Source of the DNA: an uncultured Rhodospirillales bacterium
Lineage (GTDB): Bacteria; Pseudomonadota; Alphaproteobacteria; Acetobacterales; Acetobacteraceae
Assembly (NCBI GenBank): GCA_903924855.1
Contig: CAIYCW010000040.1
Coordinates: 88,757 to 152,756 of the forward strand
Direction of reading: 5' to 3'
DNA length: 64,000 bases
Within the stretch, counting starts at the first letter, position 1, and the number at the start of each line of letters is the position of its first letter. The position numbers and the translations under genes were made by a program. The notes under the pieces are model-generated. The model saw only the letters and a program-made list of their open reading frames with translations. It had not been told where the DNA came from and made no database searches. This document shows, piece after piece, positions 1 to 64,000 of this stretch.

Positions 1-1
1 A

Positions 2-820
2 TTGCGGGGCCTGGCGGCGTTGGGGTGGCTGTTGGCGGTGGCGGGGCCGGGCGCGGCGGTGGCACAGCGGATCGAGATGGCCTCGACCGCGATCGCCGAT
101 GCGCGGTTTGCCCGCCCGGCGCCGGAGCCGCTCACCGGCGTGCTGTCTCTGCCCGGCACCGCGGGGCCGTATCCGGTGATCATTCTGCTGCATGGCTGCA
201 ACGGGTTGGGCAACGGGTCGGCGATGAACCACTGGGTGGAGCGGGTGAAGGGCTGGGGCTATGGCGCCTTCGTGCTGGACAGTTTCACCCCGCGCCATGT
301 GCGCAACGTGTGCGCGCCGGCGGATCAGCCGAAGGTGACGGTGGTGGATCGCGCGGGGGATGTGGTGAACGCGGCCTGGGCGTTGTCGCAGACAGCGGGG
401 GTGGATGGGCGGCGGATCGGGGTGATCGGGTTTTCGCATGGCGGCGGCACGGCCGCGGTGGTGGCGCGGCGGCCCTTTGTGCAGGCGCATCCAGGCCTGG
501 TGCGGGCGGCGGTGGATTACTATGGCGGCTGCCGGGTGCCGGAACTGTATGGCGGGCTGCCGCTGCTGGCGTTGAACGGGACCAGCGATGACTGGGGCAA
601 TCCGGCCAGCACATGTGCGGCGTTCGCCTTGGCGGTGGCGGGACGTGGTGCCATAGAGAACCACAGCTATGACGGCGTGGTGCATGGGTTCGACAATCCC
701 GATCTGGTGCGGATGCGGGTGGCGTTCGGCCACCGCCTGCAGTTCGACGCTGTTGCGGCCGCTGACAGCTATGAGCGAACCCGGGCGTTTCTGGATCGGT
801 TTGTCCGGGATGCACGCTGA
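2..820 (+). CDS. Dienelactone hydrolase-family protein, secreted (5' end at window edge)
   Basis: An alpha/beta-hydrolase of the dienelactone hydrolase family, 272 aa from a TTG at base 2. The true start may lie just outside the window, although the first ~22 residues already look like a signal peptide (hydrophobic stretch ending AAVAQ), so little is missing. Visible motifs are an oxyanion-type HGCNG near residue 65, the nucleophile elbow GFSHGGG (Ser where classical dienelactone hydrolases have Cys), and a late VHGFDNPD segment carrying the probable catalytic His. It is clearly paralogous to the next gene: same length, same LDSFTPR/LDSFTAR block, same C-terminal RTRAFLDRF/RTRVFLDRN ending. 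The substrate cannot be told from sequence; an exported esterase or lactonase is likely. Confidence 0.8.
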   Translation: MRGLAALGWLLAVAGPGAAVAQRIEMASTAIADARFARPAPEPLTGVLSLPGTAGPYPVIILLHGCNGLGNGSAMNHWVERVKGWGYGAFVLDSFTPRHVRNVCAPADQPKVTVVDRAGDVVNAAWALSQTAGVDGRRIGVIGFSHGGGTAAVVARRPFVQAHPGLVRAAVDYYGGCRVPELYGGLPLLALNGTSDDWGNPASTCAAFALAVAGRGAIENHSYDGVVHGFDNPDLVRMRVAFGHRLQFDAVAAADSYERTRAFLDRFVRDAR

Positions 821-907
821 GGCGGCGTGGCTGAAATCTGTTGCAGGGCCTGAGGGCGCGGACGCATCGTTGGGTCATCGGTCCTGATTGATGGGGAGGA
901 CTACGGC

Positions 908-1738
908 ATGAAGCGGATCGTCACAGGCATTGCGGCGGGTCTTGGGATAGGTCTGCTGCTCGCCGGACCCTGCGCGTTTGCAGGCGAGACGGTGGAGATT
1001 GCCACGGTGCAGATCCCGGGTGCCACGGCGCGGCCGTCGCCACGGCCGATCAGCGGGAGGTTGACCCTGCCCTCCGGCGTGCGGCCGGCGCCGCTTGTGA
1101 TTTTGCTGCACACCTGTGGCGGGATCGATCGCAACGGGCATCTGGAGGGCTGGGCGGACCGGCTGGGCGAATGGGGCTATGCGGCGCTGGTGCTGGACAG
1201 TTTCACCGCGCGCGGCGTGGCCAATGCCTGTGCCGGCAACAAGAAGGATTTGGTGACACCGGGCGATCAGGCGGCCGATGCGATCAACGCGGCGCTGGTG
1301 TTGTCACGCAATCCGGCGATCGATGCGGGGCGGATCGGGGTGATCGGGTTTTCGTTTGGCGGGGCGGCCGCGGTGAATGTGACGCGCAAGGTGTTCCAGA
1401 AGGCGCAGCCCGGGCTGATCAAGGCGGCGGTGGCCTATTACGGGCGCTGCTATGAGGACACCGCCTATGGCGGCATGCCGCTGCTGATGCTGTATGGCGA
1501 CCGCGATGATTGGGGCGACCCGCCGGGCACCTGCCAGCGTTTCATCACGGCGCAGGGCGAGCCGCGCACGATCGAGCGCCATGTCTATCCTGGCGTGTAT
1601 CATGCGTTCGACCAGACATTCGCCAATCCCGGCAAGGTCCAGGAAGGGCATCGGATGCAATATGACTATGAGGCGGCCGAGGACAGTTTTCAGCGCACGC
1701 GGGTGTTTCTCGACCGCAATCTGAAGGGTGCCCGGTGA
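908..1738 (+). CDS. Dienelactone hydrolase-family protein, secreted paralogue
   Basis: 276-aa alpha/beta-hydrolase, tandem paralogue of the preceding gene and in the same orientation 87 bp downstream. ATG start with a strong ribosome site (GGGGAGGA about 8 nt upstream). The N-terminus is a good Sec signal peptide (MKRI, hydrophobic core, cleavage after AFA near residue 25). Motifs: HTCGG oxyanion region, GFSFGG nucleophile elbow with Ser, DDWGDP (probable acid) and GVYHAFD (probable catalytic His). The pair probably arose by duplication and acts in the periplasm on related esters or lactones; the substrate is unknown. Confidence 0.85.
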   Translation: MKRIVTGIAAGLGIGLLLAGPCAFAGETVEIATVQIPGATARPSPRPISGRLTLPSGVRPAPLVILLHTCGGIDRNGHLEGWADRLGEWGYAALVLDSFTARGVANACAGNKKDLVTPGDQAADAINAALVLSRNPAIDAGRIGVIGFSFGGAAAVNVTRKVFQKAQPGLIKAAVAYYGRCYEDTAYGGMPLLMLYGDRDDWGDPPGTCQRFITAQGEPRTIERHVYPGVYHAFDQTFANPGKVQEGHRMQYDYEAAEDSFQRTRVFLDRNLKGAR

Positions 1739-1808
1739 TCAGAGGGGTTGGCGGTGTTTTATTCTGGCGGGTGATAGGGCGGTGCGCCTTCTGACATAGA
1801 TTTTTACT

Positions 1809-1849
1809 GTCATTTCGATGGATTGCTTCGCTTCGCTCGCAATGACGAA
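1809..1849 (-). repeat. Truncated copy of the GTCATTGCGAGCG palindromic element
   Basis: Reading on the minus strand, TTCGTCATTGCGAGCGAAGC leads into GCAATCCAT. This is one arm of the palindrome seen intact at 14581-14667. Only a remnant of the second arm remains (GTCATT at 1809-1814), so it looks like an internal deletion derivative. It lies between the second hydrolase gene and the end of moaB. Confidence 0.75.
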
Positions 1850-1903
1850 GTTTGGATTGTTTGCCGACAGGTGGTGATGGCGGGGCTGATCGGCCGGGTC
1901 TGG

Positions 1904-2449
1904 TCAGCCGGCCTTTGGCAGATGCTCCTGCAGGCGGGGCATCAGTTCGACGAGGTTGCAGGGGCGGTGGCGGTTGTCGAGCTGCCAGACCAGTATGTCG
2001 TCCCACGCGTCCTTCACCGCACCGGTGCTGCCGGGGAGGGCGAACATGTAGGTGCCGGCGGCGACGCCGCCGATGGCGCGGGACTGGATCGTGGAGGTGC
2101 CGATCTTCTGGTAGCTCAGCATGCGAAACAGCTCGCCAAAGCCCTCGATGGTCTTTTCCAGCACGCGGCCGAAGGCTTCCGGTGTGACATCCCGGCCGGT
2201 GATGCCGGTGCCGCCCGAGGTGATGATGACGTCGATCGCGGGATCGGCGATCCAGCCACGCAGCTTCGCTTCGATGAGGTCGGCGTCGTCGCGCACGATG
2301 TCGCGGGCCATCAGCCTGTGGCCGGCGGCGGTGATGCGTGCGGCCAGCGTGTCGCCCGAGGTGTCGTTGGTGGCGTTGCGCGTGTCCGACACGGTCAGCA
2401 CCGCGATGTGGCAGGCGATGAAGGGATGCGTCTCGTCGATACGTGACAT
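1904..2449 (-). CDS. moaB: Molybdenum cofactor biosynthesis protein B
   Basis: 181-aa MoaB/Mog-family protein, which binds molybdopterin in the adenylylation step of Moco synthesis in the cytoplasm. Seen: the family signature TSGGTGITGRD near residues 86-96, the acidic D-x-TPEA loop after it, and the conserved LPGSTGAV block near residue 145. The start is the ATG preceded by GAGGA; upstream in-frame starts lack a ribosome site and would run into the transglycosylase gene. It is the last gene of a likely minus-strand run UDG - slt - moaB, 52 bp after slt. Confidence 0.9.
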   Translation of the reverse strand: MSRIDETHPFIACHIAVLTVSDTRNATNDTSGDTLAARITAAGHRLMARDIVRDDADLIEAKLRGWIADPAIDVIITSGGTGITGRDVTPEAFGRVLEKTIEGFGELFRMLSYQKIGTSTIQSRAIGGVAAGTYMFALPGSTGAVKDAWDDILVWQLDNRHRPCNLVELMPRLQEHLPKAG

Positions 2450-2501
2450 GGCGTGTCCTCGCCGGACCGTCTGGTTTCGCCGGCGCGACGGGCGGGGGCG
2501 G

Positions 2502-4364
2502 TCAGTTGCTGGCGGTCTGGGTTTCGAGCTTATGATAGCGCGGCCAATCGCCGGCTGCGAGTTCATCCAGGCTCGGTGTGGGCAGCTTCATCCTGGTTGC
2601 ATAGATCCAGGTGTAGGTGAGGGCGCGCGGGACGAAACCGCGGGTCTCATCGATGGGGATCGCCTCGATGAACAGCAGCGGGTCGCCCATGTCCCGCACG
2701 GATGGGCCCCATTTGGTGAAGTTGCCGGGGCCGCTGTTGTAGGAGGCGAGCAGCTTCAGCAGATCGCCGCCGACCGCTTCGTGCTGTGCGAGGTAGGCGA
2801 CGTAGCGCTGGCCGAGATCGAGGTTGACGCCCGGATCGCGCAGGCTGCCGCGCAGCGTGCCGTTGGGCTCGCGCCCGGTGAGGAAGCTTGCGGTGTCCGG
2901 CATGATCTGCATCAGCCCAGTGGCGCCAGCGCCGGAGATCAATGCTGTGTCGAAATTGGATTCGGTGCGGGCGATGCCGTAGACCATCGCGGGATCGACA
3001 TGAAAACCGCCATTGGGGGACAGGCGCGGCAGCGGGAAGCGAGTGGCGTCCCGCGGTTGGCTGTCGTTGGATTCGACGAGATCGGCGAGCTGGGCGGCGA
3101 GTGGCAGCAGCCCTGCCTGTTTCGCCACCAGCATGATGGCGCGGCCGAGATCGGGGCGGGAGGTGGCGGCGGGCCAGAGCTGGCGCAGCTCGGCCTCGGC
3201 GCGCTGGGTTTCGCCCACCTGCAGCAAAGCGAAGGCGCGCATGCCTTCGGGTGTGGCGGACACAGCGTCCAGATCGGCGATGGTCAGCACGTCCCGCGCA
3301 TCGCCGCCGCCGATGGCGAAACCGTAGCCCAGGCCCAGCACGCGGCGTGCGAGGAAGCCGTAGAAGGTGCGCGGTTCGGCGGCGGCGCGCTGCATGGCGC
3401 TGCGATAGGCGCCGGCGTGGCCGGTGCGCAGCTGGGCGCGGGCGGCCCAGAAGGCGGTGGCGCTGCGCAGGGCGGAGGTGGTGAGCTCGGCGCGGGAGGC
3501 GGCGTCGAACATGGCGCGGGCGAGTTCGATGCGGCCCATCCGCCAGGCGGCGAGACCGGCCATCTGGCCGGCGAGGGCGGAGGCCGGGCAGGACTCCGCG
3601 CGGCAGAGCGCCATGCCGGTGAAGCCGAGTTCGTAGGCCTCGGCATCGCGGTTGAGGGTGAAGAGGATCTGTGCGGCCTCCCCCCGCAGTTGGGAGGCGT
3701 AAGGCGGGGCGATGTTGGGCTGGCCGGCCAGCACCTTCTCGACGGCGGCCGGCCCGCCGCGGCGTGCGGCCTCGGCCACCGAACGGTCGAGTGCAGCGTT
3801 GCGGCTGAGGGTGAAGCTGGCGGGTTCCGATTCCTCGGGCACCGGGCCGAGCGGCGCGCCCTGGTCGAGCGGCAGGGCCAGCTGGGCTGGTGCCGGCGGC
3901 CGCGCGGCGTTGGCGGGCAGGCGGGTCAGCAGCAGGGTGTAGATGGCGCGGGCATCCGGCAGTTCGGCGTAGCTGGACAGCCAGGCGGACAGCTCGTCTG
4001 CCGGCGGCCTTGTGAAGCGCGACAGATAGCGCTGCGCCAGGACATGGCCGAGCATGGCGTGGGTGAGCGGTTGCGTGCTGTCCAGATTGCTGACCTCGCG
4101 CGCGGCGCGGTCCATCTCGCCTTGCGATTGCAGGGCGAAGATACGGCGCAGCCGTGCTGCCTCCGACGGGGGGAGCGGCTGTGGCAGGGTGATGCCGTCA
4201 GCACCGCGCGGGTCCAATCTGGGGACCGCGAACGCCGTGTCGTCATTCACCGATATGGTCTGTGCGTCCACCCTCGTGACCGAAGCGCCGGCCAGAATTG
4301 CCGCCCCTGCCAGGAAGGCACGGGTGACAGGAAGGCGGGAGAACGCGGATTCGAACCCTCGCAT
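2502..4364 (-). CDS. slt: Soluble lytic murein transglycosylase (Slt70-like)
   Basis: 620-aa periplasmic peptidoglycan lyase. The N-terminus (residues ~1-34) is a signal peptide with hydrophobic core FLAGAAILAGASV. A long Ala-rich helical superhelix of TPR-like repeats follows, then the C-terminal goose-type lysozyme-like domain from about residue 450: DPAMVYGIARTESNF contains the catalytic Glu, followed by GATGLMQIMPDTA and the NLDLGQRYV and SYNSGPGN blocks. It cleaves between MurNAc and GlcNAc forming 1,6-anhydroMurNAc. The chosen ATG fits the signal peptide; a TTG 12 codons upstream is possible. Neither start has a strong Shine-Dalgarno. Confidence 0.92.
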   Translation of the reverse strand: MRGFESAFSRLPVTRAFLAGAAILAGASVTRVDAQTISVNDDTAFAVPRLDPRGADGITLPQPLPPSEAARLRRIFALQSQGEMDRAAREVSNLDSTQPLTHAMLGHVLAQRYLSRFTRPPADELSAWLSSYAELPDARAIYTLLLTRLPANAARPPAPAQLALPLDQGAPLGPVPEESEPASFTLSRNAALDRSVAEAARRGGPAAVEKVLAGQPNIAPPYASQLRGEAAQILFTLNRDAEAYELGFTGMALCRAESCPASALAGQMAGLAAWRMGRIELARAMFDAASRAELTTSALRSATAFWAARAQLRTGHAGAYRSAMQRAAAEPRTFYGFLARRVLGLGYGFAIGGGDARDVLTIADLDAVSATPEGMRAFALLQVGETQRAEAELRQLWPAATSRPDLGRAIMLVAKQAGLLPLAAQLADLVESNDSQPRDATRFPLPRLSPNGGFHVDPAMVYGIARTESNFDTALISGAGATGLMQIMPDTASFLTGREPNGTLRGSLRDPGVNLDLGQRYVAYLAQHEAVGGDLLKLLASYNSGPGNFTKWGPSVRDMGDPLLFIEAIPIDETRGFVPRALTYTWIYATRMKLPTPSLDELAAGDWPRYHKLETQTASN

Positions 4365-4575
4365 GACATTTGTGCTACAGAGAGTTTTGGCCCGATGCAA
4401 CCCAAACTGACGAGACGCATCTCAGGATTGCGACATGTGCGGGAAATCTGGTTGCGTATCAAGGCGATAGGGTCGCATTAAAAAAATTTGAGCAGTCAGT
4501 TTAACGGCATAGTAACTTGTACTTATGCATCCGGATTTTGTTGGAAGAAGCGTTTTTATATCAACGCCCTGACCA
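4365..4575. other. AT-rich intergenic region upstream of slt
   Basis: About 210 bp between the start of slt and the stop of the uracil-DNA glycosylase gene. Bases ~4478-4570 are markedly AT-rich against the GC-rich background (for example a run of seven A at 4481-4487). It probably carries the slt promoter and the terminator of the upstream gene: a short GCGTT...AACGC hairpin is visible near 4553-4568 on the minus strand. No gene or riboswitch is recognised. Confidence 0.45.
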
Positions 4576-5343
4576 TCATTGTTCCAGAGCCTGCCGCAAT
4601 GCGACAAGATCCTGCCACATTTCGCGTTTCGCCCCTGGATTGCGCAGCAGATAGGCCGGATGCAGCATCGCAAGGGCGGGGATCGGGGCGGCAAGACCGG
4701 GCACGTCCACCGTGGCCCAGCGGCCGCGCAGGCGGGTGATGCCGGATTTGGATCCGAGCAGGGATTGGGCCGCGATGCCGCCCAGCAGCACCAGGCGCTG
4801 CGGCCGGACGAGGGCGATATGGCGCATCAGGAAGGGCCGGCAGAGCAGGATTTCGCTGTCCGTCGGGTTGCGGTTGCCGGGTGGGCGCCAGGGCACGATG
4901 TTGGTGATCAGGAAGTTTGTGCGGTCGAGGCCGATGCTGGCCAGCATGCGGTCCAGGAACTGGCCGGAGGGGCCGACGAAGGGCTTGCCCATGCGGTCCT
5001 CCTCCGCCCCCGGCGCCTCACCGATCAGCATCAGGCCGGAGTCCGGGTTGCCGTCGGCGAATACCAGTTGGGTTGCGGTGGTGGAGAGGGCGCAGCCATC
5101 GAAGCTCTCCATCGCCTGGCGCAGCTCCTCCAGTGTGCGGGCCTGATCGGCCAGGGTCTGGGCGCGCAGCTGGGCCGGGATCTCGGGCGCGCGCGCGGCG
5201 GGGCGCGGTGCTGGCGTCTCCGGCAGGGAGGCGGATTGCTGCGGCCTTGGCGCGCGCAGCACCAGCCGGTCGATCGGCTGATCGTCCAGCGCCTCGTCCG
5301 CCCCGTAGGCAATCTGCAGCATCAAAGCGGAAAGATCGTCCAT
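4576..5343 (-). CDS. Uracil-DNA glycosylase, family 4-like
   Basis: 255-aa DNA repair enzyme of the UDG superfamily. Residues ~1-85 are a variable Pro/Ala-rich lead; the catalytic core begins at FDGCALSTTATQLVFADG. Motif A is GEAPGAEEDRMGKPFVG with the active-site acidic pair, then NIVPWRPPGNRNPT, and a late MLHPAYLLRNP motif with the catalytic-region His. Classical family-4 enzymes hold a 4Fe-4S cluster with four Cys; here only two plausible Cys positions remain (GCAL and LLCRPF), with Trp in the usual K-C-RPP position. The enzyme may therefore lack the cluster. It is divergent from the ETF-QO gene (98 bp apart). Confidence 0.88.
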   Translation of the reverse strand: MDDLSALMLQIAYGADEALDDQPIDRLVLRAPRPQQSASLPETPAPRPAARAPEIPAQLRAQTLADQARTLEELRQAMESFDGCALSTTATQLVFADGNPDSGLMLIGEAPGAEEDRMGKPFVGPSGQFLDRMLASIGLDRTNFLITNIVPWRPPGNRNPTDSEILLCRPFLMRHIALVRPQRLVLLGGIAAQSLLGSKSGITRLRGRWATVDVPGLAAPIPALAMLHPAYLLRNPGAKREMWQDLVALRQALEQ

Positions 5344-5441
5344 GCCCCATGGTTCCCGGTGGAAGGCTTTTGCGCAACCGCCAGTTTGTCCGTAATTTCG
5401 CCGCTCCCCGCCTGCAGACAAGACGGGGCGCGCTGTGGGGG

Positions 5442-7076
5442 ATGAGGATGCGTTCGGATCGCGAGCAGATGGCGTTTGATGTGGTGATCGTGGGGGCGGG
5501 CCCGTCCGGGCTTGCGGCCGCGATCCGCCTCAAACAGCTCAGCCCCGAGGCCACGATCTGCGTGGTGGAGAAAGGCGCTGAGGTGGGCGCGCATATCCTG
5601 TCGGGGGCGGTGATCGAGCCGCGCGCGCTGGATGAGCTGCTGCCGGGCTGGCGGCAGATGGACCCGCCCGAGTTCACCGCCCCCAGCGAGGACCGGTTTC
5701 TCTATCTCACGGCGCAGCGCGCCTATCGGCTGCCGACGCCGCCGCAGATGCACAACCATGGCAATCTGATCGGCTCGCTGGGCAATCTGTGCCGGTTTCT
5801 GGGCGCTCAGGCGGAGGCGCTGGGGGTTGAGATCTATCCGGGCTTTGCCGCGGCCGAGCTGCTGGTGGAGGCGGATCGGGTGGTCGGCATCGCCACCGGC
5901 GATATGGGGGTGTCGCGCGGCGGCGAACACTCCGCCCAGTTTCAGCCCGGCATGGAGCTGCGCGCGACCTACACGATCTTTGCCGAGGGTTGCCGTGGCA
6001 GCCTGACCAAGCAGCTCTTCGAGCGCTTCGCCCTGCGCGATGGCTGCGACGTGCAGACCTATGGGCTGGGCATCAAGGAGCTGTGGGAGATCCCGGCCGC
6101 CCAGCATCGTCCCGGTGCCATCACCCACACGATCGGCTGGCCGGTGGACGGCGCGACCTATGGCGGTTCGTGGCTGTATCACTGGGGGGACAACCTGGTC
6201 TCCTACGGCTATGTGGTGGGGCTGGATTACCGCAACCCGCATCTGTCCCCGTTCGAGGAGATGCAGCGGCTCAAGCTGCATCCGGCGATGAAGCCGCATT
6301 TCGAGGGTGGGCGGCGCATCGCCTATGGCGCGCGGGCGCTGTCTGAAGGCGGGCTGCAGTCGCTGCCGAAGCTCACCTTCCCGGGCGGGTGCCTGGTGGG
6401 GGACACGGCGGGGTTCCTCAACGTGCCGAAGATCAAGGGCACCCACACGGCGATGAAATCCGGCATGCTGGCGGCCGAGGCGGTGGCGCGGGGGCTGGCG
6501 GCGGACAGCCCGGCCGAGCCCGTCGCCTACACCGAGCTGTTCCGCGCCAGCTGGCTGGCGGACGAGCTGCACGCCGTGCGCAACATCCGCCCGGGCTTTG
6601 CCAGATTCGGCCTGTGGGGCGGGCTGCTGAACGCCGCACTCGACACCTATGCGTTTCGCGGCAAGGCGCCCTGGACGCTGCATCACCCGCATGCCGACCA
6701 TGAAGGTCTGCAGGAGGCGGAAACCGCCCCCGCCATCGCCTATCCGAAGCCGGATGGCGTGATCACCTTCGATCGGCTGTCCTCGGTGTTCATCAGCAAC
6801 ACCAACCATGCCGAGGATCAGCCGGTGCATCTGCGGCTGCGCGAGCCGGCGCGGGCGATTGCGGTGAACTGGGAGCGGTATCGGAGCCCCGAGACGCGTT
6901 ACTGTCCGGCCGGCGTGTATGAGATCGTCGGCGCCGACCAGGGCACCCCTGCCCTGCAGATCAACGCGCAGAACTGCGTGCACTGCAAAACCTGCGACAT
7001 CAAGGATCCCACCCAGAATATCGACTGGGTGACGCCGGAAGGTGGCGGCGGGCCGGTCTATCCGGGTGGAATGTAG
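5442..7076 (+). CDS. Electron transfer flavoprotein-ubiquinone oxidoreductase
   Basis: 544-aa membrane-associated flavoprotein that passes electrons from ETF (fatty acid, amino acid and one-carbon dehydrogenases) to ubiquinone. Seen: N-terminal FAD-binding dinucleotide fold VVIVGAGPSG (residues ~14-23) with the acidic VVEKG strand end; a central GCVVGDTAGFLN-like FAD block (GGCLVGDTAGF); and the C-terminal 4Fe-4S ligands C488, C512, C515 and C518 (CPAG...NCVHCKTC). Length is normal for the family. The ATG at 5442 has GTGGGGG just upstream; the frame stays open further upstream but there it overlaps the divergent glycosylase gene. Confidence 0.95.
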   Translation: MRMRSDREQMAFDVVIVGAGPSGLAAAIRLKQLSPEATICVVEKGAEVGAHILSGAVIEPRALDELLPGWRQMDPPEFTAPSEDRFLYLTAQRAYRLPTPPQMHNHGNLIGSLGNLCRFLGAQAEALGVEIYPGFAAAELLVEADRVVGIATGDMGVSRGGEHSAQFQPGMELRATYTIFAEGCRGSLTKQLFERFALRDGCDVQTYGLGIKELWEIPAAQHRPGAITHTIGWPVDGATYGGSWLYHWGDNLVSYGYVVGLDYRNPHLSPFEEMQRLKLHPAMKPHFEGGRRIAYGARALSEGGLQSLPKLTFPGGCLVGDTAGFLNVPKIKGTHTAMKSGMLAAEAVARGLAADSPAEPVAYTELFRASWLADELHAVRNIRPGFARFGLWGGLLNAALDTYAFRGKAPWTLHHPHADHEGLQEAETAPAIAYPKPDGVITFDRLSSVFISNTNHAEDQPVHLRLREPARAIAVNWERYRSPETRYCPAGVYEIVGADQGTPALQINAQNCVHCKTCDIKDPTQNIDWVTPEGGGGPVYPGGM

Positions 7077-7155
7077 GTAACAACCATGCGCCTGGCTCTT
7101 TTTCCGCCCGGGTGCGACACCAAAGTAACGTGAGCCGCTTTTGTCAGGAACCTGC

Positions 7156-8862
7156 ATGTCCGTCCTTCCCCGCCTGCGTCGCGTCACCCTGCTCACCCTG
7201 ACGCTGCTGTCCTCCTGTGCGGCGACGCAGCCTGGCGGCGGTGACAGCGCCCATGCCGAGACCGCGCGGCTGGAGGTGAGCGGGGCGAGCGGGGCCTATC
7301 TGTCCGGCCGGACGGCCGAGGCGGAGGGTGAGCTGGGCCTGGCCGCCGATCTGTTCCTGGCCGGGCTGAAGATCGACCCGTCCAGCCCGGAATTGCTGCG
7401 CGAGGCGTTCATCACCAGCCTGCTGTCCGGCCGTGGCGAGGCGGTGACGCTTGCGCGGCGCATGCAGACCAATGTCGCGGCGCAGCTGCTGCTGGCCAAT
7501 GCGGATGCGAAGGATGGGCGCTGGTCCTCCGCCGAGAACCGGCTGTCCGCCATCGTGCGGCAGGGGCCGGTGCAGGTGCTGCAGCCGCTGCTGGTGGCCT
7601 GGGCGCAGTTCGGCGGCGGGCGCGTGGATGCGGCGCTGGCGACCCTGACCCCGCTGGCGGAGGGCCAGCGCTTCCGCGGCGCCTATGCGCTGCATGCGGC
7701 GCTGATTGCCGACCTTGCCGGGCGCAAGCCGGAGGCGGAGAGATTCTACCGCATCGCGCAGACCGACTCCGGCGGGGTGAACCTGCAGATGGCCCGCATG
7801 CTGGCCAGCTGGCAGGCGCGCAACGGCCACGTGGCGGAGGCGCAGCAGACGCTGAACACGCTGCAGGATCAGGCGCCGGATGTGGCGATCGCGGTGCCCG
7901 CGCTGTACAACGCCTCCAGCAAGCCAATGGTGCGCAACGCGCTCGATGGCATGGCGGAGGCCTATCTCGCCTTTGGCGCGGCGTTGCGCGGCCAGGAGGG
8001 TGGCGCCGATCAGGCCGTGTTGATGCTGCGCCTGGGGCTTGATCTGAGGCCGGATCTGACCATGGCGCGGCTGATCAGCAGCGACATCCTCGATGCCGCC
8101 CATCACGAGGCCGGCGCACTTGCCATGCTCAACCCGGTGGCGGAGGACGATCCGCTGATCGCCGTGGTGCGGCTGCGCCAGGCGGCTTTGTCCGCCCGGG
8201 TCGGCCAGGTGGATGCCGCTCTGTCACTGCTCGACAAGGTCTCCGCCGCCTATCCGACGCGGCCCGATCCGTGGTCGATGCGCGGCGATCTGCTGCGCGA
8301 CGGCAAGCGCTTCGCCGAGGCGGTGACCGCCTACAGCACCGCGATCCAGCTGCGCGGCAAGCCTGATCGCAGCGACTGGCCGCTCTATTACCAGCGCGGC
8401 ATCGCCTATGACCGCTCGGGCGACTGGCCGCATGCCGAGGCCGATCTGCAGCACGCGTTGCAGCTCTCCCCCGATGAGCCCTTCGTGCTGAACTATCTTG
8501 GCTATTCCTGGACCGAGCACGGCGAGAACCTGACCAAGGCGCGCCAGATGATCGAGCGCGCGGTGGCGCTGCGCCCGGATGACGGCGCCATCGTCGACAG
8601 CCTGGGCTGGGTGGCGCTGCGCCAGAACGACACCAAGGGCGCCGTGCGGCTGCTGCAGCGCGCCGTGGAGCTGGAATCGGGCGATTCGACGGTGAATATG
8701 CATCTGGGCGACGCCTATTGGGCGGTGGGCCGCAAGCTGGAGGCGCAGTTCCAATGGCGCCGCGCGCTCACGCTCAACCCCGAGCCGGAGGATCTGCCCA
8801 AGCTGCAGGCCAAGCTGCGCGAGAGCGAGGCCGCCCTGGGCAATCTGCCGGCCAAACCCTGA
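7156..8862 (+). CDS. TPR-repeat lipoprotein
   Basis: 568-aa tetratricopeptide protein. The first 21 residues form a lipoprotein signal ending in the lipobox LSSC (Cys21), so it is probably anchored in the outer or inner membrane facing the periplasm. From about residue 35 the protein is an alpha-helical solenoid; canonical TPR units are clearest in the last third (PLYYQRGIAYDRSGDWPHAE, PFVLNYLGYSWTEHG, AIVDSLGWVALRQND, VNMHLGDAYWAVGR). It is two bases ahead of ispE, so the two are probably co-transcribed. TPR lipoproteins next to ispE recur in alphaproteobacteria. The role is likely scaffolding; no partner can be named. Confidence 0.88.
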   Translation: MSVLPRLRRVTLLTLTLLSSCAATQPGGGDSAHAETARLEVSGASGAYLSGRTAEAEGELGLAADLFLAGLKIDPSSPELLREAFITSLLSGRGEAVTLARRMQTNVAAQLLLANADAKDGRWSSAENRLSAIVRQGPVQVLQPLLVAWAQFGGGRVDAALATLTPLAEGQRFRGAYALHAALIADLAGRKPEAERFYRIAQTDSGGVNLQMARMLASWQARNGHVAEAQQTLNTLQDQAPDVAIAVPALYNASSKPMVRNALDGMAEAYLAFGAALRGQEGGADQAVLMLRLGLDLRPDLTMARLISSDILDAAHHEAGALAMLNPVAEDDPLIAVVRLRQAALSARVGQVDAALSLLDKVSAAYPTRPDPWSMRGDLLRDGKRFAEAVTAYSTAIQLRGKPDRSDWPLYYQRGIAYDRSGDWPHAEADLQHALQLSPDEPFVLNYLGYSWTEHGENLTKARQMIERAVALRPDDGAIVDSLGWVALRQNDTKGAVRLLQRAVELESGDSTVNMHLGDAYWAVGRKLEAQFQWRRALTLNPEPEDLPKLQAKLRESEAALGNLPAKP

Positions 8863-8864
8863 TC

Positions 8865-9743
8865 ATGCTGCACGAATTCGCCCGGGCGAAGGTCAACCTC
8901 TACCTCCATGTCACCGGACGCCGGGCGGATGGCTACCATCTGCTCGACAGCCTCGCCGTGTTCCCCGAGATCGGCGATCGGGTGACGGCGGAGCACGGCC
9001 CCGAGCTCACGCTGGAGCTGGACGGGCCGTTCGGCCGCACGCTGACCGCGGAGCCGGACAATCTGGTGCTGCGCGCGGCGCGTGGCCTGGCGGAGCTTGC
9101 CGGTGTGCCGGCCCGGGCGCATCTGACGCTTGCCAAGAACCTGCCGGTCTCCTCCGGGATCGGCGGCGGCTCGGCGGATGCGGCGGCGACGCTGCGCGTG
9201 CTGCAACTTCTGTGGAACGTGCAGGTGGAGCCGGACGCGCTGGTGGCACTGGCCACACGGCTTGGCGCCGATGTGCCGGTGTGCCTTGCGCAGCTGCCGG
9301 CCCGCATGCGCGGCATCGGCGAAATCCTGGCCCGCGCCCCCGCCATCCCGGCCTGCGGCATGGTGCTGGTCAACCCGCTGGTGGGGGTGGCCACACCCGC
9401 CGTGTTCAAGGCGCGCCAGGGCGGATTTTCGCCGGAGGCCAGGCTTGGCACCTATTGGGCGGATGCCGCGGCGATGGCGGATGATCTGGCCGAACTCTCC
9501 AATGATCTGCAGCCGCCCGCCATGGCGCTGTGCCCGGTGATCGAGGATGTGCTGCTCGCCATCGCGCGTCTGCCCGGCTGCCACCTGGCGCGGATGAGCG
9601 GCTCGGGCGCCACCTGCTTTGGGCTGTTCGACACCGCCGAAGAGGCCGCCCACGCGGCCACCGAGGTGAGCCGCGATGGCTGGTGGAGCTGGGGTGGCGC
9701 GCTTGCGGCAGAACGGGTTGCGGACAGCCCGGTCTTGTCATAA
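8865..9743 (+). CDS. ispE: 4-diphosphocytidyl-2-C-methyl-D-erythritol kinase
   Basis: 292-aa GHMP-family kinase that phosphorylates CDP-ME at the 2-hydroxyl in the non-mevalonate (MEP) isoprenoid pathway. Visible: N-terminal ARAKVNLYLHV with the catalytic Lys (K9), the GHMP ATP-binding loop PVSSGIGGGSADAA (residues 94-106), LGADVPVCL with the catalytic Asp, and the C-terminal MSGSGATCFGLF motif 3. It starts two bases after the TPR lipoprotein stop, implying translational coupling. The tRNA-Gln gene follows 41 bp downstream. Confidence 0.95.
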   Translation: MLHEFARAKVNLYLHVTGRRADGYHLLDSLAVFPEIGDRVTAEHGPELTLELDGPFGRTLTAEPDNLVLRAARGLAELAGVPARAHLTLAKNLPVSSGIGGGSADAAATLRVLQLLWNVQVEPDALVALATRLGADVPVCLAQLPARMRGIGEILARAPAIPACGMVLVNPLVGVATPAVFKARQGGFSPEARLGTYWADAAAMADDLAELSNDLQPPAMALCPVIEDVLLAIARLPGCHLARMSGSGATCFGLFDTAEEAAHAATEVSRDGWWSWGGALAAERVADSPVLS

Positions 9744-9784
9744 GCAATCGGCCCGCCCCTGTCCGGGGCCGGCATGTGGCTTGA

Positions 9785-9859
9785 TGGGACGTCGCCAAGC
9801 GGTAAGGCAGCGGATTTTGATTCCGCCATTCGGAGGTTCGATCCCTCCCGTCCCAGCCA
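9785..9859 (+). tRNA. tRNA-Gln (anticodon TTG)
   Basis: 75-nt tRNA. The acceptor stem TGGGACG pairs with CGTCCCA, followed by discriminator G and an encoded CCA. D-arm GCCAAGCGGTAAGGC; anticodon stem GCGGA/TCCGC with loop TTTTGAT giving anticodon TTG; T-arm GGAGG/CCTCC with TTCGATC loop. It decodes CAA/CAG glutamine. Confidence 0.96.
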
Positions 9860-9869
9860 GCTCCTTCCC

Positions 9870-9896
9870 GTAGGGCGGAAGCCGCAGGCCTCCGCC
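9870..9896. repeat. GTAGGGCGG-type palindrome, short form
   Basis: GTAGGGCGG at 9870-9878 begins a hairpin in which GGCGGAAGCC pairs with GGCCTCCGCC (one mismatch) around a GCA loop. It lies 10 bp beyond the tRNA and could help end its transcript. It belongs with the elements at 23906-23995, 57047-57133 and 59013-59041. Confidence 0.6.
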
Positions 9897-9922
9897 ACGC
9901 ACGCATCCAAGAACGACAGCGC

Positions 9923-9963
9923 CTTCTTTTTGTGAACAAAAAGAAGCAAAAAAACTTTTTCCG
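9923..9963 (+). repeat. AT-rich hairpin element, copy 1
   Basis: CTTCTTTTTGT, loop GA, ACAAAAAGAAG: a perfect 11-bp stem, followed by CAAAAAAACTTTTTCCG. This is one of six copies in the window (others at 19452, 19543, 33347, 38333, 62973). It is strikingly AT-rich in a GC-rich genome and sits between the tRNA and the next coding region. Confidence 0.75.
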
Positions 9964-10079
9964 TTTTTGGCCCGTGCGGGTGGGGCGGGTTCGCCCATCC
10001 TCGGCGGGCTTCGAACCTGGCCTTGATGGTGGGCGCAATATGCTTGCAGTCAGCCAGGGGGCGTGGAAGACACTGGTGG

Positions 10080-10745
10080 ATGGAGCGCCTGTCCCCTTCA
10101 TCCGACACCTTCAGTCTGTCCTGCGTGATCAGCGCGCTGCGGGAGCGTGTTGGGGCGTGGGGTGCGCGGGGGGTTCTGGGGCGGGCGCTGATGTTTCTGC
10201 TGTATCGGCGGCTGGGGGAGATCGGCCAGCGGATCGAGCGGATGATGGCGCGGTTCCGGGCGGGACACCGGCTGGGACGAGCGCCGCGCGAAGCCGCCGC
10301 CAAGGCGGTATCGTGTGACGGGCCGGCGGTGACGCAGCCTGGTGCCGATGAGCTTTCGGGCGTGACAGGGATTTGCGGCACCGCCATGCGGCCTGGCCGG
10401 GTTGCGCGTGTGTGGCCGGGGCGGTTCGGCTGGCTGGTGTGGGCTGCCGGGTATGAGGCGGCGGGGCTGGGGTCGCAGTTGCGGGCTGTGCTGGGCACGC
10501 CTGACATGATCGCGCTGTTGCAGGCATCGCCACAGGCGGCACGGATCCTGCGGCCGCTGTGCCGGGCCTTGGCCATCGAGACCGACATGCTGCGGCCGGG
10601 CGCGGTGAAGGTGCCGCGCCCGCCAAAGCCGCCTCGGCCGGCGCGGGTGCGCAAGCCGCGCCCCAAGATTGATTTCGGCCGCATTCCATTGCCAAGGGGC
10701 ATGCTGTCCGCGGCGCGGCGGCAGGGGTTCGGCAAATTGCAGTGA
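10080..10745 (+). CDS. Conserved-looking hypothetical protein
   Basis: 221 aa, function not recognised. The best start is the ATG at 10080 (GGAAG about 9 nt upstream). The N-terminal part is helical and basic (SALRERVGAWGARG..., LYRRLGEIGQRIERMMARFRAG). The middle third has a block WLVWAAGYEAAGLGSQL followed by TPDMIALLQASPQAARILRPLCRAL, which looks like a real folded domain. The C-terminus is a Pro/Arg/Lys-rich tail (RPPKPPRPARVRKPRPK), a likely nucleic-acid or membrane-contact region. An overlapping open frame on the other strand is low-complexity and less protein-like. No signal peptide or clear TM segment. Confidence 0.6.
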   Translation: MERLSPSSDTFSLSCVISALRERVGAWGARGVLGRALMFLLYRRLGEIGQRIERMMARFRAGHRLGRAPREAAAKAVSCDGPAVTQPGADELSGVTGICGTAMRPGRVARVWPGRFGWLVWAAGYEAAGLGSQLRAVLGTPDMIALLQASPQAARILRPLCRALAIETDMLRPGAVKVPRPPKPPRPARVRKPRPKIDFGRIPLPRGMLSAARRQGFGKLQ

Positions 10746-10969
10746 GAGATGATGCGGCAGAGCCGCGCCGTATTTGTTCCGGTGTGTTTATTTTATCCGG
10801 TGGTCTGGGCGGGGTGAGGTTGGGGGCTGGACCAGGCGGGGCTGAGGGTCGGCGGAGGGCTTCGCTGCGCGCGCCATGACGGGGGCGATGGCGGCGTGCG
10901 CCTGGGCGCCGGGCGCTCCGGAACTCGCACGATGTTCCTCGGCACGATTTCGCTTGCATCCGACTGTGT

Positions 10970-11000
10970 TTCGATATATCTGTTTATTCGCTATATCGAA
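10970..11000. promoter_or_regulatory. Perfect inverted repeat, probable PadR operator
   Basis: TTCGATATA (10970-10978) and TATATCGAA (10992-11000) form a perfect 9-bp inverted repeat with a 13-bp spacer, ending 19 bp before the padR-like ATG. PadR-family repressors commonly bind such AT-rich dyads in their own promoter, so autoregulation is the likely meaning. Confidence 0.7.
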
Positions 11001-11019
11001 GCTCATGAAAGGACATGAT

Positions 11020-11634
11020 ATGCATCATCACACAAAACACACCCATCACGCCCGCCCGCACGCCGCCCATGGTCATGCGCGCCGCTTCGTGCGCGACGAG
11101 ATGGGGGAGGAACAGCCGCGCGGCCGCGGGCATCGCGGCCATGGTGGTCGCGGCGGTGGGCGCGGCGGGTTGGGCCGCTTCTTTGCCCATGGCGATTTGC
11201 GGCTCGTCATCCTCAACCTGATCGCCGAACGCCCGCGCCACGGCTATGAGCTGATCAAGGCGATCGAGGATCAGGCCGGCGGCGCCTACAGCCCAAGCCC
11301 GGGCGTGGTCTACCCCACCCTCACCCTGCTGGAAGAGCTGGGCTATATCGCGGTCGAGGCGACGGAGGGCGCGAAGAAGCTGCACCGCATCACCCCGCAG
11401 GGCGAATCCTTCCTGGACGCCAACCGCCCCACCCTCAGCGCCCTGCTGGCGCGGATGGCGGAGGCCAGCCGGGTGACCCGCAGCGGAGAGGCGCCGCAGC
11501 TGCAACGCGCCATGGAGAATCTGAAGCTCGCCCTGCGCCTGCGCCTGGCCGCGGGCCCACTCACCCAACCGCAGATCGATGCCATCGCGGCGGCCCTCGA
11601 CGCCGCCGCCGCCACCGTGGAGAAAGTGCAATGA
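11020..11634 (+). CDS. PadR-family transcriptional regulator with His-rich N-terminus
   Basis: 204-aa regulator. Residues ~1-25 are a His-rich extension (MHHHTKHTHHARPHAAHGHA), followed by a Gly/Arg-rich linker (GRGHRGHGGRGGGRGG). The PadR winged helix begins at FAHGDLRLVILNLIAERPRHGYELIKAIE and includes the typical wing block PSPGVVYPTLTLLEELGYI. The C-terminal dimerisation helix follows. The start at 11020 has AAAGGA at ideal spacing; an ATG five codons earlier is less well placed. A perfect inverted repeat lies immediately upstream. The stop overlaps the DUF2218 start (ATGA). The His cluster suggests metal sensing, but that is inference. Confidence 0.88.
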   Translation: MHHHTKHTHHARPHAAHGHARRFVRDEMGEEQPRGRGHRGHGGRGGGRGGLGRFFAHGDLRLVILNLIAERPRHGYELIKAIEDQAGGAYSPSPGVVYPTLTLLEELGYIAVEATEGAKKLHRITPQGESFLDANRPTLSALLARMAEASRVTRSGEAPQLQRAMENLKLALRLRLAAGPLTQPQIDAIAAALDAAAATVEKVQ

Positions 11635-11939
11635 ACGACACCCCACAGACGCTTGTGGCCCAGGCCCTGGTCACCACCCCAGTGCCTGCCCGCTATCTCG
11701 GCCAGCTTTGCAAACATTTCCAGCATCGCCGCGAGGTGGTGTTGGAGGAAGGCCGCGGCAGCATCCGCTTTGACGCCGGGCTGTGCGAGCTGGATGTGCC
11801 GGACGAGACCACGCTGCGCATGAAGGTCACCGCCACCTCCGAGGACGGCCTGGCCACGCTCGAGGATGTCGTTGTCCGTCATCTGGTGCGCTTCGCGTTT
11901 CGTGAAACGCTGGACATAACGTGGCACCAGGCACGCTGA
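11631..11939 (+). CDS. DUF2218 family protein
   Basis: 102-aa cytoplasmic protein of the DUF2218 family. Its layout fits: an N-terminal segment with PARYLGQLCKHFQHRREV, then strands GSIRFDAGLCELDV and a C-terminal VVVRHLVRFAFRETLDITW. DUF2218 genes often sit beside PadR regulators and siderophore-interacting flavin reductases, hinting at a role in iron or metal handling; no reductase is present here. The start codon overlaps the padR stop by 4 nt, so expression is coupled to and probably controlled by that regulator. Confidence 0.85.
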   Translation: MNDTPQTLVAQALVTTPVPARYLGQLCKHFQHRREVVLEEGRGSIRFDAGLCELDVPDETTLRMKVTATSEDGLATLEDVVVRHLVRFAFRETLDITWHQAR

Positions 11940-11991
11940 TCGCACGGGCACGTGGGGTGGGTTCACACCCCGCCCATCGCCGCGAAGCCGA

Positions 11992-12183
11992 TCAACGCCC
12001 GCCTGTCAGACCCTTCAGCTTCTGGTCCGTGTTGTAGTTGGACAGCGCATAGACCGCCCAGATCGTGGCCGGGATCCAGCCGATCAGCGTCAGCTGCAGA
12101 ATGATGCAGGCAATGCCGGAGAATGGCCGGCCGATGGTGAAGAATGTCAGCCATGGCAGCAGGAAGGCAATGATCAGGCGCAT
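11992..12183 (-). CDS. Pmp3/YqaE-family small membrane protein
   Basis: 63 aa with two hydrophobic helices: LIIAFLLPWLTFFTIGRPFSG and IACIILQLTLIGWIPATIWAVYAL. The arrangement LLPWL...GRP...ILQ..LIGWIPA.IWA.YAL is typical of the Pmp3/UPF0057 family, whose eukaryotic members affect membrane potential and salt tolerance. The bacterial role is not well defined. The C-terminus is short and polar (NYNTDQKLKG). It lies between DUF2218 (convergent) and the dehydratase gene (same strand, 57 bp upstream). Confidence 0.8.
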   Translation of the reverse strand: MRLIIAFLLPWLTFFTIGRPFSGIACIILQLTLIGWIPATIWAVYALSNYNTDQKLKGLTGGR

Positions 12184-12240
12184 CGAATGATCCTTCGGAA
12201 AAACAACCCGTGCGCGGAATATCACGCCAAGCGCGGCCGG

Positions 12241-13959
12241 TCACCCGGGCTTGCGGCAGAACGCGAAGTCGCAGCCCTGGTCGGCCTGGGTCACCTGATC
12301 GAGGAAGAGCCGCAGATAGCCGCGCTCAGCCCCCGCGGGCTCGGGCGGCTTCACCCAGGCTGCCGCCCGCGCGGCAAGCTCCGCCTCCTCGACCAGGAGA
12401 TCGAGCCGGCGCGCCTGGGCATCGAGGCGGATGCGATCGCCGTTGCGCACCAGACCGAGCGGGCCGCCGATGGCGGCCTCCGGCGTTGCGTGCAGCACGA
12501 TGGTGCCAAAGGCGGTGCCGGACATGCGGGCATCGGAGATGCGCACCATGTCCTTCACACCCTGGCGCGCGAGCTTGCGCGGGATCGGGATATAGCCGGC
12601 CTCCGGCATGCCGGGCGCGCCTTTCGGCCCGGCGTTGCGCAGCACCAGAACATCGGAGGCCGCAACGTCCAGATCGTCGCTGTCGATCCGCGCGGCCATG
12701 TCCTCCAGCCCGTCGAACACCACCGCCCTGCCCTCATGCTGCATCAGCGCGGGTGTGGCGGCCGAGCGTTTCAGCAGCGCGCCGCCGGGCGCCAGATTGC
12801 CGCGCAGCACGGCAAGCCCACCGCCGGAATGGATCGGGTTGGCGCGCGGGCGGATCACATCCTGCCCGGGCACGATCTCGGCCTGGGCCGCGATATGGCC
12901 CAGCGTGTGGCCGGAGACCGAGAGCTGCGTGGTGTCGATCAGCTCGCCCAGCTCCCGCAGCAGCCGCGGCACGCCGCCGGCCCAGTGGAAATGCTCCATG
13001 TAATGCTGGCCGGAGGGTTTCAGATCGACCAGCACCGGCACGTCCAGCCCCATGCGGTCGAACGCCTCCAAGTCGAGATCGAAGCCGAGCCGCCCTGCGA
13101 TGGCGGCGAAATGGATGACGCCGTTGGTGGAGCCGCCGATCGCCTGCAGCACGGTGAGCGCGTTGCGGAAGGCTTCGCGTGTCATGATCCGATCCGGCGT
13201 CACATTGTCCTTCGCAAGACGGATGGCGGCGGCACCGGAGGCCTCGGCGATGCGGATGCGATCGGCGTGGGTTGCCGGGATCGAGGCGGCACCGGGCAGC
13301 GCCATGCCGAGCGCCTCGGTCATGCAGGCGATGGTGGATGCGGTGCCCATCACCATGCAGGTGCCTTTGGTGGGGGCGAGCCTGCCGCTGACCTCATCCA
13401 TCTCGGCCTCGGTGCGCTCTCCGGCGCGGAACTGGCCCCAGAGGCGGCGGCAATCGGTGCAGGCGCCCAGCACCTCGCCCTTGTAATGGCCGACCAGCAT
13501 CGGCCCGGTCGGCACCACGATGGCGGGGATGTTGGCCGAGGCAGCGCCCATCAGCTGGGCGGGGATGGTCTTGTCGCAGCCGCCGATCAACACCACGGCG
13601 TCCATCGGCTGGGCGCGGATCATCTCCTCGGTGTCCATCGCCATCAGGTTGCGCAGGAACATCGAGGTGGGGTGGGCGAAGCTTTCATGGATGGAGATTG
13701 TGGGGAACTCCATCGGCATGCCGCCATTGAGCATGATTCCGCGCTTCACCGCGGCGATCAGCTCCGGCACGTTGCCGTGGCAGGGGTTGAAGTCGGAATA
13801 GGTGTTGGTGATGCCGATGATCGGTCGGTCCAGCGCGTCATCCGAATAGCCCATCGCCTTGATGAAGGCGCGGCGCAGAAACAGGGAGAAGCCGGCATCG
13901 CCATAGGCGGTGAGCCCCTTGCGCAGGCCCTTGGGGCCGGGTGTGGCGTCGTTGGTCAT
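12241..13959 (-). CDS. IlvD/Edd-family dehydratase, probably sugar-acid type
   Basis: 572-aa Fe-S dehydratase. The family's three cluster cysteines are visible in order: NPCHGNVPE, IGGCDKT and GTCMVMGTAST. The base Ser lies in ISDARMSGTAFGT. The protein could be dihydroxy-acid dehydratase (branched-chain amino acids), but the ending ERGYLRLFLDQVTQADQGCDFAF and the block HYMEHFHWAGGVPRLLREL resemble aldonate (arabinonate/xylonate-type) dehydratases, which make 2-keto-3-deoxy sugar acids. I favour the sugar-acid role. Good ribosome site (AGGGAG) before the ATG. No sugar transporter or aldolase is adjacent. Confidence 0.85.
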   Translation of the reverse strand: MTNDATPGPKGLRKGLTAYGDAGFSLFLRRAFIKAMGYSDDALDRPIIGITNTYSDFNPCHGNVPELIAAVKRGIMLNGGMPMEFPTISIHESFAHPTSMFLRNLMAMDTEEMIRAQPMDAVVLIGGCDKTIPAQLMGAASANIPAIVVPTGPMLVGHYKGEVLGACTDCRRLWGQFRAGERTEAEMDEVSGRLAPTKGTCMVMGTASTIACMTEALGMALPGAASIPATHADRIRIAEASGAAAIRLAKDNVTPDRIMTREAFRNALTVLQAIGGSTNGVIHFAAIAGRLGFDLDLEAFDRMGLDVPVLVDLKPSGQHYMEHFHWAGGVPRLLRELGELIDTTQLSVSGHTLGHIAAQAEIVPGQDVIRPRANPIHSGGGLAVLRGNLAPGGALLKRSAATPALMQHEGRAVVFDGLEDMAARIDSDDLDVAASDVLVLRNAGPKGAPGMPEAGYIPIPRKLARQGVKDMVRISDARMSGTAFGTIVLHATPEAAIGGPLGLVRNGDRIRLDAQARRLDLLVEEAELAARAAAWVKPPEPAGAERGYLRLFLDQVTQADQGCDFAFCRKPG

Positions 13960-14062
13960 GGTCGTTCTCCCTTGCTGGCGCAGTGTAGAGCAGCGTTTCG
14001 TGTTACGACACCACCGCATCCGGGGAACAGCCCCGGGCGATGCGGCAGGGGGGATGTTGGGC

Positions 14063-14542
14063 ATGTTCAAAGCCGGACAGAAGGTGTGGCATCGCAACGG
14101 CCAGTACAGCGGCAGTGTGATCGAGTGCGATGGCGATCAGGTCTATATTCTGCAGGACAACGGCGTGGAGGCGGAGTTTCCAGCCCGCGACCTGACCACG
14201 ACGCCAGCAGCGGCTGCCGCAGCCGCGCCCACGGCGCGCGGCCAGGCGCCCGCGCAATCCGCCAAGCCGCTGCCCAACCGCCGCATCGTGCCGGCCGATA
14301 TCACGCCCGAGCATCAACGGGTGCTGGACATGATCCCGGTGCGCACCCGCCAGACGGTGGCGATGCTGTTCGATGCGAACGCCAAAGGCCGCAAGTTCAG
14401 CGCGCTGGACACGGCGGAGAAACTCAATGTCATCACCGACATCACAGACGTGCCCTATCGTGTGATGCGCGAATATCTGGGCCGCCCGGGCGAGTTGGGC
14501 CTGTTGATGGGCAAGGGGATCGCGGATCACCGCAAGGGGTGA
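14063..14542 (+). CDS. Hypothetical protein with small N-terminal beta domain
   Basis: 159 aa, family not recognised. Residues ~1-45 read as a small beta barrel (FKAGQKVWHRNGQYSGSVIECDGDQVYILQDNGVEAEFPARDL), like KOW/Tudor-type or ribosomal-like folds. A low-complexity Ala/Pro linker follows (TTTPAAAAAAAPTARGQAPAQ). The C-terminal half is helical (HQRVLDMIPVRTRQTVAMLFDANAKGRKFSALDTAEKLNVITDIT) and ends MGKGIADHRKG. The ATG at 14063 has GGGGGG 8 nt upstream; another in-frame ATG at 14054 sits too close to it. The dehydratase gene is divergent. A nucleic-acid-related role is possible but unproven. Confidence 0.65.
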   Translation: MFKAGQKVWHRNGQYSGSVIECDGDQVYILQDNGVEAEFPARDLTTTPAAAAAAAPTARGQAPAQSAKPLPNRRIVPADITPEHQRVLDMIPVRTRQTVAMLFDANAKGRKFSALDTAEKLNVITDITDVPYRVMREYLGRPGELGLLMGKGIADHRKG

Positions 14543-14580
14543 ACACAGCGCCCAATTGGCGCAGGGTCACCCAAGAATTC

Positions 14581-14667
14581 GTCATTGCGAGCGGAGCGAA
14601 GCAATCCATTGCACCTTATGTGCGTGTTTGCGGGTTCAATGGATTGCTTCGCTGCGCTCGCAATGAC
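14581..14667. repeat. Intact GTCATTGCGAGCG palindromic element
   Basis: An 87-bp palindrome. A 31-nt arm starts GTCATTGCGAGCGGAGCGAA (14581-14611), a 25-nt loop follows, and the complementary arm (14637-14667) has one mismatch. It sits between two convergent genes. Partial copies lie at 1809-1849 and at the right window edge. It is probably a REP/MITE-like dispersed element and may end both transcripts. Confidence 0.85.
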
Positions 14668-14709
14668 GCCCAAGCATGCGATCCGCTGATGGTGCCGAGA
14701 TCAGCCGCC

Positions 14710-16509
14710 CTACGCCCCGATCTCCTCGCGCAGCATCTCAAGCTCCAGCCAGCGCTCCTCGGCGGCCGCAAGCGCCGTCTCCGCCGCCGTCAGTGCCGCG
14801 GTTGCGGCGTCGAACGCAGCACGGTTCTTCTTGTAGAGATTGGGATCATCGAGCAGCCGGCGCTGCTTGGCGATCTCGGAGCTCAGCTTCTCCATCTCGC
14901 GCGGCAAGGTTTCCAGCGCGTGCTTGTCCTTGAAGCTCATCTTCCTGGCCTGCTGGCTGCGCGCCGCCGCAGGGGCCGGGGCTGCCTTCGCGCGTTCGGC
15001 CTCCACCGCCTTGGCCGCCCCGCCGCGCTGGTTGAGCATGTCCGAATAGCCGCCGGCATACTCGGTCCAGACCCCATCGCCCTCGGAATGGATCACGCTG
15101 GTGCAGACACGATCGAGAAAATCGCGGTCATGGCTGACCAGGATCACCGTGCCCGGATACTCCGCCAGCAGCTCCTGCAGCAGCTCCAGCGTCTCCAGAT
15201 CGAGATCGTTGGTCGGCTCATCGAGGATCAGCAGGTTGGACGGCTTGGCCAACGCCACCGCAAGCGTCACCCGCCCGCGCTCCCCACCGGACAGCACGCC
15301 CACCGGGGTGCGCGCCTGCTCGGGGGCGAACAGGAAGTCCTTCATATAGCCGATCACGTGGCGCTTCTGCCCGCCCACCTCGACATGGCTGCCGGTGCCA
15401 CCGGTCAGCGTGTCGGCCAGCGGCACGTCCGGATCGAGGCTGGAGCGGCTCTGGTCGAGGATGACGGTCTGCAGCGAGGCGCCGAGGCGGATCTCGCCGG
15501 AATCGGGCGCGATCTCGCCCATCAACAGCTTCAGCAGCGTCGATTTGCCGGCCCCGTTGGGCCCGATGATGCCCACCCGGTCGCCGCGCAGAATGCGGGT
15601 GGTCAGGTTCTTCACAATCGGCCGCCCATCGAAGGACAGGCTCACATTCTCCGCCACCGCCACCAGCTTGCCGGAGATCTCACCCTCCTGCGAGACCAGC
15701 CGCACCCCGCCGGCAGGTCCCCGCGCCTGGCGGGTCTTCTCGCGCAGATCGTGCAGACCGGCCAGACGCTTGACGTTGCGCTTGCGCCGCGCGGTGACAC
15801 CGTAGCGCAGCCAATCCTCCTCCATCACCAGCTTGCGGTCGAGCTTGTGGCGATCGCGCTCCTCCTGCTCCAGCACCTCGTCGCGCCAGGCCTCGAAATG
15901 CGCAAAGCCACGCTCGATGCGCCGCGCGATGCCGCGATCGAGCCACACGATCGCCCGCGACAGGCTTTCCAGCAGGCGCCGGTCATGGCTGATCAGCACC
16001 AAAGCGGAGCGCATGCTGGACAGCTCCGCCTCCAGCCAGGCGATCGCCGGCAGATCCAGATGGTTGGTCGGCTCATCGAGCAGCAGAATATCCGGGTTCG
16101 GCGCCAGCACCCGTGCCAGCGCGGCGCGGCGCGCCTCACCGCCGGAGAGGTTGGCCGGCAGCTCCGTGCCATCCAGCCCCAGCTGTTCCAGCAGATAGCG
16201 CGCGCGGTATTCGTCATCGCCCGGCCCGAGACCGGATTCCACATAGGCCAGGGTGTTGGCGTAGGCGGAGAGATCGGGCTCCTGCGGCAGATAGCGCACC
16301 GTGGCGCCGGGCTGGATGAACACGCTGCCCTTGTCCGCCGGGATGAGGCCGGCCGCGATCTTCAACAGGGTCGACTTGCCCGAGCCGTTGCGCCCCACCA
16401 GGCACAACCGCTCCCCAGGGCTCACCGAGATTTCGGCCCCTGTCAGCAGCGGTGCGCTGCCAAGTGCCACATGAATGTCCTGAAGAGCCAAAAGCGGAGG
16501 AGCTGCCAT
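14710..16509 (-). CDS. ABC-F family ATPase (Uup-like)
   Basis: 599-aa cytoplasmic ABC-F protein with two nucleotide-binding domains and no membrane segment. Domain 1 has Walker [10 protein letters not shown], signature [16 protein letters not shown] and Walker B with [11 protein letters not shown]. Domain 2 has [25 protein letters not shown] and [12 protein letters not shown]. The C-terminal ~85 residues form the charged coiled coil expected of Uup ([22 protein letters not shown], ending [20 protein letters not shown]). ABC-F proteins act on the ribosome or, for Uup, affect transposon excision and DNA structure. The ATG at 16509 is chosen because the ATP domain starts right after it. Divergent from fhs. 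Confidence 0.9.
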
Positions 16510-16624
16510 GGCGCCTGAGTGCGGTGCAGCACGGCCCAAGTCAAGGGAGCTGCGTGTTGCGACTGGACGATGTCCCGCCAGATCGCCAATCTCCGCAGGA
16601 TCGCCCAGGGGAGTCGCCACACAA

Positions 16625-18292
16625 ATGAACCCAGATCTCGCCATTGCCCGCAGCGTCACCCTGCGCCCGATCACCGAAATCGCCCAGAAGGCCGGCATCC
16701 CCGACGACGCGCTCGAACCCTACGGTCGCACCAAGGCCAAGATCGGCTTCCCCTTCATCCGCTCCCTCGACACGAAACCGGACGGCGCCCTGGTGCTGGT
16801 CAGCGGCATCAGCCCAACACCCGCCGGCGAAGGCAAAACCACCACCACGATCGGCCTCGCGGATGCGCTGACCGCCGCCGGCAAACGCACCATGATCTGC
16901 CTGCGCGAGCCCAGCCTCGGCCCCTGCTTCGGCGTCAAGGGCGGGGCGGCCGGCGGCGGCTGGGCGCAGGTGGGGCCGATGGAAGACATCAACCTGCACT
17001 TCACCGGCGACTTCCACGCCATCACCACCGCCCACAACCTGCTCTCAGCCCTGATCGACAACCACATCCATCACGGAAACAGCCTCGGCATCGACACGCG
17101 CCGCATCACCTGGCGCCGCGTGATGGACATGAACGACCGCGCCCTGCGCTCCATCATCACCGGCCTCGGCAGCACCAACGGCCCCACCCGGGAGGACGGG
17201 TTCGACATCACCGTGGCCTCCGAAGTGATGGCGGTGTTCTGCCTCGCCCGCGACCTCGCCGACCTGCAGGCCAGGCTCGGACGCATCGTCGTAGCCTCGC
17301 GCAAGGATGGCAGCCTGATCACCGCAGCCGACCTCAAGGCAGACGGCGCCATGGCCGCCCTGCTGAAGACCGCCCTGCAGCCCAATTTGGTGCAAAGCCT
17401 GGAAGGCACCCCCGCCCTCGTGCATGGCGGGCCCTTCGCCAATATCGCCCATGGCTGCAACTCGCTGATCGCAACCCGGCTCGGCCTGAAACTCGCCGAT
17501 ATCGTGGTCACCGAGGCGGGCTTCGGCGCCGATCTGGGCGGTGAGAAATTCCTCGATATCAAAAGCCGGATGGGCCACCTCAAACCCGCCTGCGCCGTGG
17601 TCGTCGCAACCGTCCGCGCACTGAAAATGCACGGCGGCGTCGCCAAATCCGAGCTCGGAACGGAAAACGTCGCAGCCGTCACCGAAGGCAGCGTCAACCT
17701 GCTGCGCCACGTGCGCAACATGCGCCAGTTCGGCCTGCCGGTGGTGGTGGCACTCAACCGCTTCACCTCAGACACCAACGCCGAAATCGACGCTGTGGCG
17801 GCCGCACTCGAAACCATCAACACCACCATGGCGCTCTGCACCCATTGGGCCGACGGCGCCAAAGGCACCGCCACCCTGGCCCAGCTGGTCATCGACATGA
17901 TCCAAAACCACACCGCGGATTTCGCGCCCATCTACCCGGACGACATGAAACTCACGGATAAGATCCGCACCATCGCGCAACGCATCTACGGCGCCGCCGA
18001 TATCAGCCTCTCCGCCACCGCCAGCCGCAAACTGAAAAGCTACGAACAACAAGGCTTCGGCCATATGCCAATCTGCATGGCCAAAACCCAGTCCAGCTTC
18101 AGCGCCGACCCAACCCTGCTCGGCGCCCCCACCGGACACATCATCCCCATCCGAGACACAAGACTCTCCGCCGGCGCCGGCTTCGTCGTCGCCATCTGCG
18201 GCGACATCATGACCATGCCAGGCCTCCCCCGAGACCCCGCCGCCCACCATATCGGCGTCGATCCCACCGGCGAGATCACGGGATTGTTCTGA
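16625..18292 (+). CDS. fhs: Formate-tetrahydrofolate ligase
   Basis: 555-aa cytoplasmic enzyme that makes 10-formyl-THF from formate, THF and ATP. Seen: N-terminal [23 protein letters not shown], the P-loop [19 protein letters not shown] (about residue 65), the KGGAAGGG block, [10 protein letters not shown], and the C-terminal MPICMAKTQ and [11 protein letters not shown] segments that contact folate. Length is typical (~555-560). Here the gene feeds one-carbon metabolism; no fdh, folD or serine-cycle genes are adjacent. A GGGGAG lies about 12 nt before the ATG. Confidence 0.96.
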
Positions 18293-18306
18293 CCGGGCGC
18301 GAGTGT

Positions 18307-18565
18307 CGGGTAAGGCTTCGGTTTGCGGGACGTTGGCCTTCGGCCCGACCAGGGCGCCGCCCTGGACCCGCAAGGGGCAGTGGCCCCTTGACCCATTATA
18401 TGATCCCTGACGTCTGAGGGGGTTATGACCGGCGTTTGCCGGTCACAACCCCCTCAGACGTCAGGGATAAACTCATGCAGGTCCAGGACCGCCGGTCCTG
18501 GTAGGTCCAGGGCAAAGCCCTGGTCCGGCCGAAGGCCCTGCTCCCACAAACCGAAGCCTCACCCA
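18307..18565. repeat. Large nested inverted repeat
   Basis: Outer arms 18307-18368 and 18504-18565 are imperfect reverse complements. Both carry AGGCTTCGGTTTG, then GGCCTTCGGCC, then GACCAGGGC (read inward), with about ten differences over ~62 nt. Inside lie further hairpins: CAAGGGGC/GCCCCTTG at 18371-18390, a 31-bp palindrome at 18403-18468, and CCAGGACC/GGTCCTGG at 18483-18501. The unit fills the gap between convergent fhs and the phosphodiesterase gene. It has no open reading frame and no transposase; it could fold into one large cruciform or act as a strong two-way terminator. Confidence 0.8.
18403..18468. terminator. 31-bp near-perfect palindrome, likely bidirectional terminator
   Basis: The arm beginning ATCCCTGACGTCTGAGGGGG (31 nt, 18403-18433) and its reverse complement (18438-18468) are separated by a GTTT loop with one mismatch. 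It sits between convergent genes at the centre of the larger inverted repeat. No T-run follows, so if it terminates transcription it is not a standard Rho-independent terminator. Confidence 0.5.
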
Positions 18566-18569
18566 GCCA

Positions 18570-19394
18570 TCACGGCCGGCCGGGATAATCCGGATCGGGC
18601 AGGAACGGGAACGGGCCTGGGTAGTCTTCCACGTAGACGGTATGGGTGATCAGCCCGTCATCGGGCATGTCGGTGATGACGTGGAAGGCAGCGGGTTCGA
18701 GGTTCCAGAAGCCTGGGTCATCGCCGAGGGTGAACTCCACCTGATGGGCGACGGAGGGGCCGATCGAGGCGATGGCATGCGCCACCTGAGCGGTGATCGG
18801 GCGATGGTGATGGCCGCAGAGGATGCGTTTCACCTGGGGGTGTTTGGCGATGATGGCGGTGAAGCCCTGCGGGTTCTGCAGGTTGATCTTGTCCATATGC
18901 CGGATGCCGCAGGCGAAGGACGGGTGGTGCATGGCGACGATGGTGGGGGTGGAAGTGTCCGCGGCCAGCGTGGCATCGAGCCAGGCGAGGCGTTCGGCGC
19001 AGAGTGTGCCGGCTCCGCTGCCGGGGATGACGGTGTCGAGCATCACCAGGCGGTGGCCGGCCACCATGGCGGTGTATTGCACGAAATCCGGATGATCATT
19101 CACGCCGGGCAGATGTTTGAGCTGGGCTTTCAGCGCCTCACGCCGGTCATGATTGCCGGGGATGACATAGACCGGCACCTTGATCAGCCGGCCCAGCATA
19201 TCGGCCAGCATGGCGTATTCGGAATCAAGCCCGTTGTCGGTGAGATCGCCGGTGATGACCACCGCATCCGGCGTCTGCCTCAGCCGCGCCACCGCGCGCA
19301 GCGCGCGTTCGGTGAGCATGTTGGTCTCGGCGGTGCGATAGGCTGCAAGCCCCAGCGGGCGGATGTGCAGATCGGTGAGATGGACAAGGATCAT
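18570..19394 (-). CDS. Metallophosphoesterase, GpdQ/CpdA-type phosphodiesterase
   Basis: 274-aa class III metallophosphoesterase. All dinuclear-metal motifs are present: D-x-H in LTDLHIR (residues ~7-12), GDLTDN, GNHD, MHHPSF and CGHHHRP. Length and block order match glycerophosphodiesterase GpdQ (also 274 aa) as closely as the cAMP phosphodiesterase CpdA. The neighbouring Ugp-like transporter favours a glycerophosphodiester role: hydrolysing diesters to glycerol-3-phosphate. It follows ugpB on the same strand, but a hairpin-rich 186-bp gap separates them, so it may have its own promoter. Confidence 0.85.
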   Translation of the reverse strand: MILVHLTDLHIRPLGLAAYRTAETNMLTERALRAVARLRQTPDAVVITGDLTDNGLDSEYAMLADMLGRLIKVPVYVIPGNHDRREALKAQLKHLPGVNDHPDFVQYTAMVAGHRLVMLDTVIPGSGAGTLCAERLAWLDATLAADTSTPTIVAMHHPSFACGIRHMDKINLQNPQGFTAIIAKHPQVKRILCGHHHRPITAQVAHAIASIGPSVAHQVEFTLGDDPGFWNLEPAAFHVITDMPDDGLITHTVYVEDYPGPFPFLPDPDYPGRP

Positions 19395-19451
19395 CGTGTG
19401 CTCTCAGGGTTCAACGAAAATTCAGCCATTGGCGAAAAGAGAAAGCAAGAC

Positions 19452-19564
19452 GGTTCTTTTTTGAAAAAAAGAACCAAAAAACTTCTGTCAGCCTGGTGCC
19501 GCGCCGAGGGTGGGCGCGGCACCAAATGATGAAAGTCTTTTGCTTCTTTTCTTCAGAAAAGAAG
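19452..19564. repeat. Two opposed AT-rich hairpin elements around a GC hairpin
   Basis: Copy 2 (19452-19475) is GGTTCTTTTTT, loop GA, AAAAAAGAACC. Copy 3 (19543-19564), in reverse orientation, is CTTCTTTTCT, loop TC, AGAAAAGAAG. Between them is a perfect 11-bp stem GGTGCCGCGCC/GGCGCGGCACC with a 7-nt loop (19495-19523). The whole is a large imperfect palindrome between the end of ugpB and the phosphodiesterase start, and probably stops the ugp transcript. Confidence 0.75.
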
Positions 19565-19580
19565 TTCTTGCCTTCACCTC

Positions 19581-20900
19581 TTACTGCGGCAGCTTCAGAG
19601 CCGTCTGTTCCACATACGGGCGCAGCAGCTCGTTGGCGGCCTTCTGGGCTGCTTCCATCGCTTCCGGCACCTTCGCCTTGCCTGACAGCACGGCCTGGAT
19701 CTGGTCTTCGATCGCCTTGCGCACGCCCACCGTGTTGAAGGTGGCGAACCACGGCGTGGCGTAGGCGAGCTGATCAACGGCCACCTTCGCATCCGGGTTC
19801 TTCGCAAGGTACTCCTTCATCTCCGGCAGGTCATAGGCGGCCATGCGCGGGGCGAAATAGCCGGTGAAGCGGCTCCAGCCACCATCGACCTCGGGGCTGG
19901 TCAGGTAGGAGATCAGCTTCCACGCGGCGGCCTGGCGCTCCGGCGTGTTGCCGGTCGGGATCAGCAGCGAGGCGCCGCCGATCGGCGCCGCGTTGCGGAT
20001 GGCGCGCGGGATGAAGGCCACCTTGAACGGCAGCTTCATGTTGTCGCGCACGAAGCCCAGCACCCCGGTGGAGTTCACGATCATCGCGGCCCGGCCCGAG
20101 AAGAACGCGTTGGCCACCGCATTGGCGTCGTTCACGCCTTCCGGCATCACGTGATGCTTGTGCACCAGATCGTCCATGAACTGCACGGCGCCGATCGTGC
20201 TGGGCGTGTTGTAATACACCTCACCGCCCCAGCCGCGATTGTAGTAATCGCCGCCGTTGGACATGGCGAGGCCCGACGTCACCCAGCCCAGCGTGTCGTA
20301 GCTGGAGATCAGTTCGAGGCCCGCGCGGGTGATGGTGGTGCCATCGCGCTTGGTCAGTTTCTTCGCGGCATCCACCCATTCCTGCCAGGTCACCGGCGGC
20401 TTCTCGGGGTCGAGGCCTACTTCTTTGAAGGCATCCGTGTTGTAATACAGGATCGGCGTCGAGTTCTGGAACGGCACGCCATAGACATGGCCGTTCTCCA
20501 TCGCGTTCTGCCGCACCGCGGGGAAGAAGCGCTCGATGAAGGCCTGATCGGTCAGCCCGTCCTTGGCGATCAGCGCGCTGAGGTCGGTCGCCGCATTGGT
20601 GATCACGTATTCACGGATGAAGTTGGCGCTCATCAGCACCACCGCCGGCGGCTTGCCGGCCTGGATGGCGGCGCGGGTCTTGAGGTTGGTGTCGTCATAG
20701 GCGCCGGTGTAGACGGCGGTCGCGTGCACGTCGGACTGCGAGGCGTTGAACGCATCGACCAGGCGGGTCATCTCGACGGCGAGCTTGCCCTGCACGGGCA
20801 CCGGGAAGAAGAAATCGATCTCGGTGGCGGCCTGGGCCACCCCCGACATCAGGCTGGTGGCGATCCCCAGGGCGAGGGCCGCGCGGGTGAGCATGCGCAT
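19581..20900 (-). CDS. ABC transporter substrate-binding protein, Ugp/family 1
   Basis: 439-aa periplasmic binding protein of solute-binding family 1 (UgpB-like, carbohydrate/glycerol-3-phosphate class). Signal peptide residues ~1-24 (LTRAALALGIATSLMSGVAQA). The mature start TEIDFFFPVPVQGKLAVEMTRLVDAFNAS is close to known UgpB proteins, as are the late GGASLLIPTGNTPERQAAAWKLISYL block and the C-terminal helix. CAGGAG precedes the ATG. Last of three transporter genes (permease, permease, binding protein); a metallophosphoesterase able to act on glycerophosphodiesters lies next. Substrate probably glycerol-3-phosphate or a glycerophosphodiester. Confidence 0.88.
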   Translation of the reverse strand: MRMLTRAALALGIATSLMSGVAQAATEIDFFFPVPVQGKLAVEMTRLVDAFNASQSDVHATAVYTGAYDDTNLKTRAAIQAGKPPAVVLMSANFIREYVITNAATDLSALIAKDGLTDQAFIERFFPAVRQNAMENGHVYGVPFQNSTPILYYNTDAFKEVGLDPEKPPVTWQEWVDAAKKLTKRDGTTITRAGLELISSYDTLGWVTSGLAMSNGGDYYNRGWGGEVYYNTPSTIGAVQFMDDLVHKHHVMPEGVNDANAVANAFFSGRAAMIVNSTGVLGFVRDNMKLPFKVAFIPRAIRNAAPIGGASLLIPTGNTPERQAAAWKLISYLTSPEVDGGWSRFTGYFAPRMAAYDLPEMKEYLAKNPDAKVAVDQLAYATPWFATFNTVGVRKAIEDQIQAVLSGKAKVPEAMEAAQKAANELLRPYVEQTALKLPQ

Positions 20901-20913
20901 GTGTTTCTCCTGT

Positions 20914-21732
20914 TTATTTCAGACCTGTTGAGACAAGGCTCGCCGTGAAGCGGCGCTGGAAGATCACGAACACCACCAGCAGGGGGGCGGCCACCAGCGC
21001 GGTGCCGGCTGCGATCACCCCCCAATCGCCACCGCTTTCGGAACTCAGCGTGAAGCTCGCCAGACCCACCGTCAGCACCTGGTGGGCGGGCGAGGACACC
21101 GCCATCAGCGGCCAGAGGAACTCGTTCCAATGGCTGGTGACGGAGACCACGGCGAAGGCGGCCAGACCCGGCCGCGCGAGGGGGATCAGCAAATGGCGGA
21201 TCACCTGCAGGCGGGACGCGCCATCGATGCGCGCCGCCTCCTCGAAATCGCGCGGGATGGAGCGGAAGGTCTGGCGCATCAGAAACACCCCGAAGGCGGA
21301 GGCGCAGTACGGGGCCGCGATGCCGGGCAGCGTGTCGAACAGGCCAAGCTGGGTGATCATCAGAAGGTTCGGCACCACCAGCACCGCCGGCGGCAGCAGC
21401 AGTTGCAGCAGGAACAGCACGAAGAGCGTGCCGCGGCCGCGGAAGTTCAGCCGCGCGAAGGCGTAGCCGGCCAGGCTCACGGTGATGGTCTGCACCGCCA
21501 GAATGCCGGCGCAGAGCAGCGCCGTGTTGAGATACCACAGCGGAAAATGCCCGCTCTGCCAGGCCTCGATGTAGTTGGCCACGTTGTACGGCCCATCCGG
21601 CCACAGCGAGGCCAGATCCAGCTGGCCGGACACGCTGCCCCGCAGGGCCGCCACCAGCATCCAGACAAACGGGATGATCCACAGCACGGCCGCAAGCACC
21701 GCCAGAGCGAGGCCCACGCGCTCAGCTTTCAT
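20914..21732 (-). CDS. ABC transporter permease, UgpE-like
   Basis: 272-aa inner-membrane permease of the MalG/UgpE class with about six TM helices, starting VGLALAVLAAVLWIIPFVWMLVAAL. The coupling-helix EAA motif is EAARIDGASRLQVIRHLLIPLARPGL, and the C-terminus has the FQRRFTASLVSTGLK ending typical of the family. It would pair with the upstream UgpA-like permease. The start ATG overlaps the end of that gene by 11 bp; 13 bp separate it from the binding-protein gene. No ATP-binding subunit is encoded nearby. Confidence 0.9.
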   Translation of the reverse strand: MKAERVGLALAVLAAVLWIIPFVWMLVAALRGSVSGQLDLASLWPDGPYNVANYIEAWQSGHFPLWYLNTALLCAGILAVQTITVSLAGYAFARLNFRGRGTLFVLFLLQLLLPPAVLVVPNLLMITQLGLFDTLPGIAAPYCASAFGVFLMRQTFRSIPRDFEEAARIDGASRLQVIRHLLIPLARPGLAAFAVVSVTSHWNEFLWPLMAVSSPAHQVLTVGLASFTLSSESGGDWGVIAAGTALVAAPLLVVFVIFQRRFTASLVSTGLK

Positions 21733-22624
21733 AATGAATGCCCCGCTCGAGGCTGCGCAGCGCCAGCACCGAGATCGCCAGCAGCCCGCCCACGCAGACC
21801 ACGGTCGCGGCCGAGGCGAGGCCCGCATCGAGGTTCTGCTCGGCCTGCTGATAGATGTAGTAGAGGATCATGTTGGTGCTGTCGGACGGGCCACCGCCGG
21901 TCATCACGATCACATGGTCGATCTGCACCAGCGTGTTCACCAGGGCGATCACAGTCACAAAGCCGAAGGTGGGGCCCAGCAGCGGGATGGTGATGCGCCG
22001 CAGCCTTGTGAACAGACCCGCGCCATCGATCAGCGCGGCTTCGGTGTAATCGGCGGGAATACCGGCGAGCCCCGCCAGGAAGAACAGCATGTAATAGCCG
22101 GTGTTCTTCCAGATGGTGATGGCGATGATCGCACCCAGCGCCAGATCGGGGCTGCCCAGCCAGTTGGTGGCAGGCCTGCCGAGCTTGGCCAGGTAATAAT
22201 CCAGCAGCCCGCCGCCGGGCAGAAAGATGAACACGAACAACGCAGCCGCCGCCACCAGCGGGATCAGCTGCGGCATCAGCAGAATGGTGCGCAGCACGGC
22301 CACGAGGCGGGTCTGCGTGCGCAACGCCAGCGCAAACCCCAAGGCCAGCGCGATGCTGGGTAAGATCGTGCCCAGCGCATACAGCACTGTGTTGCCCACC
22401 GCCTTGGAGAAATGCGGATCGGCTTCCAGGCGCGCAAAATTGCCGAAGCCCCAGCTCGGCTCCTGGCCGAAGCGCTGCTCGACCAGGCTGCGCAACGTCA
22501 CCCCGATCACCGGCCAATAGGTGAACATCGACAGCAGCACGAGCGACGGCGCCAGCAGCGCCAGGGCCAGCACGCCGGTTCGCAGCCCAGGGGAAGGACG
22601 CAAGGACAGGGTCACACACAACAT
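21722..22624 (-). CDS. ABC transporter permease, UgpA-like
   Basis: 300-aa permease of the MalF/UgpA class. First TM helix GVLALALLAPSLVLLSMFTYWPVIGV; the EAA loop is TEAALIDGAGLFTRLRRITIPLLGPT; six TM helices in all. First gene of a three-gene operon (permease A, permease E, binding protein). A TetR-family gene is divergent 120 bp away and may regulate the operon. The ATPase must come from elsewhere in the genome, possibly a shared UgpC/MsmK-type subunit. Confidence 0.9.
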   Translation of the reverse strand: MLCVTLSLRPSPGLRTGVLALALLAPSLVLLSMFTYWPVIGVTLRSLVEQRFGQEPSWGFGNFARLEADPHFSKAVGNTVLYALGTILPSIALALGFALALRTQTRLVAVLRTILLMPQLIPLVAAAALFVFIFLPGGGLLDYYLAKLGRPATNWLGSPDLALGAIIAITIWKNTGYYMLFFLAGLAGIPADYTEAALIDGAGLFTRLRRITIPLLGPTFGFVTVIALVNTLVQIDHVIVMTGGGPSDSTNMILYYIYQQAEQNLDAGLASAATVVCVGGLLAISVLALRSLERGIHYES

Positions 22625-22744
22625 CCGTTCACTGAGCGCGCACGCTACCCAAGCACCGAGATGCCCGCGTGACGCTCCGGCGACGCTTCAATGACATCGT
22701 CGCGCATCTGGCCTCGAAGCGGCGCGCTGCTGTATCACCCTGGC

Positions 22745-23398
22745 ATGCGGTTTTCCCCCGATGACCCGTCCACACGGCGCGAGAGCTATCATCACGGCAA
22801 TCTGCGTGAGGCGTTGATCGAATGGGCCCTGCGGTTGATCGCAGAACAAGGCCCAACCGGCTTCACCTTCGCCGAGGTGGCGCGCGCGGCCGGCGTCAGC
22901 CCCGCCGCCCCCTACCGCCATTTCCGCGACCGCAACGCGCTGGTTGCGGAGATCGCGAAACGCGGCTTTGACCGCTTCACATTGCAGCTGGAAGCAGCCT
23001 GGGCGGAGGGACGGCCGGACCCGGTCACCGCGATCGAGAATGTGGGCCGCGCCTATCTCGCCTTCGCCCGCAGGGAACCCGCCGCCTACGCCGCCATGTT
23101 CGAGCCAGGCTTTCCCTTCGACCAGGACCCGGATCTGGTCCGCGCGTCAGAGCGCGCCTTCGGCGTGCTGCGCAAGGCGGCCGAGCATGCCTGCGCCAGC
23201 CCCGCCACCGCCCCCTTGGGCATGCGCCCGCCGGCTTTGATGGTGGCGCTGCATATCTGGTCGCAGGCGCATGGCACCGCCGCCCTGTTCATCGGCCGCA
23301 GCGAGGCGATGCGCCGCAAACTGCCGATGACACCGGAGGACCTGCTGGAATCGCATCTGCTGATCTATCTGCAATCCCTCGGCCTGTCGGCGCGATGA
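22745..23398 (+). CDS. TetR-family transcriptional regulator
   Basis: 217 aa. The N-terminal DNA-binding helix-turn-helix is clear: YHHGNLREALIEWALRLIAEQGPTGFTFAEVARAAGVSPAAPYRHFRDRNALVAEIAKRGFDRF. The C-terminal part has the TetR_C/WHG-type ligand domain (PAAYAAMFEPGFP ... LHIWSQAHGTAALFIG). Divergent from the Ugp-like operon, so a local regulator of that transporter is a reasonable guess; no clear operator dyad was found in the 120-bp gap. Confidence 0.88.
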   Translation: MRFSPDDPSTRRESYHHGNLREALIEWALRLIAEQGPTGFTFAEVARAAGVSPAAPYRHFRDRNALVAEIAKRGFDRFTLQLEAAWAEGRPDPVTAIENVGRAYLAFARREPAAYAAMFEPGFPFDQDPDLVRASERAFGVLRKAAEHACASPATAPLGMRPPALMVALHIWSQAHGTAALFIGRSEAMRRKLPMTPEDLLESHLLIYLQSLGLSAR

Positions 23399-23473
23399 GA
23401 CCGAATTCATTTGACGCGCCGACCATCAGAGGCGCACGAATGTAAATGTGATAAACATTCACATGAGGGCGCC

Positions 23474-23905
23474 ATGGCGTTGATGAACGTGCTGCACGAG
23501 ATTCCGCCCCCGTTCTGGGTGGCGGCTATGGTGTTCGGCTTTGTCTGGCACTGGCCTATTGGCCTGATCGTGCTGGCCTGGCTGGTGGCCACCGGCCGCA
23601 TCGGCGGTCGGCGCTATATGATGCAGGCGGCGGATGGCTCTGCGTCACAACCCTGGCAGGGCATGGGCTGGGGCCCAGTGCAGGGCTTCCGCGGCTGGAA
23701 ATGGGGCGGCAATGGCAGTGTCGGCCCGTCCGGGTCCACCCCCAACTCGGCCTTTGACGAATACCGCGCCGAGACGCTGCGGCGCCTGGAGGAGGAGCAC
23801 AAGGAGTTCCTGGAATACCTCGAACGCCTGCGCAAGGCGCGCGACAAGGCCGAGTTCGACGCCTTCATGGCCGCCCGCCGCCAACCGCCGATGACCCAAC
23901 CATAA
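23474..23905 (+). CDS. DUF2852 family membrane protein
   Basis: 143 aa. One N-terminal membrane segment (FWVAAMVFGFVWHWPIGLIVLAWLVATG), a Gly/Trp-rich linker (GMGWGPVQGFRGWKWGGNGS), and a conserved amphipathic C-terminal helix FDEYRAETLRRLEEEHKEFL followed by KARDKAEFDAFMAAR. This architecture matches DUF2852, widespread in alphaproteobacteria with unknown function. The stop codon abuts a palindromic repeat. Confidence 0.88.
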   Translation: MALMNVLHEIPPPFWVAAMVFGFVWHWPIGLIVLAWLVATGRIGGRRYMMQAADGSASQPWQGMGWGPVQGFRGWKWGGNGSVGPSGSTPNSAFDEYRAETLRRLEEEHKEFLEYLERLRKARDKAEFDAFMAARRQPPMTQP

Positions 23906-23995
23906 CGTAGGGCGGGTCCACGACCCGCCTTGAAGGGTCCACGACCCGCATTCCACACGGCGTGACAAGGGGGCGGGTCGTGGACCCGCCCTACG
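23906..23995. repeat. GTAGGGCGG-type palindrome between convergent genes
   Basis: The 24-nt arm beginning CGTAGGGCGGGTCCACGACC (23906-23929) and its perfect reverse complement (23972-23995) flank a 42-nt centre with a third, partial copy of GGGTCCACGACCCGC (23936-23950). The monooxygenase gene on the minus strand takes its TAG stop from the right arm (23991-23993). It probably ends both convergent transcripts. Confidence 0.85.
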
Positions 23996-25319
23996 CGCGT
24001 GCCGCCGCCCCGCGATGCCCCTCCGGCAACCGCGCATGGCCAAACAGCTTCTGCCGCAGCGGCCCCTGCCGATACGCCGTCTTGTAGACGCCGCGCTCCT
24101 GCAGCACCGGCACCACCAGATCCACGAAATCCGCCACACTCTCCGGCATCACCGTGCGCGACAGGTTGAACCCGTCCACATCCGCCTCCGCCACCCAGGC
24201 CTGCAGCGCATCCGCCACCGTCTCGGGCCCGCCCACGATCGGCCGCTGCCGGCTGCCCAACACAAAACTGTCGATCAGCCTCCGCTTGGTCCAGACCTGC
24301 GCCGCCCGCGTCGTCACCGACTCCACGTTGGACTGGTTGGCCTGCCCAGGCGCTGACGGGATCGGATCATCCAGATCGAGCTTGTCGAAATCGATCCCGA
24401 TCGAGGCGGAGAAATGCGCGAGCGCCCCCTCCACGCTGGCATGGGCGCGATACTCCGCAAGCTTCTCCTCAGCCTCGGCATCGGTGCGGCCCACCACCAC
24501 CGTGGCGCCCACGAACACCTTCAGCGGATGGCGTGCCCGCGCCCGCAGATCCGCCACCAGCTCCGCCACCTGGGGCTTGGCGGTGCCGTTGAGGAACACG
24601 CATTCGGCATGGGTTGCGGCGAACTGCCGACCGCGGGTGGAGGCACCGGCCTGATACAGCAGCGGCGTGCGCTGCGGCGTCGGCGCACACAGATGCATCG
24701 CATCCATCGCGTAACGGCCGACCCCTTTCACCCGGCGGATCTTGGCGGGATCGGCGAACTGTGCAGGGCCGCCGCTCAGCGCATCCTCATCCCAGCTGCC
24801 TTCCCACAGCCGATACACCGTATCCAGATAATCATCCGCCCAGTCATAGCGCTCGTCATGCGGCACCTGCAGCACGAAGCCCATGGCACGCGCCGCACTG
24901 TCCAGATAGCCGGTGACGATGTTCCACCCGATCCGCCCATTGGTCAGCGCATCCAGCGTGGACATCCGCCGCGCGAAGATGAAGGGCGGCTCATAGGTGG
25001 TGGTGCAGGTCACCCCAAAGCCCAGATGCGTGGTCGCCGCCGCCATCGCCGGCACCAGCATCAGCGGGTCGATCAGCGGCACCTGCACAGCATTGCGGAT
25101 CGCAGCCTGCGGTCCGCCCCCCAGCACGTCATACACGCCCAGCACATCGGCCAGGAACAGCCCGTCAAACAGGCCGCGCTCCAGCGTTCGGGCCAGGTCG
25201 ATCCAGTAGGACAGTTCGGCATAGCGATGCGACTGGTCGCGCGGGTGCCGCCACAACCCCTGCTGGATATGCCCCACCGTTGCCATGTCGAAGGCGTTGA
25301 GCAGGATTTCACGCGCCAT
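23991..25319 (-). CDS. LLM-class flavin-dependent monooxygenase (NtaA/SnaA/DszA type)
   Basis: 442-aa two-component FMNH2-dependent monooxygenase. Family blocks: LNAFDMATVGHIQQGLWRHPRDQS at the start, FLADVLGVYD, GFGVTCTTTYEPPFIFARRMSTLDALTNGRIGWNIVTGY, and NYAxxxYDWADDYLD-like DERYDWADDYLDTVYRLWEGSWD. Relatives oxidise nitrilotriacetate, EDTA, dibenzothiophene sulfone, pristinamycin or sulfonates, and need a separate flavin reductase, not seen here. It is the last gene of the Dpp/Opp-like operon, 4 bp after the permease gene, which suggests it attacks the imported substrate. Its TAG stop lies inside a palindromic repeat. Confidence 0.9.
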   Translation of the reverse strand: MAREILLNAFDMATVGHIQQGLWRHPRDQSHRYAELSYWIDLARTLERGLFDGLFLADVLGVYDVLGGGPQAAIRNAVQVPLIDPLMLVPAMAAATTHLGFGVTCTTTYEPPFIFARRMSTLDALTNGRIGWNIVTGYLDSAARAMGFVLQVPHDERYDWADDYLDTVYRLWEGSWDEDALSGGPAQFADPAKIRRVKGVGRYAMDAMHLCAPTPQRTPLLYQAGASTRGRQFAATHAECVFLNGTAKPQVAELVADLRARARHPLKVFVGATVVVGRTDAEAEEKLAEYRAHASVEGALAHFSASIGIDFDKLDLDDPIPSAPGQANQSNVESVTTRAAQVWTKRRLIDSFVLGSRQRPIVGGPETVADALQAWVAEADVDGFNLSRTVMPESVADFVDLVVPVLQERGVYKTAYRQGPLRQKLFGHARLPEGHRGAAARA

Positions 25320-25323
25320 CTGG

Positions 25324-26247
25324 TCAGTCCTTGCGATCGGATCTTGGGTCAAACGCGTGCTGCAGCCCATCGCCCAGGAAATTCACCGCAATCACGGTGA
25401 TGAAGATCAGCAGCCCGGGATAGACCGCAAGGGCCGGCGCCGTCGTCACCAGCTCCTGCGCGTTGTTGAGCATGTTGCCCCAGGAGGGCGTGGGCGGCAC
25501 CACGCCGAAGCCCAGAAAGCTCAGCACCGATTCCGCCAGGATCACCCGCCCCACCGTCAGCGTGAAGGAGACGATGATCGGCGTTGCGATGTTGGGCAGG
25601 ATATGGGTGCGCATCATGTAAAACGCCGAGGCCCCCGCCGCCCGCGCCGCGCGCACATAGTCGCGCTCGCGGATCTGCAGCGTGGCCGCGCGCACCAGCC
25701 GGGCGATGCTGGTCCAGTCAACGAGAGAGATGATCACCACGATGCGCCAGAACCCGGCCGCCCCGGAATGCGCGAATTCGCTGGAAAACCCGAGCTTGGT
25801 CAGATCCACCGCCCCCAGCACGATCAGCAGCGGCAGCAGCGGCAGCGCGATCATCCCATCGGTGAACCGCATCAGCGCCCCGTCCAGCCGCCCGCCGAAA
25901 TAGCCGGCGATCACGCCCACAGTCACGCCGATCACCCCGCCCAGCAGCGTTGCCAGCAGCCCCACCAGCAGCGAGATCTGCCCGCCGATCATCAGCCGCA
26001 GCAGCACATCGCGCCCCGCCTCATCCATGCCGAGCAGATGGGTGGCACTCGGCGGGTCGAAGCGCGCGAACAGATCCGTGGCATCCGGATCGATGCCGGT
26101 GATCGCCTGCAGCGGAAACGCCGCCAGCACGAACAGCACCAGCAGCCCCAGCACCAACAGGCTGACCATCCCGCCGCGATGCCCGCGCAACCGCCGCCAG
26201 CGCAGGCGCCACACGCCGATCGCCTGATCCTGCATCACCTCGCTCAC
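25324..26247 (-). CDS. Dipeptide/nickel-type ABC permease (DppC/OppC-like)
   Basis: 307-aa inner-membrane permease. N-terminal OppC-type block RLRWRRLRGHRGGMVSLLVLG with the first TM helix, then HLLGMDEAGRDVLLRLMIGGQISLLVGL, five more TM helices and the coupling motif YVRAARAAGASAFYMMRTHILPN. The GTG start overlaps the preceding permease stop (GTGA) and has GAGGA eight bases upstream. Partner of the DppB-like permease in a single transport channel. Confidence 0.92.
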   Translation of the reverse strand: MSEVMQDQAIGVWRLRWRRLRGHRGGMVSLLVLGLLVLFVLAAFPLQAITGIDPDATDLFARFDPPSATHLLGMDEAGRDVLLRLMIGGQISLLVGLLATLLGGVIGVTVGVIAGYFGGRLDGALMRFTDGMIALPLLPLLIVLGAVDLTKLGFSSEFAHSGAAGFWRIVVIISLVDWTSIARLVRAATLQIRERDYVRAARAAGASAFYMMRTHILPNIATPIIVSFTLTVGRVILAESVLSFLGFGVVPPTPSWGNMLNNAQELVTTAPALAVYPGLLIFITVIAVNFLGDGLQHAFDPRSDRKD

Positions 26248-27194
26248 AGCTTGATCCTCGGATCGAGCCAGGCATAGGCCAGATCCGCCGCCAGGTTGGA
26301 CAGCAGCGTGATCAACGTCGCGAACAGCAACCCCACCAGCGCCAGGTTGAAATCGTTGGACAAGATGGCGTCATAGATCATCTTGCCCATGCCGGGCTGG
26401 GCAAACATCGTCTCGGTCAGCAACGCCCCGCTGAACAGCGTGCCGAAGCTCAGCGCCATCACCGTCAGCACCGGGATCATCGCGTTGCGCAGCGCATGGA
26501 TCAGCACCACGCGCCCCTCGCCATTGCCCTTGGCGCGCGCGGTGCGGATGTGATCCATCCGCAACGTCTCGATCATGCTGGCGCGCACGAAGCGGGTGAA
26601 GCCGCCGGTGTTGGCCAAGGCCAGTGTCGCCACCGGCATGATCAGATGCCGCACCACATCCAGCAGGGACCCATCGCCCACCGTCTCCCGCCCGCTCGCC
26701 GGCAGCCAGTGCAGTTCCACGGCGAACACCAGGATCATCATCAAGGCCAGCCAGAACACCGGCACCGAAATGCCGGCAAAGGCTGCGAGGCTGATCAGGC
26801 TGTCCAGCCAGCCGCCCGGCCTGAGCGCCGAGACGATGCCAAGCCCCAGCGCCAGGATCACCGAGACCACAAAGCTGATCAGCATCAGCTTGCAGGTGGT
26901 CCAGAGTGCCGGCGCCAGCACCACCAGCACCGGCTGCGAATGGGTGCGCGAGAACCCCAGATCGCCCTGCAACGCCGCCAGCAGCCAATGCGCGTAGCGC
27001 AGCATCAGCGGCTGATCGAGCCCGTAGATCACCCGCAGCCGCGCCACCACTTCGGGCGAGGCACCGGGGTTGGAGGCGATCATCACATCCAGCGGATCGC
27101 CCGGCATCAGCCCGATCAGCCCGTAGATGACAAAGCTCATCACCAGCAGCACCAGCAGCGTCTGTCCCAGCCTGCGCAGGATGAAGCGTCGCAT
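26244..27194 (-). CDS. Dipeptide/nickel-type ABC permease (DppB/OppB-like)
   Basis: 316-aa permease. Starts with FILRRLGQTLLVLLVMSFVIYGLIGLMPGDP, the hallmark of DppB/OppB, and has the EAA-type loop DHIRTARAKGNGEGRVVLIHALRN before the last helices. Ends AWLDPRIKL, also typical. It is 1 bp after the OppF-like ATPase gene and overlaps the DppC-like gene by 4 bp, so the transporter is translated as a coupled unit. Confidence 0.92.
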   Translation of the reverse strand: MRRFILRRLGQTLLVLLVMSFVIYGLIGLMPGDPLDVMIASNPGASPEVVARLRVIYGLDQPLMLRYAHWLLAALQGDLGFSRTHSQPVLVVLAPALWTTCKLMLISFVVSVILALGLGIVSALRPGGWLDSLISLAAFAGISVPVFWLALMMILVFAVELHWLPASGRETVGDGSLLDVVRHLIMPVATLALANTGGFTRFVRASMIETLRMDHIRTARAKGNGEGRVVLIHALRNAMIPVLTVMALSFGTLFSGALLTETMFAQPGMGKMIYDAILSNDFNLALVGLLFATLITLLSNLAADLAYAWLDPRIKL

Positions 27195-27195
27195 G

Positions 27196-28161
27196 TCAGG
27201 CCTCCCCCCCGGTCAGTGGAAAATGGCAGGCGGCCAGATGCCCCTCCCCCACCGCGGCCAAAGCCGGCACCTCCGTCCTGCAGCGCGCCTCCGCCCGCGG
27301 ACAGCGCGTGTGGAACACGCAGCCCGGCGGCGGGTGCAGCGGGCTTGGCATCTCCCCGCTGATCGCCTGCGCCGGTAGCGCCCGGCTGCGGCCGATGCGC
27401 GGCACGGCGGCCAGCAGGGCGGCCGTGTAGGGATGCGCCGGCCCTGCAAACAGGTCGGCACGCGGTGCCACCTCCACCAGCCGGCCGAGATAGAGCACCG
27501 CAACCCGGCTCGCCAGATGGTTCACCACCGCCAGATCATGGCTGATGAACAGATAGGCCAGGCTCTCCCCGCGCGCAGCCGCCGCCTCCTGCAGATCCTG
27601 CATCAGGTTCAGCACCTGGGACTGGATCGACACATCCAGCGCGGACAGCGGCTCATCGGCCACGATCAGCCGCGGGCTTGGCGCCAAGGCGCGGGCGATG
27701 GCGATGCGCTGGCGTTGGCCGCCGGAGAATTCATGCGGATAGCGGTTCAGCGCATCGCGCGGCAGCCCGACCTGCGCCACCAGCTCCGCCGCCCGCGCCC
27801 GGCGCTGCGCCGCATCGCCGATGCGCTGGATCAGCAGCGGCTCCGCCACGATGTCAGACACCGGCATGCGCGGATCAAGCGCGCCGAACGGGTCCTGAAA
27901 CACGATCTGGATCTGCCGCCGCGCCGCCTTCCACCCCGCCTCATCCAGCGCCCTGCCATCAAACGCCAGCTGGCCGGAGCTGGGCTTCTGCAACCCCGCC
28001 ATGGTGAAGCCCAGCGTGGACTTGCCGCTGCCGCTTTCGCCCACCAGCGCCAGCGTCTCCCCCTCGGCGATCTCCAGCGAGACATGCTGCACCGCGCGCA
28101 CCACCCCGCTTTGGGTCGGGAAATGCACGCTCACATCCTGCAATTCGACCAACGCGCTCAT
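27196..28161 (-). CDS. Oligopeptide-type ABC ATPase (DppF/OppF-like)
   Basis: 321-aa cytoplasmic ATPase. Walker A GESGSGKST near residue 43, Q-loop FQDPFGALDPRM, signature FSGGQRQRIAIARALA, Walker B LIVADEPLSALDVS, H-loop FISHDLAVV. C-terminal oligopeptide domain with the Cys set CVFHTRCPRAEARC expected of Opp/Dpp ATPases. Overlaps the OppD-like gene by 4 bp. Confidence 0.93.
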   Translation of the reverse strand: MSALVELQDVSVHFPTQSGVVRAVQHVSLEIAEGETLALVGESGSGKSTLGFTMAGLQKPSSGQLAFDGRALDEAGWKAARRQIQIVFQDPFGALDPRMPVSDIVAEPLLIQRIGDAAQRRARAAELVAQVGLPRDALNRYPHEFSGGQRQRIAIARALAPSPRLIVADEPLSALDVSIQSQVLNLMQDLQEAAAARGESLAYLFISHDLAVVNHLASRVAVLYLGRLVEVAPRADLFAGPAHPYTAALLAAVPRIGRSRALPAQAISGEMPSPLHPPPGCVFHTRCPRAEARCRTEVPALAAVGEGHLAACHFPLTGGEA

Positions 28162-29114
28162 GACTTGAAACACGCCACGTCATGCCCCTCCGCCGCCACG
28201 TGCAGCTCCGGCTCAGCGCTGCGGCAGGACGGCTCGGCGATCGGGCAGCGATCGGCAAACCGGCAGCCGGTGACGTGATCCAGATTGGGCACGCCGCCCC
28301 TGATCACCGGCAGCCGCGCCACCCGCCGCTCCGGGTCCGGCAATGTGGCGATAAGCCCCTGCGTGTAGGGATGGCGCGGATGGGCGAACAGGGTCGCGGC
28401 CGGCGCGCGCTCCACCACCCGGCCCGCATACATCACCACAATGTCGTGCGCGAGCTCGCTCACCACTGCGAGGTTGTGGCTGATGAACTGGATCGCCATG
28501 CCGGTGCGCGCCTGCAGCTCGCGCATCAGATCCAGGATCTGCGCCTGGATCGTCACATCCAGCGCCGTCGTCGGCTCATCGGCCACCAGCAGCCCCGGCT
28601 CACCCGCCAGCGCCATGGCGATCATCGCGCGCTGGCGCATGCCGCCGGACATCTGATGCGGATAGTTGCGCGCCCGATCGCGCGGGCTTGCAATCCCCAC
28701 CGCCTCCAGCAGCCTCACCGCCTCCGCCTCCGCCGCCTCCCAGGAGGCGCCCTTGTGCAGCACCATGATCTCGGCGATCTGCGTGCCCACCCGCATCACC
28801 GGGTTCAGCGCCGTCATCGGCTCCTGAAAGATCATCGCCACCCTGCGCCCGCGCATCCCGCGCCACGCAGCGCGGGACTGGCCGATCAGCTCCTCGCCCC
28901 CCAGGCGGATGCTGCCTGCAACCTCTCCCGGCGCCGGCACCAGCCCCAGCAGCGACAAGGCCGTCATCGACTTGCCGCAGCCCGACTCCCCCACAACACC
29001 CAGGGTGCGGCCAGGTTCGATCCGATACGCCACCCTGTCCACCACGGCACGCTGGCCGAAGCGCACCACCAGATCGGACACCTCCAGAGAGGGCGCGCTC
29101 ACTCGCCCCGCCAT
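28158..29114 (-). CDS. Oligopeptide-type ABC ATPase (DppD/OppD-like)
   Basis: 318-aa ATPase, partner of the OppF-like subunit. Walker [11 protein letters not shown]-loop [12 protein letters not shown], signature [16 protein letters not shown], Walker [16 protein letters not shown]-loop FISHNLAVV; the C-terminus has the Cys-bearing [14 protein letters not shown] segment. The ATG at 29114 has GGAG at good spacing; a GTG four codons upstream is a weaker choice. It overlaps the end of the second binding-protein gene by 16 bp. Confidence 0.93.
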
Positions 29115-30784
29115 TGCTCGCTCCACAGCACCGCGTAGTCATTGTGCCCGGTCGGCACCAGGCCGTGCAGCCATTTCGGGATGGCATGCACCTCGACGCG
29201 GAAGAACAGCGGCAGCGCCGGCAGTTCCTCGGCGTAGATATGCTGCATCTCATCCCAGGCGGTCTGCCGCAGCTGCGCATCCAGCTCGGTCTCCACCACC
29301 TTGATGTCCTGATCGATCGTGTCGTTGCGCCACCCCGCATAGTTGGTACCGGAGTAGTTGTTCTCCTCGGAGGGGATCTGGTCGCTGCCCATAATCTGGC
29401 GCGGGCTGCCGGTCACGTTGAACAGCCAGGAATACAGCACCGCCCCCTGAAAGCTGCGCTGCTTCAACGTCTCGCCGAACAAGGCCCGCGGCAGCTCGTT
29501 GTGGATCACCGACTCGACACAGACCTGCTTCCACTCGCTCTGGATCACCTGCTGCAGCAATTCGCGCATCTTGTTGCCGGCCGTCACCGCAAACGGGATC
29601 GACAGGCGCTGCCCCTCCTCGTTCACACAGATCCCATCCGACCCCGGCTTCCAGCCCATCTCCGCCAGCAGCGCGCGGCTCGCCTGCGGGTCGAACGCGT
29701 AATGCGCCACCTGGTCGCTGTGCTCCGGCTTCAGCGGGCTCACCCAGCTATCGGCGATGACAAACTTGCCGTCGAACATCCGGTCCACCATCGCCTTGCG
29801 GTCAATGGCCAGCAGCAGCGCGCGGCGCATCCGCACGTCACTCAGGATCGGATTGTCGAGCTGCAGATCAATATGGTCATAGGTCAGCGCCGGCTTGAAC
29901 ACATAGTCGAACCGGTTGGGCTGGGTGCGCGCCAGTGTCAGCGCCTGATCGACCGACAGCCCCATCCCCTCCCCCGGCGTCATGTCGACATCGCCGGCTT
30001 GCAGCGTGGCCAGCAGGGCGGCCGTGTTCTCCACCGCGCGCAGCACGATGCGCTTCAGATGCGGCGGCTCACCCGCCCAGTACGGGTTGGGCTCCAGCAC
30101 CACCGTGTTGCCATCGCGGATCTGGATCGGCAGGTATGGCCCGTTCCACAGCCCGGGCGTGGTGGGGGCGGTGTTGTAGAGGCTCTGGCGCAGATATTCA
30201 CCAGGTCCCCCCGCCTTGGCATAGATCTGCCCCTCCAGATGCTCCGGCAGCAGCGTGTCCAGCTGGTCATAGGTGCTGCTCACCTCGTCCAGATGCAGAA
30301 CCGCGGTCTGATCGTCGATCACCTCGACAGATTCGACCTTCCCCCAGCTGCGGGTGTTGGCGAAGCCGGATTTCGGATCGCGCCCCACCATGGCGGTGAA
30401 CGCGATGTCGCGCGCGGTCACCGGCGCGCCGTCACCCCATTTCAGATCGGGGCGCAGATGCCAGGTGATCGCCATGCCCGGCAGCCCCGGCGGGCGCTCC
30501 TCGATGCGCACGTCATCGGTGTCCAGCACCGGAAGCGTGGTGCACATCAGGCAGGTGTTGTGCCAGCCGACATCGAACGCCGTGACCGGGCGCAGCGCGA
30601 ACCCCTCGAGATAGGACTTCACCGCCTCCGGATCGGAGTCCGGATGAAATTGCGACGGGAACGACGACAGGCCGATGGTGAGCTGATCATGCGGGCCTGA
30701 GGGCGGCCCGGCATGGCTCGGCCCCGACCACAGGCAAAGCGCCATGATCGGGGCCGCCAGCCTCACCGCGAAGGGAGGCCTCAT
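29099..30784 (-). CDS. ABC substrate-binding protein family 5, second paralogue
   Basis: 561-aa periplasmic binding protein (DppA/OppA class). Signal peptide residues ~1-25 (RLAAPIMALCLWSGPSHA). Typical family-5 blocks: LRPDLKWGDGAPVTARDIAFTA, DVRMRRALLLAIDRKAMVDRMF and the late RVEVHAIPKWLHGLVPTGHNDY. Clearly paralogous to the upstream binding protein; both carry the unusual NTCLMCTTLP/LSCLLCTTLP pair of Cys. ATGA overlap with the preceding gene. Two binding proteins feeding one permease pair suggests two related substrates. Confidence 0.9.
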   Translation of the reverse strand: MRPPFAVRLAAPIMALCLWSGPSHAGPPSGPHDQLTIGLSSFPSQFHPDSDPEAVKSYLEGFALRPVTAFDVGWHNTCLMCTTLPVLDTDDVRIEERPPGLPGMAITWHLRPDLKWGDGAPVTARDIAFTAMVGRDPKSGFANTRSWGKVESVEVIDDQTAVLHLDEVSSTYDQLDTLLPEHLEGQIYAKAGGPGEYLRQSLYNTAPTTPGLWNGPYLPIQIRDGNTVVLEPNPYWAGEPPHLKRIVLRAVENTAALLATLQAGDVDMTPGEGMGLSVDQALTLARTQPNRFDYVFKPALTYDHIDLQLDNPILSDVRMRRALLLAIDRKAMVDRMFDGKFVIADSWVSPLKPEHSDQVAHYAFDPQASRALLAEMGWKPGSDGICVNEEGQRLSIPFAVTAGNKMRELLQQVIQSEWKQVCVESVIHNELPRALFGETLKQRSFQGAVLYSWLFNVTGSPRQIMGSDQIPSEENNYSGTNYAGWRNDTIDQDIKVVETELDAQLRQTAWDEMQHIYAEELPALPLFFRVEVHAIPKWLHGLVPTGHNDYAVLWSEQWRGE

Positions 30785-32436
30785 TCGGCGCGCCAGTTCT
30801 CCGCCCAGAGCGGGCTGTAATCGCCATGGCCGGTGGGGGTGAAACCCTTCAGCCATTTCGGCACCACATAGGGTTCGGCGCGGAAGAACAGCGGCAGCAC
30901 GCGCACCTGCTCGGCGTAGATCCCCTGCATCTCGGCCCAGATCGCCTTCTGCTTCGCCGGGTCAAGCTCCTGTTCCGCCTGGATGATCAGTCCATCCATC
31001 TTCGGATCGTTGAGGCCGATATAGTTGGCGCCACCATAGTTGTTGGCGGCCGTTGGGATCTGATCGCTGAACTGCGTCTTGCGCGGGCTTTCCCCCACAG
31101 CGCTCGACCAGCCATACATCACCATGCCGGTGAAGGTCCGCTTCTTGGTGGTCTCGCCGAACAGCGTGCGGGCCGGCTCGTTCTTGATGGCGATGTCGAC
31201 GCAGGATGCCTTCCACTGGCTCTGCAGCACCGCCTCCACCAGTTCGCGCAGCTTGTTGCCGGCGGTGGTGGCGATCTCGAAGGCCAGCCTGTCGCCCTTG
31301 TCGTTGCGGCAGATGCCATCAGCCCCCGGCTTCCAGCCCGCCTCGGCCAGCAGCTTCTTCGCACCGGCCGGATCATATTTCACCGCGGGCACCCCGGCTG
31401 CGAAATTCGCATCCAGCGGGTTCACCCAGGTCGCCGCCACCGGCTGCTTGCCGGCGAACAGCTTGGAGACCAGCGTGTCGCGATCGATCGCCATCAGCAG
31501 CGCCCGGCGCACCCGCACATCCTGCAGAAACGGGTTCTCGATCTTGAGGTCGATATGCTCGTAGGTCAGGCTCGGCTTGTAGATATAGGCGAACTTGTCC
31601 GGCGCCTTCTGCTGCAGGGCGATCACCTGATCGATGGTCAGCGCCGGCGCATCGCCGGGGGCCAGGTCGATATCGCCCGATTCCAGATTGGCCTGCAAAG
31701 CCGCGGTGTTCTCGATGGTCTTGATCACCACGCGCTTGAAAGAGGGCTTCGTGCCGGACCAGTACGGGTTGGGCTCCAGCACAATCTGGGCGCCCGAATC
31801 ATAGCCGGTCACCATATAGGGGCCGTTATACAGCCCCGCCGTGGCAGGCGCGCGGTTGTAAAGGGTGGCCTTCAGGTAATCGCCCGCCTCCTTGCCTTCC
31901 GCCGCCTTCGCCTCCAGGTGCTCCGGCAGCAGCTGATCCCACTGGTTGTAGGCCACGATCACCCGATCCAGATGCAGCACGGCGGTGTGCTCATCGATCA
32001 CATCGATGCTTTTCGCGCGATCCCAGGGATTGTTGTTGCTGAAGCCGGATTTCGGATCGGAGCCCAGCTTCCAGGTGAACAGCAGGTCCTTGGTCGTCAC
32101 CGGCACACCGTCCGACCATTTCAGGTCGGGCTTGAGCGTGAACGTCACCGCAAGGCCCTGCTTGCCGTCCTTGGTGGTCTCGAACTTGGCGCCGCCGTTT
32201 TCAATCGTCGGCAGCGTGGTGCAGAGCAGGCAGGAGAGTTTCCAATCCTTGTCGAACGCCGTCATCGGCCGGATTGCGAAATCGAGCACATAGCTCTTGA
32301 TCACCGTCGGATCGATGTTGGGGTTCAGGCTGGGGGCGAACTGGGACACGCCGATCACCAGATCGTCCTTGGCGAGGGCCGGGCTTGCCAGCCCCATCAG
32401 CAGGCTCAGCCCCATGATCGTTGCACGAACTGACAT
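30781..32436 (-). CDS. ABC substrate-binding protein family 5, first paralogue
   Basis: 551-aa periplasmic binding protein, first gene of the seven-gene operon. Signal peptide residues ~1-22 (IMGLSLLMGLASPALA). Blocks LKPDLKWSDGVPVTTKDLLFTWKLG, DVRVRRALLMAIDRDTLVSKLF and FRAEPYVVPKWLKGFTPTGHGDY parallel the next gene. AGGGGA precedes the ATG at 32436. Divergent from an isocitrate-lyase-family gene across 74 bp. Ligand not known; related clusters with flavin monooxygenases import aminopolycarboxylates such as EDTA, but that is only analogy. Confidence 0.9.
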   Translation of the reverse strand: MSVRATIMGLSLLMGLASPALAKDDLVIGVSQFAPSLNPNIDPTVIKSYVLDFAIRPMTAFDKDWKLSCLLCTTLPTIENGGAKFETTKDGKQGLAVTFTLKPDLKWSDGVPVTTKDLLFTWKLGSDPKSGFSNNNPWDRAKSIDVIDEHTAVLHLDRVIVAYNQWDQLLPEHLEAKAAEGKEAGDYLKATLYNRAPATAGLYNGPYMVTGYDSGAQIVLEPNPYWSGTKPSFKRVVIKTIENTAALQANLESGDIDLAPGDAPALTIDQVIALQQKAPDKFAYIYKPSLTYEHIDLKIENPFLQDVRVRRALLMAIDRDTLVSKLFAGKQPVAATWVNPLDANFAAGVPAVKYDPAGAKKLLAEAGWKPGADGICRNDKGDRLAFEIATTAGNKLRELVEAVLQSQWKASCVDIAIKNEPARTLFGETTKKRTFTGMVMYGWSSAVGESPRKTQFSDQIPTAANNYGGANYIGLNDPKMDGLIIQAEQELDPAKQKAIWAEMQGIYAEQVRVLPLFFRAEPYVVPKWLKGFTPTGHGDYSPLWAENWRAE

Positions 32437-32466
32437 CGTTACGTCCCCTGCTGACTTGCGCCTGCA

Positions 32467-32483
32467 TGAAAACGTGTGTTTCA
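32467..32483. promoter_or_regulatory. Candidate operator dyad in a divergent promoter
   Basis: TGAAAACGTGTGTTTCA is a short imperfect dyad (TGAAA...TTTCA) in the 74-bp gap between the divergent binding-protein operon and the isocitrate-lyase-family gene. The size and centre resemble repressor operators. No regulator gene is adjacent. Confidence 0.3.
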
Positions 32484-32510
32484 CCCGGGTGTCAACGAGG
32501 GGACCAACCG

Positions 32511-33335
32511 ATGTTCACCGCTTCGCGTACCGCCTTGCGCCAGCTGCTGGCAGGTGATGGCTGCATCGCCCCCGCCTCGGTGTTCGACCCGATCTCGGCG
32601 CGCATCGCGGAGCAGCTGGGCTATCCCTGCCTGATGCTGGCCGGCTCCACCGCCTCGCTCGCCATCCTTGGCGCACCGGACATCGTGGCGATCACCCTCA
32701 CCGAATTCGCCGATCTCGCCACCCGCATCACCAGGGCGAGCCGCGTGCCGCTGCTGGTCGATGCCGATGCCGGCTACGGCAACGCCGCCAATGCAATGCG
32801 CACCGCCATCGAGCTGTGCCGCGCCGGTGTCTCGGGCATGACGCTGGAGGACACCGACCTGCCCAACCCTCACGGCGCCACCGCGCCGCGCCTGATCAGC
32901 CGCGCCGAGGGGGAGGCCAAGCTGCGTGCGGCACTCCACGCGAGGCCCGACCCCGACATGGTCATCGTCGGCCGCACCTCGGCCGTCTCGATCGACGGGC
33001 TGGACGAGGCGATCGCCCGTGTTGCGCTGTATGACGCGGCCGGCGTCGATGCGTTGTTCTTCAACGGGGTGGACACGGTCGAGCAGCTGCAGGCGTTGCG
33101 CGCGGCCACCAGGCTTCCCTTCATCCTGGGCGGCACCAAGCTCACAGACCGGTCCGTGCTGGCCGCGCACGGCGTGCGCATCGCGCTGCGCGGGCATCAG
33201 CCGATCATGGCCGCCATTGCGGCCGTCGAGGCCACGATGCTCGCCCTGCGCGACGGCACCCCCCTGCCCCCGCTCGCCAGCGCCGCCCTGCTCCAGCGCA
33301 CAACGTCCGGCTTCGAACCACCCCAAAACGGATGA
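32511..33335 (+). CDS. Isocitrate lyase/PEP mutase-family protein, oxaloacetate decarboxylase-like
   Basis: 274-aa Mg-dependent alpha/beta barrel enzyme of the PEP mutase/isocitrate lyase superfamily. Seen: ASVFDPISARIAEQLGYPCLML (substrate-loop region), LVDADAGYGNAANAM with the metal-binding Asp cluster, GMTLEDTDLP, and GRTSAVSIDGLDEAI. It lacks the KKCGH motif of isocitrate lyases; the pattern is close to PA4872-type oxaloacetate decarboxylases. The role could be oxaloacetate decarboxylation or cleavage of a related 2-hydroxy/2-keto dicarboxylate. Divergent from the Dpp/Opp-like operon. Confidence 0.82.
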   Translation: MFTASRTALRQLLAGDGCIAPASVFDPISARIAEQLGYPCLMLAGSTASLAILGAPDIVAITLTEFADLATRITRASRVPLLVDADAGYGNAANAMRTAIELCRAGVSGMTLEDTDLPNPHGATAPRLISRAEGEAKLRAALHARPDPDMVIVGRTSAVSIDGLDEAIARVALYDAAGVDALFFNGVDTVEQLQALRAATRLPFILGGTKLTDRSVLAAHGVRIALRGHQPIMAAIAAVEATMLALRDGTPLPPLASAALLQRTTSGFEPPQNG

Positions 33336-33369
33336 AAGTTTTTTTGCTTCTTTTTTTCAAAAAAAGAAG
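33331..33369 (-). repeat. AT-rich hairpin element, copy 4
   Basis: In reverse orientation: GAAAGTTTTTTTGC leads into CTTCTTTTTT, loop TCA, AAAAAAGAAG (stem 33347-33369). It lies between the convergent isocitrate-lyase-family gene and the TauE-like gene and probably ends one or both transcripts. Confidence 0.7.
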
Positions 33370-33374
33370 CCTTT

Positions 33375-34127
33375 TCAATGCCAGGCCAGCGCCACGCCCA
33401 AGCCGACCAGCCCCACAAAAAAGATCCGCCGAAACAGCAAAGCCGAGATCCGCCGGCGCGCATAGCTGCCGATCTGCATGCCGATCAAAGCCGGGATCAC
33501 CGCGGCGGCGGAGGCGATCAGCAGTGCTCGGTCATATTGCCCGCTGCCCAGCAGATCGACGCCAAGGCTGAGGGAGGAGACGGTGAAGGACAGCCCCATC
33601 GCCTGCACCATGTCGTCCCGGTCCAGCCCGTCCAACCCGGCCACGTAGGGCACCACCGGCATCATCGAAAGCCCGGTCGCGGTGGTGACGATCCCGGTGG
33701 CCACCCCCGCCAACGGCCCGAGCCACATCTCCCAGCCCGGCGGCACGCGCAGCCTGCGCGCCACCAGGCCGAACAGCCCGTAGCCGGCCAGCACCAGGCC
33801 CAGCCACAGCCGGATCTGCCCCACATTGCCACCGCCGAGCGCGCCCGAGCCCAGATAGCTGCCCGCCACAATGCCGATCAGCATCGGCCACAGCCGCAGC
33901 AATATGCGCCGCAGCCCGCCGCCATCGGACAACTGCCACAGATTTGTCACGCTCGACGGCACCACCAGAATGGCCGCGGCCCGCACCGGCGCCATCATCA
34001 GCCCCAGCAATCCCACGCCCACGGCCGGCAAACCAAGCCCCAGCATGCCCTTGATAAAGCCCGCCACCAGCAAAACCAGAACCGGGATCAGCAAATCAAA
34101 CGGCCGGGCCGCGACAACACTTAACAC
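33375..34127 (-). CDS. TauE/SafE-family membrane permease
   Basis: 250-aa inner-membrane protein with about seven to eight hydrophobic segments. The start block LLIPVLVLLVAGFIKGMLGLGLPAVGVGLL and the second-repeat TGIVTTATGLSMMPVVPYVAGLDGL are typical of the TauE/SafE anion-exporter family (sulfite/sulfoacetate and related organic anions). The best start is the GTG at 34127 with GGAG upstream; the TTG 24 codons earlier gives a polar, unlikely extension. A single gene, convergent with its right-hand neighbour. Confidence 0.85.
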   Translation of the reverse strand: MLSVVAARPFDLLIPVLVLLVAGFIKGMLGLGLPAVGVGLLGLMMAPVRAAAILVVPSSVTNLWQLSDGGGLRRILLRLWPMLIGIVAGSYLGSGALGGGNVGQIRLWLGLVLAGYGLFGLVARRLRVPPGWEMWLGPLAGVATGIVTTATGLSMMPVVPYVAGLDGLDRDDMVQAMGLSFTVSSLSLGVDLLGSGQYDRALLIASAAAVIPALIGMQIGSYARRRISALLFRRIFFVGLVGLGVALAWH

Positions 34128-34379
34128 GCGGCGACTCCGTCGGTGATCTGCATTTCTGCCGCCAGAATTAAACAGTTTTTCACGGCTGCCATCAAACAAT
34201 GGCCGAACTGCGACGCCACCATGCCATGCTAGATACGAATATCGGAGGATTGTTGCACCTGGCAGCCAGGCCCAGCCTTGCTCTTGGCGCAGTCTTGTGG
34301 ATCATGGCGACGCAACCCAGATTGACGTTCCATTGGATTGACATCTGGATGCCAGCCCGAACCGAAAGCGAAGCCGTCC

Positions 34380-35600
34380 ATGCTCTATGCGCTTTATGAG
34401 ATGCAGCGTGCCAGCCTGGCGCCCATGCGGATGTTCGCCAATTCGGCGCTGACCGTGCTCGACCGGCCGACCAACCCCTGGCGCCCCACGGCGCTGAGCC
34501 GTGTGGCCGTCGCAGCCCTGGACAGCTTCGAACACACCACGCGCAGCTTCGGCAAACCCGAATTCGGCCTCGACCACACAATCATCGATGGCGCACCAGT
34601 CGCCGTCACCGAAGAGATCATCGTCGAGCGAACCTGGGGCAATCTCCTGCACTTCAAGCGTGAGACGGACCGGCCGAACGACCCCAAGCTGCTGCTGGTC
34701 GCGCCGATGTCCGGTCATTACGCCACGCTGCTGCGCGGCACCGTGCAGGCCTTCCTGCCGGATCACGACGTCTACATCACAGACTGGCATGATGCGCGGG
34801 ACATTCCGATCATGGCGCCCGGCTTCGATCTGGACGATTATATCGACTACATCATGGATTTCGTCCGCGTGCTCGGCCCCTCCTGCCATCTGGTGGCGGT
34901 GTGCCAGCCGGCCGTGCCTGTCTTCGCCGCCGTGGCGCTGATGAACGCGCGCGAGCCGGAGGCAGCACCCCGTGGCATGACGCTGATCGGCGGGCCGATC
35001 GACACGCGCGAGGGCATGACGGCGGTCAACACCTTCGCCGAGAAACACGACCTTGCCTGGTTCGAACGCTCGGTCATCCACCGCGTCCCCTTCGGCCACA
35101 AGGGCTTCATGCGCCGCGTCTATCCCGGCTTCCTGCAGCTGGCCGGCTTCATGGCGATGAACATGGAGCGTCACATGGACGCGCATTGGAAGATGTTCAT
35201 GCATCTGGTGGAGGGGGACGGCGAGTCGCTGGACAGCAAGCGCGCCTTCTACACCGAATACCGCTCGGTGATGGACCTCTCGGCCGAGTTCTACCTGCAG
35301 ACCATCCAGAAGGTGTTTCTCGAACACAGCCTGCCGCGCGGCGTGTTCGAACACCGCGGCGAAATCGTCGATGCCGGCGCCATCCGCGTCACCGCGTTGC
35401 AGACCATCGAGGGCGAGCGGGACGATATCTCCGGCATCGGCCAGACCCGCGCCGCCCACGCGATTGCCACAAATCTGCCAGACAGCATGCGTGAGCATTA
35501 CGAGCAGCCAGGCGTCGGCCATTACGGCCTGTTCAACGGCCGCCGCTTCAACAGCGACATCGCGCCGAAGATCAAGGCCTTCATCGCGGCGCATCGCTGA
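34380..35600 (+). CDS. phaZ: Intracellular polyhydroxyalkanoate depolymerase
   Basis: 406-aa cytoplasmic depolymerase that hydrolyses native PHB granules. N-terminal MLYALYEMQRASLAPMRMFAN matches the PhaZ1-type family; APMSGHYATLLRGT and FLPDHDVYITDWHDAR follow. The nucleophile is a Cys (C175 in AVCQPAVP), as in Ralstonia PhaZa1; the probable Asp lies in EGERDDISGIGQT and the His in GVGHYGLFNGRRF. No signal peptide, as expected for granule-bound enzymes. Weak ribosome site. PHA synthesis genes are not in the window. Confidence 0.93.
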   Translation: MLYALYEMQRASLAPMRMFANSALTVLDRPTNPWRPTALSRVAVAALDSFEHTTRSFGKPEFGLDHTIIDGAPVAVTEEIIVERTWGNLLHFKRETDRPNDPKLLLVAPMSGHYATLLRGTVQAFLPDHDVYITDWHDARDIPIMAPGFDLDDYIDYIMDFVRVLGPSCHLVAVCQPAVPVFAAVALMNAREPEAAPRGMTLIGGPIDTREGMTAVNTFAEKHDLAWFERSVIHRVPFGHKGFMRRVYPGFLQLAGFMAMNMERHMDAHWKMFMHLVEGDGESLDSKRAFYTEYRSVMDLSAEFYLQTIQKVFLEHSLPRGVFEHRGEIVDAGAIRVTALQTIEGERDDISGIGQTRAAHAIATNLPDSMREHYEQPGVGHYGLFNGRRFNSDIAPKIKAFIAAHR

Positions 35601-35756
35601 TCCACCGTCAGGAGGAGGCGGGCGGGCAAACCCCGCCGCCCCAACCGCCTGTCATCGGTCGCAACACGCCCCGGGGCATAGCGCCTCAGCCGCCGCAATC
35701 CGCCTGGACGCAAACAACCGATCGAGCGGGATCGCTCAACCCTCATGCTCAAACAC

Positions 35757-35787
35757 AAGGGCGGAGATGCCGCGCATCCCCGCCCTT
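35757..35787. terminator. Hairpin terminator between phaZ and secreted-protein gene
   Basis: AAGGGCGGAGATGC, loop CGC, GCATCCCCGCCCTT: a 14-bp stem with one mismatch, followed on the plus strand by CTTGCGTC and on the minus strand by GTGTTTG. Placed between convergent phaZ and the four-Cys protein gene; likely ends both. Confidence 0.6.
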
Positions 35788-35837
35788 CTTGCGTCACTGC
35801 GGCGATACAAAGAAATCCGCCCCCTTCAACCAAAATG

Positions 35838-36332
35838 TCACTGACAGGCGACGGGTGCCCCTGCAGCAGCCTGGATAGACACTGCAGTGTATGTAATTGT
35901 TGTCGTATCACAGAAATACACCACCGCAGGTGCCGTGGGCGTGGCTGTCGCGCCATACACCTCGTAGGTGAAGTCTCCACCAGCATTATAATGATAGGAC
36001 ACCACGTCAGGAGTACCAGTGTTTTTGGTCAGCGTGTAAGTTCCAATCACTGCAGTGGGCTGAATGCCCGATGCGCCGCTGCCATATTCCGAAATGTTCG
36101 CAGTGGTCGTCGTGCTACCCTTCGATGTGCTGGCATGGTATTCTTGGTTCGTGAAATTCGGGCTCGTACCCACGCACGCCATTTTCCCGTTCAGCAAGGT
36201 GTAAAGGTTATTGTAGGTCACACGCGCAGTGGTTCCGCCCGTACCAACAGCGCATGCTGCCATCGCGGCGTTGCTCGACAATGTCGCGGCCGAAATCAAA
36301 CCAACAAACACGGTTTTGGCGAAAATATTCAT
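35838..36332 (-). CDS. Secreted four-cysteine protein of unknown family, paralogue A
   Basis: 164 aa; I do not recognise the family. Sec signal peptide residues 1-25 (FVGLISAATLSSNAAMA). The mature part is Thr/Ser/Gly/Ala-rich with little charge, probably all beta, and has four Cys (C27, C53, C141, C163), enough for two disulfides. The motif CVGTSPNFTNQEYH (residues 53-66) and the late VVYFC (137-141) recur in the next gene. GGAG sits 9 nt before the ATG. The low charge and small-residue bias suggest an exported or surface protein. Its minus-strand partner is 192 bp upstream; both are in a stretch with lower GC than the neighbours. Confidence 0.8.
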   Translation of the reverse strand: MNIFAKTVFVGLISAATLSSNAAMAACAVGTGGTTARVTYNNLYTLLNGKMACVGTSPNFTNQEYHASTSKGSTTTTANISEYGSGASGIQPTAVIGTYTLTKNTGTPDVVSYHYNAGGDFTYEVYGATATPTAPAVVYFCDTTTITYTAVSIQAAAGAPVACQ

Positions 36333-36524
36333 GGGAGCACACTCCATTCACGCAAGCGCTGACGGACGCCGTTGCGCTGTCATAGCCCACGTGAGCCGTG
36401 ACGGTCAACGAAACGCGAGATCCGGCCATGCGCTGGCCGCATCATCCGTTATCCCCGAAACCCCATCGGTCACCGCATCGTGGCCCAGCCTCCTGGCCTC
36501 ATGCAGCATTATACCGCCTGATGC

Positions 36525-36992
36525 TCAGCAGGCCGCGCTCCCCGACTTCACCTGAATGGTGATCGCGGGAGCACCGGTCACCGCACCGCCTTGAACGTCC
36601 ATGGCACAGAAGTAAAAAACACCCGGAACCGTCGTGCTGCTGCCCAAAATAGCCCAGTGATACATCGCAGACCCACCAGTATACATATCACGGATATGGG
36701 CAGGATCGCCGCCGGTGGCACCGATGCTATCCCAACTCCCAATCACCCCGGTGTTGCCGCCCAATTCGTTGATGGCACCGGCAGCCGTGTGATATTCCTG
36801 ATTCTGGAAATTCGGGCTGCTACCGTAACACAACGTATTGCCTGAAACCACCGTCACCACATCGGCCTTGACCAGATAGCCGGATGTCGTGCCCATCGGG
36901 CACGTAACGGATGCTGCCCACACCGGCGCAGCCTGCAGCCCAACCAGAACCAAGGCGACCAGACCACGCAGCGCCGGAATTCTCGATGTCAT
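36525..36992 (-). CDS. Secreted four-cysteine protein of unknown family, paralogue B
   Basis: 155 aa, family not recognised, homologous to the preceding entry. Signal peptide residues ~1-27 (LVALVLVGLQAAPVWA). Four Cys at 31, 55, 129 and 155 (the last residue) align with those of paralogue A. Shared features: LCYGSSPNFQNQEYH (54-68), GVIGSWDS against AVIGTYTL, MYHW against SYHY, and PGVFYFC against PAVVYFC. The chosen ATG has GGAG upstream and gives a clean signal peptide. The region upstream (36993-37100) is AT-rich and may hold a dedicated promoter. The proteins probably fold alike, with two disulfides in the periplasm or outside. Confidence 0.8.
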   Translation of the reverse strand: MTSRIPALRGLVALVLVGLQAAPVWAASVTCPMGTTSGYLVKADVVTVVSGNTLCYGSSPNFQNQEYHTAAGAINELGGNTGVIGSWDSIGATGGDPAHIRDMYTGGSAMYHWAILGSSTTVPGVFYFCAMDVQGGAVTGAPAITIQVKSGSAAC

Positions 36993-37219
36993 TTCAATCT
37001 CCAGCCTGCCGAGCATTTTTTCAAAAATACCAGAGAAGATTAATTTGAATATCAACACAATGATACGTCTATTTTCAGAAATATTGCAGTGCATTTGAAC
37101 AAACGTTGCGGCGACGGCAATCACCCCAGGCCCGACACATCGCAGCCGATCCGCGTCAGCACCCCACACCTGCACCACTCAACCATCCCCAACACACACT
37201 TGCATCCACCCCGACCGCC

Positions 37220-37248
37220 TCGTATGACGATCGCACAAGATCGTATGA
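37220..37248 (+). promoter_or_regulatory. Tandem TCGTATGA repeats before the Ni/Co transporter
   Basis: TCGTATGA occurs at 37220-37227 and again at 37241-37248, 21 bp apart (two helical turns), ending 17 bp before the chosen start. GTATGA is the half-site of the nickel regulator NikR, although NikR sites are normally inverted, not direct. A nickel- or cobalt-responsive operator is plausible. Confidence 0.4.
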
Positions 37249-37265
37249 TACCGCCGGGAGCCCGC

Positions 37266-38318
37266 ATGCCAACCTTGATCAGCCGCCTGTTCGATGGCCA
37301 GACCATTGCCACACGCGCGCGCATCAAGCGCACCTACGCCATGCTGATCGCAGCCAATATCGGCGCCTGGGCCTGGGCCCTGCTGATCTTCCAGGACCGG
37401 CCGGTGATGCTCGGCACCGCCCTCCTCGCCTACGGCTTCGGCCTGCGCCACGCCGTCGATGCCGACCATATCGCCGCCATCGACAACGTCACCCGCAAAC
37501 TCATGCAGGACGGCAAACGCCCGGTGCGCATCGGCCTGTTCTTCTCCATGGGCCATTCGCTCGTGGTGGTGCTGGCCAGTGCGGCCATCGCGCTCACCAC
37601 CACCGCCCTGCAGGACCGGTTCGAAGGGTTCAAGGAGTTGGGCGGAATCATCGGCACCATCGTCTCGGCTGGCTTCCTCTTCCTCATCGCCGCCATGAAC
37701 ATGATCATCCTGGCGGGCCTGTGGCGCAGTTGGAAAACATTGCGCGCCGGCGGCAGCATAGCACCGGATGATGTGGACATGCTGCTCAACCAGCGCGGCC
37801 TGCTCGCCCGCCTGTTCCGCCCGGTGTTCAAGCTGATCACCGAGGATTGGCACATGCTGCCGCTCGGTTTCCTGTTCGGCCTCGGCTTTGACACCGCAAC
37901 CGAAATCGCCGTCCTCGGCATCTCCGCCACCGAAGCCTCGCACGGCGTGTCGGTGTGGTCGATCATGGTCTTCCCCGCCCTGTTCGCCGCCGGCATGACC
38001 CTGATCGACACCACAGACGGGCTGCTGATGATCGGCGCCTATGACTGGGCCTTCGTCAACCCGGTGCGCAAACTCTTCTACAATATCAGCATCACCGCGG
38101 TGTCGGTGTTTGTCGCCGTCGTCATCGGCGGCATCGAGGCCCTCGGCCTGATCGCCGACCAGCTGCAACTGGAAGGCGGATTCTGGGATGCCATCGGCAC
38201 GCTGAACGACCAGTTCGGCCTGCTCGGCGCCGCCGTCATCGCCATCTTCATCGCGGCCTGGATCATCTCGGTGCTGATCTGGCGCTACCGCGGGCTTGAG
38301 GCTGAGCAGAACGTCTGA
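37266..38318 (+). CDS. Nickel/cobalt transporter, NiCoT family
   Basis: 350-aa inner-membrane permease (HoxN/NixA type) with about eight TM helices. The family signature RHAVDADHIAAIDN (H-x4-DH, metal selectivity in TM II) is near residue 63, followed by GLFFSMGHSLVVV and FGLGFDTATEIAVLG, the other NiCoT signatures. It imports Ni2+ and/or Co2+. The ATG at 37266 has GGGAG six bases upstream; earlier ATGs fall in the putative operator. No urease, hydrogenase or cobalamin genes are in the window. Confidence 0.93.
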   Translation: MPTLISRLFDGQTIATRARIKRTYAMLIAANIGAWAWALLIFQDRPVMLGTALLAYGFGLRHAVDADHIAAIDNVTRKLMQDGKRPVRIGLFFSMGHSLVVVLASAAIALTTTALQDRFEGFKELGGIIGTIVSAGFLFLIAAMNMIILAGLWRSWKTLRAGGSIAPDDVDMLLNQRGLLARLFRPVFKLITEDWHMLPLGFLFGLGFDTATEIAVLGISATEASHGVSVWSIMVFPALFAAGMTLIDTTDGLLMIGAYDWAFVNPVRKLFYNISITAVSVFVAVVIGGIEALGLIADQLQLEGGFWDAIGTLNDQFGLLGAAVIAIFIAAWIISVLIWRYRGLEAEQNV

Positions 38319-38332
38319 GACCGATCCAGTTT

Positions 38333-38372
38333 CTTCTTTCTTTGAAAAGAAAGAAGCAAAGAAACTTTTATC
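38333..38372 (+). repeat. AT-rich hairpin element, copy 5
   Basis: CTTCTTTCTTT, loop GA, AAAGAAAGAAG: a perfect 11-bp stem (38333-38356), then CAAAGAAACTTTTATC. The C/G pair within the stem differs from the other copies on both arms. It lies after the Ni/Co transporter stop. Confidence 0.7.
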
Positions 38373-38459
38373 ACCTTTTACACGTCACTATCCCGGCACG
38401 CGACGTATTGCCACTGGCCCGCTGCGGCGCTTACGCTTTGGGCAAGAGCCGGGGGGCCC

Positions 38460-39032
38460 ATGAAGAACATCTGGTTTGTCGTGAGCGTGCTGCTGACCGC
38501 CCTGCAGCCACACGCCATCCGCGCGCAGGATGCCTCGCTTGACACGTGCTGGTCGTGCCATGGCCAACAGGGCCTGCCAACCGATGCCACCATCCCCATC
38601 ATCCGCGGCCAACGCGCCGACTATATCGAGGCGCAGCTGCGCGCCTATCGCTCCGGCGATCGGGAAAACCAGATCATGAACTCGATGGCCGAATCCCTGA
38701 CCCGGGAGGACATCCCACGCCAGGCGGCCCTCATCGCAAGCCTGGGCTGGCCGCACACCACGGCCCCCCAGGCGAGTGCCGGCGCTGATCTCGTGGCCGG
38801 CTGCAAGGGCTGCCACGGGGCCGATCTGATGGGAGGCCCAAGTCCGGTGGGCCCTGCCCCGCGCCTGGCCGGGCAAAATGCCGCCTATCTGAAAAGCCAG
38901 ATGGTCGCCTTCGCCGAAGGCCAACGCTCCAACCAGGAGGTCATGCAGGCGCTGATGAAGACGATCGATGCTGACAGCAAAACCGCCATCGCCGCCTATC
39001 TGGCGGGCCTCGCCACCACGCCCACCCCATAA
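38460..39032 (+). CDS. Di-haem cytochrome c (c553/c4-like)
   Basis: 190-aa periplasmic cytochrome. Signal peptide residues ~1-22 (FVVSVLLTALQPHAIRA). Two haem c sites: CWSCH near residue 31 and CKGCH near residue 119, each followed by a Met-containing helix (QIMNSM; QVMQALM region), so two class I domains as in cytochrome c4. It sits 56 bp upstream of a sorbosone-dehydrogenase-type PQQ protein and is its likely electron acceptor, linking periplasmic oxidation to the respiratory chain. Confidence 0.9.
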   Translation: MKNIWFVVSVLLTALQPHAIRAQDASLDTCWSCHGQQGLPTDATIPIIRGQRADYIEAQLRAYRSGDRENQIMNSMAESLTREDIPRQAALIASLGWPHTTAPQASAGADLVAGCKGCHGADLMGGPSPVGPAPRLAGQNAAYLKSQMVAFAEGQRSNQEVMQALMKTIDADSKTAIAAYLAGLATTPTP

Positions 39033-39088
39033 CGGCCCACACGCCGCCATCAGACCGGAACAATCCGGCAGCTTCAAAGGGACATGCC

Positions 39089-40435
39089 ATGAAAGACTGG
39101 ATCAAACAGACCAGCCTCGCCCTCGCCCTCGGCGCGGCCTGCCTCGCCACCGCCCAGGCCGCCGATGATGTGCGCACCGGCCAGGCCGCCTATGGTGACT
39201 GGCATGCCGACGCCCCCGGCGTCATGCGCCGCATCACGCCGGCCGATGTGGTGGCGCCGCTGGCAAGCCCCTCTGCCGCCAACCGCTCCCGCGTGGTGCC
39301 GCAGCCGGCCGGCGCGCAACTGGCCACCATGCCGGGCTTCACCGTCAAGCCCTTCGCAACCGGGCGCGACGGCGCCCGCGTCGTGCGCATCGCCCCCAAT
39401 GGCGACATCTTCCTCTCGCAAAGCCGGCCAGAGGGGAAAATCACCGTCTTCCGCCCCTCCGCCACCGGCGATGCGCCGGAGAAGACCGAGATCTTCGCGG
39501 CCAATCTGAAGGACCCCTACGGCATCGCCTTCTACCCGCCAGGACCAGACCCGAAATTCGTCTATGTCGGCATCGAGGGCGGGGTGGTGCGCTTTCCCTA
39601 CCATGTGGGAGACATGATGGCCGCGGGCCCTGCCGAAACCATCGTCTCCGGCATCCCCAAAGGCGTGCATTGGACGCGCGATGTGGCCTTCTCGCCGGAT
39701 GGCGCCACAATGTATCTGGCGGTGGGCTCCGGCAGCAACGTCGCCAACGAGATGGAAGGCAGGCCTGCCGATCTGGCCGCCTTCGAAAAGTCGCACGCGC
39801 TGGGCGCCGCCTGGGGACGGGAGGAATACCGCGCCGACGTGCTGCGCTACACGCCGGAGGGCAAGGAGCGCGGCGTCTACGCCGCCGGCATTCGCAACTG
39901 CTCAGGCCTGGCCATCCAGCCCGGCACCGCTTCCGTCTGGTGCGCCACCAACGAACGCGATCTGCTGGGCGACAACACGCCGCCCGACTACGTCACCAGC
40001 GTCAAGCCCGGTGCGTTCTACGGCTGGCCCTGGTACTATATCGGCGATCACGAGGACACCCGCCCCGGCGACGGCCCGCGCCCCGATCTCAAGGGCCATG
40101 TCACCGTGCCGGACGTGCTGCTGCAGCCGCACTCCGCCCCGCTCGGCATGGCGTTCAACCCGGGCGGCATGTTCCCGGCGGACTGGACCGGCGATGCCTT
40201 CGTCGCCCTGCACGGCTCCTGGAACCGCGCCAACCACACCGGCTACAAGATTGTCCGCCTGCCGTTCAAAGGGGCCCAGCCCACCGGAGACTACCAGGAT
40301 TTCGTGGTGGGCTTCGCAGCCGGTGAGGCGGATGTCTGGGGCAGGCCGGTGGATGTGGTGTTCGCCAAGGATGGCTCCCTGCTGTTCACCGATGACGGCA
40401 ACGGCGTGGTCTATCGCGTGACCTACGCCAAATAG
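39089..40435 (+). CDS. Sorbosone dehydrogenase-family PQQ protein
   Basis: 448-aa periplasmic beta-propeller oxidoreductase of the soluble glucose/sorbosone dehydrogenase family. Signal peptide residues ~1-25 (LALALGAACLATAQA). Propeller blocks include FTVKPFATGRDGARVVRIAPNGDIFLSQ, GVHWTRDVAFSPDGATMYLAVGS, YAAGIRNCSGLAI, and WPWYYIGDHEDTR; these carry the PQQ and Ca sites in relatives. AAAGGGA precedes the ATG. Probably oxidises an aldose or aldehyde, passing electrons to the adjacent cytochrome c. The exact sugar is not predictable. Confidence 0.88.
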   Translation: MKDWIKQTSLALALGAACLATAQAADDVRTGQAAYGDWHADAPGVMRRITPADVVAPLASPSAANRSRVVPQPAGAQLATMPGFTVKPFATGRDGARVVRIAPNGDIFLSQSRPEGKITVFRPSATGDAPEKTEIFAANLKDPYGIAFYPPGPDPKFVYVGIEGGVVRFPYHVGDMMAAGPAETIVSGIPKGVHWTRDVAFSPDGATMYLAVGSGSNVANEMEGRPADLAAFEKSHALGAAWGREEYRADVLRYTPEGKERGVYAAGIRNCSGLAIQPGTASVWCATNERDLLGDNTPPDYVTSVKPGAFYGWPWYYIGDHEDTRPGDGPRPDLKGHVTVPDVLLQPHSAPLGMAFNPGGMFPADWTGDAFVALHGSWNRANHTGYKIVRLPFKGAQPTGDYQDFVVGFAAGEADVWGRPVDVVFAKDGSLLFTDDGNGVVYRVTYAK

Positions 40436-40467
40436 ACCGCCTCATCCCATATCGTTATCGCGCGCCC

Positions 40468-41160
40468 TTACCAGCTCTCGATCAACCCGCGCGTCTCGCT
40501 CACCGCCACCTGCCAGATCGCCAGCATCTCGGCATCCGGGCGCTGCGATCGGCCGCCATAGGAGCCATCCTCCAGCAGCTGGCGCACCTCAAACGGCGGC
40601 ATGGTGCGCAGCAGGGCTGGGTCCACCATCGGCTTTTCCTGATCGGCCGGCGTGCCGGCAAGCCTGGTCCAGGGGAAGTTCTCCATCCAGTTGGCATGCG
40701 TCGCGTTGGCATCGGTTGCCACAACCGCCTCCCAGGTGCGGGCGGCACGCCACCAGTCATGAAACCGCACCCGGCAATCCGAGTTGTCCATCATCCATTC
40801 CTGCGCGAGCGAGCCGGCCGGAAGGTTGCCGCCATGGCCGTTGACCAGCAGGATGCGCCGAAATCCGGAGCGTTTCAGACTGTCCAGAATATCGGTGATC
40901 AGCGCCGTGTAGGTCGCAACCCTTACCGTGATGCTGCCCGGAAACCCCTGAAACGCCGGTGCGATGCCAAACGGCACGCAGGGATAGACCGGAACCCCCA
41001 GCGGCTCGGCCGCCTCCACCGCCACGCGCTCGGCCAGGATCGCGTCGGTGGCCAGCGACAGGCCGGCATGCTGCTCGGTGCTGCCCAACGGCACCACCAC
41101 ACGGTCATCCGCGCGGGTGAAATCCTCAACCTGGCGCCAGGTCATCTCGGCAATGCGCAT
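40468..41160 (-). CDS. Creatininase-family amidohydrolase
   Basis: 230 aa. Metal-binding pattern of the creatininase family: VVPLGSTEQHAGLSLATDAI (Glu, His, Asp ligands), NGHGGNLPAG with a His-Gly-Gly pair, and a Glu further on. Relatives include creatininase, MftE (mycofactocin peptidase) and FAPy-deaminase-like ArfB. Here there is no mycofactocin or creatine gene nearby, so the substrate is open. The 76-bp gap to the small membrane-protein gene suggests possible co-transcription. Confidence 0.85.
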   Translation of the reverse strand: MRIAEMTWRQVEDFTRADDRVVVPLGSTEQHAGLSLATDAILAERVAVEAAEPLGVPVYPCVPFGIAPAFQGFPGSITVRVATYTALITDILDSLKRSGFRRILLVNGHGGNLPAGSLAQEWMMDNSDCRVRFHDWWRAARTWEAVVATDANATHANWMENFPWTRLAGTPADQEKPMVDPALLRTMPPFEVRQLLEDGSYGGRSQRPDAEMLAIWQVAVSETRGLIESW

Positions 41161-41235
41161 GAGGCGACGTTCCTCGTTGGTGTTCTGTGGTTTGACCCAA
41201 CATGAACCGGGCGAGGAGAAGCTGCAATCGGCGGC

Positions 41236-41463
41236 TCAGCGCCGCGGGATCACCAATAGGTCGCAGTTGACCCGGCCGGCCAGCAGACAATCCTCAACAT
41301 GGGAAATGTCGTGCAGCCGCTTCACCAGGAACAGGCTGATCACCAGCACCGCAAGCACCACGGCAAAACCTGCGAGCGCATTGGTGCGCACATTGGCTTC
41401 CCGTGCTTCTTCCAGAAGCTCAGCATCGGTGCGGTGAGAGTGGAGGCGGAACATCCGGGCCAT
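41236..41463 (-). CDS. Small single-pass membrane protein, hypothetical
   Basis: 75 aa. A basic N-terminus (RMFRLHSHRTDAELLEEAREANVRT) precedes one TM helix (ALAGFAVVLAVLVISLFLV), then a short polar tail with two Cys (HVEDCLLAGRVNCDL). AAGG lies about 10 nt before the ATG. The codon usage and TM segment make it look real, but no family is recognised. The two Cys could form a periplasmic disulfide if the tail is outside. Confidence 0.55.
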   Translation of the reverse strand: MARMFRLHSHRTDAELLEEAREANVRTNALAGFAVVLAVLVISLFLVKRLHDISHVEDCLLAGRVNCDLLVIPRR

Positions 41464-41618
41464 TTTGGAGCGCCTTCTTCTGCGCAGCCATTACAATACT
41501 GAACAGAGCTGGGTTGCAAGCAGCGTTTGATCGGCACGCCTGTCATGCCGATCACTTTTCGGTTCCATCCCACGTGACACAACACAGCGCATCGCCGATC
41601 ATCCGCCCCAACCCGGAC

Positions 41619-42290
41619 ATGATGACCCCGCGCATGCACACAGAAGCCGAAACCCATCTGAGCGTCGTCTGCCCCAGATTCGAGGCCTTGATCGCGCGCA
41701 TCGGCCCCCGCGTTGAAAAGCCGGATGACGGGCGCAGCCCCTATGCCAGGCTGGTGCGGGCGATCGCGCATCAGCAGCTGAATGGGCGCGCGGCGGAGAC
41801 CATCTTCGGCCGCTTCCTCGCCCTGTTCCCCGGCCATGATTTCCCGCCGCCCGAGTTGATCCTGGCCCAGCCGGACGAAGCCCTGCGCGCCACCGGCTTC
41901 AGCTTCAGCAAGATCGCAGCCATCCGCGACATCGCGCAGAAACGCATCGACGGCGTGGTGCCAAACAACGCCGAACTGGCCGAGCTGTCAGACGAGGCCG
42001 CCATCACCCGCCTGGTCACCATCCGCGGCGTCGGCCGCTGGACGGTGGAGATGCTGCTGATGGATATCGGCCGGCCGGACATCCTGCCCGTCGATGATTT
42101 CGGCGTGCGGGAAGGCTACCGCCTGCTGCACGGGCTGGAGGCGCAACCGAAACCCAAGCTTCTGGCGGAGCTCGGCCTGCCCTGGGCGCCCTATCGCAGC
42201 ACCGCCGCCTGGTATCTGTGGCGGGCGGCGGATGAGGCGAAGCGGATCAAGCCAGCAATGGCGGCAGAATCTCCCCAAGGCGCTGCTTGA
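41619..42290 (+). CDS. DNA-3-methyladenine glycosylase, AlkA/HhH-GPD type
   Basis: About 223-aa base-excision repair enzyme. Helix-hairpin-helix plus GPD: LVTIRGVGRWTVEMLLMDIGRPDILPVDDFGVREGYR, where the Asp after PV is catalytic. RAIAHQQLNGRAAETIFGRF is the substrate-pocket helix. The start is uncertain between ATGs at 41619, 41622 and 41634; none has a clear ribosome site. It overlaps the convergent photolyase-like gene by 44 bp. Confidence 0.88.
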   Translation: MMTPRMHTEAETHLSVVCPRFEALIARIGPRVEKPDDGRSPYARLVRAIAHQQLNGRAAETIFGRFLALFPGHDFPPPELILAQPDEALRATGFSFSKIAAIRDIAQKRIDGVVPNNAELAELSDEAAITRLVTIRGVGRWTVEMLLMDIGRPDILPVDDFGVREGYRLLHGLEAQPKPKLLAELGLPWAPYRSTAAWYLWRAADEAKRIKPAMAAESPQGAA

Positions 42291-43386
42291 GCGGAAAAAA
42301 CCCGCGCGTGCAGTGCGGCCAGATCGCACGGTCCCAGTCGCGTTGCAGCCGCACCACGCCCAGGCCCCGCAACAGATCGGCGTTGCGCCCGACCGGGGCA
42401 AAGGGTGTCACAACCGGATGCGGCTGCCCCCGCACCCAATCCACGAGCTCTGCCTCTGACACGCGCCGCACCTCCAATCCCAGCCGCGCCGCGGCGTCAT
42501 CCAATGCCGCCGTCGCGAACCGGCCGATCCCGGTCGTCTGATCCGCAGGCTCCAGCAGCGCCACCGCGTGCAGCTGGGCGGGGCTCAGCGCCATCCAGTC
42601 CCAGCCCAGATCATCGTCATGCAGCAACAGGCTGCAGGGGCCAGGCGGCGCCGCCACCGGTGCGGGCAGCGCCACCGTTTTGTGCTCCACCGCCTCGCTC
42701 AGCGGCTCGGGCTCTTCGTCCAGCTGGCCGCGCGGGTCGAACCTGCCATCGGTGAAGCGCGCGATGTTCTCCGCCCGCGCCACGTAATGCTTGCCCTTGG
42801 TGTGCAGCCCCGCCACCCAGCGCCAGGACAGCGTGTTGGACGCCACATCCGCATCCAGCAGATGGCGCAGAAAGAACGCCGCCCCCAGCTCCCAGGGCAG
42901 GCGCAGCGTGAAGATCCAGATGCTGGCAAACCACATGCGCGCGTGGTTGTGCAGCCAGCCCGTCGCCGCCAGCTCCTGCGCCCAGGCATCGAACCCATCA
43001 ATCCCGGTCTGGCCCAGGCAGGCATCGTGATGCACGCGCCGCAGCCCGCCCTCGGTGGCCAGGCGGTTCTCGGCATGGCGCAGCCCGTCCTGAAACGCGG
43101 TCCAGATGCCGGGACGCTGCTGCAGATAGCCCTTGAAATAGCTGCGCCAGACAATCTCCTGGATGAACGGCATCGCCAGTTCACCATGATTGTCCCAGGC
43201 GGCGCGCGCCACCTCCTGCTCAGAGATCAGCCGCAGCCGCAGCCACGGCGACAACATGGACACCGCCTGCGGCCGATCCGGCCCATGATCGGTGTTGCGG
43301 CCCTGCGCATAGGCGCGGCCCATCAGCGGGGTGAAATCAGCCAGCCGGGACAGCCCGGCCGCGCGTGTGGGGATGAAACTGCTCAT
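42247..43386 (-). CDS. Photolyase/cryptochrome-like FAD-domain protein
   Basis: 379 aa. The N-terminal ~255 residues resemble the FAD-binding helical domain of photolyases: FIPTRAAGLSRLADF, YAQGRNTDHGP, VSMLSPWLRLRLISEQEV, WRSYFKGYLQQRPGIW, GWLHNHARMWFASIWIFTL, WRWVAGLHTKGKHYVA and AENIARFTDGRF. The usual N-terminal antenna domain is absent. Instead a ~120-residue C-terminal part follows a Pro/Ala linker (LHDDDLGWDWMALSPAQLHAVALLEP ... ADLLRGLGVVRLQRDWDRAIWPHC), which looks like an alpha/beta domain. A DNA repair or light-sensing role is possible. A GTG six codons upstream overlaps the hydrolase stop. Confidence 0.78.
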   Translation of the reverse strand: MSSFIPTRAAGLSRLADFTPLMGRAYAQGRNTDHGPDRPQAVSMLSPWLRLRLISEQEVARAAWDNHGELAMPFIQEIVWRSYFKGYLQQRPGIWTAFQDGLRHAENRLATEGGLRRVHHDACLGQTGIDGFDAWAQELAATGWLHNHARMWFASIWIFTLRLPWELGAAFFLRHLLDADVASNTLSWRWVAGLHTKGKHYVARAENIARFTDGRFDPRGQLDEEPEPLSEAVEHKTVALPAPVAAPPGPCSLLLHDDDLGWDWMALSPAQLHAVALLEPADQTTGIGRFATAALDDAAARLGLEVRRVSEAELVDWVRGQPHPVVTPFAPVGRNADLLRGLGVVRLQRDWDRAIWPHCTRGFFPLKQRLGEILPPLLA

Positions 43387-43400
43387 GACCCCGATATGGG

Positions 43401-44159
43401 TCACGCCATGAAAGCGTCCACCAGCGAGCAGAACCCTTCCGGATTGTCGGCATGCACCCAGTGCCCGGCATTCTTCAGCATGGCAAAACGCGCCGTCGGA
43501 AACAGCTCGCGGATCAGCGGGCGATGCTCCGGGCGGATATAGTCGGACCGGGCGCCTGCCACGAACAGCGTGGGGCCGAGATAGGCCTGCTCCTCCAGCT
43601 GCGGCCAGCCTTCGATCAACGGCAGGGCGGCCGCGATCGCATCCAGCCCGATGCGCCAGCCCGGATTGGCACCGAAGCGCAGATTCTGCAGCAGAAAGGC
43701 GCGCACCGCCGGGCTGTCCACCGCTTCGACCAAGGCGCGGTCGGCCGCGATCCGGGTCAGATCGCCGGACAACTTCACGGCCTGCATCGCCGCCGCATAG
43801 GGGCGGAAGGTGGGCGCATAGGCGGCCGGTGCGATATCCGCCACCAGCAGCCGCGCCACCGCCCCCGGCGCCTCCAACGCCGCCGCCATTGCAACCTTGC
43901 CCCCCATCGAATGGCCGGCCAGCGTGCAGGGCAGCGCGCCGCGCGCGCGCAGCGTCTCCAGCACATCCTCCGCCATCGCCGGATAGGACATGAACGGCGC
44001 GTGCGGGCTGCCGCCATGGTTGCGCAGATCGAGCGAGATCACCCGAAACCGCTCCGCCAGGCGCTTCTGCACCGAGCCGAAATTGGCCGCCGAGCCAAAC
44101 AGCCCGTGCAACAGCGCGATCGGCTGGCCCGAGCCGAGTTCGGTGCCGTTGAGGATCAC
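43401..44159 (-). CDS. Alpha/beta-fold hydrolase (YbfF-like esterase)
   Basis: 252 aa, cytoplasmic (no signal). GTG start. Motifs: LLHGLFGSAANF (oxyanion), SLDLRNHGGSPHAP, the nucleophile elbow AGHSMGGKVAM, the acid region FVAGARSDYIRPEH and the His in KNAGHWVHADNPEGF. These match YbfF-type thioesterase/esterases. It lies 28 bp downstream of the quinone oxidoreductase gene and overlaps or abuts the FAD-domain gene, forming a run GST - MDR - hydrolase - FAD protein. Confidence 0.88.
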   Translation of the reverse strand: MILNGTELGSGQPIALLHGLFGSAANFGSVQKRLAERFRVISLDLRNHGGSPHAPFMSYPAMAEDVLETLRARGALPCTLAGHSMGGKVAMAAALEAPGAVARLLVADIAPAAYAPTFRPYAAAMQAVKLSGDLTRIAADRALVEAVDSPAVRAFLLQNLRFGANPGWRIGLDAIAAALPLIEGWPQLEEQAYLGPTLFVAGARSDYIRPEHRPLIRELFPTARFAMLKNAGHWVHADNPEGFCSLVDAFMA

Positions 44160-44187
44160 GAAGGCAGCCGAACGTGGGAGGCGGCCG

Positions 44188-45186
44188 TCATGCCGGCTGC
44201 TCCACGTTGAGAATGATCTTGCCGATATGCTGGCTGGTCTCCATCAGCCGGTGCGCCTCCGCCACCTGCTCGAACCCGAACACAGCATGGATCGGCGGCC
44301 GGCAGCGCCCGGCATCCAGCACCGGCCAGACATTGGCGCGCAGCCCGGCGGCGATGCGCCCCTTCTGCACGGTGCTGCGCGCGCGCATGGTGGAGCCGGT
44401 CACCGTCAGCCGGCGCAGCATGATCGGCATCAGATCCAGCGCCTCCAGCTTGGAGCCCTCCAGGAAGGCGATCTGCACCAGCCGCCCCTCCAGCGCCAGG
44501 CTGCGCAGATTGCGCAGGAAATACGGCGCCCCCACCATGTCCAGAATCACATCCACGCCGCGCTTGTTGGTGATCTCGCGCAGCTCCTCGGCGAAATCAT
44601 GGGTGCGGTAGTTGATCGCCGCCGCCGCCCCCAGATCCAGGCACGCCTTCACCTTGGAAGCCGAGCCCGCCGTGGCATAGACCGTGGCGCCAAACTCATG
44701 CGCCAGCAGAATCGCCGTCACCCCGATGCCGGAGGTGCCGCCATGCACCAGCAGGCTCTCCCCCGCCGCCAGCCGTCCCATCATGAAAACATTGGCCCAG
44801 ACGGTGAAAAACGTCTCCGGCAGGGAGGCTGCGGTGATCGCGTCACACCCGGCAGGCCAGGGCAGGCATTGCACCGCGGGCGCCACGCAATATTCAGCGT
44901 AGCCGCCGCCATTGGTCAGCGCGCAGACCTTGTCGCCCACGGCAAAGCCCGACGCCTCGGCGCCCACCGCCACCACCTCTCCCGCGCATTCCAGCCCCAG
45001 CACCGGGTTGGCGCCGGGCGGTGCCGGGTAAAGCCCGCTGCGCTGCAACACATCCGGCCGGTTCACGCCGGCCGCCATCACCCGGATCAGCACCTCATCC
45101 GGCGCTGGTACCGGGATCGGCATGGTGGCGACGCGAAGCCCCTCCGGCCCGCCATCCTGGTGGGCGATGTAGCGCATGGTGGTCAT
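44188..45186 (-). CDS. NAD(P)H-quinone oxidoreductase, MDR family
   Basis: 332-aa zinc-free medium-chain dehydrogenase of the quinone reductase/TP53I3-type group. AAGVNRPDVLQRSGLYPAPPGANPVLGLECAGEVVAVG, the AALPET-like AASLPETFFTVWANVF, the nucleotide-binding HGGTSGIGVTAILLA, and DVILDMVGAPYF are visible. It probably reduces quinones or enones with NADPH. ATG at 45186 preferred over an upstream TTG. Followed closely by the hydrolase gene. Confidence 0.9.
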   Translation of the reverse strand: MTTMRYIAHQDGGPEGLRVATMPIPVPAPDEVLIRVMAAGVNRPDVLQRSGLYPAPPGANPVLGLECAGEVVAVGAEASGFAVGDKVCALTNGGGYAEYCVAPAVQCLPWPAGCDAITAASLPETFFTVWANVFMMGRLAAGESLLVHGGTSGIGVTAILLAHEFGATVYATAGSASKVKACLDLGAAAAINYRTHDFAEELREITNKRGVDVILDMVGAPYFLRNLRSLALEGRLVQIAFLEGSKLEALDLMPIMLRRLTVTGSTMRARSTVQKGRIAAGLRANVWPVLDAGRCRPPIHAVFGFEQVAEAHRLMETSQHIGKIILNVEQPA

Positions 45187-45250
45187 CGGCAAGGATCCCG
45201 GGGCGTGAGGCAGACTGGTCTGTGATCAATCCGTCGCACGGCTCAGCGCG

Positions 45251-45868
45251 TCAAGCGGCAGAGATCGGTTTGGGCAGGGGAACAATGCCCGGAAGGGCCG
45301 CCACCCGCGCCACCCAGGCGGCAACCCCCGGATAGGCGGCCAGCTCAAACTCCCCCTCATCGGCCACATGCGTGTAGGCGAACAGCGCCAGATCGGCCAC
45401 GCTGGGCCCCGCATCGGTGAGGAAATCATGCCCCGCCAGGCGCTGCTCCATCACGCCCAGCGCCTTCGCGCCGCGCTCGGCACACAGCGCCAGACGCTCC
45501 GCCTGGGCCTGCTTCTGCCCGCGATAGGTGATCAGGTTGCGCGCCACGGCAATATACGGCTCGTGGCTGTACTGCTCCCAGAACAGCCATTGCAGCACCC
45601 GCGTGCGCGCCAGCCCCGGAGCCGGCATCCAGGCCGTGCCTTCCGCGAAATGCGCCAGGATCGCGTTGGACTGCGTCAGCACCGTGCCATCATCCAGCAC
45701 CACCACCGGCACCTCGCCTTGCGGGTTCAGCGCGCGGAACGCTTGTGTCGCGGTGTCGCCATTCTGGGTGTCGGTCTCCACCCAGTGGAATTCATGCCCG
45801 GTCAGCCGCAGGATCTGTGACGCCTTCCAGCAATTGCCCGAAACCCGCATGCCATAGACCGTGATCAT
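45251..45868 (-). CDS. Glutathione S-transferase family protein
   Basis: 205 aa. The N-terminal thioredoxin fold has ITVYGMRVSGNCWKASQILRL, and the GSH-binding PQGEVPVVVLDDGTVLTQSNAILAHFA with cis-Pro and the SN/ILxY-type motif. The C-terminal all-helical domain has the GHDFLTDAGPSVADLALFAYTHVA block with the N-capping box. Possibly detoxifies electrophiles together with the adjacent quinone reductase. Divergent from hyuB across 78 bp. Confidence 0.9.
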   Translation of the reverse strand: MITVYGMRVSGNCWKASQILRLTGHEFHWVETDTQNGDTATQAFRALNPQGEVPVVVLDDGTVLTQSNAILAHFAEGTAWMPAPGLARTRVLQWLFWEQYSHEPYIAVARNLITYRGQKQAQAERLALCAERGAKALGVMEQRLAGHDFLTDAGPSVADLALFAYTHVADEGEFELAAYPGVAAWVARVAALPGIVPLPKPISAA

Positions 45869-45946
45869 CGCGTCAGCTCCATTGCCATATCGCCGATCGT
45901 GGACAACGATCGCATCTCGTTGCAGATCAGATCACGCGGGGCTCGC

Positions 45947-47707
45947 ATGCAGGACGGCCGCATCACCAACGGACCAGGCGAGATCGGTCCCATCGAACAG
46001 GCGCTGTTTCGCAACGCCATCGTGGCCCTGGCCGATGAGATGGCGCTGACCATCTACCGCACCGCCTATTCCGGCGTGCTGAAGAACATCATGGATTACA
46101 GCACCGCGATCTGCGACGGCACAGGGCGGCTGGTGGCGCAGGGCCTGTCCCTGCCCGGCCATCTTGCCTCCATCCCGGTGGCCCTGCAGGCCTGCCTGCG
46201 CCATTTCGGCGACGACATCGCCGAGGGCGACATACTGACGATGAACGACCCCTATGACGGCGGCATGCATCTGCCGGACATCTTCGTCTTCCGTCCCTAT
46301 TTCGCCGAGGGCCGCATCCTCGCCTGGGCCAGCACGGTCTGCCACCACACCGATGTGGGCGGGCGCGTGCCAGGCTCCAACGCGTCCGACAGCACCGAGA
46401 TCTTCGCCGAGGGCCTTCGCCTGCCGCCGCTCAAGCTGCACGAGCGCGGCGTGCCCAACGCAACGCTCCTGCGCATCATCGATCGCAATGTCCGCCTGCC
46501 CGGCCGCGTGATGGGCGATCTGCGCTCCCAACTCGCCGCCTGCGAGATCGCCCATCGGGGCATCGCCGAACTGGAACGCCGCCACGGCGCGCAAGGCCTC
46601 AAGGCGCTGCTCGACCACACGATGGACCATTCCGAGCGCCTCACCCGCCACGCCCTGCTGGAATTGCCGGATGGCGAGGCCAGCTTCACTGACTGGATCG
46701 ATGACGACCAGATCGACGCGGGCGTACCCATCCGCCTGCACTGCACCGTGCGCAAGACCGGCGACCGGATGGTGTTCGACTGGACCGGCTCGAACCCGCA
46801 GGTGAAGGGGGCGATCAACAACACCTGGAGCTACACCGCAGGCGCCAGCTACTGCGCCGCCAAATGCGTGCTGTCCGGCAATGCCGCCAACAATGACGGC
46901 GTGTTCCGCGCCATCGAGGTGATCGCCCCGGCCGGCACCATCATGAACGCGCTGCCGCCCGCCGCCTGCGCGGCGCGCGGCCTCACCGGCTTCCGGGCGG
47001 CGGACTGTGCGTTCGGCGCCCTTGCCCAGCTCTACCCGGACCGGGTCTTCGCAGGCTCGGATGGCGGCAACACGGGTGTCACCATCGGCGGGCAGGACAG
47101 CGCGCGCAGGCCGTTCATCTATGTCGATTTCCTCTCCGGCGCGTGGGGCGGCCGCCCCACGCGGGACGGGCTGGACGGCAACACCAACATGTTCGCCAAC
47201 ATGGCCAGCTTCTCCATCGAGGCGATCGAGACCGACAACCCGCTGGAGGTGCTGGATTACGAGATGGTGCCGGACACTGGAGGGGCGGGCCGGTTTCGCG
47301 GCGGCCTGTCGCTGCGCCGCACCTGGCGGCTGCTGGCGGAGGAGGCTGTGCTGCAGGTGCGCGCCGATCGCGCGACCCACCGCCCCTACGGGCTGCAAGG
47401 CGGCGGCGAGGGTGCTCCCAGCCGCAACATCCTCAACCCGGGCACATCACAGGAGCAGGCGCTGCCCGCCAAGCTCACCATGACGATGCGCCGCGGCGAC
47501 GTCTTTCGCCACGAGCTGCCAGGCGCCGGCGGTTGGGGCGATCCGCTCGCGCGTGATCTTGATGCGATCGCGCAGGATCTGCGCCTGGGCAAGATCAGCC
47601 CGGATGCCGCCCTGCGCGACCATGGCGTGGTGCTGCGCCAGGACAGTCTCGAAATCGACCCCGCCGCCACCGAAGCCACCCGCCACGCACGACGGAGCCG
47701 CCCATGA
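45947..47707 (+). CDS. hyuB: Hydantoinase B/oxoprolinase family subunit
   Basis: 586-aa HyuB-type subunit. IEQALFRNAIVALADEMALTIYRTAYSGVLKNIMDYSTAICD at the start, NDPYDGGMHLPDIFVFRPYF, HHTDVGGRVPGSN, and the late GGAGRFRGGLSLRRTW and GAGGWGDP are family hallmarks. Together with HyuA it forms an ATP-dependent amidohydrolase acting on hydantoins, N-methylhydantoin, 5-oxoproline or acetone-like carboxylation substrates (the family is broad). GGGG lies before the ATG. Overlaps hyuA by 4 bp. Confidence 0.92.
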   Translation: MQDGRITNGPGEIGPIEQALFRNAIVALADEMALTIYRTAYSGVLKNIMDYSTAICDGTGRLVAQGLSLPGHLASIPVALQACLRHFGDDIAEGDILTMNDPYDGGMHLPDIFVFRPYFAEGRILAWASTVCHHTDVGGRVPGSNASDSTEIFAEGLRLPPLKLHERGVPNATLLRIIDRNVRLPGRVMGDLRSQLAACEIAHRGIAELERRHGAQGLKALLDHTMDHSERLTRHALLELPDGEASFTDWIDDDQIDAGVPIRLHCTVRKTGDRMVFDWTGSNPQVKGAINNTWSYTAGASYCAAKCVLSGNAANNDGVFRAIEVIAPAGTIMNALPPAACAARGLTGFRAADCAFGALAQLYPDRVFAGSDGGNTGVTIGGQDSARRPFIYVDFLSGAWGGRPTRDGLDGNTNMFANMASFSIEAIETDNPLEVLDYEMVPDTGGAGRFRGGLSLRRTWRLLAEEAVLQVRADRATHRPYGLQGGGEGAPSRNILNPGTSQEQALPAKLTMTMRRGDVFRHELPGAGGWGDPLARDLDAIAQDLRLGKISPDAALRDHGVVLRQDSLEIDPAATEATRHARRSRP

Positions 47708-49776
47708 CCGCCTTGCGCATCGGCATCGACATTGGCGGCACCTTCACCGATCTGGTGGCGATCTCCGCCTCCGATGCCATCCACCGGCTGAAACTGCCCT
47801 CCACCCCGCATGACTATGCCGAGGGCGTGGTGCGGGGCGTGGGTCAGTTGCTCGCAAGCCTCGGCGGCGCCCAGGTGGACGAGTTGCTGCACGCCACCAC
47901 CATAGGCTCCAACGCCATATTGGAGCGCAAGACCGCCCGCACGGCGCTGATCACCACCAAGGGTTTCCGCGACGTGCTGGAAATCCGCGATCTGCGCATG
48001 CCACGGCTTTACGACATCAACTGGACCAAGCCCGAGCCGCTGGTGGCGCGCGACCTGCGGCTGGAGGTGGTGGAGAAGATGCGCCCCGATGGCAGCGTTG
48101 CCGTGGCGCTGGAGGCAGGCTCCGTCCAGGCGGCCATCGACGCTGTCCGCCACTCGGGGGTGGAAAGCCTCGCCATCTGCCTGCTGCACAGCTACGCCAA
48201 TCCCGCTCATGAACAGGCGCTGGTGGCGGCCTTGCGAGACGCGCTGCCCGATCTTCCGATCAGCGTCAGCCACGAGATCCTGCCCGAGACGGGCGAGTAT
48301 CCGCGCACCAGCACCACCGTGGTCAACGCCGCCATCCAGCCGGTGGTGCGCGCCTATCTCGGGCGGCTGCAACAGGGGCTGAGCGATCTGGGGCTGCAGG
48401 CGCCGCTGCGGCTGATGCAATCCAATGGCGGCCTCACCGCGGCAGGCCTCGCGGCACGGTTCCCGGCCCGCATCGTCGAATCAGGCCCCGCCGCCGGCGT
48501 GGTCGGTGCAGCGCGGCTGGCCGAGGCGCTTGGCGAGACCCAGCTCGTCACCTTCGACATGGGCGGCACCACCGCCAAGGCCGGCCTGGTCGAGAATGGC
48601 CGCGTCTCGCGCGCCGAGCAGATGGAGGTGGGCGGCGGCGTCATCGCGGGCGCCAGGCTGCTGGTGGGCGGCGGCACGCTGCTCAAACTGCCCACCATCG
48701 ATCTGGCCGAGATCGGCGCGGGCGGTGGCTCGATCTGCAGGCTCGATGCGGCGGGCGCCCCGGTTGTGGGCCCCGAATCGGCCGGCGCCGATCCCGGCCC
48801 GGTGTGTTACGGCCGCGGCGGGCGCCATCCCACCATCACCGACTGCAATCTGGTGCTCGGCTATCTCGACCCGCAAGGTCTCGCCGGCGGCACCATGAAG
48901 CTCGATTTCGACGCCGCGTTCGCAGCGATCGAGCGCGATCTGGCCAGGCCTTTGGGCCTGTCCGTGCCGGAAGCCGCCATGGGCATGCGCCGTATCGCGG
49001 CCTCCACCATGATGCGCGCCATCAGGGCCGTGAGCGTGGAGCGCGGTCGCGATGTGCGCGATGGCAGCCTGATGGCCTTCGGCGGCAACGGCCCGCTGTT
49101 TGCCACCGCCATGGCGGAGGATCTCGGCATCACCCGCGTGCTGATCCCGCCAATGCCCGGCCTGTTCAGCGCCTTCGGCCTGTTGCTGGCCCAGACCGAG
49201 CATCACCTCACCCGCAGCTGGCGCAGAACCGTCACCGCGGATCTGGCCCCTGCCCTGCAGGCCGAGATCGACCTGCTCTGCCCCTATGTCGCCTCGCATC
49301 TGGCCGAGGACGGCTTTCCGCCGGAACGCCGCCAGATCCGGCTGCAGGCGATGATGCGCTATCTCGGCCAGTCCAGCGAGATCGCGGTCGAACTGCCGGA
49401 GGAGATCACCCCAAAGGTGATCGCGGACCTGCCCGCCGCCTTTGCCGCCGAACACCGTCGCATCTTCGGCTTTGCCGCCCCGCTCAGCGAGGCGATCGAG
49501 ATCGTAAGCCTGGGCCTGGTCGCCATCGGCCGGCCGGAACAGGACGGCCTGCCCAATCTGGCACCCCCGCAGGGCGGCACCCCACCTGCCTCACGCAGCG
49601 CCTGGTTCGCAGGACTGGGCTTCACGGACACCAAGGTGGTGGCGCGCAACGCCCTGCTGGGCACACCAGCACCCGGGCCGCTAATCGTGCAGGAATATGA
49701 TGCCACCTGCCTGGTGCCGCCCGGCTGGCAGGCCGTGTGTGATGATTTCGGCAATATTGTCATCACTCACGCGTGA
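47704..49776 (+). CDS. hyuA: Hydantoinase A/oxoprolinase family subunit
   Basis: 690-aa ATP-binding subunit. Phosphate-1 motif RIGIDIGGTFTDLVA at the start, ATTIGSNAILERK, SHEILPETGEYPRTSTTVVNA, the central FDMGGTTAKAGLV motif, and GRGGRHPTITDCNLVLGYL. It couples ATP hydrolysis to ring opening with HyuB. Start codon overlaps the hyuB stop (ATGA). No transporter or racemase for hydantoins is beside it, so the substrate is not determined. Confidence 0.93.
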   Translation: MTALRIGIDIGGTFTDLVAISASDAIHRLKLPSTPHDYAEGVVRGVGQLLASLGGAQVDELLHATTIGSNAILERKTARTALITTKGFRDVLEIRDLRMPRLYDINWTKPEPLVARDLRLEVVEKMRPDGSVAVALEAGSVQAAIDAVRHSGVESLAICLLHSYANPAHEQALVAALRDALPDLPISVSHEILPETGEYPRTSTTVVNAAIQPVVRAYLGRLQQGLSDLGLQAPLRLMQSNGGLTAAGLAARFPARIVESGPAAGVVGAARLAEALGETQLVTFDMGGTTAKAGLVENGRVSRAEQMEVGGGVIAGARLLVGGGTLLKLPTIDLAEIGAGGGSICRLDAAGAPVVGPESAGADPGPVCYGRGGRHPTITDCNLVLGYLDPQGLAGGTMKLDFDAAFAAIERDLARPLGLSVPEAAMGMRRIAASTMMRAIRAVSVERGRDVRDGSLMAFGGNGPLFATAMAEDLGITRVLIPPMPGLFSAFGLLLAQTEHHLTRSWRRTVTADLAPALQAEIDLLCPYVASHLAEDGFPPERRQIRLQAMMRYLGQSSEIAVELPEEITPKVIADLPAAFAAEHRRIFGFAAPLSEAIEIVSLGLVAIGRPEQDGLPNLAPPQGGTPPASRSAWFAGLGFTDTKVVARNALLGTPAPGPLIVQEYDATCLVPPGWQAVCDDFGNIVITHA

Positions 49777-49946
49777 AGTGTTCAGCCGTTTCGACAGATG
49801 CCACACGCTTGCCATGGATTGCGCCCAGCGGATCGGTTAACAAGACAATAAGAAAGCCGGTTGCGCGGGCCAACCGCGACACGCGCGGTCCGATCCGGAA
49901 CCAATCCTTGCGCCAAAGACGCATGGCGCAACTGTGGAGAAGCGGT

Positions 49947-50510
49947 ATGTTCAGCCTGGTGTTCACCCGGCGCTACTCGATGGCCCATCGCCTGATTGCA
50001 GGTTGCTCGGTGAAATGCGCAACACCGCATGGCCACAACGAGTTCGTCACCGTGCGCATCGAGGCGGTGCGCCCGACGCGGCTGGATGGGCGCGAGAACA
50101 TGGTCGAGACCTTCGAGCGCGCCAAATCAACCTGGCATCGCTGGATCGACAATCATGTCGATCACTGCCTGCAACTCTCCGACGCCGATCCGCTGCTCGA
50201 CTGGTTTCGCGCCCATGAGCCGGACAAGCTGGATCGTATCCTGATCACCCCGGGCGATCCCACCACGGAAATGCTGGCCGCGTGTTTCATGTCCAAGCTG
50301 AACGCGCTGCTGCTGGAGGATGGCGGCAAGCTGCGCTGCCGGCACATCTCCATCGAGGAGACACCGACCAACACGGTGAGCCTCGATGGCGATCCGGCCG
50401 ATGTGCTGCCGCCCGCCCCGCAGGACAGCGCCTGGTGGCTGCGGCCGGACATGTCGATCAACGATCTCAGCACCCCGGCACGGCTGCGCGAGAAGCTGGC
50501 CGGTCCGTAG
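49947..50510 (+). CDS. 6-pyruvoyl-tetrahydropterin synthase/QueD-like protein
   Basis: 187 aa. Zinc His set: one in RRYSMAHRL and two in TPHGHNEFV, with the catalytic Cys in AGCSVKCATPHGHN just before. A late SIEETPTNTVSL carries the substrate-binding Glu. Standard QueD/PTPS proteins are ~120 aa; here there is an extra helical insertion (ENMVETFERAKSTWHRWIDNHVDHCLQLSDADPLLDWF) and a C-terminal extension ending in a Trp-rich PAPQDSAWWLRPDMS tail. Could be 6-carboxytetrahydropterin synthase (queuosine) or a variant with another substrate. GGAGA precedes the ATG. Confidence 0.78.
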   Translation: MFSLVFTRRYSMAHRLIAGCSVKCATPHGHNEFVTVRIEAVRPTRLDGRENMVETFERAKSTWHRWIDNHVDHCLQLSDADPLLDWFRAHEPDKLDRILITPGDPTTEMLAACFMSKLNALLLEDGGKLRCRHISIEETPTNTVSLDGDPADVLPPAPQDSAWWLRPDMSINDLSTPARLREKLAGP

Positions 50511-50704
50511 CTCTCTCGCCTGCGCGATATTCGGCGACAAATCAGGCCAAACCGCCATCACGTCCGACGTAACCGGTCAAATCCGGACCCTGCCCGGCTG
50601 CAGTCTCGGCTATTCAACAGGTAAGCCTGGACATGGATCCTCCCCCAGGCCCGGCTTGGACAATCAGGCCGTCAGACCGACATCCGGCCAAAGGAAAGCG
50701 ACCG

Positions 50705-50905
50705 ATGCACATCCTCCAACATGCCGCAGGGCATTTTTTCCATCATGCCAGCCAGCTGTGGACCGACCGCAAAGGCGTGACCGCGGTGGAATACGGGCTG
50801 ATCGCCGCCATGATAGCCGCTGGTCTGGTGACGGGTGTCGGCAAGCTGACCACCGGGCTGCATGCGGCGTTCACCACGATCCAGAACGCCCTGGCCACCG
50901 CCTGA
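50705..50905 (+). CDS. Flp-family type IVb pilin
   Basis: 66 aa. Flp-type prepilin: a 23-residue His-rich leader ending DRKG, cleavage before VTAVEYGLIAAMIAAGLV (Glu at the +5 position, Tyr-Gly at 6-7), then a hydrophobic helix and a short tail. AAAGGAA precedes the ATG. No Tad secretion or prepilin peptidase genes are in the window, so assembly must rely on a distant tad locus, or the gene is an extra pilin copy. Confidence 0.88.
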   Translation: MHILQHAAGHFFHHASQLWTDRKGVTAVEYGLIAAMIAAGLVTGVGKLTTGLHAAFTTIQNALATA

Positions 50906-50936
50906 TCTGCAAGGTGCAGCTCGACACGGATGGTCC

Positions 50937-51956
50937 TCAGCCGATCCGCCGTGTCGAGCCGCGCACCACCAGGCTCGGTGTGGTGACATGCAACATCGCA
51001 GGCGGTGCTGACCCATCCTCCAGCCAGGCCACCATCAGCCCTGCCGCCCGTCCGCCCAGGCCGAGCGGATCGATGCGCACCGTGGTCAGCGGCGGCGCCA
51101 CCTGATCGACCAGCGGCATGTCGTTGTGCCCGACCACCGAGAGATCATCGGGACAGCGCAGCCCCAGCGCCGCAATCGCGCGATAGGCTCCCAGCGCCAG
51201 CATGTCGTTCGCGGCCACGATCGCGGTGACATCGAATTTCCGCAGCAATTCGACCGTGGCGAGCGAGCCGGCACTGCGGCGATAGGCCTGCGCCTGCACC
51301 ACGGCACAGCCATCCAGCCCCGCTTCCCGCATGGCCGCGCAAAACCCCGCCAGACGCTGCGCCCCGGTGGACAGATGCGCAGGTCCCGCCAGATGGCCGA
51401 TCCGGCGATGTCCCTCCGCCACCAGATGCTCAACCGCAAGCCGCATCCCGGCGCCGTCATCTGATACAACCGATGGCACACGGCAGATCCGTTCGGCGCG
51501 GTTGACCAGCACGATCGGGATCGGCACCTCCAGTGCCAGGCTCACCGTGCTGTCCTCCTCGGCGGCGGTCGCCAGGATCAGACCATCCACCCGATGGCCG
51601 ATCAACTGCCCCGCCACCACGCGCTGGCGCTGGGCGTCGTTGCCGGCATTGGCCACCAGCGCGCTGTAGCCGCACCGCGCCAGCGCTGTCTCGATGCCCT
51701 GCAGAATGGGGGCAAACACCGGGTTGACGATGTCCGGCACCATCACCCCCACCAGCATGCTGCGCCCGGTGCGCAGCGAGGCGGCAAGCGCATCGCGCCG
51801 GTAGCCCAGAACATGCGCCGCCTCCTGAACCCGCAGGATAGCGGCAGCCCCCACCAGATGCCGCGTGGCCGGGTTGAGCGCGCGTGAGGCGGTCGAGCGA
51901 TGCACCTGCGCCGCATCCGCCACCGCCTGCAGATCGACCTTTGACCGCAGGCGCAC
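50937..51956 (-). CDS. LacI-family transcriptional regulator
   Basis: 339 aa. N-terminal helix-turn-helix VDLQAVADAAQVHRSTASRALNP, hinge helix region (VQEAAHVLGYRRDALAASLRTGRS), then a periplasmic-binding-protein-like effector domain (LVGVMVPDIVNPVFAPILQGIE ... RRIGHLAGPAHLSTGAQRLAGF ... DDLSVVGHNDMPLVDQVAPPLTTVRID). The GTG at 51956 has GGGGGG six bases upstream and is the natural start; an ATG 42 codons earlier would overlap the divergent gene. Divergent from the dioxygenase operon, with a palindromic operator between them. Confidence 0.9.
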   Translation of the reverse strand: MRLRSKVDLQAVADAAQVHRSTASRALNPATRHLVGAAAILRVQEAAHVLGYRRDALAASLRTGRSMLVGVMVPDIVNPVFAPILQGIETALARCGYSALVANAGNDAQRQRVVAGQLIGHRVDGLILATAAEEDSTVSLALEVPIPIVLVNRAERICRVPSVVSDDGAGMRLAVEHLVAEGHRRIGHLAGPAHLSTGAQRLAGFCAAMREAGLDGCAVVQAQAYRRSAGSLATVELLRKFDVTAIVAANDMLALGAYRAIAALGLRCPDDLSVVGHNDMPLVDQVAPPLTTVRIDPLGLGGRAAGLMVAWLEDGSAPPAMLHVTTPSLVVRGSTRRIG

Positions 51957-52005
51957 GCCAGCCCCCCCGAATTGACCTTGATTGCGCTTATCGGATACGA
52001 TTTCC

Positions 52006-52017
52006 GCAATCGATTGC
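52006..52017. promoter_or_regulatory. LacI-type palindromic operator
   Basis: GCAATCGATTGC is a perfect 12-bp palindrome with the central CG step typical of LacI-family operators. It lies in the 124-bp gap between the divergent LacI gene and the dioxygenase operon, ~60 bp upstream of the dioxygenase ATG. Repression of the operon and of the regulator itself is likely. Confidence 0.7.
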
Positions 52018-52080
52018 AACAGCTGATTGCACCGGATCTGCCGGGGCCAAACCAGCGGGCGGAACAAACGGGCGGAAACC

Positions 52081-53001
52081 ATGGACCAGCAGAGTTTCGC
52101 CGGTGATTACGGCATCATCGACACGCTTGACTCCGTCACCAAAGCAACGCTTGCCGCCATGTCCGAAACGCCGGACGCAAGGCTGCGTGAGGTGATGGAC
52201 TCGCTGGTGCGCCATCTCCACGCCTTTGTGATGGAGGTGCGCCCCACCGAACAGGAATTTGAGCAGGGGCTCGGCTTCCTCAATGCCATCGGCCAGGCCA
52301 CCCATGCCAAACACAACGAGGCGGTGCTGTTCTCCGACGTCATGGGCGTGTCCACCCTGGTCACCATGATCAACAACGGCGAGGGCGGCCCGCTGGAGCC
52401 GGCCTCCGCCCTGCTCGGGCCGTTCTGGCGCCTCAACCACCCGATCACCGAACACGGCGCCTCCATCGTGCGCTGCGACACGCCAGGCCCGGCCCTGTTC
52501 GCCCGGGTGCGCGTGGTGGACACCAGCGGTGCGCCGGTGGCCGGTGCCGAGGTCGATGTCTGGCACGCCTCCAGCGTTGGCATGTACGACGTGCAGGACG
52601 AGAACCAGGTGGAGTGGAATCTGCGCGGCAAGTTCATCACCGATGCAGATGGGCGCTTTCATTTCCGCTCGATCAAACCGATCGGCTACCCGATCCCCTG
52701 CCACGGCCCGGCCGGCGCCCTGGTCAACGCGCAGCGCCGCAAGCCGCAGCGCCCGGCGCATATCCATTTCCTGGCCCACAAGCCCGGCTTCAAGACCCTG
52801 ATCTCGCAGGTCTTCGTGGCCGATGATGAGGACATCAACCGAGACGTCACCTTCGGCGTCACCCGTCATCTGATCGGCGATTACCGCGCCGAGACCGGCC
52901 CAGCACCGGATGCGGATGTGACGGGCACCTGGTTCAGCCTCGACCATGTGCTGGTGCTGGCACCGGGCGAGTCGGTGCTGCCCAAGCCGCCGATCGATTG
53001 A
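52081..53001 (+). CDS. Intradiol ring-cleavage dioxygenase
   Basis: 306-aa Fe(III) dioxygenase. N-terminal dioxygenase_N helical domain (residues ~1-100), then the catalytic beta domain with PLEPASALLGPFW, VDVWHASSVGMYD (first Tyr ligand), KPIGYPIPCHGP (second Tyr) and RPAHIHFLAH (two His). The pattern fits catechol or hydroxyquinol 1,2-dioxygenases, which cleave the ring between the hydroxyls to muconates or maleylacetate. First gene of a plus-strand catabolic operon; probably repressed by the divergent LacI regulator. Confidence 0.9.
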   Translation: MDQQSFAGDYGIIDTLDSVTKATLAAMSETPDARLREVMDSLVRHLHAFVMEVRPTEQEFEQGLGFLNAIGQATHAKHNEAVLFSDVMGVSTLVTMINNGEGGPLEPASALLGPFWRLNHPITEHGASIVRCDTPGPALFARVRVVDTSGAPVAGAEVDVWHASSVGMYDVQDENQVEWNLRGKFITDADGRFHFRSIKPIGYPIPCHGPAGALVNAQRRKPQRPAHIHFLAHKPGFKTLISQVFVADDEDINRDVTFGVTRHLIGDYRAETGPAPDADVTGTWFSLDHVLVLAPGESVLPKPPID

Positions 53002-53045
53002 TCCCAGCCCTTCAAACCCCTCCCTCGAAGCAAAGCCCCCCGCAG

Positions 53046-53819
53046 ATGACCTTTCCCGCCTCGCTCACCGGCAAAGTTGCCGTCATCGTCGGAGGTGCCG
53101 GTGGCATCGGCGCCGCCACCGCCCGCCTGATGGCCGAGTCCGGGGCCCGCGTGGTGATCACCCACCGGCCGGATGCACCAGGCGCCAGCGTCAAGGCCGA
53201 TGAGGCAGCAGGGGTGCTTGCCGGCCTCGCAGGCCAGGGCCACCTGGCGCTGCCCGCCGATGTCGCCAGCACGCCGACGCTGGAGGCGCTGCGCGATGCG
53301 GTTCAGGCGCAATGCGGCCGCTGCGACATCCTGGTGAATTCCGCGGGCTTCACCAAGCCGATCGCGCACGGCAATCTCGACGCGCTGACCGATGAGCTGA
53401 TCGATGAGATGTTCATCGTCAACTGGCGCGGCCAGTTCGCCACCATCCGCGCCTTCGCGCCGATGCTGAAGGCGACCGGCGCTGGGCTCATCGTCTCGGT
53501 CTCCTCCATCGCCGGCATGAACGGAGCTGGCTCCTCGATCGTGTATGGCGCCACCAAGGCCGGCATCGATGTGATGACCAAATCCCTCGGCCGGGCACTG
53601 GCCCCCGAGATCCGCGTGCTCGGCGTCTCGCCCGGCGTGGTGGCAACCGATTTCGTCCCCGGCCGCGGCGAGGAGTTCAACGCCAAGACTGCCGCCACCA
53701 CGCCGCTGAAACGCGTGGCCCAGGCCAACGACGTGGCCGCCGCCATCCTGGCCTGCGCCACCCATCTCACCTATTCCACCGGCACCACCCTTGTGGTGGA
53801 TGGCGGCAGGTCTCTCTGA
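53046..53819 (+). CDS. SDR-family oxidoreductase
   Basis: 257-aa classical short-chain dehydrogenase. Rossmann VIVGGAGGIGAATARLMAESG (Gly-rich loop), NSAGF, active-site Ser in SVSSIAGMNGAG and YGATKAG (Tyr-x3-Lys). The late GVVATDFVP and DGGRSL are typical. Relatives reduce 3-oxoacyl-ACP/CoA, sugars or ring-cleavage intermediates; here, in the dioxygenase operon, it may oxidise or reduce a catabolic intermediate. 44 bp after the dioxygenase gene. Confidence 0.9.
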   Translation: MTFPASLTGKVAVIVGGAGGIGAATARLMAESGARVVITHRPDAPGASVKADEAAGVLAGLAGQGHLALPADVASTPTLEALRDAVQAQCGRCDILVNSAGFTKPIAHGNLDALTDELIDEMFIVNWRGQFATIRAFAPMLKATGAGLIVSVSSIAGMNGAGSSIVYGATKAGIDVMTKSLGRALAPEIRVLGVSPGVVATDFVPGRGEEFNAKTAATTPLKRVAQANDVAAAILACATHLTYSTGTTLVVDGGRSL

Positions 53820-53842
53820 GCTTTCGTCCAAGGATAAAAATC

Positions 53843-54742
53843 ATGCGTGCACCGCTTTCCAAGGTCTTCATCACCTGCGCCGTCACCGGCAACCTGACCC
53901 TGCCGGAGCAGACCCCGCATCTGCCGATCACGCCGGAGCAGATCGCCGATGCCTGCCTGGGCGCCGCCGAGGCCGGTGCCGCCGTGGCGCATATCCATGT
54001 GCGCGACCCGGCCACCGGCAAGCCGTCCATGGAGATCGGCTATTACCAGGACGTGGTGGCCCGCATCCGCGCCAAGAACACCCAGCTCATCATCAACATC
54101 ACCACCGGCCCCGGCGGCCGCTTCGTGCCGGACAAGGACGAGCCGAAGCTGTTCGCCCCCGGCACCACGCTGATGAACCCGGAAAAGCGCGTCGAGCACA
54201 TCACCATCCTCAAGCCGGACATCGCAACGCTCGACCTCAACACGATGAACTCGGGCGGCCAGGTGGTGATCAACACGCCGGGCAACGCACGCCGCATGGC
54301 CAAGATCATCTACGAGGCGGGTGCCAAGCCCGAGATCGAGCTGTTCGACAGCGGCGACATCGCGATGATGCAGGACATGGTGAAGGACGGCTCGCTGAAG
54401 GGCCCGCTGCTCACCAGCTTCGTCATGGGCGTCTCCTACGGCTTCCAGCCCAGCCCGGAGACGGTGATCTACGCCCGCAACCTGCTGCCGCATGACGCGC
54501 AGTTCACCGCCATCGGCATCGGCCGCACCGTCTTCACCATGGCGGCGCAATCCTACCTCGCCGGCGGCCATCTGCGCGTGGGCCTGGAGGACGGCGTCTA
54601 TCTCGCCCGCGGCGTGCTGGCCGAGAGCAACGCGCTGATGGTGGAAAAGGCCCGCCGCATGGCCGAGGACATGGGCGCGCAGATCGCAACCCCGCGTGAG
54701 GCTCGCGAGATCATCGGCCTGCCCACCCGGCTTGCGGACTGA
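53843..54742 (+). CDS. Beta-keto acid cleavage enzyme (BKACE/Kce family)
   Basis: 299-aa zinc-dependent TIM-barrel enzyme. KVFITCAVTGNLT at the start, AAVAHIHVRDPATGKPSM with the zinc His-x-His, ITTGPGG, and the late GIGRTVFTMAAQSYLAGGHLRVGLEDGVYLARG are family hallmarks. BKACEs condense a beta-keto acid with acetyl-CoA to give acetoacetate and a CoA ester, without a separate CoA-transferase. AAGGA precedes the ATG. In this operon the substrate could be a product of aromatic-ring cleavage, such as beta-ketoadipate; that is inference. Confidence 0.92.
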   Translation: MRAPLSKVFITCAVTGNLTLPEQTPHLPITPEQIADACLGAAEAGAAVAHIHVRDPATGKPSMEIGYYQDVVARIRAKNTQLIINITTGPGGRFVPDKDEPKLFAPGTTLMNPEKRVEHITILKPDIATLDLNTMNSGGQVVINTPGNARRMAKIIYEAGAKPEIELFDSGDIAMMQDMVKDGSLKGPLLTSFVMGVSYGFQPSPETVIYARNLLPHDAQFTAIGIGRTVFTMAAQSYLAGGHLRVGLEDGVYLARGVLAESNALMVEKARRMAEDMGAQIATPREAREIIGLPTRLAD

Positions 54743-54746
54743 GCCC

Positions 54747-55742
54747 ATGGCCGATGTGATGGCGCGCAGCCTGCGGCTGCACGAGAAGGCGGCCAACGTC
54801 GATCTCGTGCGGCCCCAGATCGAATCCCTGGCGCTGCGGCCCGGCCCGGGAGAGCTACTGCTCGAAATCCGGGCCGCGGCCGTCAACCCGTCGGACGTGA
54901 AGGCGGCCATCGGCATGATGCCCTATGCCGTCTTCCCGCGCACGCCGGGGCGTGACTATGCCGGCGTGGTGATCGACGGGCCGGGCACGCTGCTGGGGGC
55001 CGAGGTGTTCGGCTCCTCCGGCGATCTCGGCATAAGGCGCGACGGCACCCATGCCTCGCATCTGGTGGTCTCGGCCGAGGCGGTGGTGCGCAAGCCGGAC
55101 ACCATCACCCTGGCGGAGGCAGCCGGCATTGGCGTGCCCTTCGTCACCGCCATCGAAGGCTTCCACCGCGCGGGCCTGCCCAAGCCGGGGGACGTGGTGC
55201 TGATCATGGGTCTGAATGGCAAGGTCGGCCAGGCCGCTGCCCAGATCGCCACCTGGAAAGGTGCGCGCGTGATCGGCGTGGTGCGCAAGAACGAGCCCTA
55301 TGTCGGCCACGCCTCCGCACCCATCGATGTCATCGTCTCAAGCCAGAGCAAGGTGTCGGATGCGGTGCGCGACCTCACCGGCGGGCGCGGTGCTGATATC
55401 GTGTTCAACACGGTGGGTGATCCGTACTATCAGGATGCGCATGAATCCACGGCCAAGCTCGGCCGGCAGATTTTGATCTCGGCGGTCAACAAGATCGTCC
55501 AGTTCAACATCTTCGAGTTCTATCGCGGCCGGCACACCTATGTCGGCATCGACACGCTGGCCCTGTCCTGTGTGGAGACCGGTGCGGTGCTGCGCAGCCT
55601 GCAGCCGGGCTTTGCCACCGGTCACCTGCGGCCGTTTCCCATTGTGGAGACGGCGATCTATCCGCTCAGCCGGGCGGCCGAGGCCTATGCGATGGTGCTG
55701 GGCTCCTCGCGCGACAGGGTGATTTTCGATCCGACTGTGTAA
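54747..55742 (+). CDS. MDR-family NADPH oxidoreductase
   Basis: 331-aa zinc-independent medium-chain reductase. GroES-like N-terminus LEIRAAAVNPSDVKAAIGMMPYAVFPRTPGRDYAGVV, nucleotide fold IMGLNGKVGQAAAQIA and DIVFNTVGDPYY. The closest type is quinone oxidoreductase/enoyl reductase-like. It starts 4 bp after the BKACE gene, so it is translationally coupled. It could act as the reductase (for example of maleylacetate or a muconolactone-type intermediate) in the pathway, but no residue proves that. Confidence 0.87.
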   Translation: MADVMARSLRLHEKAANVDLVRPQIESLALRPGPGELLLEIRAAAVNPSDVKAAIGMMPYAVFPRTPGRDYAGVVIDGPGTLLGAEVFGSSGDLGIRRDGTHASHLVVSAEAVVRKPDTITLAEAAGIGVPFVTAIEGFHRAGLPKPGDVVLIMGLNGKVGQAAAQIATWKGARVIGVVRKNEPYVGHASAPIDVIVSSQSKVSDAVRDLTGGRGADIVFNTVGDPYYQDAHESTAKLGRQILISAVNKIVQFNIFEFYRGRHTYVGIDTLALSCVETGAVLRSLQPGFATGHLRPFPIVETAIYPLSRAAEAYAMVLGSSRDRVIFDPTV

Positions 55743-55769
55743 AACAGCAAAAACCCGGGGGGGTTCACA

Positions 55770-56759
55770 ATGAAGACTATCCTCAAGGCCTGCGTGGCCA
55801 TGCTGGCCTTCAGCAGCGCCGCCATGGCGCAGACGCCGGTGAAGATCGGCATCGGCTTCGGCACCGGCTTCCTGCCGCTGTTCATCATGCAGGAGGAACA
55901 TCTGCTGGAGAAGGCCGGCAAGGCGCAGGGGCTTGATCTGGCGGCCTCCTATGTCCGCTTCTCCGGCTCGTCGGCAATGCAGGATGCGGTGCTGTCCGGG
56001 GCGGTCGATATGGGCGTGTATGGCGTCGGCGCCATGCTGATCGCCTGGGACAAGGCGCATGGCACCGCCAACCAGCTGGTGGGGATCGCGGGCGTCAACT
56101 CCACGCCTTTGGTGCTGGTGACCAACAAATCCGGCGCCAAGGATATCGGCGATCTGGCGCCGGATGAGAAGATCTCGATGCCGGCGCTGATCAGCCCGCA
56201 GATGTATGCGCTGCAGCTGATCGCCGAGAAGCGCTTCGGGCCGGGCCAGCAGGACAAGTATCGCACCCAGGTCGTGGCCCTGCCGCACCCGGAATCGGTG
56301 AACGCGCTGATGAGCGGGATCACCGAGGTGCGCGCCTATTTCTCCACCCAGCCGTTTACCAAGATCGCGCTCGACAGCGGCAAGACGCATGTGATCGGCA
56401 CCTCGGAGGATGCATTCGGCGGCCGCTCCACCTTCCTCGCCGCCGGCGCCACCACGCGCTATCTGGACGCCAACCCGAAAATGGCGGCCGTGATGGCGGC
56501 AGCGCTGACCGAGGCGGGCGACATGATCCGCAACGAACCGGAGAAGGCAGCCGCCATCTATCTGAAGACCGAGCCTTCCAAGGTGCTCGATCAGGCCGGT
56601 GTGACGGCGATGCTGAAGGAGGAGAAGGGTGATTTCGGCACCGAGGTCACCGGCGTCAAGACACTCGCCGATTTCATGAACCGCCTCGGCCAGCTCAAGC
56701 GCGTGCCGGCCAGCTATGCCGACGTGTTCGGCCCATCGGTCGGCGCTGGCAGCAACTGA
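55770..56759 (+). CDS. SsuA/NrtA-type ABC substrate-binding protein
   Basis: 329-aa periplasmic binding protein. Signal peptide residues ~1-20 (ACVAMLAFSSAAMA). The mature start PVKIGIGFGTGFLPLFIMQEEHLLEKAG and FSGSSAMQDAVLSGAVDMGVYGVG are typical of the SsuA/NMT1 group. Last gene of the LacI-linked operon, 27 bp after the MDR gene. No permease or ATPase is in the operon; the transporter at 59.6-61.9 kb belongs to the same class and may serve it. The last 46 bp overlap the convergent CobW gene. Confidence 0.88.
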   Translation: MKTILKACVAMLAFSSAAMAQTPVKIGIGFGTGFLPLFIMQEEHLLEKAGKAQGLDLAASYVRFSGSSAMQDAVLSGAVDMGVYGVGAMLIAWDKAHGTANQLVGIAGVNSTPLVLVTNKSGAKDIGDLAPDEKISMPALISPQMYALQLIAEKRFGPGQQDKYRTQVVALPHPESVNALMSGITEVRAYFSTQPFTKIALDSGKTHVIGTSEDAFGGRSTFLAAGATTRYLDANPKMAAVMAAALTEAGDMIRNEPEKAAAIYLKTEPSKVLDQAGVTAMLKEEKGDFGTEVTGVKTLADFMNRLGQLKRVPASYADVFGPSVGAGSN

Positions 56760-57730
56760 GCAAAACTGGCGGCAAGGCCGCGCTCGCTGAGGGCGCGGCC
56801 GATCACCACCAGAAAACTGCCCTCAGCCACGCTCTCCCACGCCGCCTCCGGCAACTTCATCAGCGGGCTCACCACGTGATGCACCGCCTGCAGCACCATC
56901 GGCGGGGTGTGGCCGCGCAGGCGCAGCACGCCCTTGATGCGCAGAATATCGGCGCCGCGCAGGGACAATATCGAGTCAAGCCAGGCCCGCACGCCGTCCC
57001 AATCCACCTCACCAGCACGCAGTATCACCGACGAGATATCCCCAAACGTAGGGCGGAAGAGCGAAGCGGCATCCGCCATGGGCTGCTCCGTTGAGCCCGA
57101 ATGGCGGATGACGCTGCGCTCTTCCGCCCTACGAATGTCCAGCCCCAGCCCAAACACGTCATCCGGGGCGGCCTGCGTCACGATATCGGCGCGCGGGTTC
57201 AACTGCCGGATCACCCCCTCCGCCGCCACACGCTGCGCTGGCGTCGCAAGGTCGGTCTTGGTCAGCACGATCCGATCGGCAAAGGCGATCTGCAGCCTGG
57301 CCGTGTCATGCTCCGCCAGCTGGGCAGGCAGATGCAACGCATCCGCCGTGGTGACAACGCCGTCCAGCCGGCACGCCGCCCCCAGCGCGTGCGCCACCGG
57401 CGCCGGGTTGGCGAGGCCGGTGGTCTCGATCGCGATGCGGGAGAACCAGGGCAGCTCCCCTGCCTCGCGCTTGCGGAACAGCTCGCCCAGCGTGTCCGCG
57501 ATGTCACCGCGCACGGTGCAGCAGATGCAGCCATTCTTCAGCAGCACCGCATCCTCGATCGCCTGCTCGATCAGCAGGTGATCCAGCCCGATCTCGCCGA
57601 ATTCGTTGATGATCACCGCGGTGTCGGCAAGCTGTGGCGCGCACAGCAAGGCGTTGAGCAGCGTGGTCTTTCCGCTGCCCAGAAACCCGGTGAGGATGGT
57701 GACCGGAACCGGATCGTTTTGTGCGTCCAT
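56714..57730 (-). CDS. CobW/COG0523-family GTPase (metal chaperone)
   Basis: 338-aa G3E GTPase. Walker A LTGFLGSGKTTLLN near the start, the metal-binding GCICC motif, the switch EFGEIGLDH and the Walker B-like IETTGLANP, and NKxD-type TKTD. The C-terminal CobW_C domain (VDWDGVRAWLDSIL...RIKGVLRLRGH) is present. These GTPases deliver Zn, Co or other metals to client enzymes. Residues 200-228 are encoded by a palindromic element inserted in the linker between the two domains. The neighbouring zinc enzyme (BKACE) could be a client; that is speculation. Divergent from the LVIVD gene (63 bp). Confidence 0.9.
   Translation of the reverse strand: MDAQNDPVPVTILTGFLGSGKTTLLNALLCAPQLADTAVIINEFGEIGLDHLLIEQAIEDAVLLKNGCICCTVRGDIADTLGELFRKREAGELPWFSRIAIETTGLANPAPVAHALGAACRLDGVVTTADALHLPAQLAEHDTARLQIAFADRIVLTKTDLATPAQRVAAEGVIRQLNPRADIVTQAAPDDVFGLGLDIRRAEERSVIRHSGSTEQPMADAASLFRPTFGDISSVILRAGEVDWDGVRAWLDSILSLRGADILRIKGVLRLRGHTPPMVLQAVHHVVSPLMKLPEAAWESVAEGSFLVVIGRALSERGLAASFAQLLPAPTDGPNTSA
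57047..57133. repeat. Palindromic element inserted in frame within the CobW gene
   Basis: The 32-nt arms (57047-57078 and 57102-57133) start CGTAGGGCGGAAGAGCGAAG and are reverse complements with two mismatches; the 23-nt centre has a smaller stem GGGCT/AGCCC. The total of 87 bp equals 29 codons, so the CobW frame is kept (codons 200-228, begins RRAEERS). It is related by its ends to the elements at 9870, 23906 and 59013. Confidence 0.88.
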
Positions 57731-57793
57731 GCCTTGACTCCCAACGCCCAGCACGGCGTGATCAATGTATAAATAAAGCGGGGAGCAACATCC

Positions 57794-58999
57794 ATGAGCC
57801 ATGATTCGCGCAACATGCGCCTGATCTTACATGACCTTCTGCAAGGCTTCGGTGGCATCGGGGAGGGCATGAGCCTGCAGGTCACCAGCACCGGGCGCCG
57901 CATCATGTGGCTTGCGCATGAGTCAGCGCCGAAGAACTTCACCGGCGTGGATGTGACCGACCCGAAACATCCGCGCGTGATCTGCCAGACCGATCTGCCG
58001 CATCGCAACGTGCGCTCCAACTCGCTGGAGGTCTGCGGCGATCTGATGGCGGTGGCCTATCAGACCAGCACGCACGGCCTGCAGCCGGCAGGCGTTGAGA
58101 TGTTCGACATCTCCAACCCGGAAGCCCCCCGCGCGATCGGCTTCTTCGACTGTTCCGGCCCCTGCTCGCGCGGTGTGCACCAGGTCTGGTTCATCGACAG
58201 CAAGACGGTGTTCTTCGCAGGCGGTGCGCCGGATTTCACGCCGCGCAACCTGCTCGACGACCAGCCCTTCCGCGCCATCGATGTGTCGGACCCGACCCGG
58301 CCGCGCGAGATCAGCCGCTGGTGGTTCCCCGGCACCGCCCAGGGCGATGACGCGCCGCCGCCGCCGCGGCATCCGAAATTCGATTCCGGCTGGCGCTGCC
58401 ACAACACCAATGTCTATCCGGATCATCCAAGCCGCGCCTATCTCGGCTATCTCGATGGCGGCGCCATCATCCTCGACATCGAGGATCTGTCGAACCCCAA
58501 AATGCTGGCGCATTGGAACCCGCACCCGCCCTTCCCCGGCTTCACCCACACCGCCATGCCGCTGTTCGACCGCAACCTGCTCGTCGTGTCCGACGAATGC
58601 GTGCGCGACGACGGGGAGGACTGGCCGAAGCTGGTCTGGCTGCTGGACATGCGGATGGAGACCAATCTGGTGCCGATCTCCACCCTGCCGCTGCCGGCGG
58701 TGGAGGAGCACATGTATCGCGGCGGGCGCTACGGCGCACACAATCTGCACGAAAACCGGCCCGGCCCGTCCTTCAACTCGGACACTCTGCTCTTCGGCAC
58801 CTATTTCAACGGCGGTGTGCGGGTGCACGACACCAGCAACCCGTTCCAGCCGCAGGAGATTGCGCATTTCGTGCCGGAAGCGCCGGGCAACGGGCAGAAG
58901 GCCATTCAGATCAACGATGTGTATGTGGATGAGAACCGGCTGATCTATGCGGCGGACCGCTTCAATGGCGGGCTGTATGTGATGGAGATGACGGTCTGA
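57794..58999 (+). CDS. LVIVD-repeat beta-propeller protein
   Basis: 401 aa, no signal peptide. Repeated strands of the LVIVD type: GVEMFDISNPEAPRAIGFFD, RAIDVSDPTRPREISRWWFPG, GAIILDIEDLSNPKMLAHWNP and GVRVHDTSNPFQPQEIAHFVP, giving a propeller of about seven blades. His- and Asp-rich loops (SRGVHQVWF, WRCHNTNVYPDHPS, YGAHNLHENRPG) could bind a metal, as in some selenium-binding-protein-like propellers. The function is unknown; it lies between a metal chaperone and an ABC operon. GGGGAG precedes the ATG. Confidence 0.82.
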   Translation: MSHDSRNMRLILHDLLQGFGGIGEGMSLQVTSTGRRIMWLAHESAPKNFTGVDVTDPKHPRVICQTDLPHRNVRSNSLEVCGDLMAVAYQTSTHGLQPAGVEMFDISNPEAPRAIGFFDCSGPCSRGVHQVWFIDSKTVFFAGGAPDFTPRNLLDDQPFRAIDVSDPTRPREISRWWFPGTAQGDDAPPPPRHPKFDSGWRCHNTNVYPDHPSRAYLGYLDGGAIILDIEDLSNPKMLAHWNPHPPFPGFTHTAMPLFDRNLLVVSDECVRDDGEDWPKLVWLLDMRMETNLVPISTLPLPAVEEHMYRGGRYGAHNLHENRPGPSFNSDTLLFGTYFNGGVRVHDTSNPFQPQEIAHFVPEAPGNGQKAIQINDVYVDENRLIYAADRFNGGLYVMEMTV

Positions 59000-59012
59000 G
59001 GGACGTTGGTCC

Positions 59013-59041
59013 GGCGGAGGCGCTGCGCGCTTCCGCCCTAC
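59013..59041. repeat. GTAGGGCGG-type palindrome supplying a stop codon
   Basis: GGCGGAGGCGC, loop TGC, GCGCTTCCGCC (one mismatch), then CTAC. On the minus strand this reads GTAGGGCGGAAGCGC, and its TAG (59038-59040) is the stop codon of the upstream-lying minus-strand gene. It separates that gene from the convergent LVIVD gene. Confidence 0.75.
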
Positions 59042-59580
59042 AGCGGCAGCCGGAACGGGCTCATCGGCAGCCCGTTGGCTTGCCAGAACCGGCCCGCGAA
59101 CGGCGCAACCACGCCCCAGGCATCCCCGTCCACAGCGCGCGGCAGCACGGCGTGCATGTGCCGCCCATCCCAGAACGCCAGATCGGCGCGCTGCCATTGG
59201 CCGCCCTGCCGCCACCAGGCCCGCGGCAGCGGGCGCAAGGCGGACCACAGCAGATCCTCCGGCCGATACAGACCGTCAAACCGCGCCAGATCGGCCGCGA
59301 TCTCGGCGCGATGCAGGTCGATCTGCGCCGCGTAGGCGTCCAGCACACGCGCAACCGCGCGTCTGAGCCCCGCATTGTAATCCCCGCATTGCGCCTGCAG
59401 CCAGGCGGTGGTGGCCGCCACCTTGCCCTGATGGCTCGCCACATCAGCCCCCCAGGCGGCTTGCGGCAGCGGCAGGCTGTTCAGCCGCAGCGGTGTTTGG
59501 GCGAGTTCGACAGACGGCAGGCGCGGATCGTCTTCCGCCATCGAGGCCGGCACACGCTCCAGACCGAACAGCAGCCTCAT
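59038..59580 (-). CDS. Orphan protein encoded in ABC transporter operon
   Basis: 180 aa, no recognised family. No signal peptide or TM segment. It starts RLLFGLERVPASMAEDDPRLPSVELAQTPLRLNSLPLPQAAWG, with a helical middle (DYNAGLRRAVARVLDAYAAQIDLHRAEIAADLARFDGLYRPEDLLW) and a Trp/Arg-rich end (PLPRAWWRQGGQWQRADLAFWDGRHMHAVLPRAVDG). The start ATG overlaps the permease stop by 4 bp, so it is the last gene of the operon. It could be an enzyme or accessory factor for the imported compound. Its TAG stop lies inside a palindromic element, so the original C-terminus may have been different. Confidence 0.65.
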   Translation of the reverse strand: MRLLFGLERVPASMAEDDPRLPSVELAQTPLRLNSLPLPQAAWGADVASHQGKVAATTAWLQAQCGDYNAGLRRAVARVLDAYAAQIDLHRAEIAADLARFDGLYRPEDLLWSALRPLPRAWWRQGGQWQRADLAFWDGRHMHAVLPRAVDGDAWGVVAPFAGRFWQANGLPMSPFRLPL

Positions 59581-60335
59581 CTTGGGTTGAATTCGGGATG
59601 CCAGCGCAACAGCCGCCGGCGCAGCGCCGTCATGCCGGCGACCGCCACCAGCCCCACCACCGAGGTCTGCACGATGCCGGAGAACACGCCCGGGCTGTCC
59701 GCGTAATTGCCCGCCGCCAGCATGGCACCCCCAAGCCCCGCACCGCCCATCAGCATCTCGGCCGCCACCGCCGTGATCAGCGACACCGGAAGGGCGATCT
59801 GCATGCCGGTGAGGAATTGCGGCATCGCGGCCGGCAGGATCACCTCGCGGAACAGCTGATACCGCCCCGCCCCCATGGCACGTGCCGACCACAGCATGAA
59901 CTTGTCCACACCCCGCGTGCCGGCCTCCGCCGCCGCCACCACGGCGAACACCGCGGCAAAACACACCATGACGATCTTCGAGACGTCATAGACCCCGAAC
60001 CACAGCATGAACACCGGCAGAAACGCGATCTTCGGCATCGGAAAGCCTACCGACACCAAAGGCTCGGCAAACCAGCGCACGAAGCGGTCCGAGGCGATCA
60101 GAATGCCCGCCGGCACCCCGATCAGGCAGGCCATCGCAAAGCCGATCAGCGCGCGATAGAGCGTGAGTGCCGCATTCATCTCGAACTGGCCGGAGATCAC
60201 ATCCTTCCAGATCCGCCCCGCCACCACATGCGGCGCCGGCAGCAGGAAGGGCTTCACCAGATGCAGCAGCGCCGCCCCTTCCCACACCGCGAGCAGCACG
60301 ACGATCGGCGACAGCCGCGCCAGAAGCCGCATCAT
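59577..60335 (-). CDS. SsuC/TauC-type ABC permease, second
   Basis: 252-aa permease. TM helices with start LLARLSPIVVLLAVWEGAALLHLVKPFLLPAP, the ALTLYRALIGFAMACLIGVPAGILIA block and the EAA-type loop AGRYQLFREVILPAAMPQFLTGMQIALP. ATGs at 60335 and 60332 overlap the stop of the other permease gene. It differs clearly from that permease, suggesting a heterodimeric channel where SsuC-type systems usually use a homodimer. Confidence 0.9.
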   Translation of the reverse strand: MMRLLARLSPIVVLLAVWEGAALLHLVKPFLLPAPHVVAGRIWKDVISGQFEMNAALTLYRALIGFAMACLIGVPAGILIASDRFVRWFAEPLVSVGFPMPKIAFLPVFMLWFGVYDVSKIVMVCFAAVFAVVAAAEAGTRGVDKFMLWSARAMGAGRYQLFREVILPAAMPQFLTGMQIALPVSLITAVAAEMLMGGAGLGGAMLAAGNYADSPGVFSGIVQTSVVGLVAVAGMTALRRRLLRWHPEFNPR

Positions 60336-61072
60336 GGCCGCCACCGCAGCAGATGCCCGCTCCAGGCCAGAAACGCCCGGTCGGCGGCAAAGCCCAGGCC
60401 CGTCACCACCAGAATGGTGGCAAACATCTCGCGGTAGCTGCCCTGGTCGCCGAAACTGCCGATCAGATAGCCAAGCCCGTTGGTGGCGATCACCAGCTCG
60501 GAGCTGACCATCAGCAGGAACATGAAGGCGAGTGCGGTGCGCAGACCCGTCATCAGCTGCGGCAGTGCGGCCGGGAACAGCACCTCGCGCACCACCTCCA
60601 GCCGCGAGGCACCCAGGCTGCGCGCGGACCAGCCCAGAATCGTATCCACCCCGCGCAACCCGTTGAACGTGGCCAGGATCATCGGCTGCAGACAGCCGAG
60701 AAACACCAGAAACATCTTGGATTTGTCGCCCAGCCCGAACCAGACCAGCACCAGCGGGATGAGGGCGGATTTCGGCAGCGGGTAGAAGATCTGCACGATC
60801 GGGTCGATGCCGCGATAGACGAACGGGATCAGCGCCATCGCAGCCCCAAGGGCGCCGCCCAGCACCACTGCGAGGCCAAAGCCCAGCAGCGCGCGGCCCA
60901 GCGACGCCACGGCGTTGCTCAGCAGATCACCGCTTTGGGCAAGCTCCACCAGCGTGCGTAGCACATCGGAAAACGCCGGCAGCATCTGCTGCGAGACCAG
61001 GCCCGAGCGTGAGATCAGCTCCCACAGCAGGGCCACGATCAGCAGCGGGGTATAGCGCAGCAGCGTCGCCAT
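60332..61072 (-). CDS. SsuC/TauC-type ABC permease, first
   Basis: 246-aa permease, about six TM helices. LLRYTPLLIVALLWELISRSGLV, LGRALLGFGLAVVLGGALGAAMAL, and the coupling loop GASRLEVVREVLFPAALPQLMTGLRTALA are visible. It directly precedes the second permease and follows the ATPase stop by 0-1 bp. Taurine/sulfonate/nitrate/thiamine-precursor importers have this form. Confidence 0.92.
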   Translation of the reverse strand: MATLLRYTPLLIVALLWELISRSGLVSQQMLPAFSDVLRTLVELAQSGDLLSNAVASLGRALLGFGLAVVLGGALGAAMALIPFVYRGIDPIVQIFYPLPKSALIPLVLVWFGLGDKSKMFLVFLGCLQPMILATFNGLRGVDTILGWSARSLGASRLEVVREVLFPAALPQLMTGLRTALAFMFLLMVSSELVIATNGLGYLIGSFGDQGSYREMFATILVVTGLGFAADRAFLAWSGHLLRWRP

Positions 61073-61870
61073 TCAGTGCCCCTGCATCCGTGCCTGGTCC
61101 ACCTCGTCGCGGACCATGTCCCACACCTGCTCCACCATATCGGCAAAGGCCGGGCTTTTGTGGATATGCGGGTCATCGCTGCGGTTGAACTCCGCCTGCA
61201 CCAGCCGCTTGATCCGGCCCGGCCGGGCCGACATCACCGAGATCGTGTCCGCCAGAAAAACCGCCTCCGCCACGTCATGCGTGACGAACACCACCGTCTT
61301 GCTGGTGCGCCGCCAGATCGCCAGCAGCTCCTCCTGCATGATGCGCCTGGTCTGTGCGTCCAGCGCGCCGAACGGCTCGTCCATCAGCAGAATGTCCGGG
61401 TCGATCGCAAGCGTGCGCGCAATCGCAGCACGCTGCTGCATGCCGCCGGAGAGCTGCGCCGGATAGGAGCGCTCAAACCCGGTCAGATGCACCAGGTCGA
61501 TGTAATGCTTGGCGCGCGCCTCCGCCTCGGAGCCCTTCAGCCCCTTCTTCTCCAGCCCGTAGCGCACATTCTCGATCACCGTCTTCCAGGGAAACAGCGC
61601 GAAGTTCTGGAACACGATGCCGCGGTCCGGCCCCGGTGCCGTGACATCCCCGCGCGCGGTGCGGATGCGGCCCTGCTGGATCTTCTGAAACCCGCCGATC
61701 AGGAACAGCAACGTGCTCTTGCCGCAGCCGGACGGACCCAGCAGCGCGTGGAACTCGTTGGGGCGGATGCTGAGCGAGATATTGTCCAACGCCACGGTCG
61801 GTTTGCCCGAGCGTGGCGTGTAGCCGTGGGTGACGCCCTCGATCTCGATGCCGATCGACGAGCCCGTCAT
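61073..61870 (-). CDS. SsuB/TauB-type ABC ATPase
   Basis: 265-aa cytoplasmic ATPase. Walker [16 protein letters not shown]-loop [17 protein letters not shown], signature [16 protein letters not shown], Walker [14 protein letters not shown]-loop [14 protein letters not shown]. Typical of the sulfonate/nitrate/taurine class. Overlaps the binding-protein gene by 4 bp. Confidence 0.94.
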
Positions 61871-62868
61871 GGATTGGCCGCGATGCGTTTTTCCGCCTCA
61901 TCGATCATCGACAGATCGGCGTATTTGGCGACATCGATGGTACCCGGCAGAATGCCCGCCTTCTGCGCGATGTTGATCGTGTCCTGGATCGATCCCAGAT
62001 TGGGGCGTTCGAACGGATCGCGGAAGTAATCCTGCTTGGTGAACAGGTGCTCCAGCTCCGCGGGTGGCACCTTCATGAAGTCCCCGATGATCTTCAGCCC
62101 GGCCTCGCGGTTGGCAGGGGCGGAGAACCAACGCATGGCGCGGATGTAATCCTCGATGAAATCCTGCACCGCGGCGCGGTTCTTGGTGAGATAGCCCTGC
62201 ACGCCGAGCAGGAACACCAGGTCTGACGCCCCTTGCGCGTCCTTCGCCTCGAACAGCGGCTTGTATTTCGGATCCTTCAACGCGCCGACCAGCTGCGGCA
62301 TCAGGATGGGGGCGGCGTCGACCTTCTTTTCATCCAGCAGCGCCAGCATCGAGGGAAACGCCGCCTGGATCGACACGTAATCCCTGCGGTCCTGCAGGCC
62401 GTATTTCAGCATCATGCCACGCATCGCGGTGTCGGACGCGGAGCCGATCGCGTTGGTGGCGATGCGCTTGCCCTTCAGATCCTCGGGCTTGTTGATGCCG
62501 CTGTCGGCACGCACCAGCCAGGTCTCGGAATGCCAGCCGGGCACGCCGTCCTGGATGATGTCGGCCACCACCCGCACATCGAGATCGGCGTTCAGCACGG
62601 CCAGCGCCATGGTGGCAGGCGAGGAGGCGATGAGGTCGATCTCGCCGGCCGCCAGCGCCGTCAGCTGCGGCGCCGAGCCGCGGAACAGCACCGGCTCCAC
62701 CGTGTAGCTCTGGCCGTAATGCTTGAGGATCTTGGGGTTGAGGAACAGCACCGGGATCATGTGCCCGGGCATCGTGCTCCACCCCACCTTGATGTTGAGC
62801 GGGTCGGCCTGGGCGGTGCCCAGGGTCAGAAGGAGGGCGGCAAGCCATCCCAGCATGGTCCGTTTCAT
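61867..62868 (-). CDS. SsuA/NMT1-type ABC substrate-binding protein
   Basis: 333-aa periplasmic binding protein, first gene of the five-gene operon. Signal peptide residues ~1-21 ([17 protein letters not shown]). [58 protein letters not shown] and the [26 protein letters not shown] blocks are typical of the SsuA/ThiY-like group. The ligand is probably a small organic anion or heterocycle; a second SsuA-like binding protein is encoded in the dioxygenase operon. Confidence 0.9.
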
Positions 62869-62972
62869 CGAGACTCTCCCGTCGCGGCGGCGTTATTTAT
62901 CGCCTGCTTACATACGGAGGAGACACCATAACCGGGCCGTGGAGCAAGCCCTGCGATCGGGGACGCACAGAA

Positions 62973-63018
62973 CTTCTTTTTTGAAAAAAAGAGGCAAAAA
63001 ACTTTCTCCCGTTTTGGG
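62973..63018 (+). repeat. AT-rich hairpin element, copy 6
   Basis: CTTCTTTTTT, loop GA, AAAAAAGAGG (one G-T wobble), then CAAAAAACTTTCTCCCGTTTTGG. It lies in the 208-bp gap between the divergent ABC operon and the deacetylase gene, 59-104 bp before the latter's start. Confidence 0.7.
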
Positions 63019-63076
63019 GCGTCTTGCGGGACCGCCGGGACCGTTCAACACTGACGGCCCAGCTGGGAGACAGAGC

Positions 63077-63949
63077 ATGCAACCACGTGAACGCGCGGCG
63101 TTTTTGGCCATCGTCGATCGCCCGCCCCTGAAACTGCCGGGCCATGCGCGGCTGGTGGTGTGGTCCATCGTCAATCTGGAGGTGTGGGACATCGGCAAGC
63201 CGATGCCGCGCCAGATCCTGTCCCCGCCGATGGGCGTGTCGCAGATGCCGGACGTGCCGAACTGGGCCTGGCATGAATACGGCATGCGGGTGGGCGTGTG
63301 GCGCTTCTTCGACCTGTTCGCCAAACACAACATCCGCCCCACGCTGTCGATCAACGCGCGCGTCTGCCTGGATTATCCGCGCGTGGCCGAACAGGCGCGC
63401 GATGCCGGCTGGGAGTTCATGGGCCATATGTGGGAACAGGGCCCGATCCACAGCATTGCCGACCAGCGCGACACCATCTTCCGCACCCAGGATCTGCTGG
63501 AAAAATTCGCGGGCAAGCGCCCGGTCGGCTGGCTTGGCCCGGGCCTGACCGAAACTCTGGAAACCCCGGAATATCTGGTGGAAGCCGGCGTGAAATATAT
63601 CGGTGACTGGATCTGGGACGATGAGCCGGCTGAGATCCACACCGAAAAGGGCCCGCTCGTCACCCTGCCCTACACGGCGGAGCTGAACGACATTCCCACC
63701 ATGCTGATCCAGCACCACGAAAGCCCATACTGGAAAACCCGCTGCATCGACGCCTTCGACCGGCTCTACATGGAGGGCGCCGAGCGCGCCAAGATCATGG
63801 CGATCGCCATCCACCCCTATATCTCAGGGGTCCCGCACCGGATCAAATATCTGGAGCAGGTCTACGACTACGCCAAGAGCCACGAAGGCGTGCTGTTCTG
63901 GAACGGCGAAGAATTGCTGGAATGGTGGCAGATGGCACGGCCGCGTTGA
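63077..63949 (+). CDS. Polysaccharide deacetylase-family protein (PuuE/allantoinase-like)
   Basis: 290-aa NodB-fold hydrolase. HARLVVWSIVNLEVWDIGKPMPRQIL, DVPNWAWHEYGMRVGVWRFFDLFAKHNIRPTLSINARVC, WEFMGHMWEQGPIHSIADQRDTI and GWLGPGLTETLETPEYLVEAGVKYIGDW follow the layout of the cofactor-independent allantoinase PuuE and its relatives rather than peptidoglycan deacetylases. It probably opens a cyclic amide or deacetylates a small molecule. The preferred ATG is 14 bp after GGGAGACAGAGC. Next to, and divergent from, the SsuA-type operon. Confidence 0.85.
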   Translation: MQPRERAAFLAIVDRPPLKLPGHARLVVWSIVNLEVWDIGKPMPRQILSPPMGVSQMPDVPNWAWHEYGMRVGVWRFFDLFAKHNIRPTLSINARVCLDYPRVAEQARDAGWEFMGHMWEQGPIHSIADQRDTIFRTQDLLEKFAGKRPVGWLGPGLTETLETPEYLVEAGVKYIGDWIWDDEPAEIHTEKGPLVTLPYTAELNDIPTMLIQHHESPYWKTRCIDAFDRLYMEGAERAKIMAIAIHPYISGVPHRIKYLEQVYDYAKSHEGVLFWNGEELLEWWQMARPR

Positions 63950-63983
63950 TTTTCACCGTCACGGCAAACCGGGACTGATTTAA

Positions 63984-64000
63984 TTCGTCATTGCGAGCGA
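63984..64000 (+). repeat. Start of a third GTCATTGCGAGCG element (cut by window end)
   Basis: The last bases TTCGTCATTGCGAGCGA match the outer arm of the 14581-14667 palindrome and its TTC lead. The rest lies beyond the window. Confidence 0.7.

Follow-up and report, generated by a model that had tools for sequence, protein, structure and literature searches.

A family of four-cysteine, export-type proteins associated with a Wzy-like polymerase and the exosortase/PEP-CTERM system

Among the closest described systems is the exosortase/PEP-CTERM (EpsH) system, described together with its sigma-54 box in PMC1569441 (Haft 2006). According to PMC9850573, prsT and EPS genes are required for flocs, and the PEP-CTERM protein PepA moves EPS from the soluble to the bound state. 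The family reported here was not found in the sections of these two papers that were consulted. How exosortase, PEP-CTERM proteins and EPS fit together is largely open, and this fit underlies activated-sludge flocs and many environmental biofilms. No paper in the collection searched mentions both exosortase and VanZ, and we know of no small barrel cofactor for the VanZ/Wzy class of polymerases.

A tandem gene pair and its site

The window, the whole stretch of 64,000 nucleotides of Acetobacteraceae DNA analysed here, carries a pair of genes for small export-type proteins. The features of the locus are as follows.

36525 to 36992, minus strand: P0002, first gene of the pair, 155-aa four-Cys export-type protein (ORF and translation; family profile E 9.5e-42)
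35838 to 36332, minus strand: P0001, second gene of the pair, 164-aa four-Cys export-type protein (ORF and translation; family profile E 1.4e-49; AlphaFold model with a helix and 8 strands)
36333 to 36524, no strand: spacer of 192 bp between the two copies (GC 0.63)
36993 to 37110, no strand: AT-rich stretch (35% GC) ahead of the pair and probably its promoter region, with no significant promoter or sigma-54 match
34383 to 35600, plus strand: flanking phaZ-like gene (PHB_depo_C, Pfam PF06850), convergent with the pair and, from its adjacency in relatives, marking the insertion site
37089 to 38318, plus strand: flanking NicO-type transporter gene (Pfam PF03824), divergent from the pair and forming the outer border of the locus; its start codon is uncertain

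The initial annotation had described two adjacent same-strand genes with four aligned cysteines each, and both ORFs are indeed present on the minus strand, with cysteines at 27/53/141/163 in P0001 and at 31/55/129/155 in P0002. The translations also bear out the shared blocks that it had reported, CVGTSPNFTNQEYH and CYGSSPNFQNQEYH (consensus C-x-G-[ST]-SPNF-x-NQEYH), as well as the late blocks VVYFC and VFYFC (V-[VF]-YFC), and by hydropathy both N-termini resemble the signal peptides that had been proposed. The two proteins are paralogues, with 32% identity over 156 columns (BLASTP, E 2e-13). Their lower GC content and AT-rich upstream region are likewise confirmed: the genes have a GC of 0.54 and 0.59 against 0.66 for the window and a GC3 of 0.59 and 0.66 against 0.82-0.88 for neighbouring genes, and the region of 118 bp ahead of the first gene has 35% GC, which places it in the lowest 0.1% of 100-bp windows.

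Comparison with relatives gives some insight into the history of the site. Where the family is absent, as in five same-genus genomes, an acyl-CoA ligase gene comes straight after phaZ. G295 has a family gene between these two genes, and in the window the order is phaZ, the pair, then the NicO-type transporter gene. The family gene has therefore been gained or lost at a recognisable site. In the phylogenetic tree the two window copies are sisters (support 0.93) and are placed beside the copy that is linked to phaZ in a same-genus genome (0.88), which indicates that the tandem duplication is lineage-specific. The idea of an acquired locus thus holds as far as the sporadic presence and the site empty in five same-genus genomes are concerned. 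The low GC3, by contrast, is weak evidence of recent acquisition, because family genes have a GC3 below that of their neighbours in many genomes. A functional link to phaZ was rejected, the adjacency being seen within the genus only.

The window holds other tandem paralogues: two DppA-like solute-binding protein genes on the minus strand (29099-32484), and two same-strand genes resembling dienelactone-hydrolase-type paralogues (2-1738).

Family members, conserved residues and predicted fold

Relatives within the Acetobacteraceae, the taxonomic family of the window, were first found by a whole-genome search with one protein. A nine-member profile was then positive in at least 13 of 398 Acetobacteraceae genomes; at class level (n=385) the own genome was the sole genome found, also a lower bound, and at phylum level (n=399) there were at least 2 carriers outside the class. 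These counts are lower bounds because about 10 candidates per genome were scored in the large searches. A scan of GTDB contigs yielded 16 family loci, hosted by Acetobacteraceae MAGs, Thauera, Aromatoleum, Nitrotoga, Sulfurimicrobium, a betaproteobacterium, Methylovulum, Methylomicrobium and another member of the Methylococcaceae. The family set comprises 28 distinct members from Acetobacteraceae, Thauera/Aromatoleum, Nitrotoga, Sulfurimicrobium and methanotrophs; L009 and L010, two doubtful rows of the first single-sequence search, were left out after inspection of their frames. Most carrier genomes have a single copy, so that the tandem arrangement considered at the outset is not typical of the family, although G110 has a second tandem pair and the copies of G295 are dispersed.

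The four cysteines are kept in 27, 28, 25 and 28 of the 28 aligned members; the third is missing in 3 and the first in 1, too few losses to deduce pairing from co-loss. Within the QE-[YF]-H block, the glutamate (E64) and the histidine (H66) are each kept in 26/28. G97 and an acidic residue at position 82 occur in all 28, Y113 and Y115 in 27 each, and F140 is also conserved. The constraint that had been proposed for the shared motif therefore applies to its cysteine and to the E and H of NQEYH, but not to SPNF, which is not conserved across the 28 members. Pfam, NCBIfam and PHROGs gave no match for the window pair or for the family members scanned, and no sequence relative was found in the PDB. 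One PDB row, ThreeFoil (E 0.002 with A1, 0.011 with A4 and A6), was discarded, a short YSY-type repeat having been matched three times. With no known-domain match and with the cysteines, E and H conserved, the two proteins belong to a family that the initial annotation rightly left unrecognised and that, judged on sequence comparison, is genuine and undescribed. Two members have unusual architectures: the open frame at L017:11531-12352 (G235) encodes 273 aa, of which the C-terminal half is the family domain and the N-terminal region is an addition that contains Cys, and at L015:915-1703 (G110) the second tandem copy has a large insertion (about 90 aa) ahead of the late cysteine.

AlphaFold runs, which used 17 sequences, predicted a short helix and eight strands both for P0001 (pLDDT 77, pTM 0.72) and for the 139-aa proteobacterial member L047 (pLDDT 82, pTM 0.73). 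At E 0.001 Foldseek matched neither PDB nor viral entries. Calycin-like barrels came up repeatedly among its weak rows, including an amine-binding lipocalin, designed barrels, the Omp19 and Inh inhibitors, the lipocalin-like BT_0869 and rhizavidin. From these models, the fold is probably an eight-stranded barrel, calycin-like but of unassigned family, and the conservation of the cysteines suggests that it is probably held by two disulfides. Two other assignments were discarded. The window pair ends in the fourth cysteine and has no Pfam match, which does not fit PEP-CTERM proteins, and the first cysteine lies at a varying distance after the AxA site in the alignment, which does not fit lipoproteins.

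Association with exosortase, PEP-CTERM and polymerase genes

The link to exosortase, PEP-CTERM and EPS genes was first suggested by reading neighbourhoods and then tested. In the Acetobacteraceae, exosortase (PF09721) was found in 11/13 carriers against 125/385 other genomes (p 2e-4), a contrast that is not significant once collapsed to genera (p 0.2). Outside that taxonomic family it was found in 13/13 genomes tested, including G1144, which was counted as a duplicate of G089 since the exosortase coordinates are the same. Overall, 23 of the 25 distinct carrier genomes have an exosortase; it was not found in G295 (74% complete) and G014. PEP-CTERM matches were present in 15/15 genomes tested, and 8 of 13 genomes have a PEP-CTERM gene no more than 3.2 kb from a family gene, where 0.4 would be expected (P 5e-10; 8e-4 with one vote per genus).

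Most loci have the family genes among or next to PEP-CTERM/EPS genes. The window copies are an exception: no linkage of the pair to the EPS, PEP-CTERM, exosortase or polymerase genes of its own genome was found, these being on other contigs. That genome has 23 PEP-CTERM matches, an exosortase on contig C141, in a locus that by eye has the make-up of a typical EPS cluster, with chain-length, export, ATPase, deacetylase and TPR genes, and a polymerase on contig C69 with a VanZ-like ORF beside it. In Thauera-type loci, the family gene lies between a VanZ-heparinase-like gene and a TIGR03099 decarboxylase gene, with TIGR03098 near; one Aromatoleum neighbour matched TIGR03099 and one Thauera neighbour TIGR03098, both exosortase-A-associated NCBIfam models, above cut-off. 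The 1,200-residue protein adjoining the family gene in Thauera/Aromatoleum-type loci has VanZ and heparinase-like domains. A Methylovulum family gene (L045:7241-7759) has an exosortase H-like gene (TIGR04177, 75.8 bits, cut-off 86) at a distance of 0.8 kb, which suggests that the link is not confined to the exosortase A type. A sigma-54 box, as found at PEP-CTERM genes, is not claimed, because the best matches in the 350 bp upstream of 26 genes were mostly no better than shuffled sequence.

The search for a conserved third partner, proposed with the initial annotation, led to a Wzy-like O-antigen polymerase/ligase. Its gene adjoins a family gene in 8 loci spanning alpha- and betaproteobacteria (L042, L043, L018, L046, L040, L048, L049 and L054), and in L042, L043, L018 and L054 the two genes run in the same direction, with the start of the polymerase gene 81-101 bp downstream. 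The polymerase occurs alone or fused behind a VanZ domain. The own-genome copy matches Pfam Wzy_C weakly (24.3 bits, cut-off 31.7), and the name polymerase therefore rests partly on the membrane architecture and on our own reading. In the Acetobacteraceae, a polymerase profile, which was built from loci adjoining family genes and so favours close relatives, was positive in 13/13 carrier genomes against 5 of 58 controls, of which 55 carry exosortase (Fisher p 1.5e-10; 1.3e-6 with one vote per genus). This bias does not account for the contrast, because most genomes of the same genera that lack the family are negative: carriers against controls were 4/4 and 1/7 in genus g99, 2/2 and 1/6 in g1, 1/1 and 1/4 in g57, and 1/1 and 0/1 in g19. 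In the 5 polymerase-positive controls the family was still absent with a broader family profile, and the family is thus not essential to the polymerase.

VanZ domains are also fused to a heparinase II/III-like region, in proteins of about 1,200 aa (L051:2049-5681, L052:2198-5800, L057:2075-5779 and L047:2196-6143). These four fusions sit in exosortase-A EPS loci, and in their VanZ half they are related to the fusions of VanZ with the polymerase in L048 and L054.

Proposed role and comparison with known systems

The family is almost confined to bacteria with exosortase/PEP-CTERM genes and one polymerase, and it is therefore most likely part of the EPS (slime) matrix machinery. The molecular role that we infer, with a probability of roughly 0.55, is that of an accessory in exosortase-bearing bacteria, serving the EPS that one VanZ/Wzy polymerase handles, in the form of an exported barrel with, probably, two disulfides. 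Such a protein would act in the periplasm or the matrix and would bind the polymer, or the periplasmic loops of the polymerase, through a surface including the conserved QE-[YF]-H strand. Binding would help to assemble, anchor or cross-link the polysaccharide with PEP-CTERM surface proteins. The envelope or surface role raised at the outset is thereby supported, and the co-occurrence with the polymerase gives it a specific partner. A stricter version is put forward only tentatively: the protein may be a dedicated soluble periplasmic partner of the VanZ/Wzy polymerase, on which polymer length or PEP-CTERM attachment depends. If true, this would connect polysaccharide polymerisation with exosortase sorting in a way not recognised before.

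A predicted eight-stranded barrel with conserved aromatic residues and weak lipocalin, amine-binding and rhizavidin matches would also suit a small lipocalin- or avidin-like protein that scavenges a hydrophobic or signalling molecule and is linked to EPS loci since both serve surface life. No fold match is significant, however, and co-occurrence with the polymerase is a more specific tie than a general link to biofilms would be, which makes a scavenger rather unlikely. The best informative weak Foldseek matches of the better model point elsewhere, to U-Omp19 (7mhw, prob 0.97, TMq 0.42, E 0.09), LupI and APRin, as expected if the protein were a secreted or periplasmic protease inhibitor, an Inh/Omp19-like barrel that plugs a protease active site and so protects matrix or PEP-CTERM proteins, or tempers exosortase. 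Although the location of family genes beside PEP-CTERM and EPS genes would agree with this, such an inhibitor is improbable: the Foldseek E-values are not significant, Pfam Inh had no match in the members scanned at E up to 1, no secreted protease gene recurs among the neighbours, and a specific tie to a polymerase would not be expected.

Sporadic distribution, low GC3, an AT-rich upstream region and a site empty in relatives could alternatively be read as signs of a stand-alone adhesin, or of a toxin-like protein with a paralogous partner, horizontally acquired and unrelated to the exosortase system. This is very hard to sustain, as both copies are export-type and alike, low GC3 is common across the family, searches of plasmids, phages and viral contigs returned no homologue, and co-occurrence with polymerase and PEP-CTERM genes would be unexpected. 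The toxin-like role first suggested finds no toxin-like feature or immunity-like partner either. The reading as an EPS accessory is preferred. An unmodelled family that predicts one polymerase almost perfectly offers a concrete, deletable handle on the fit of exosortase, PEP-CTERM proteins and EPS, and it would help to place hypothetical proteins of Thauera, Nitrotoga, methanotrophs and Acetobacteraceae in a context.

Compared with known systems, the family resembles Inh/Omp19 inhibitors, lipocalins and avidins in its eight predicted strands after a short helix, its export-type N-terminus, its cysteines and its weak Foldseek similarity. It differs from them in its conserved residues (four Cys, QE-[YF]-H), and it has no significant fold or sequence match to them. 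Wzy/O-antigen ligase-type polymerases and VanZ-domain proteins are genetic neighbours and co-occurring partners of the family, whose members are predicted to be small soluble exported proteins and not membrane enzymes. With the exosortase/PEP-CTERM system it shares its carriers and an export-type N-terminus, and family genes often neighbour PEP-CTERM genes or belong to exosortase-A EPS clusters, whereas the proteins lack a PEP-CTERM tail and an NCBIfam model, and the search for a sigma-54 box found none. The family tracks one polymerase more tightly than it tracks exosortase itself. It would add a new accessory to a kind of system already known and would not itself be a system of a new kind.
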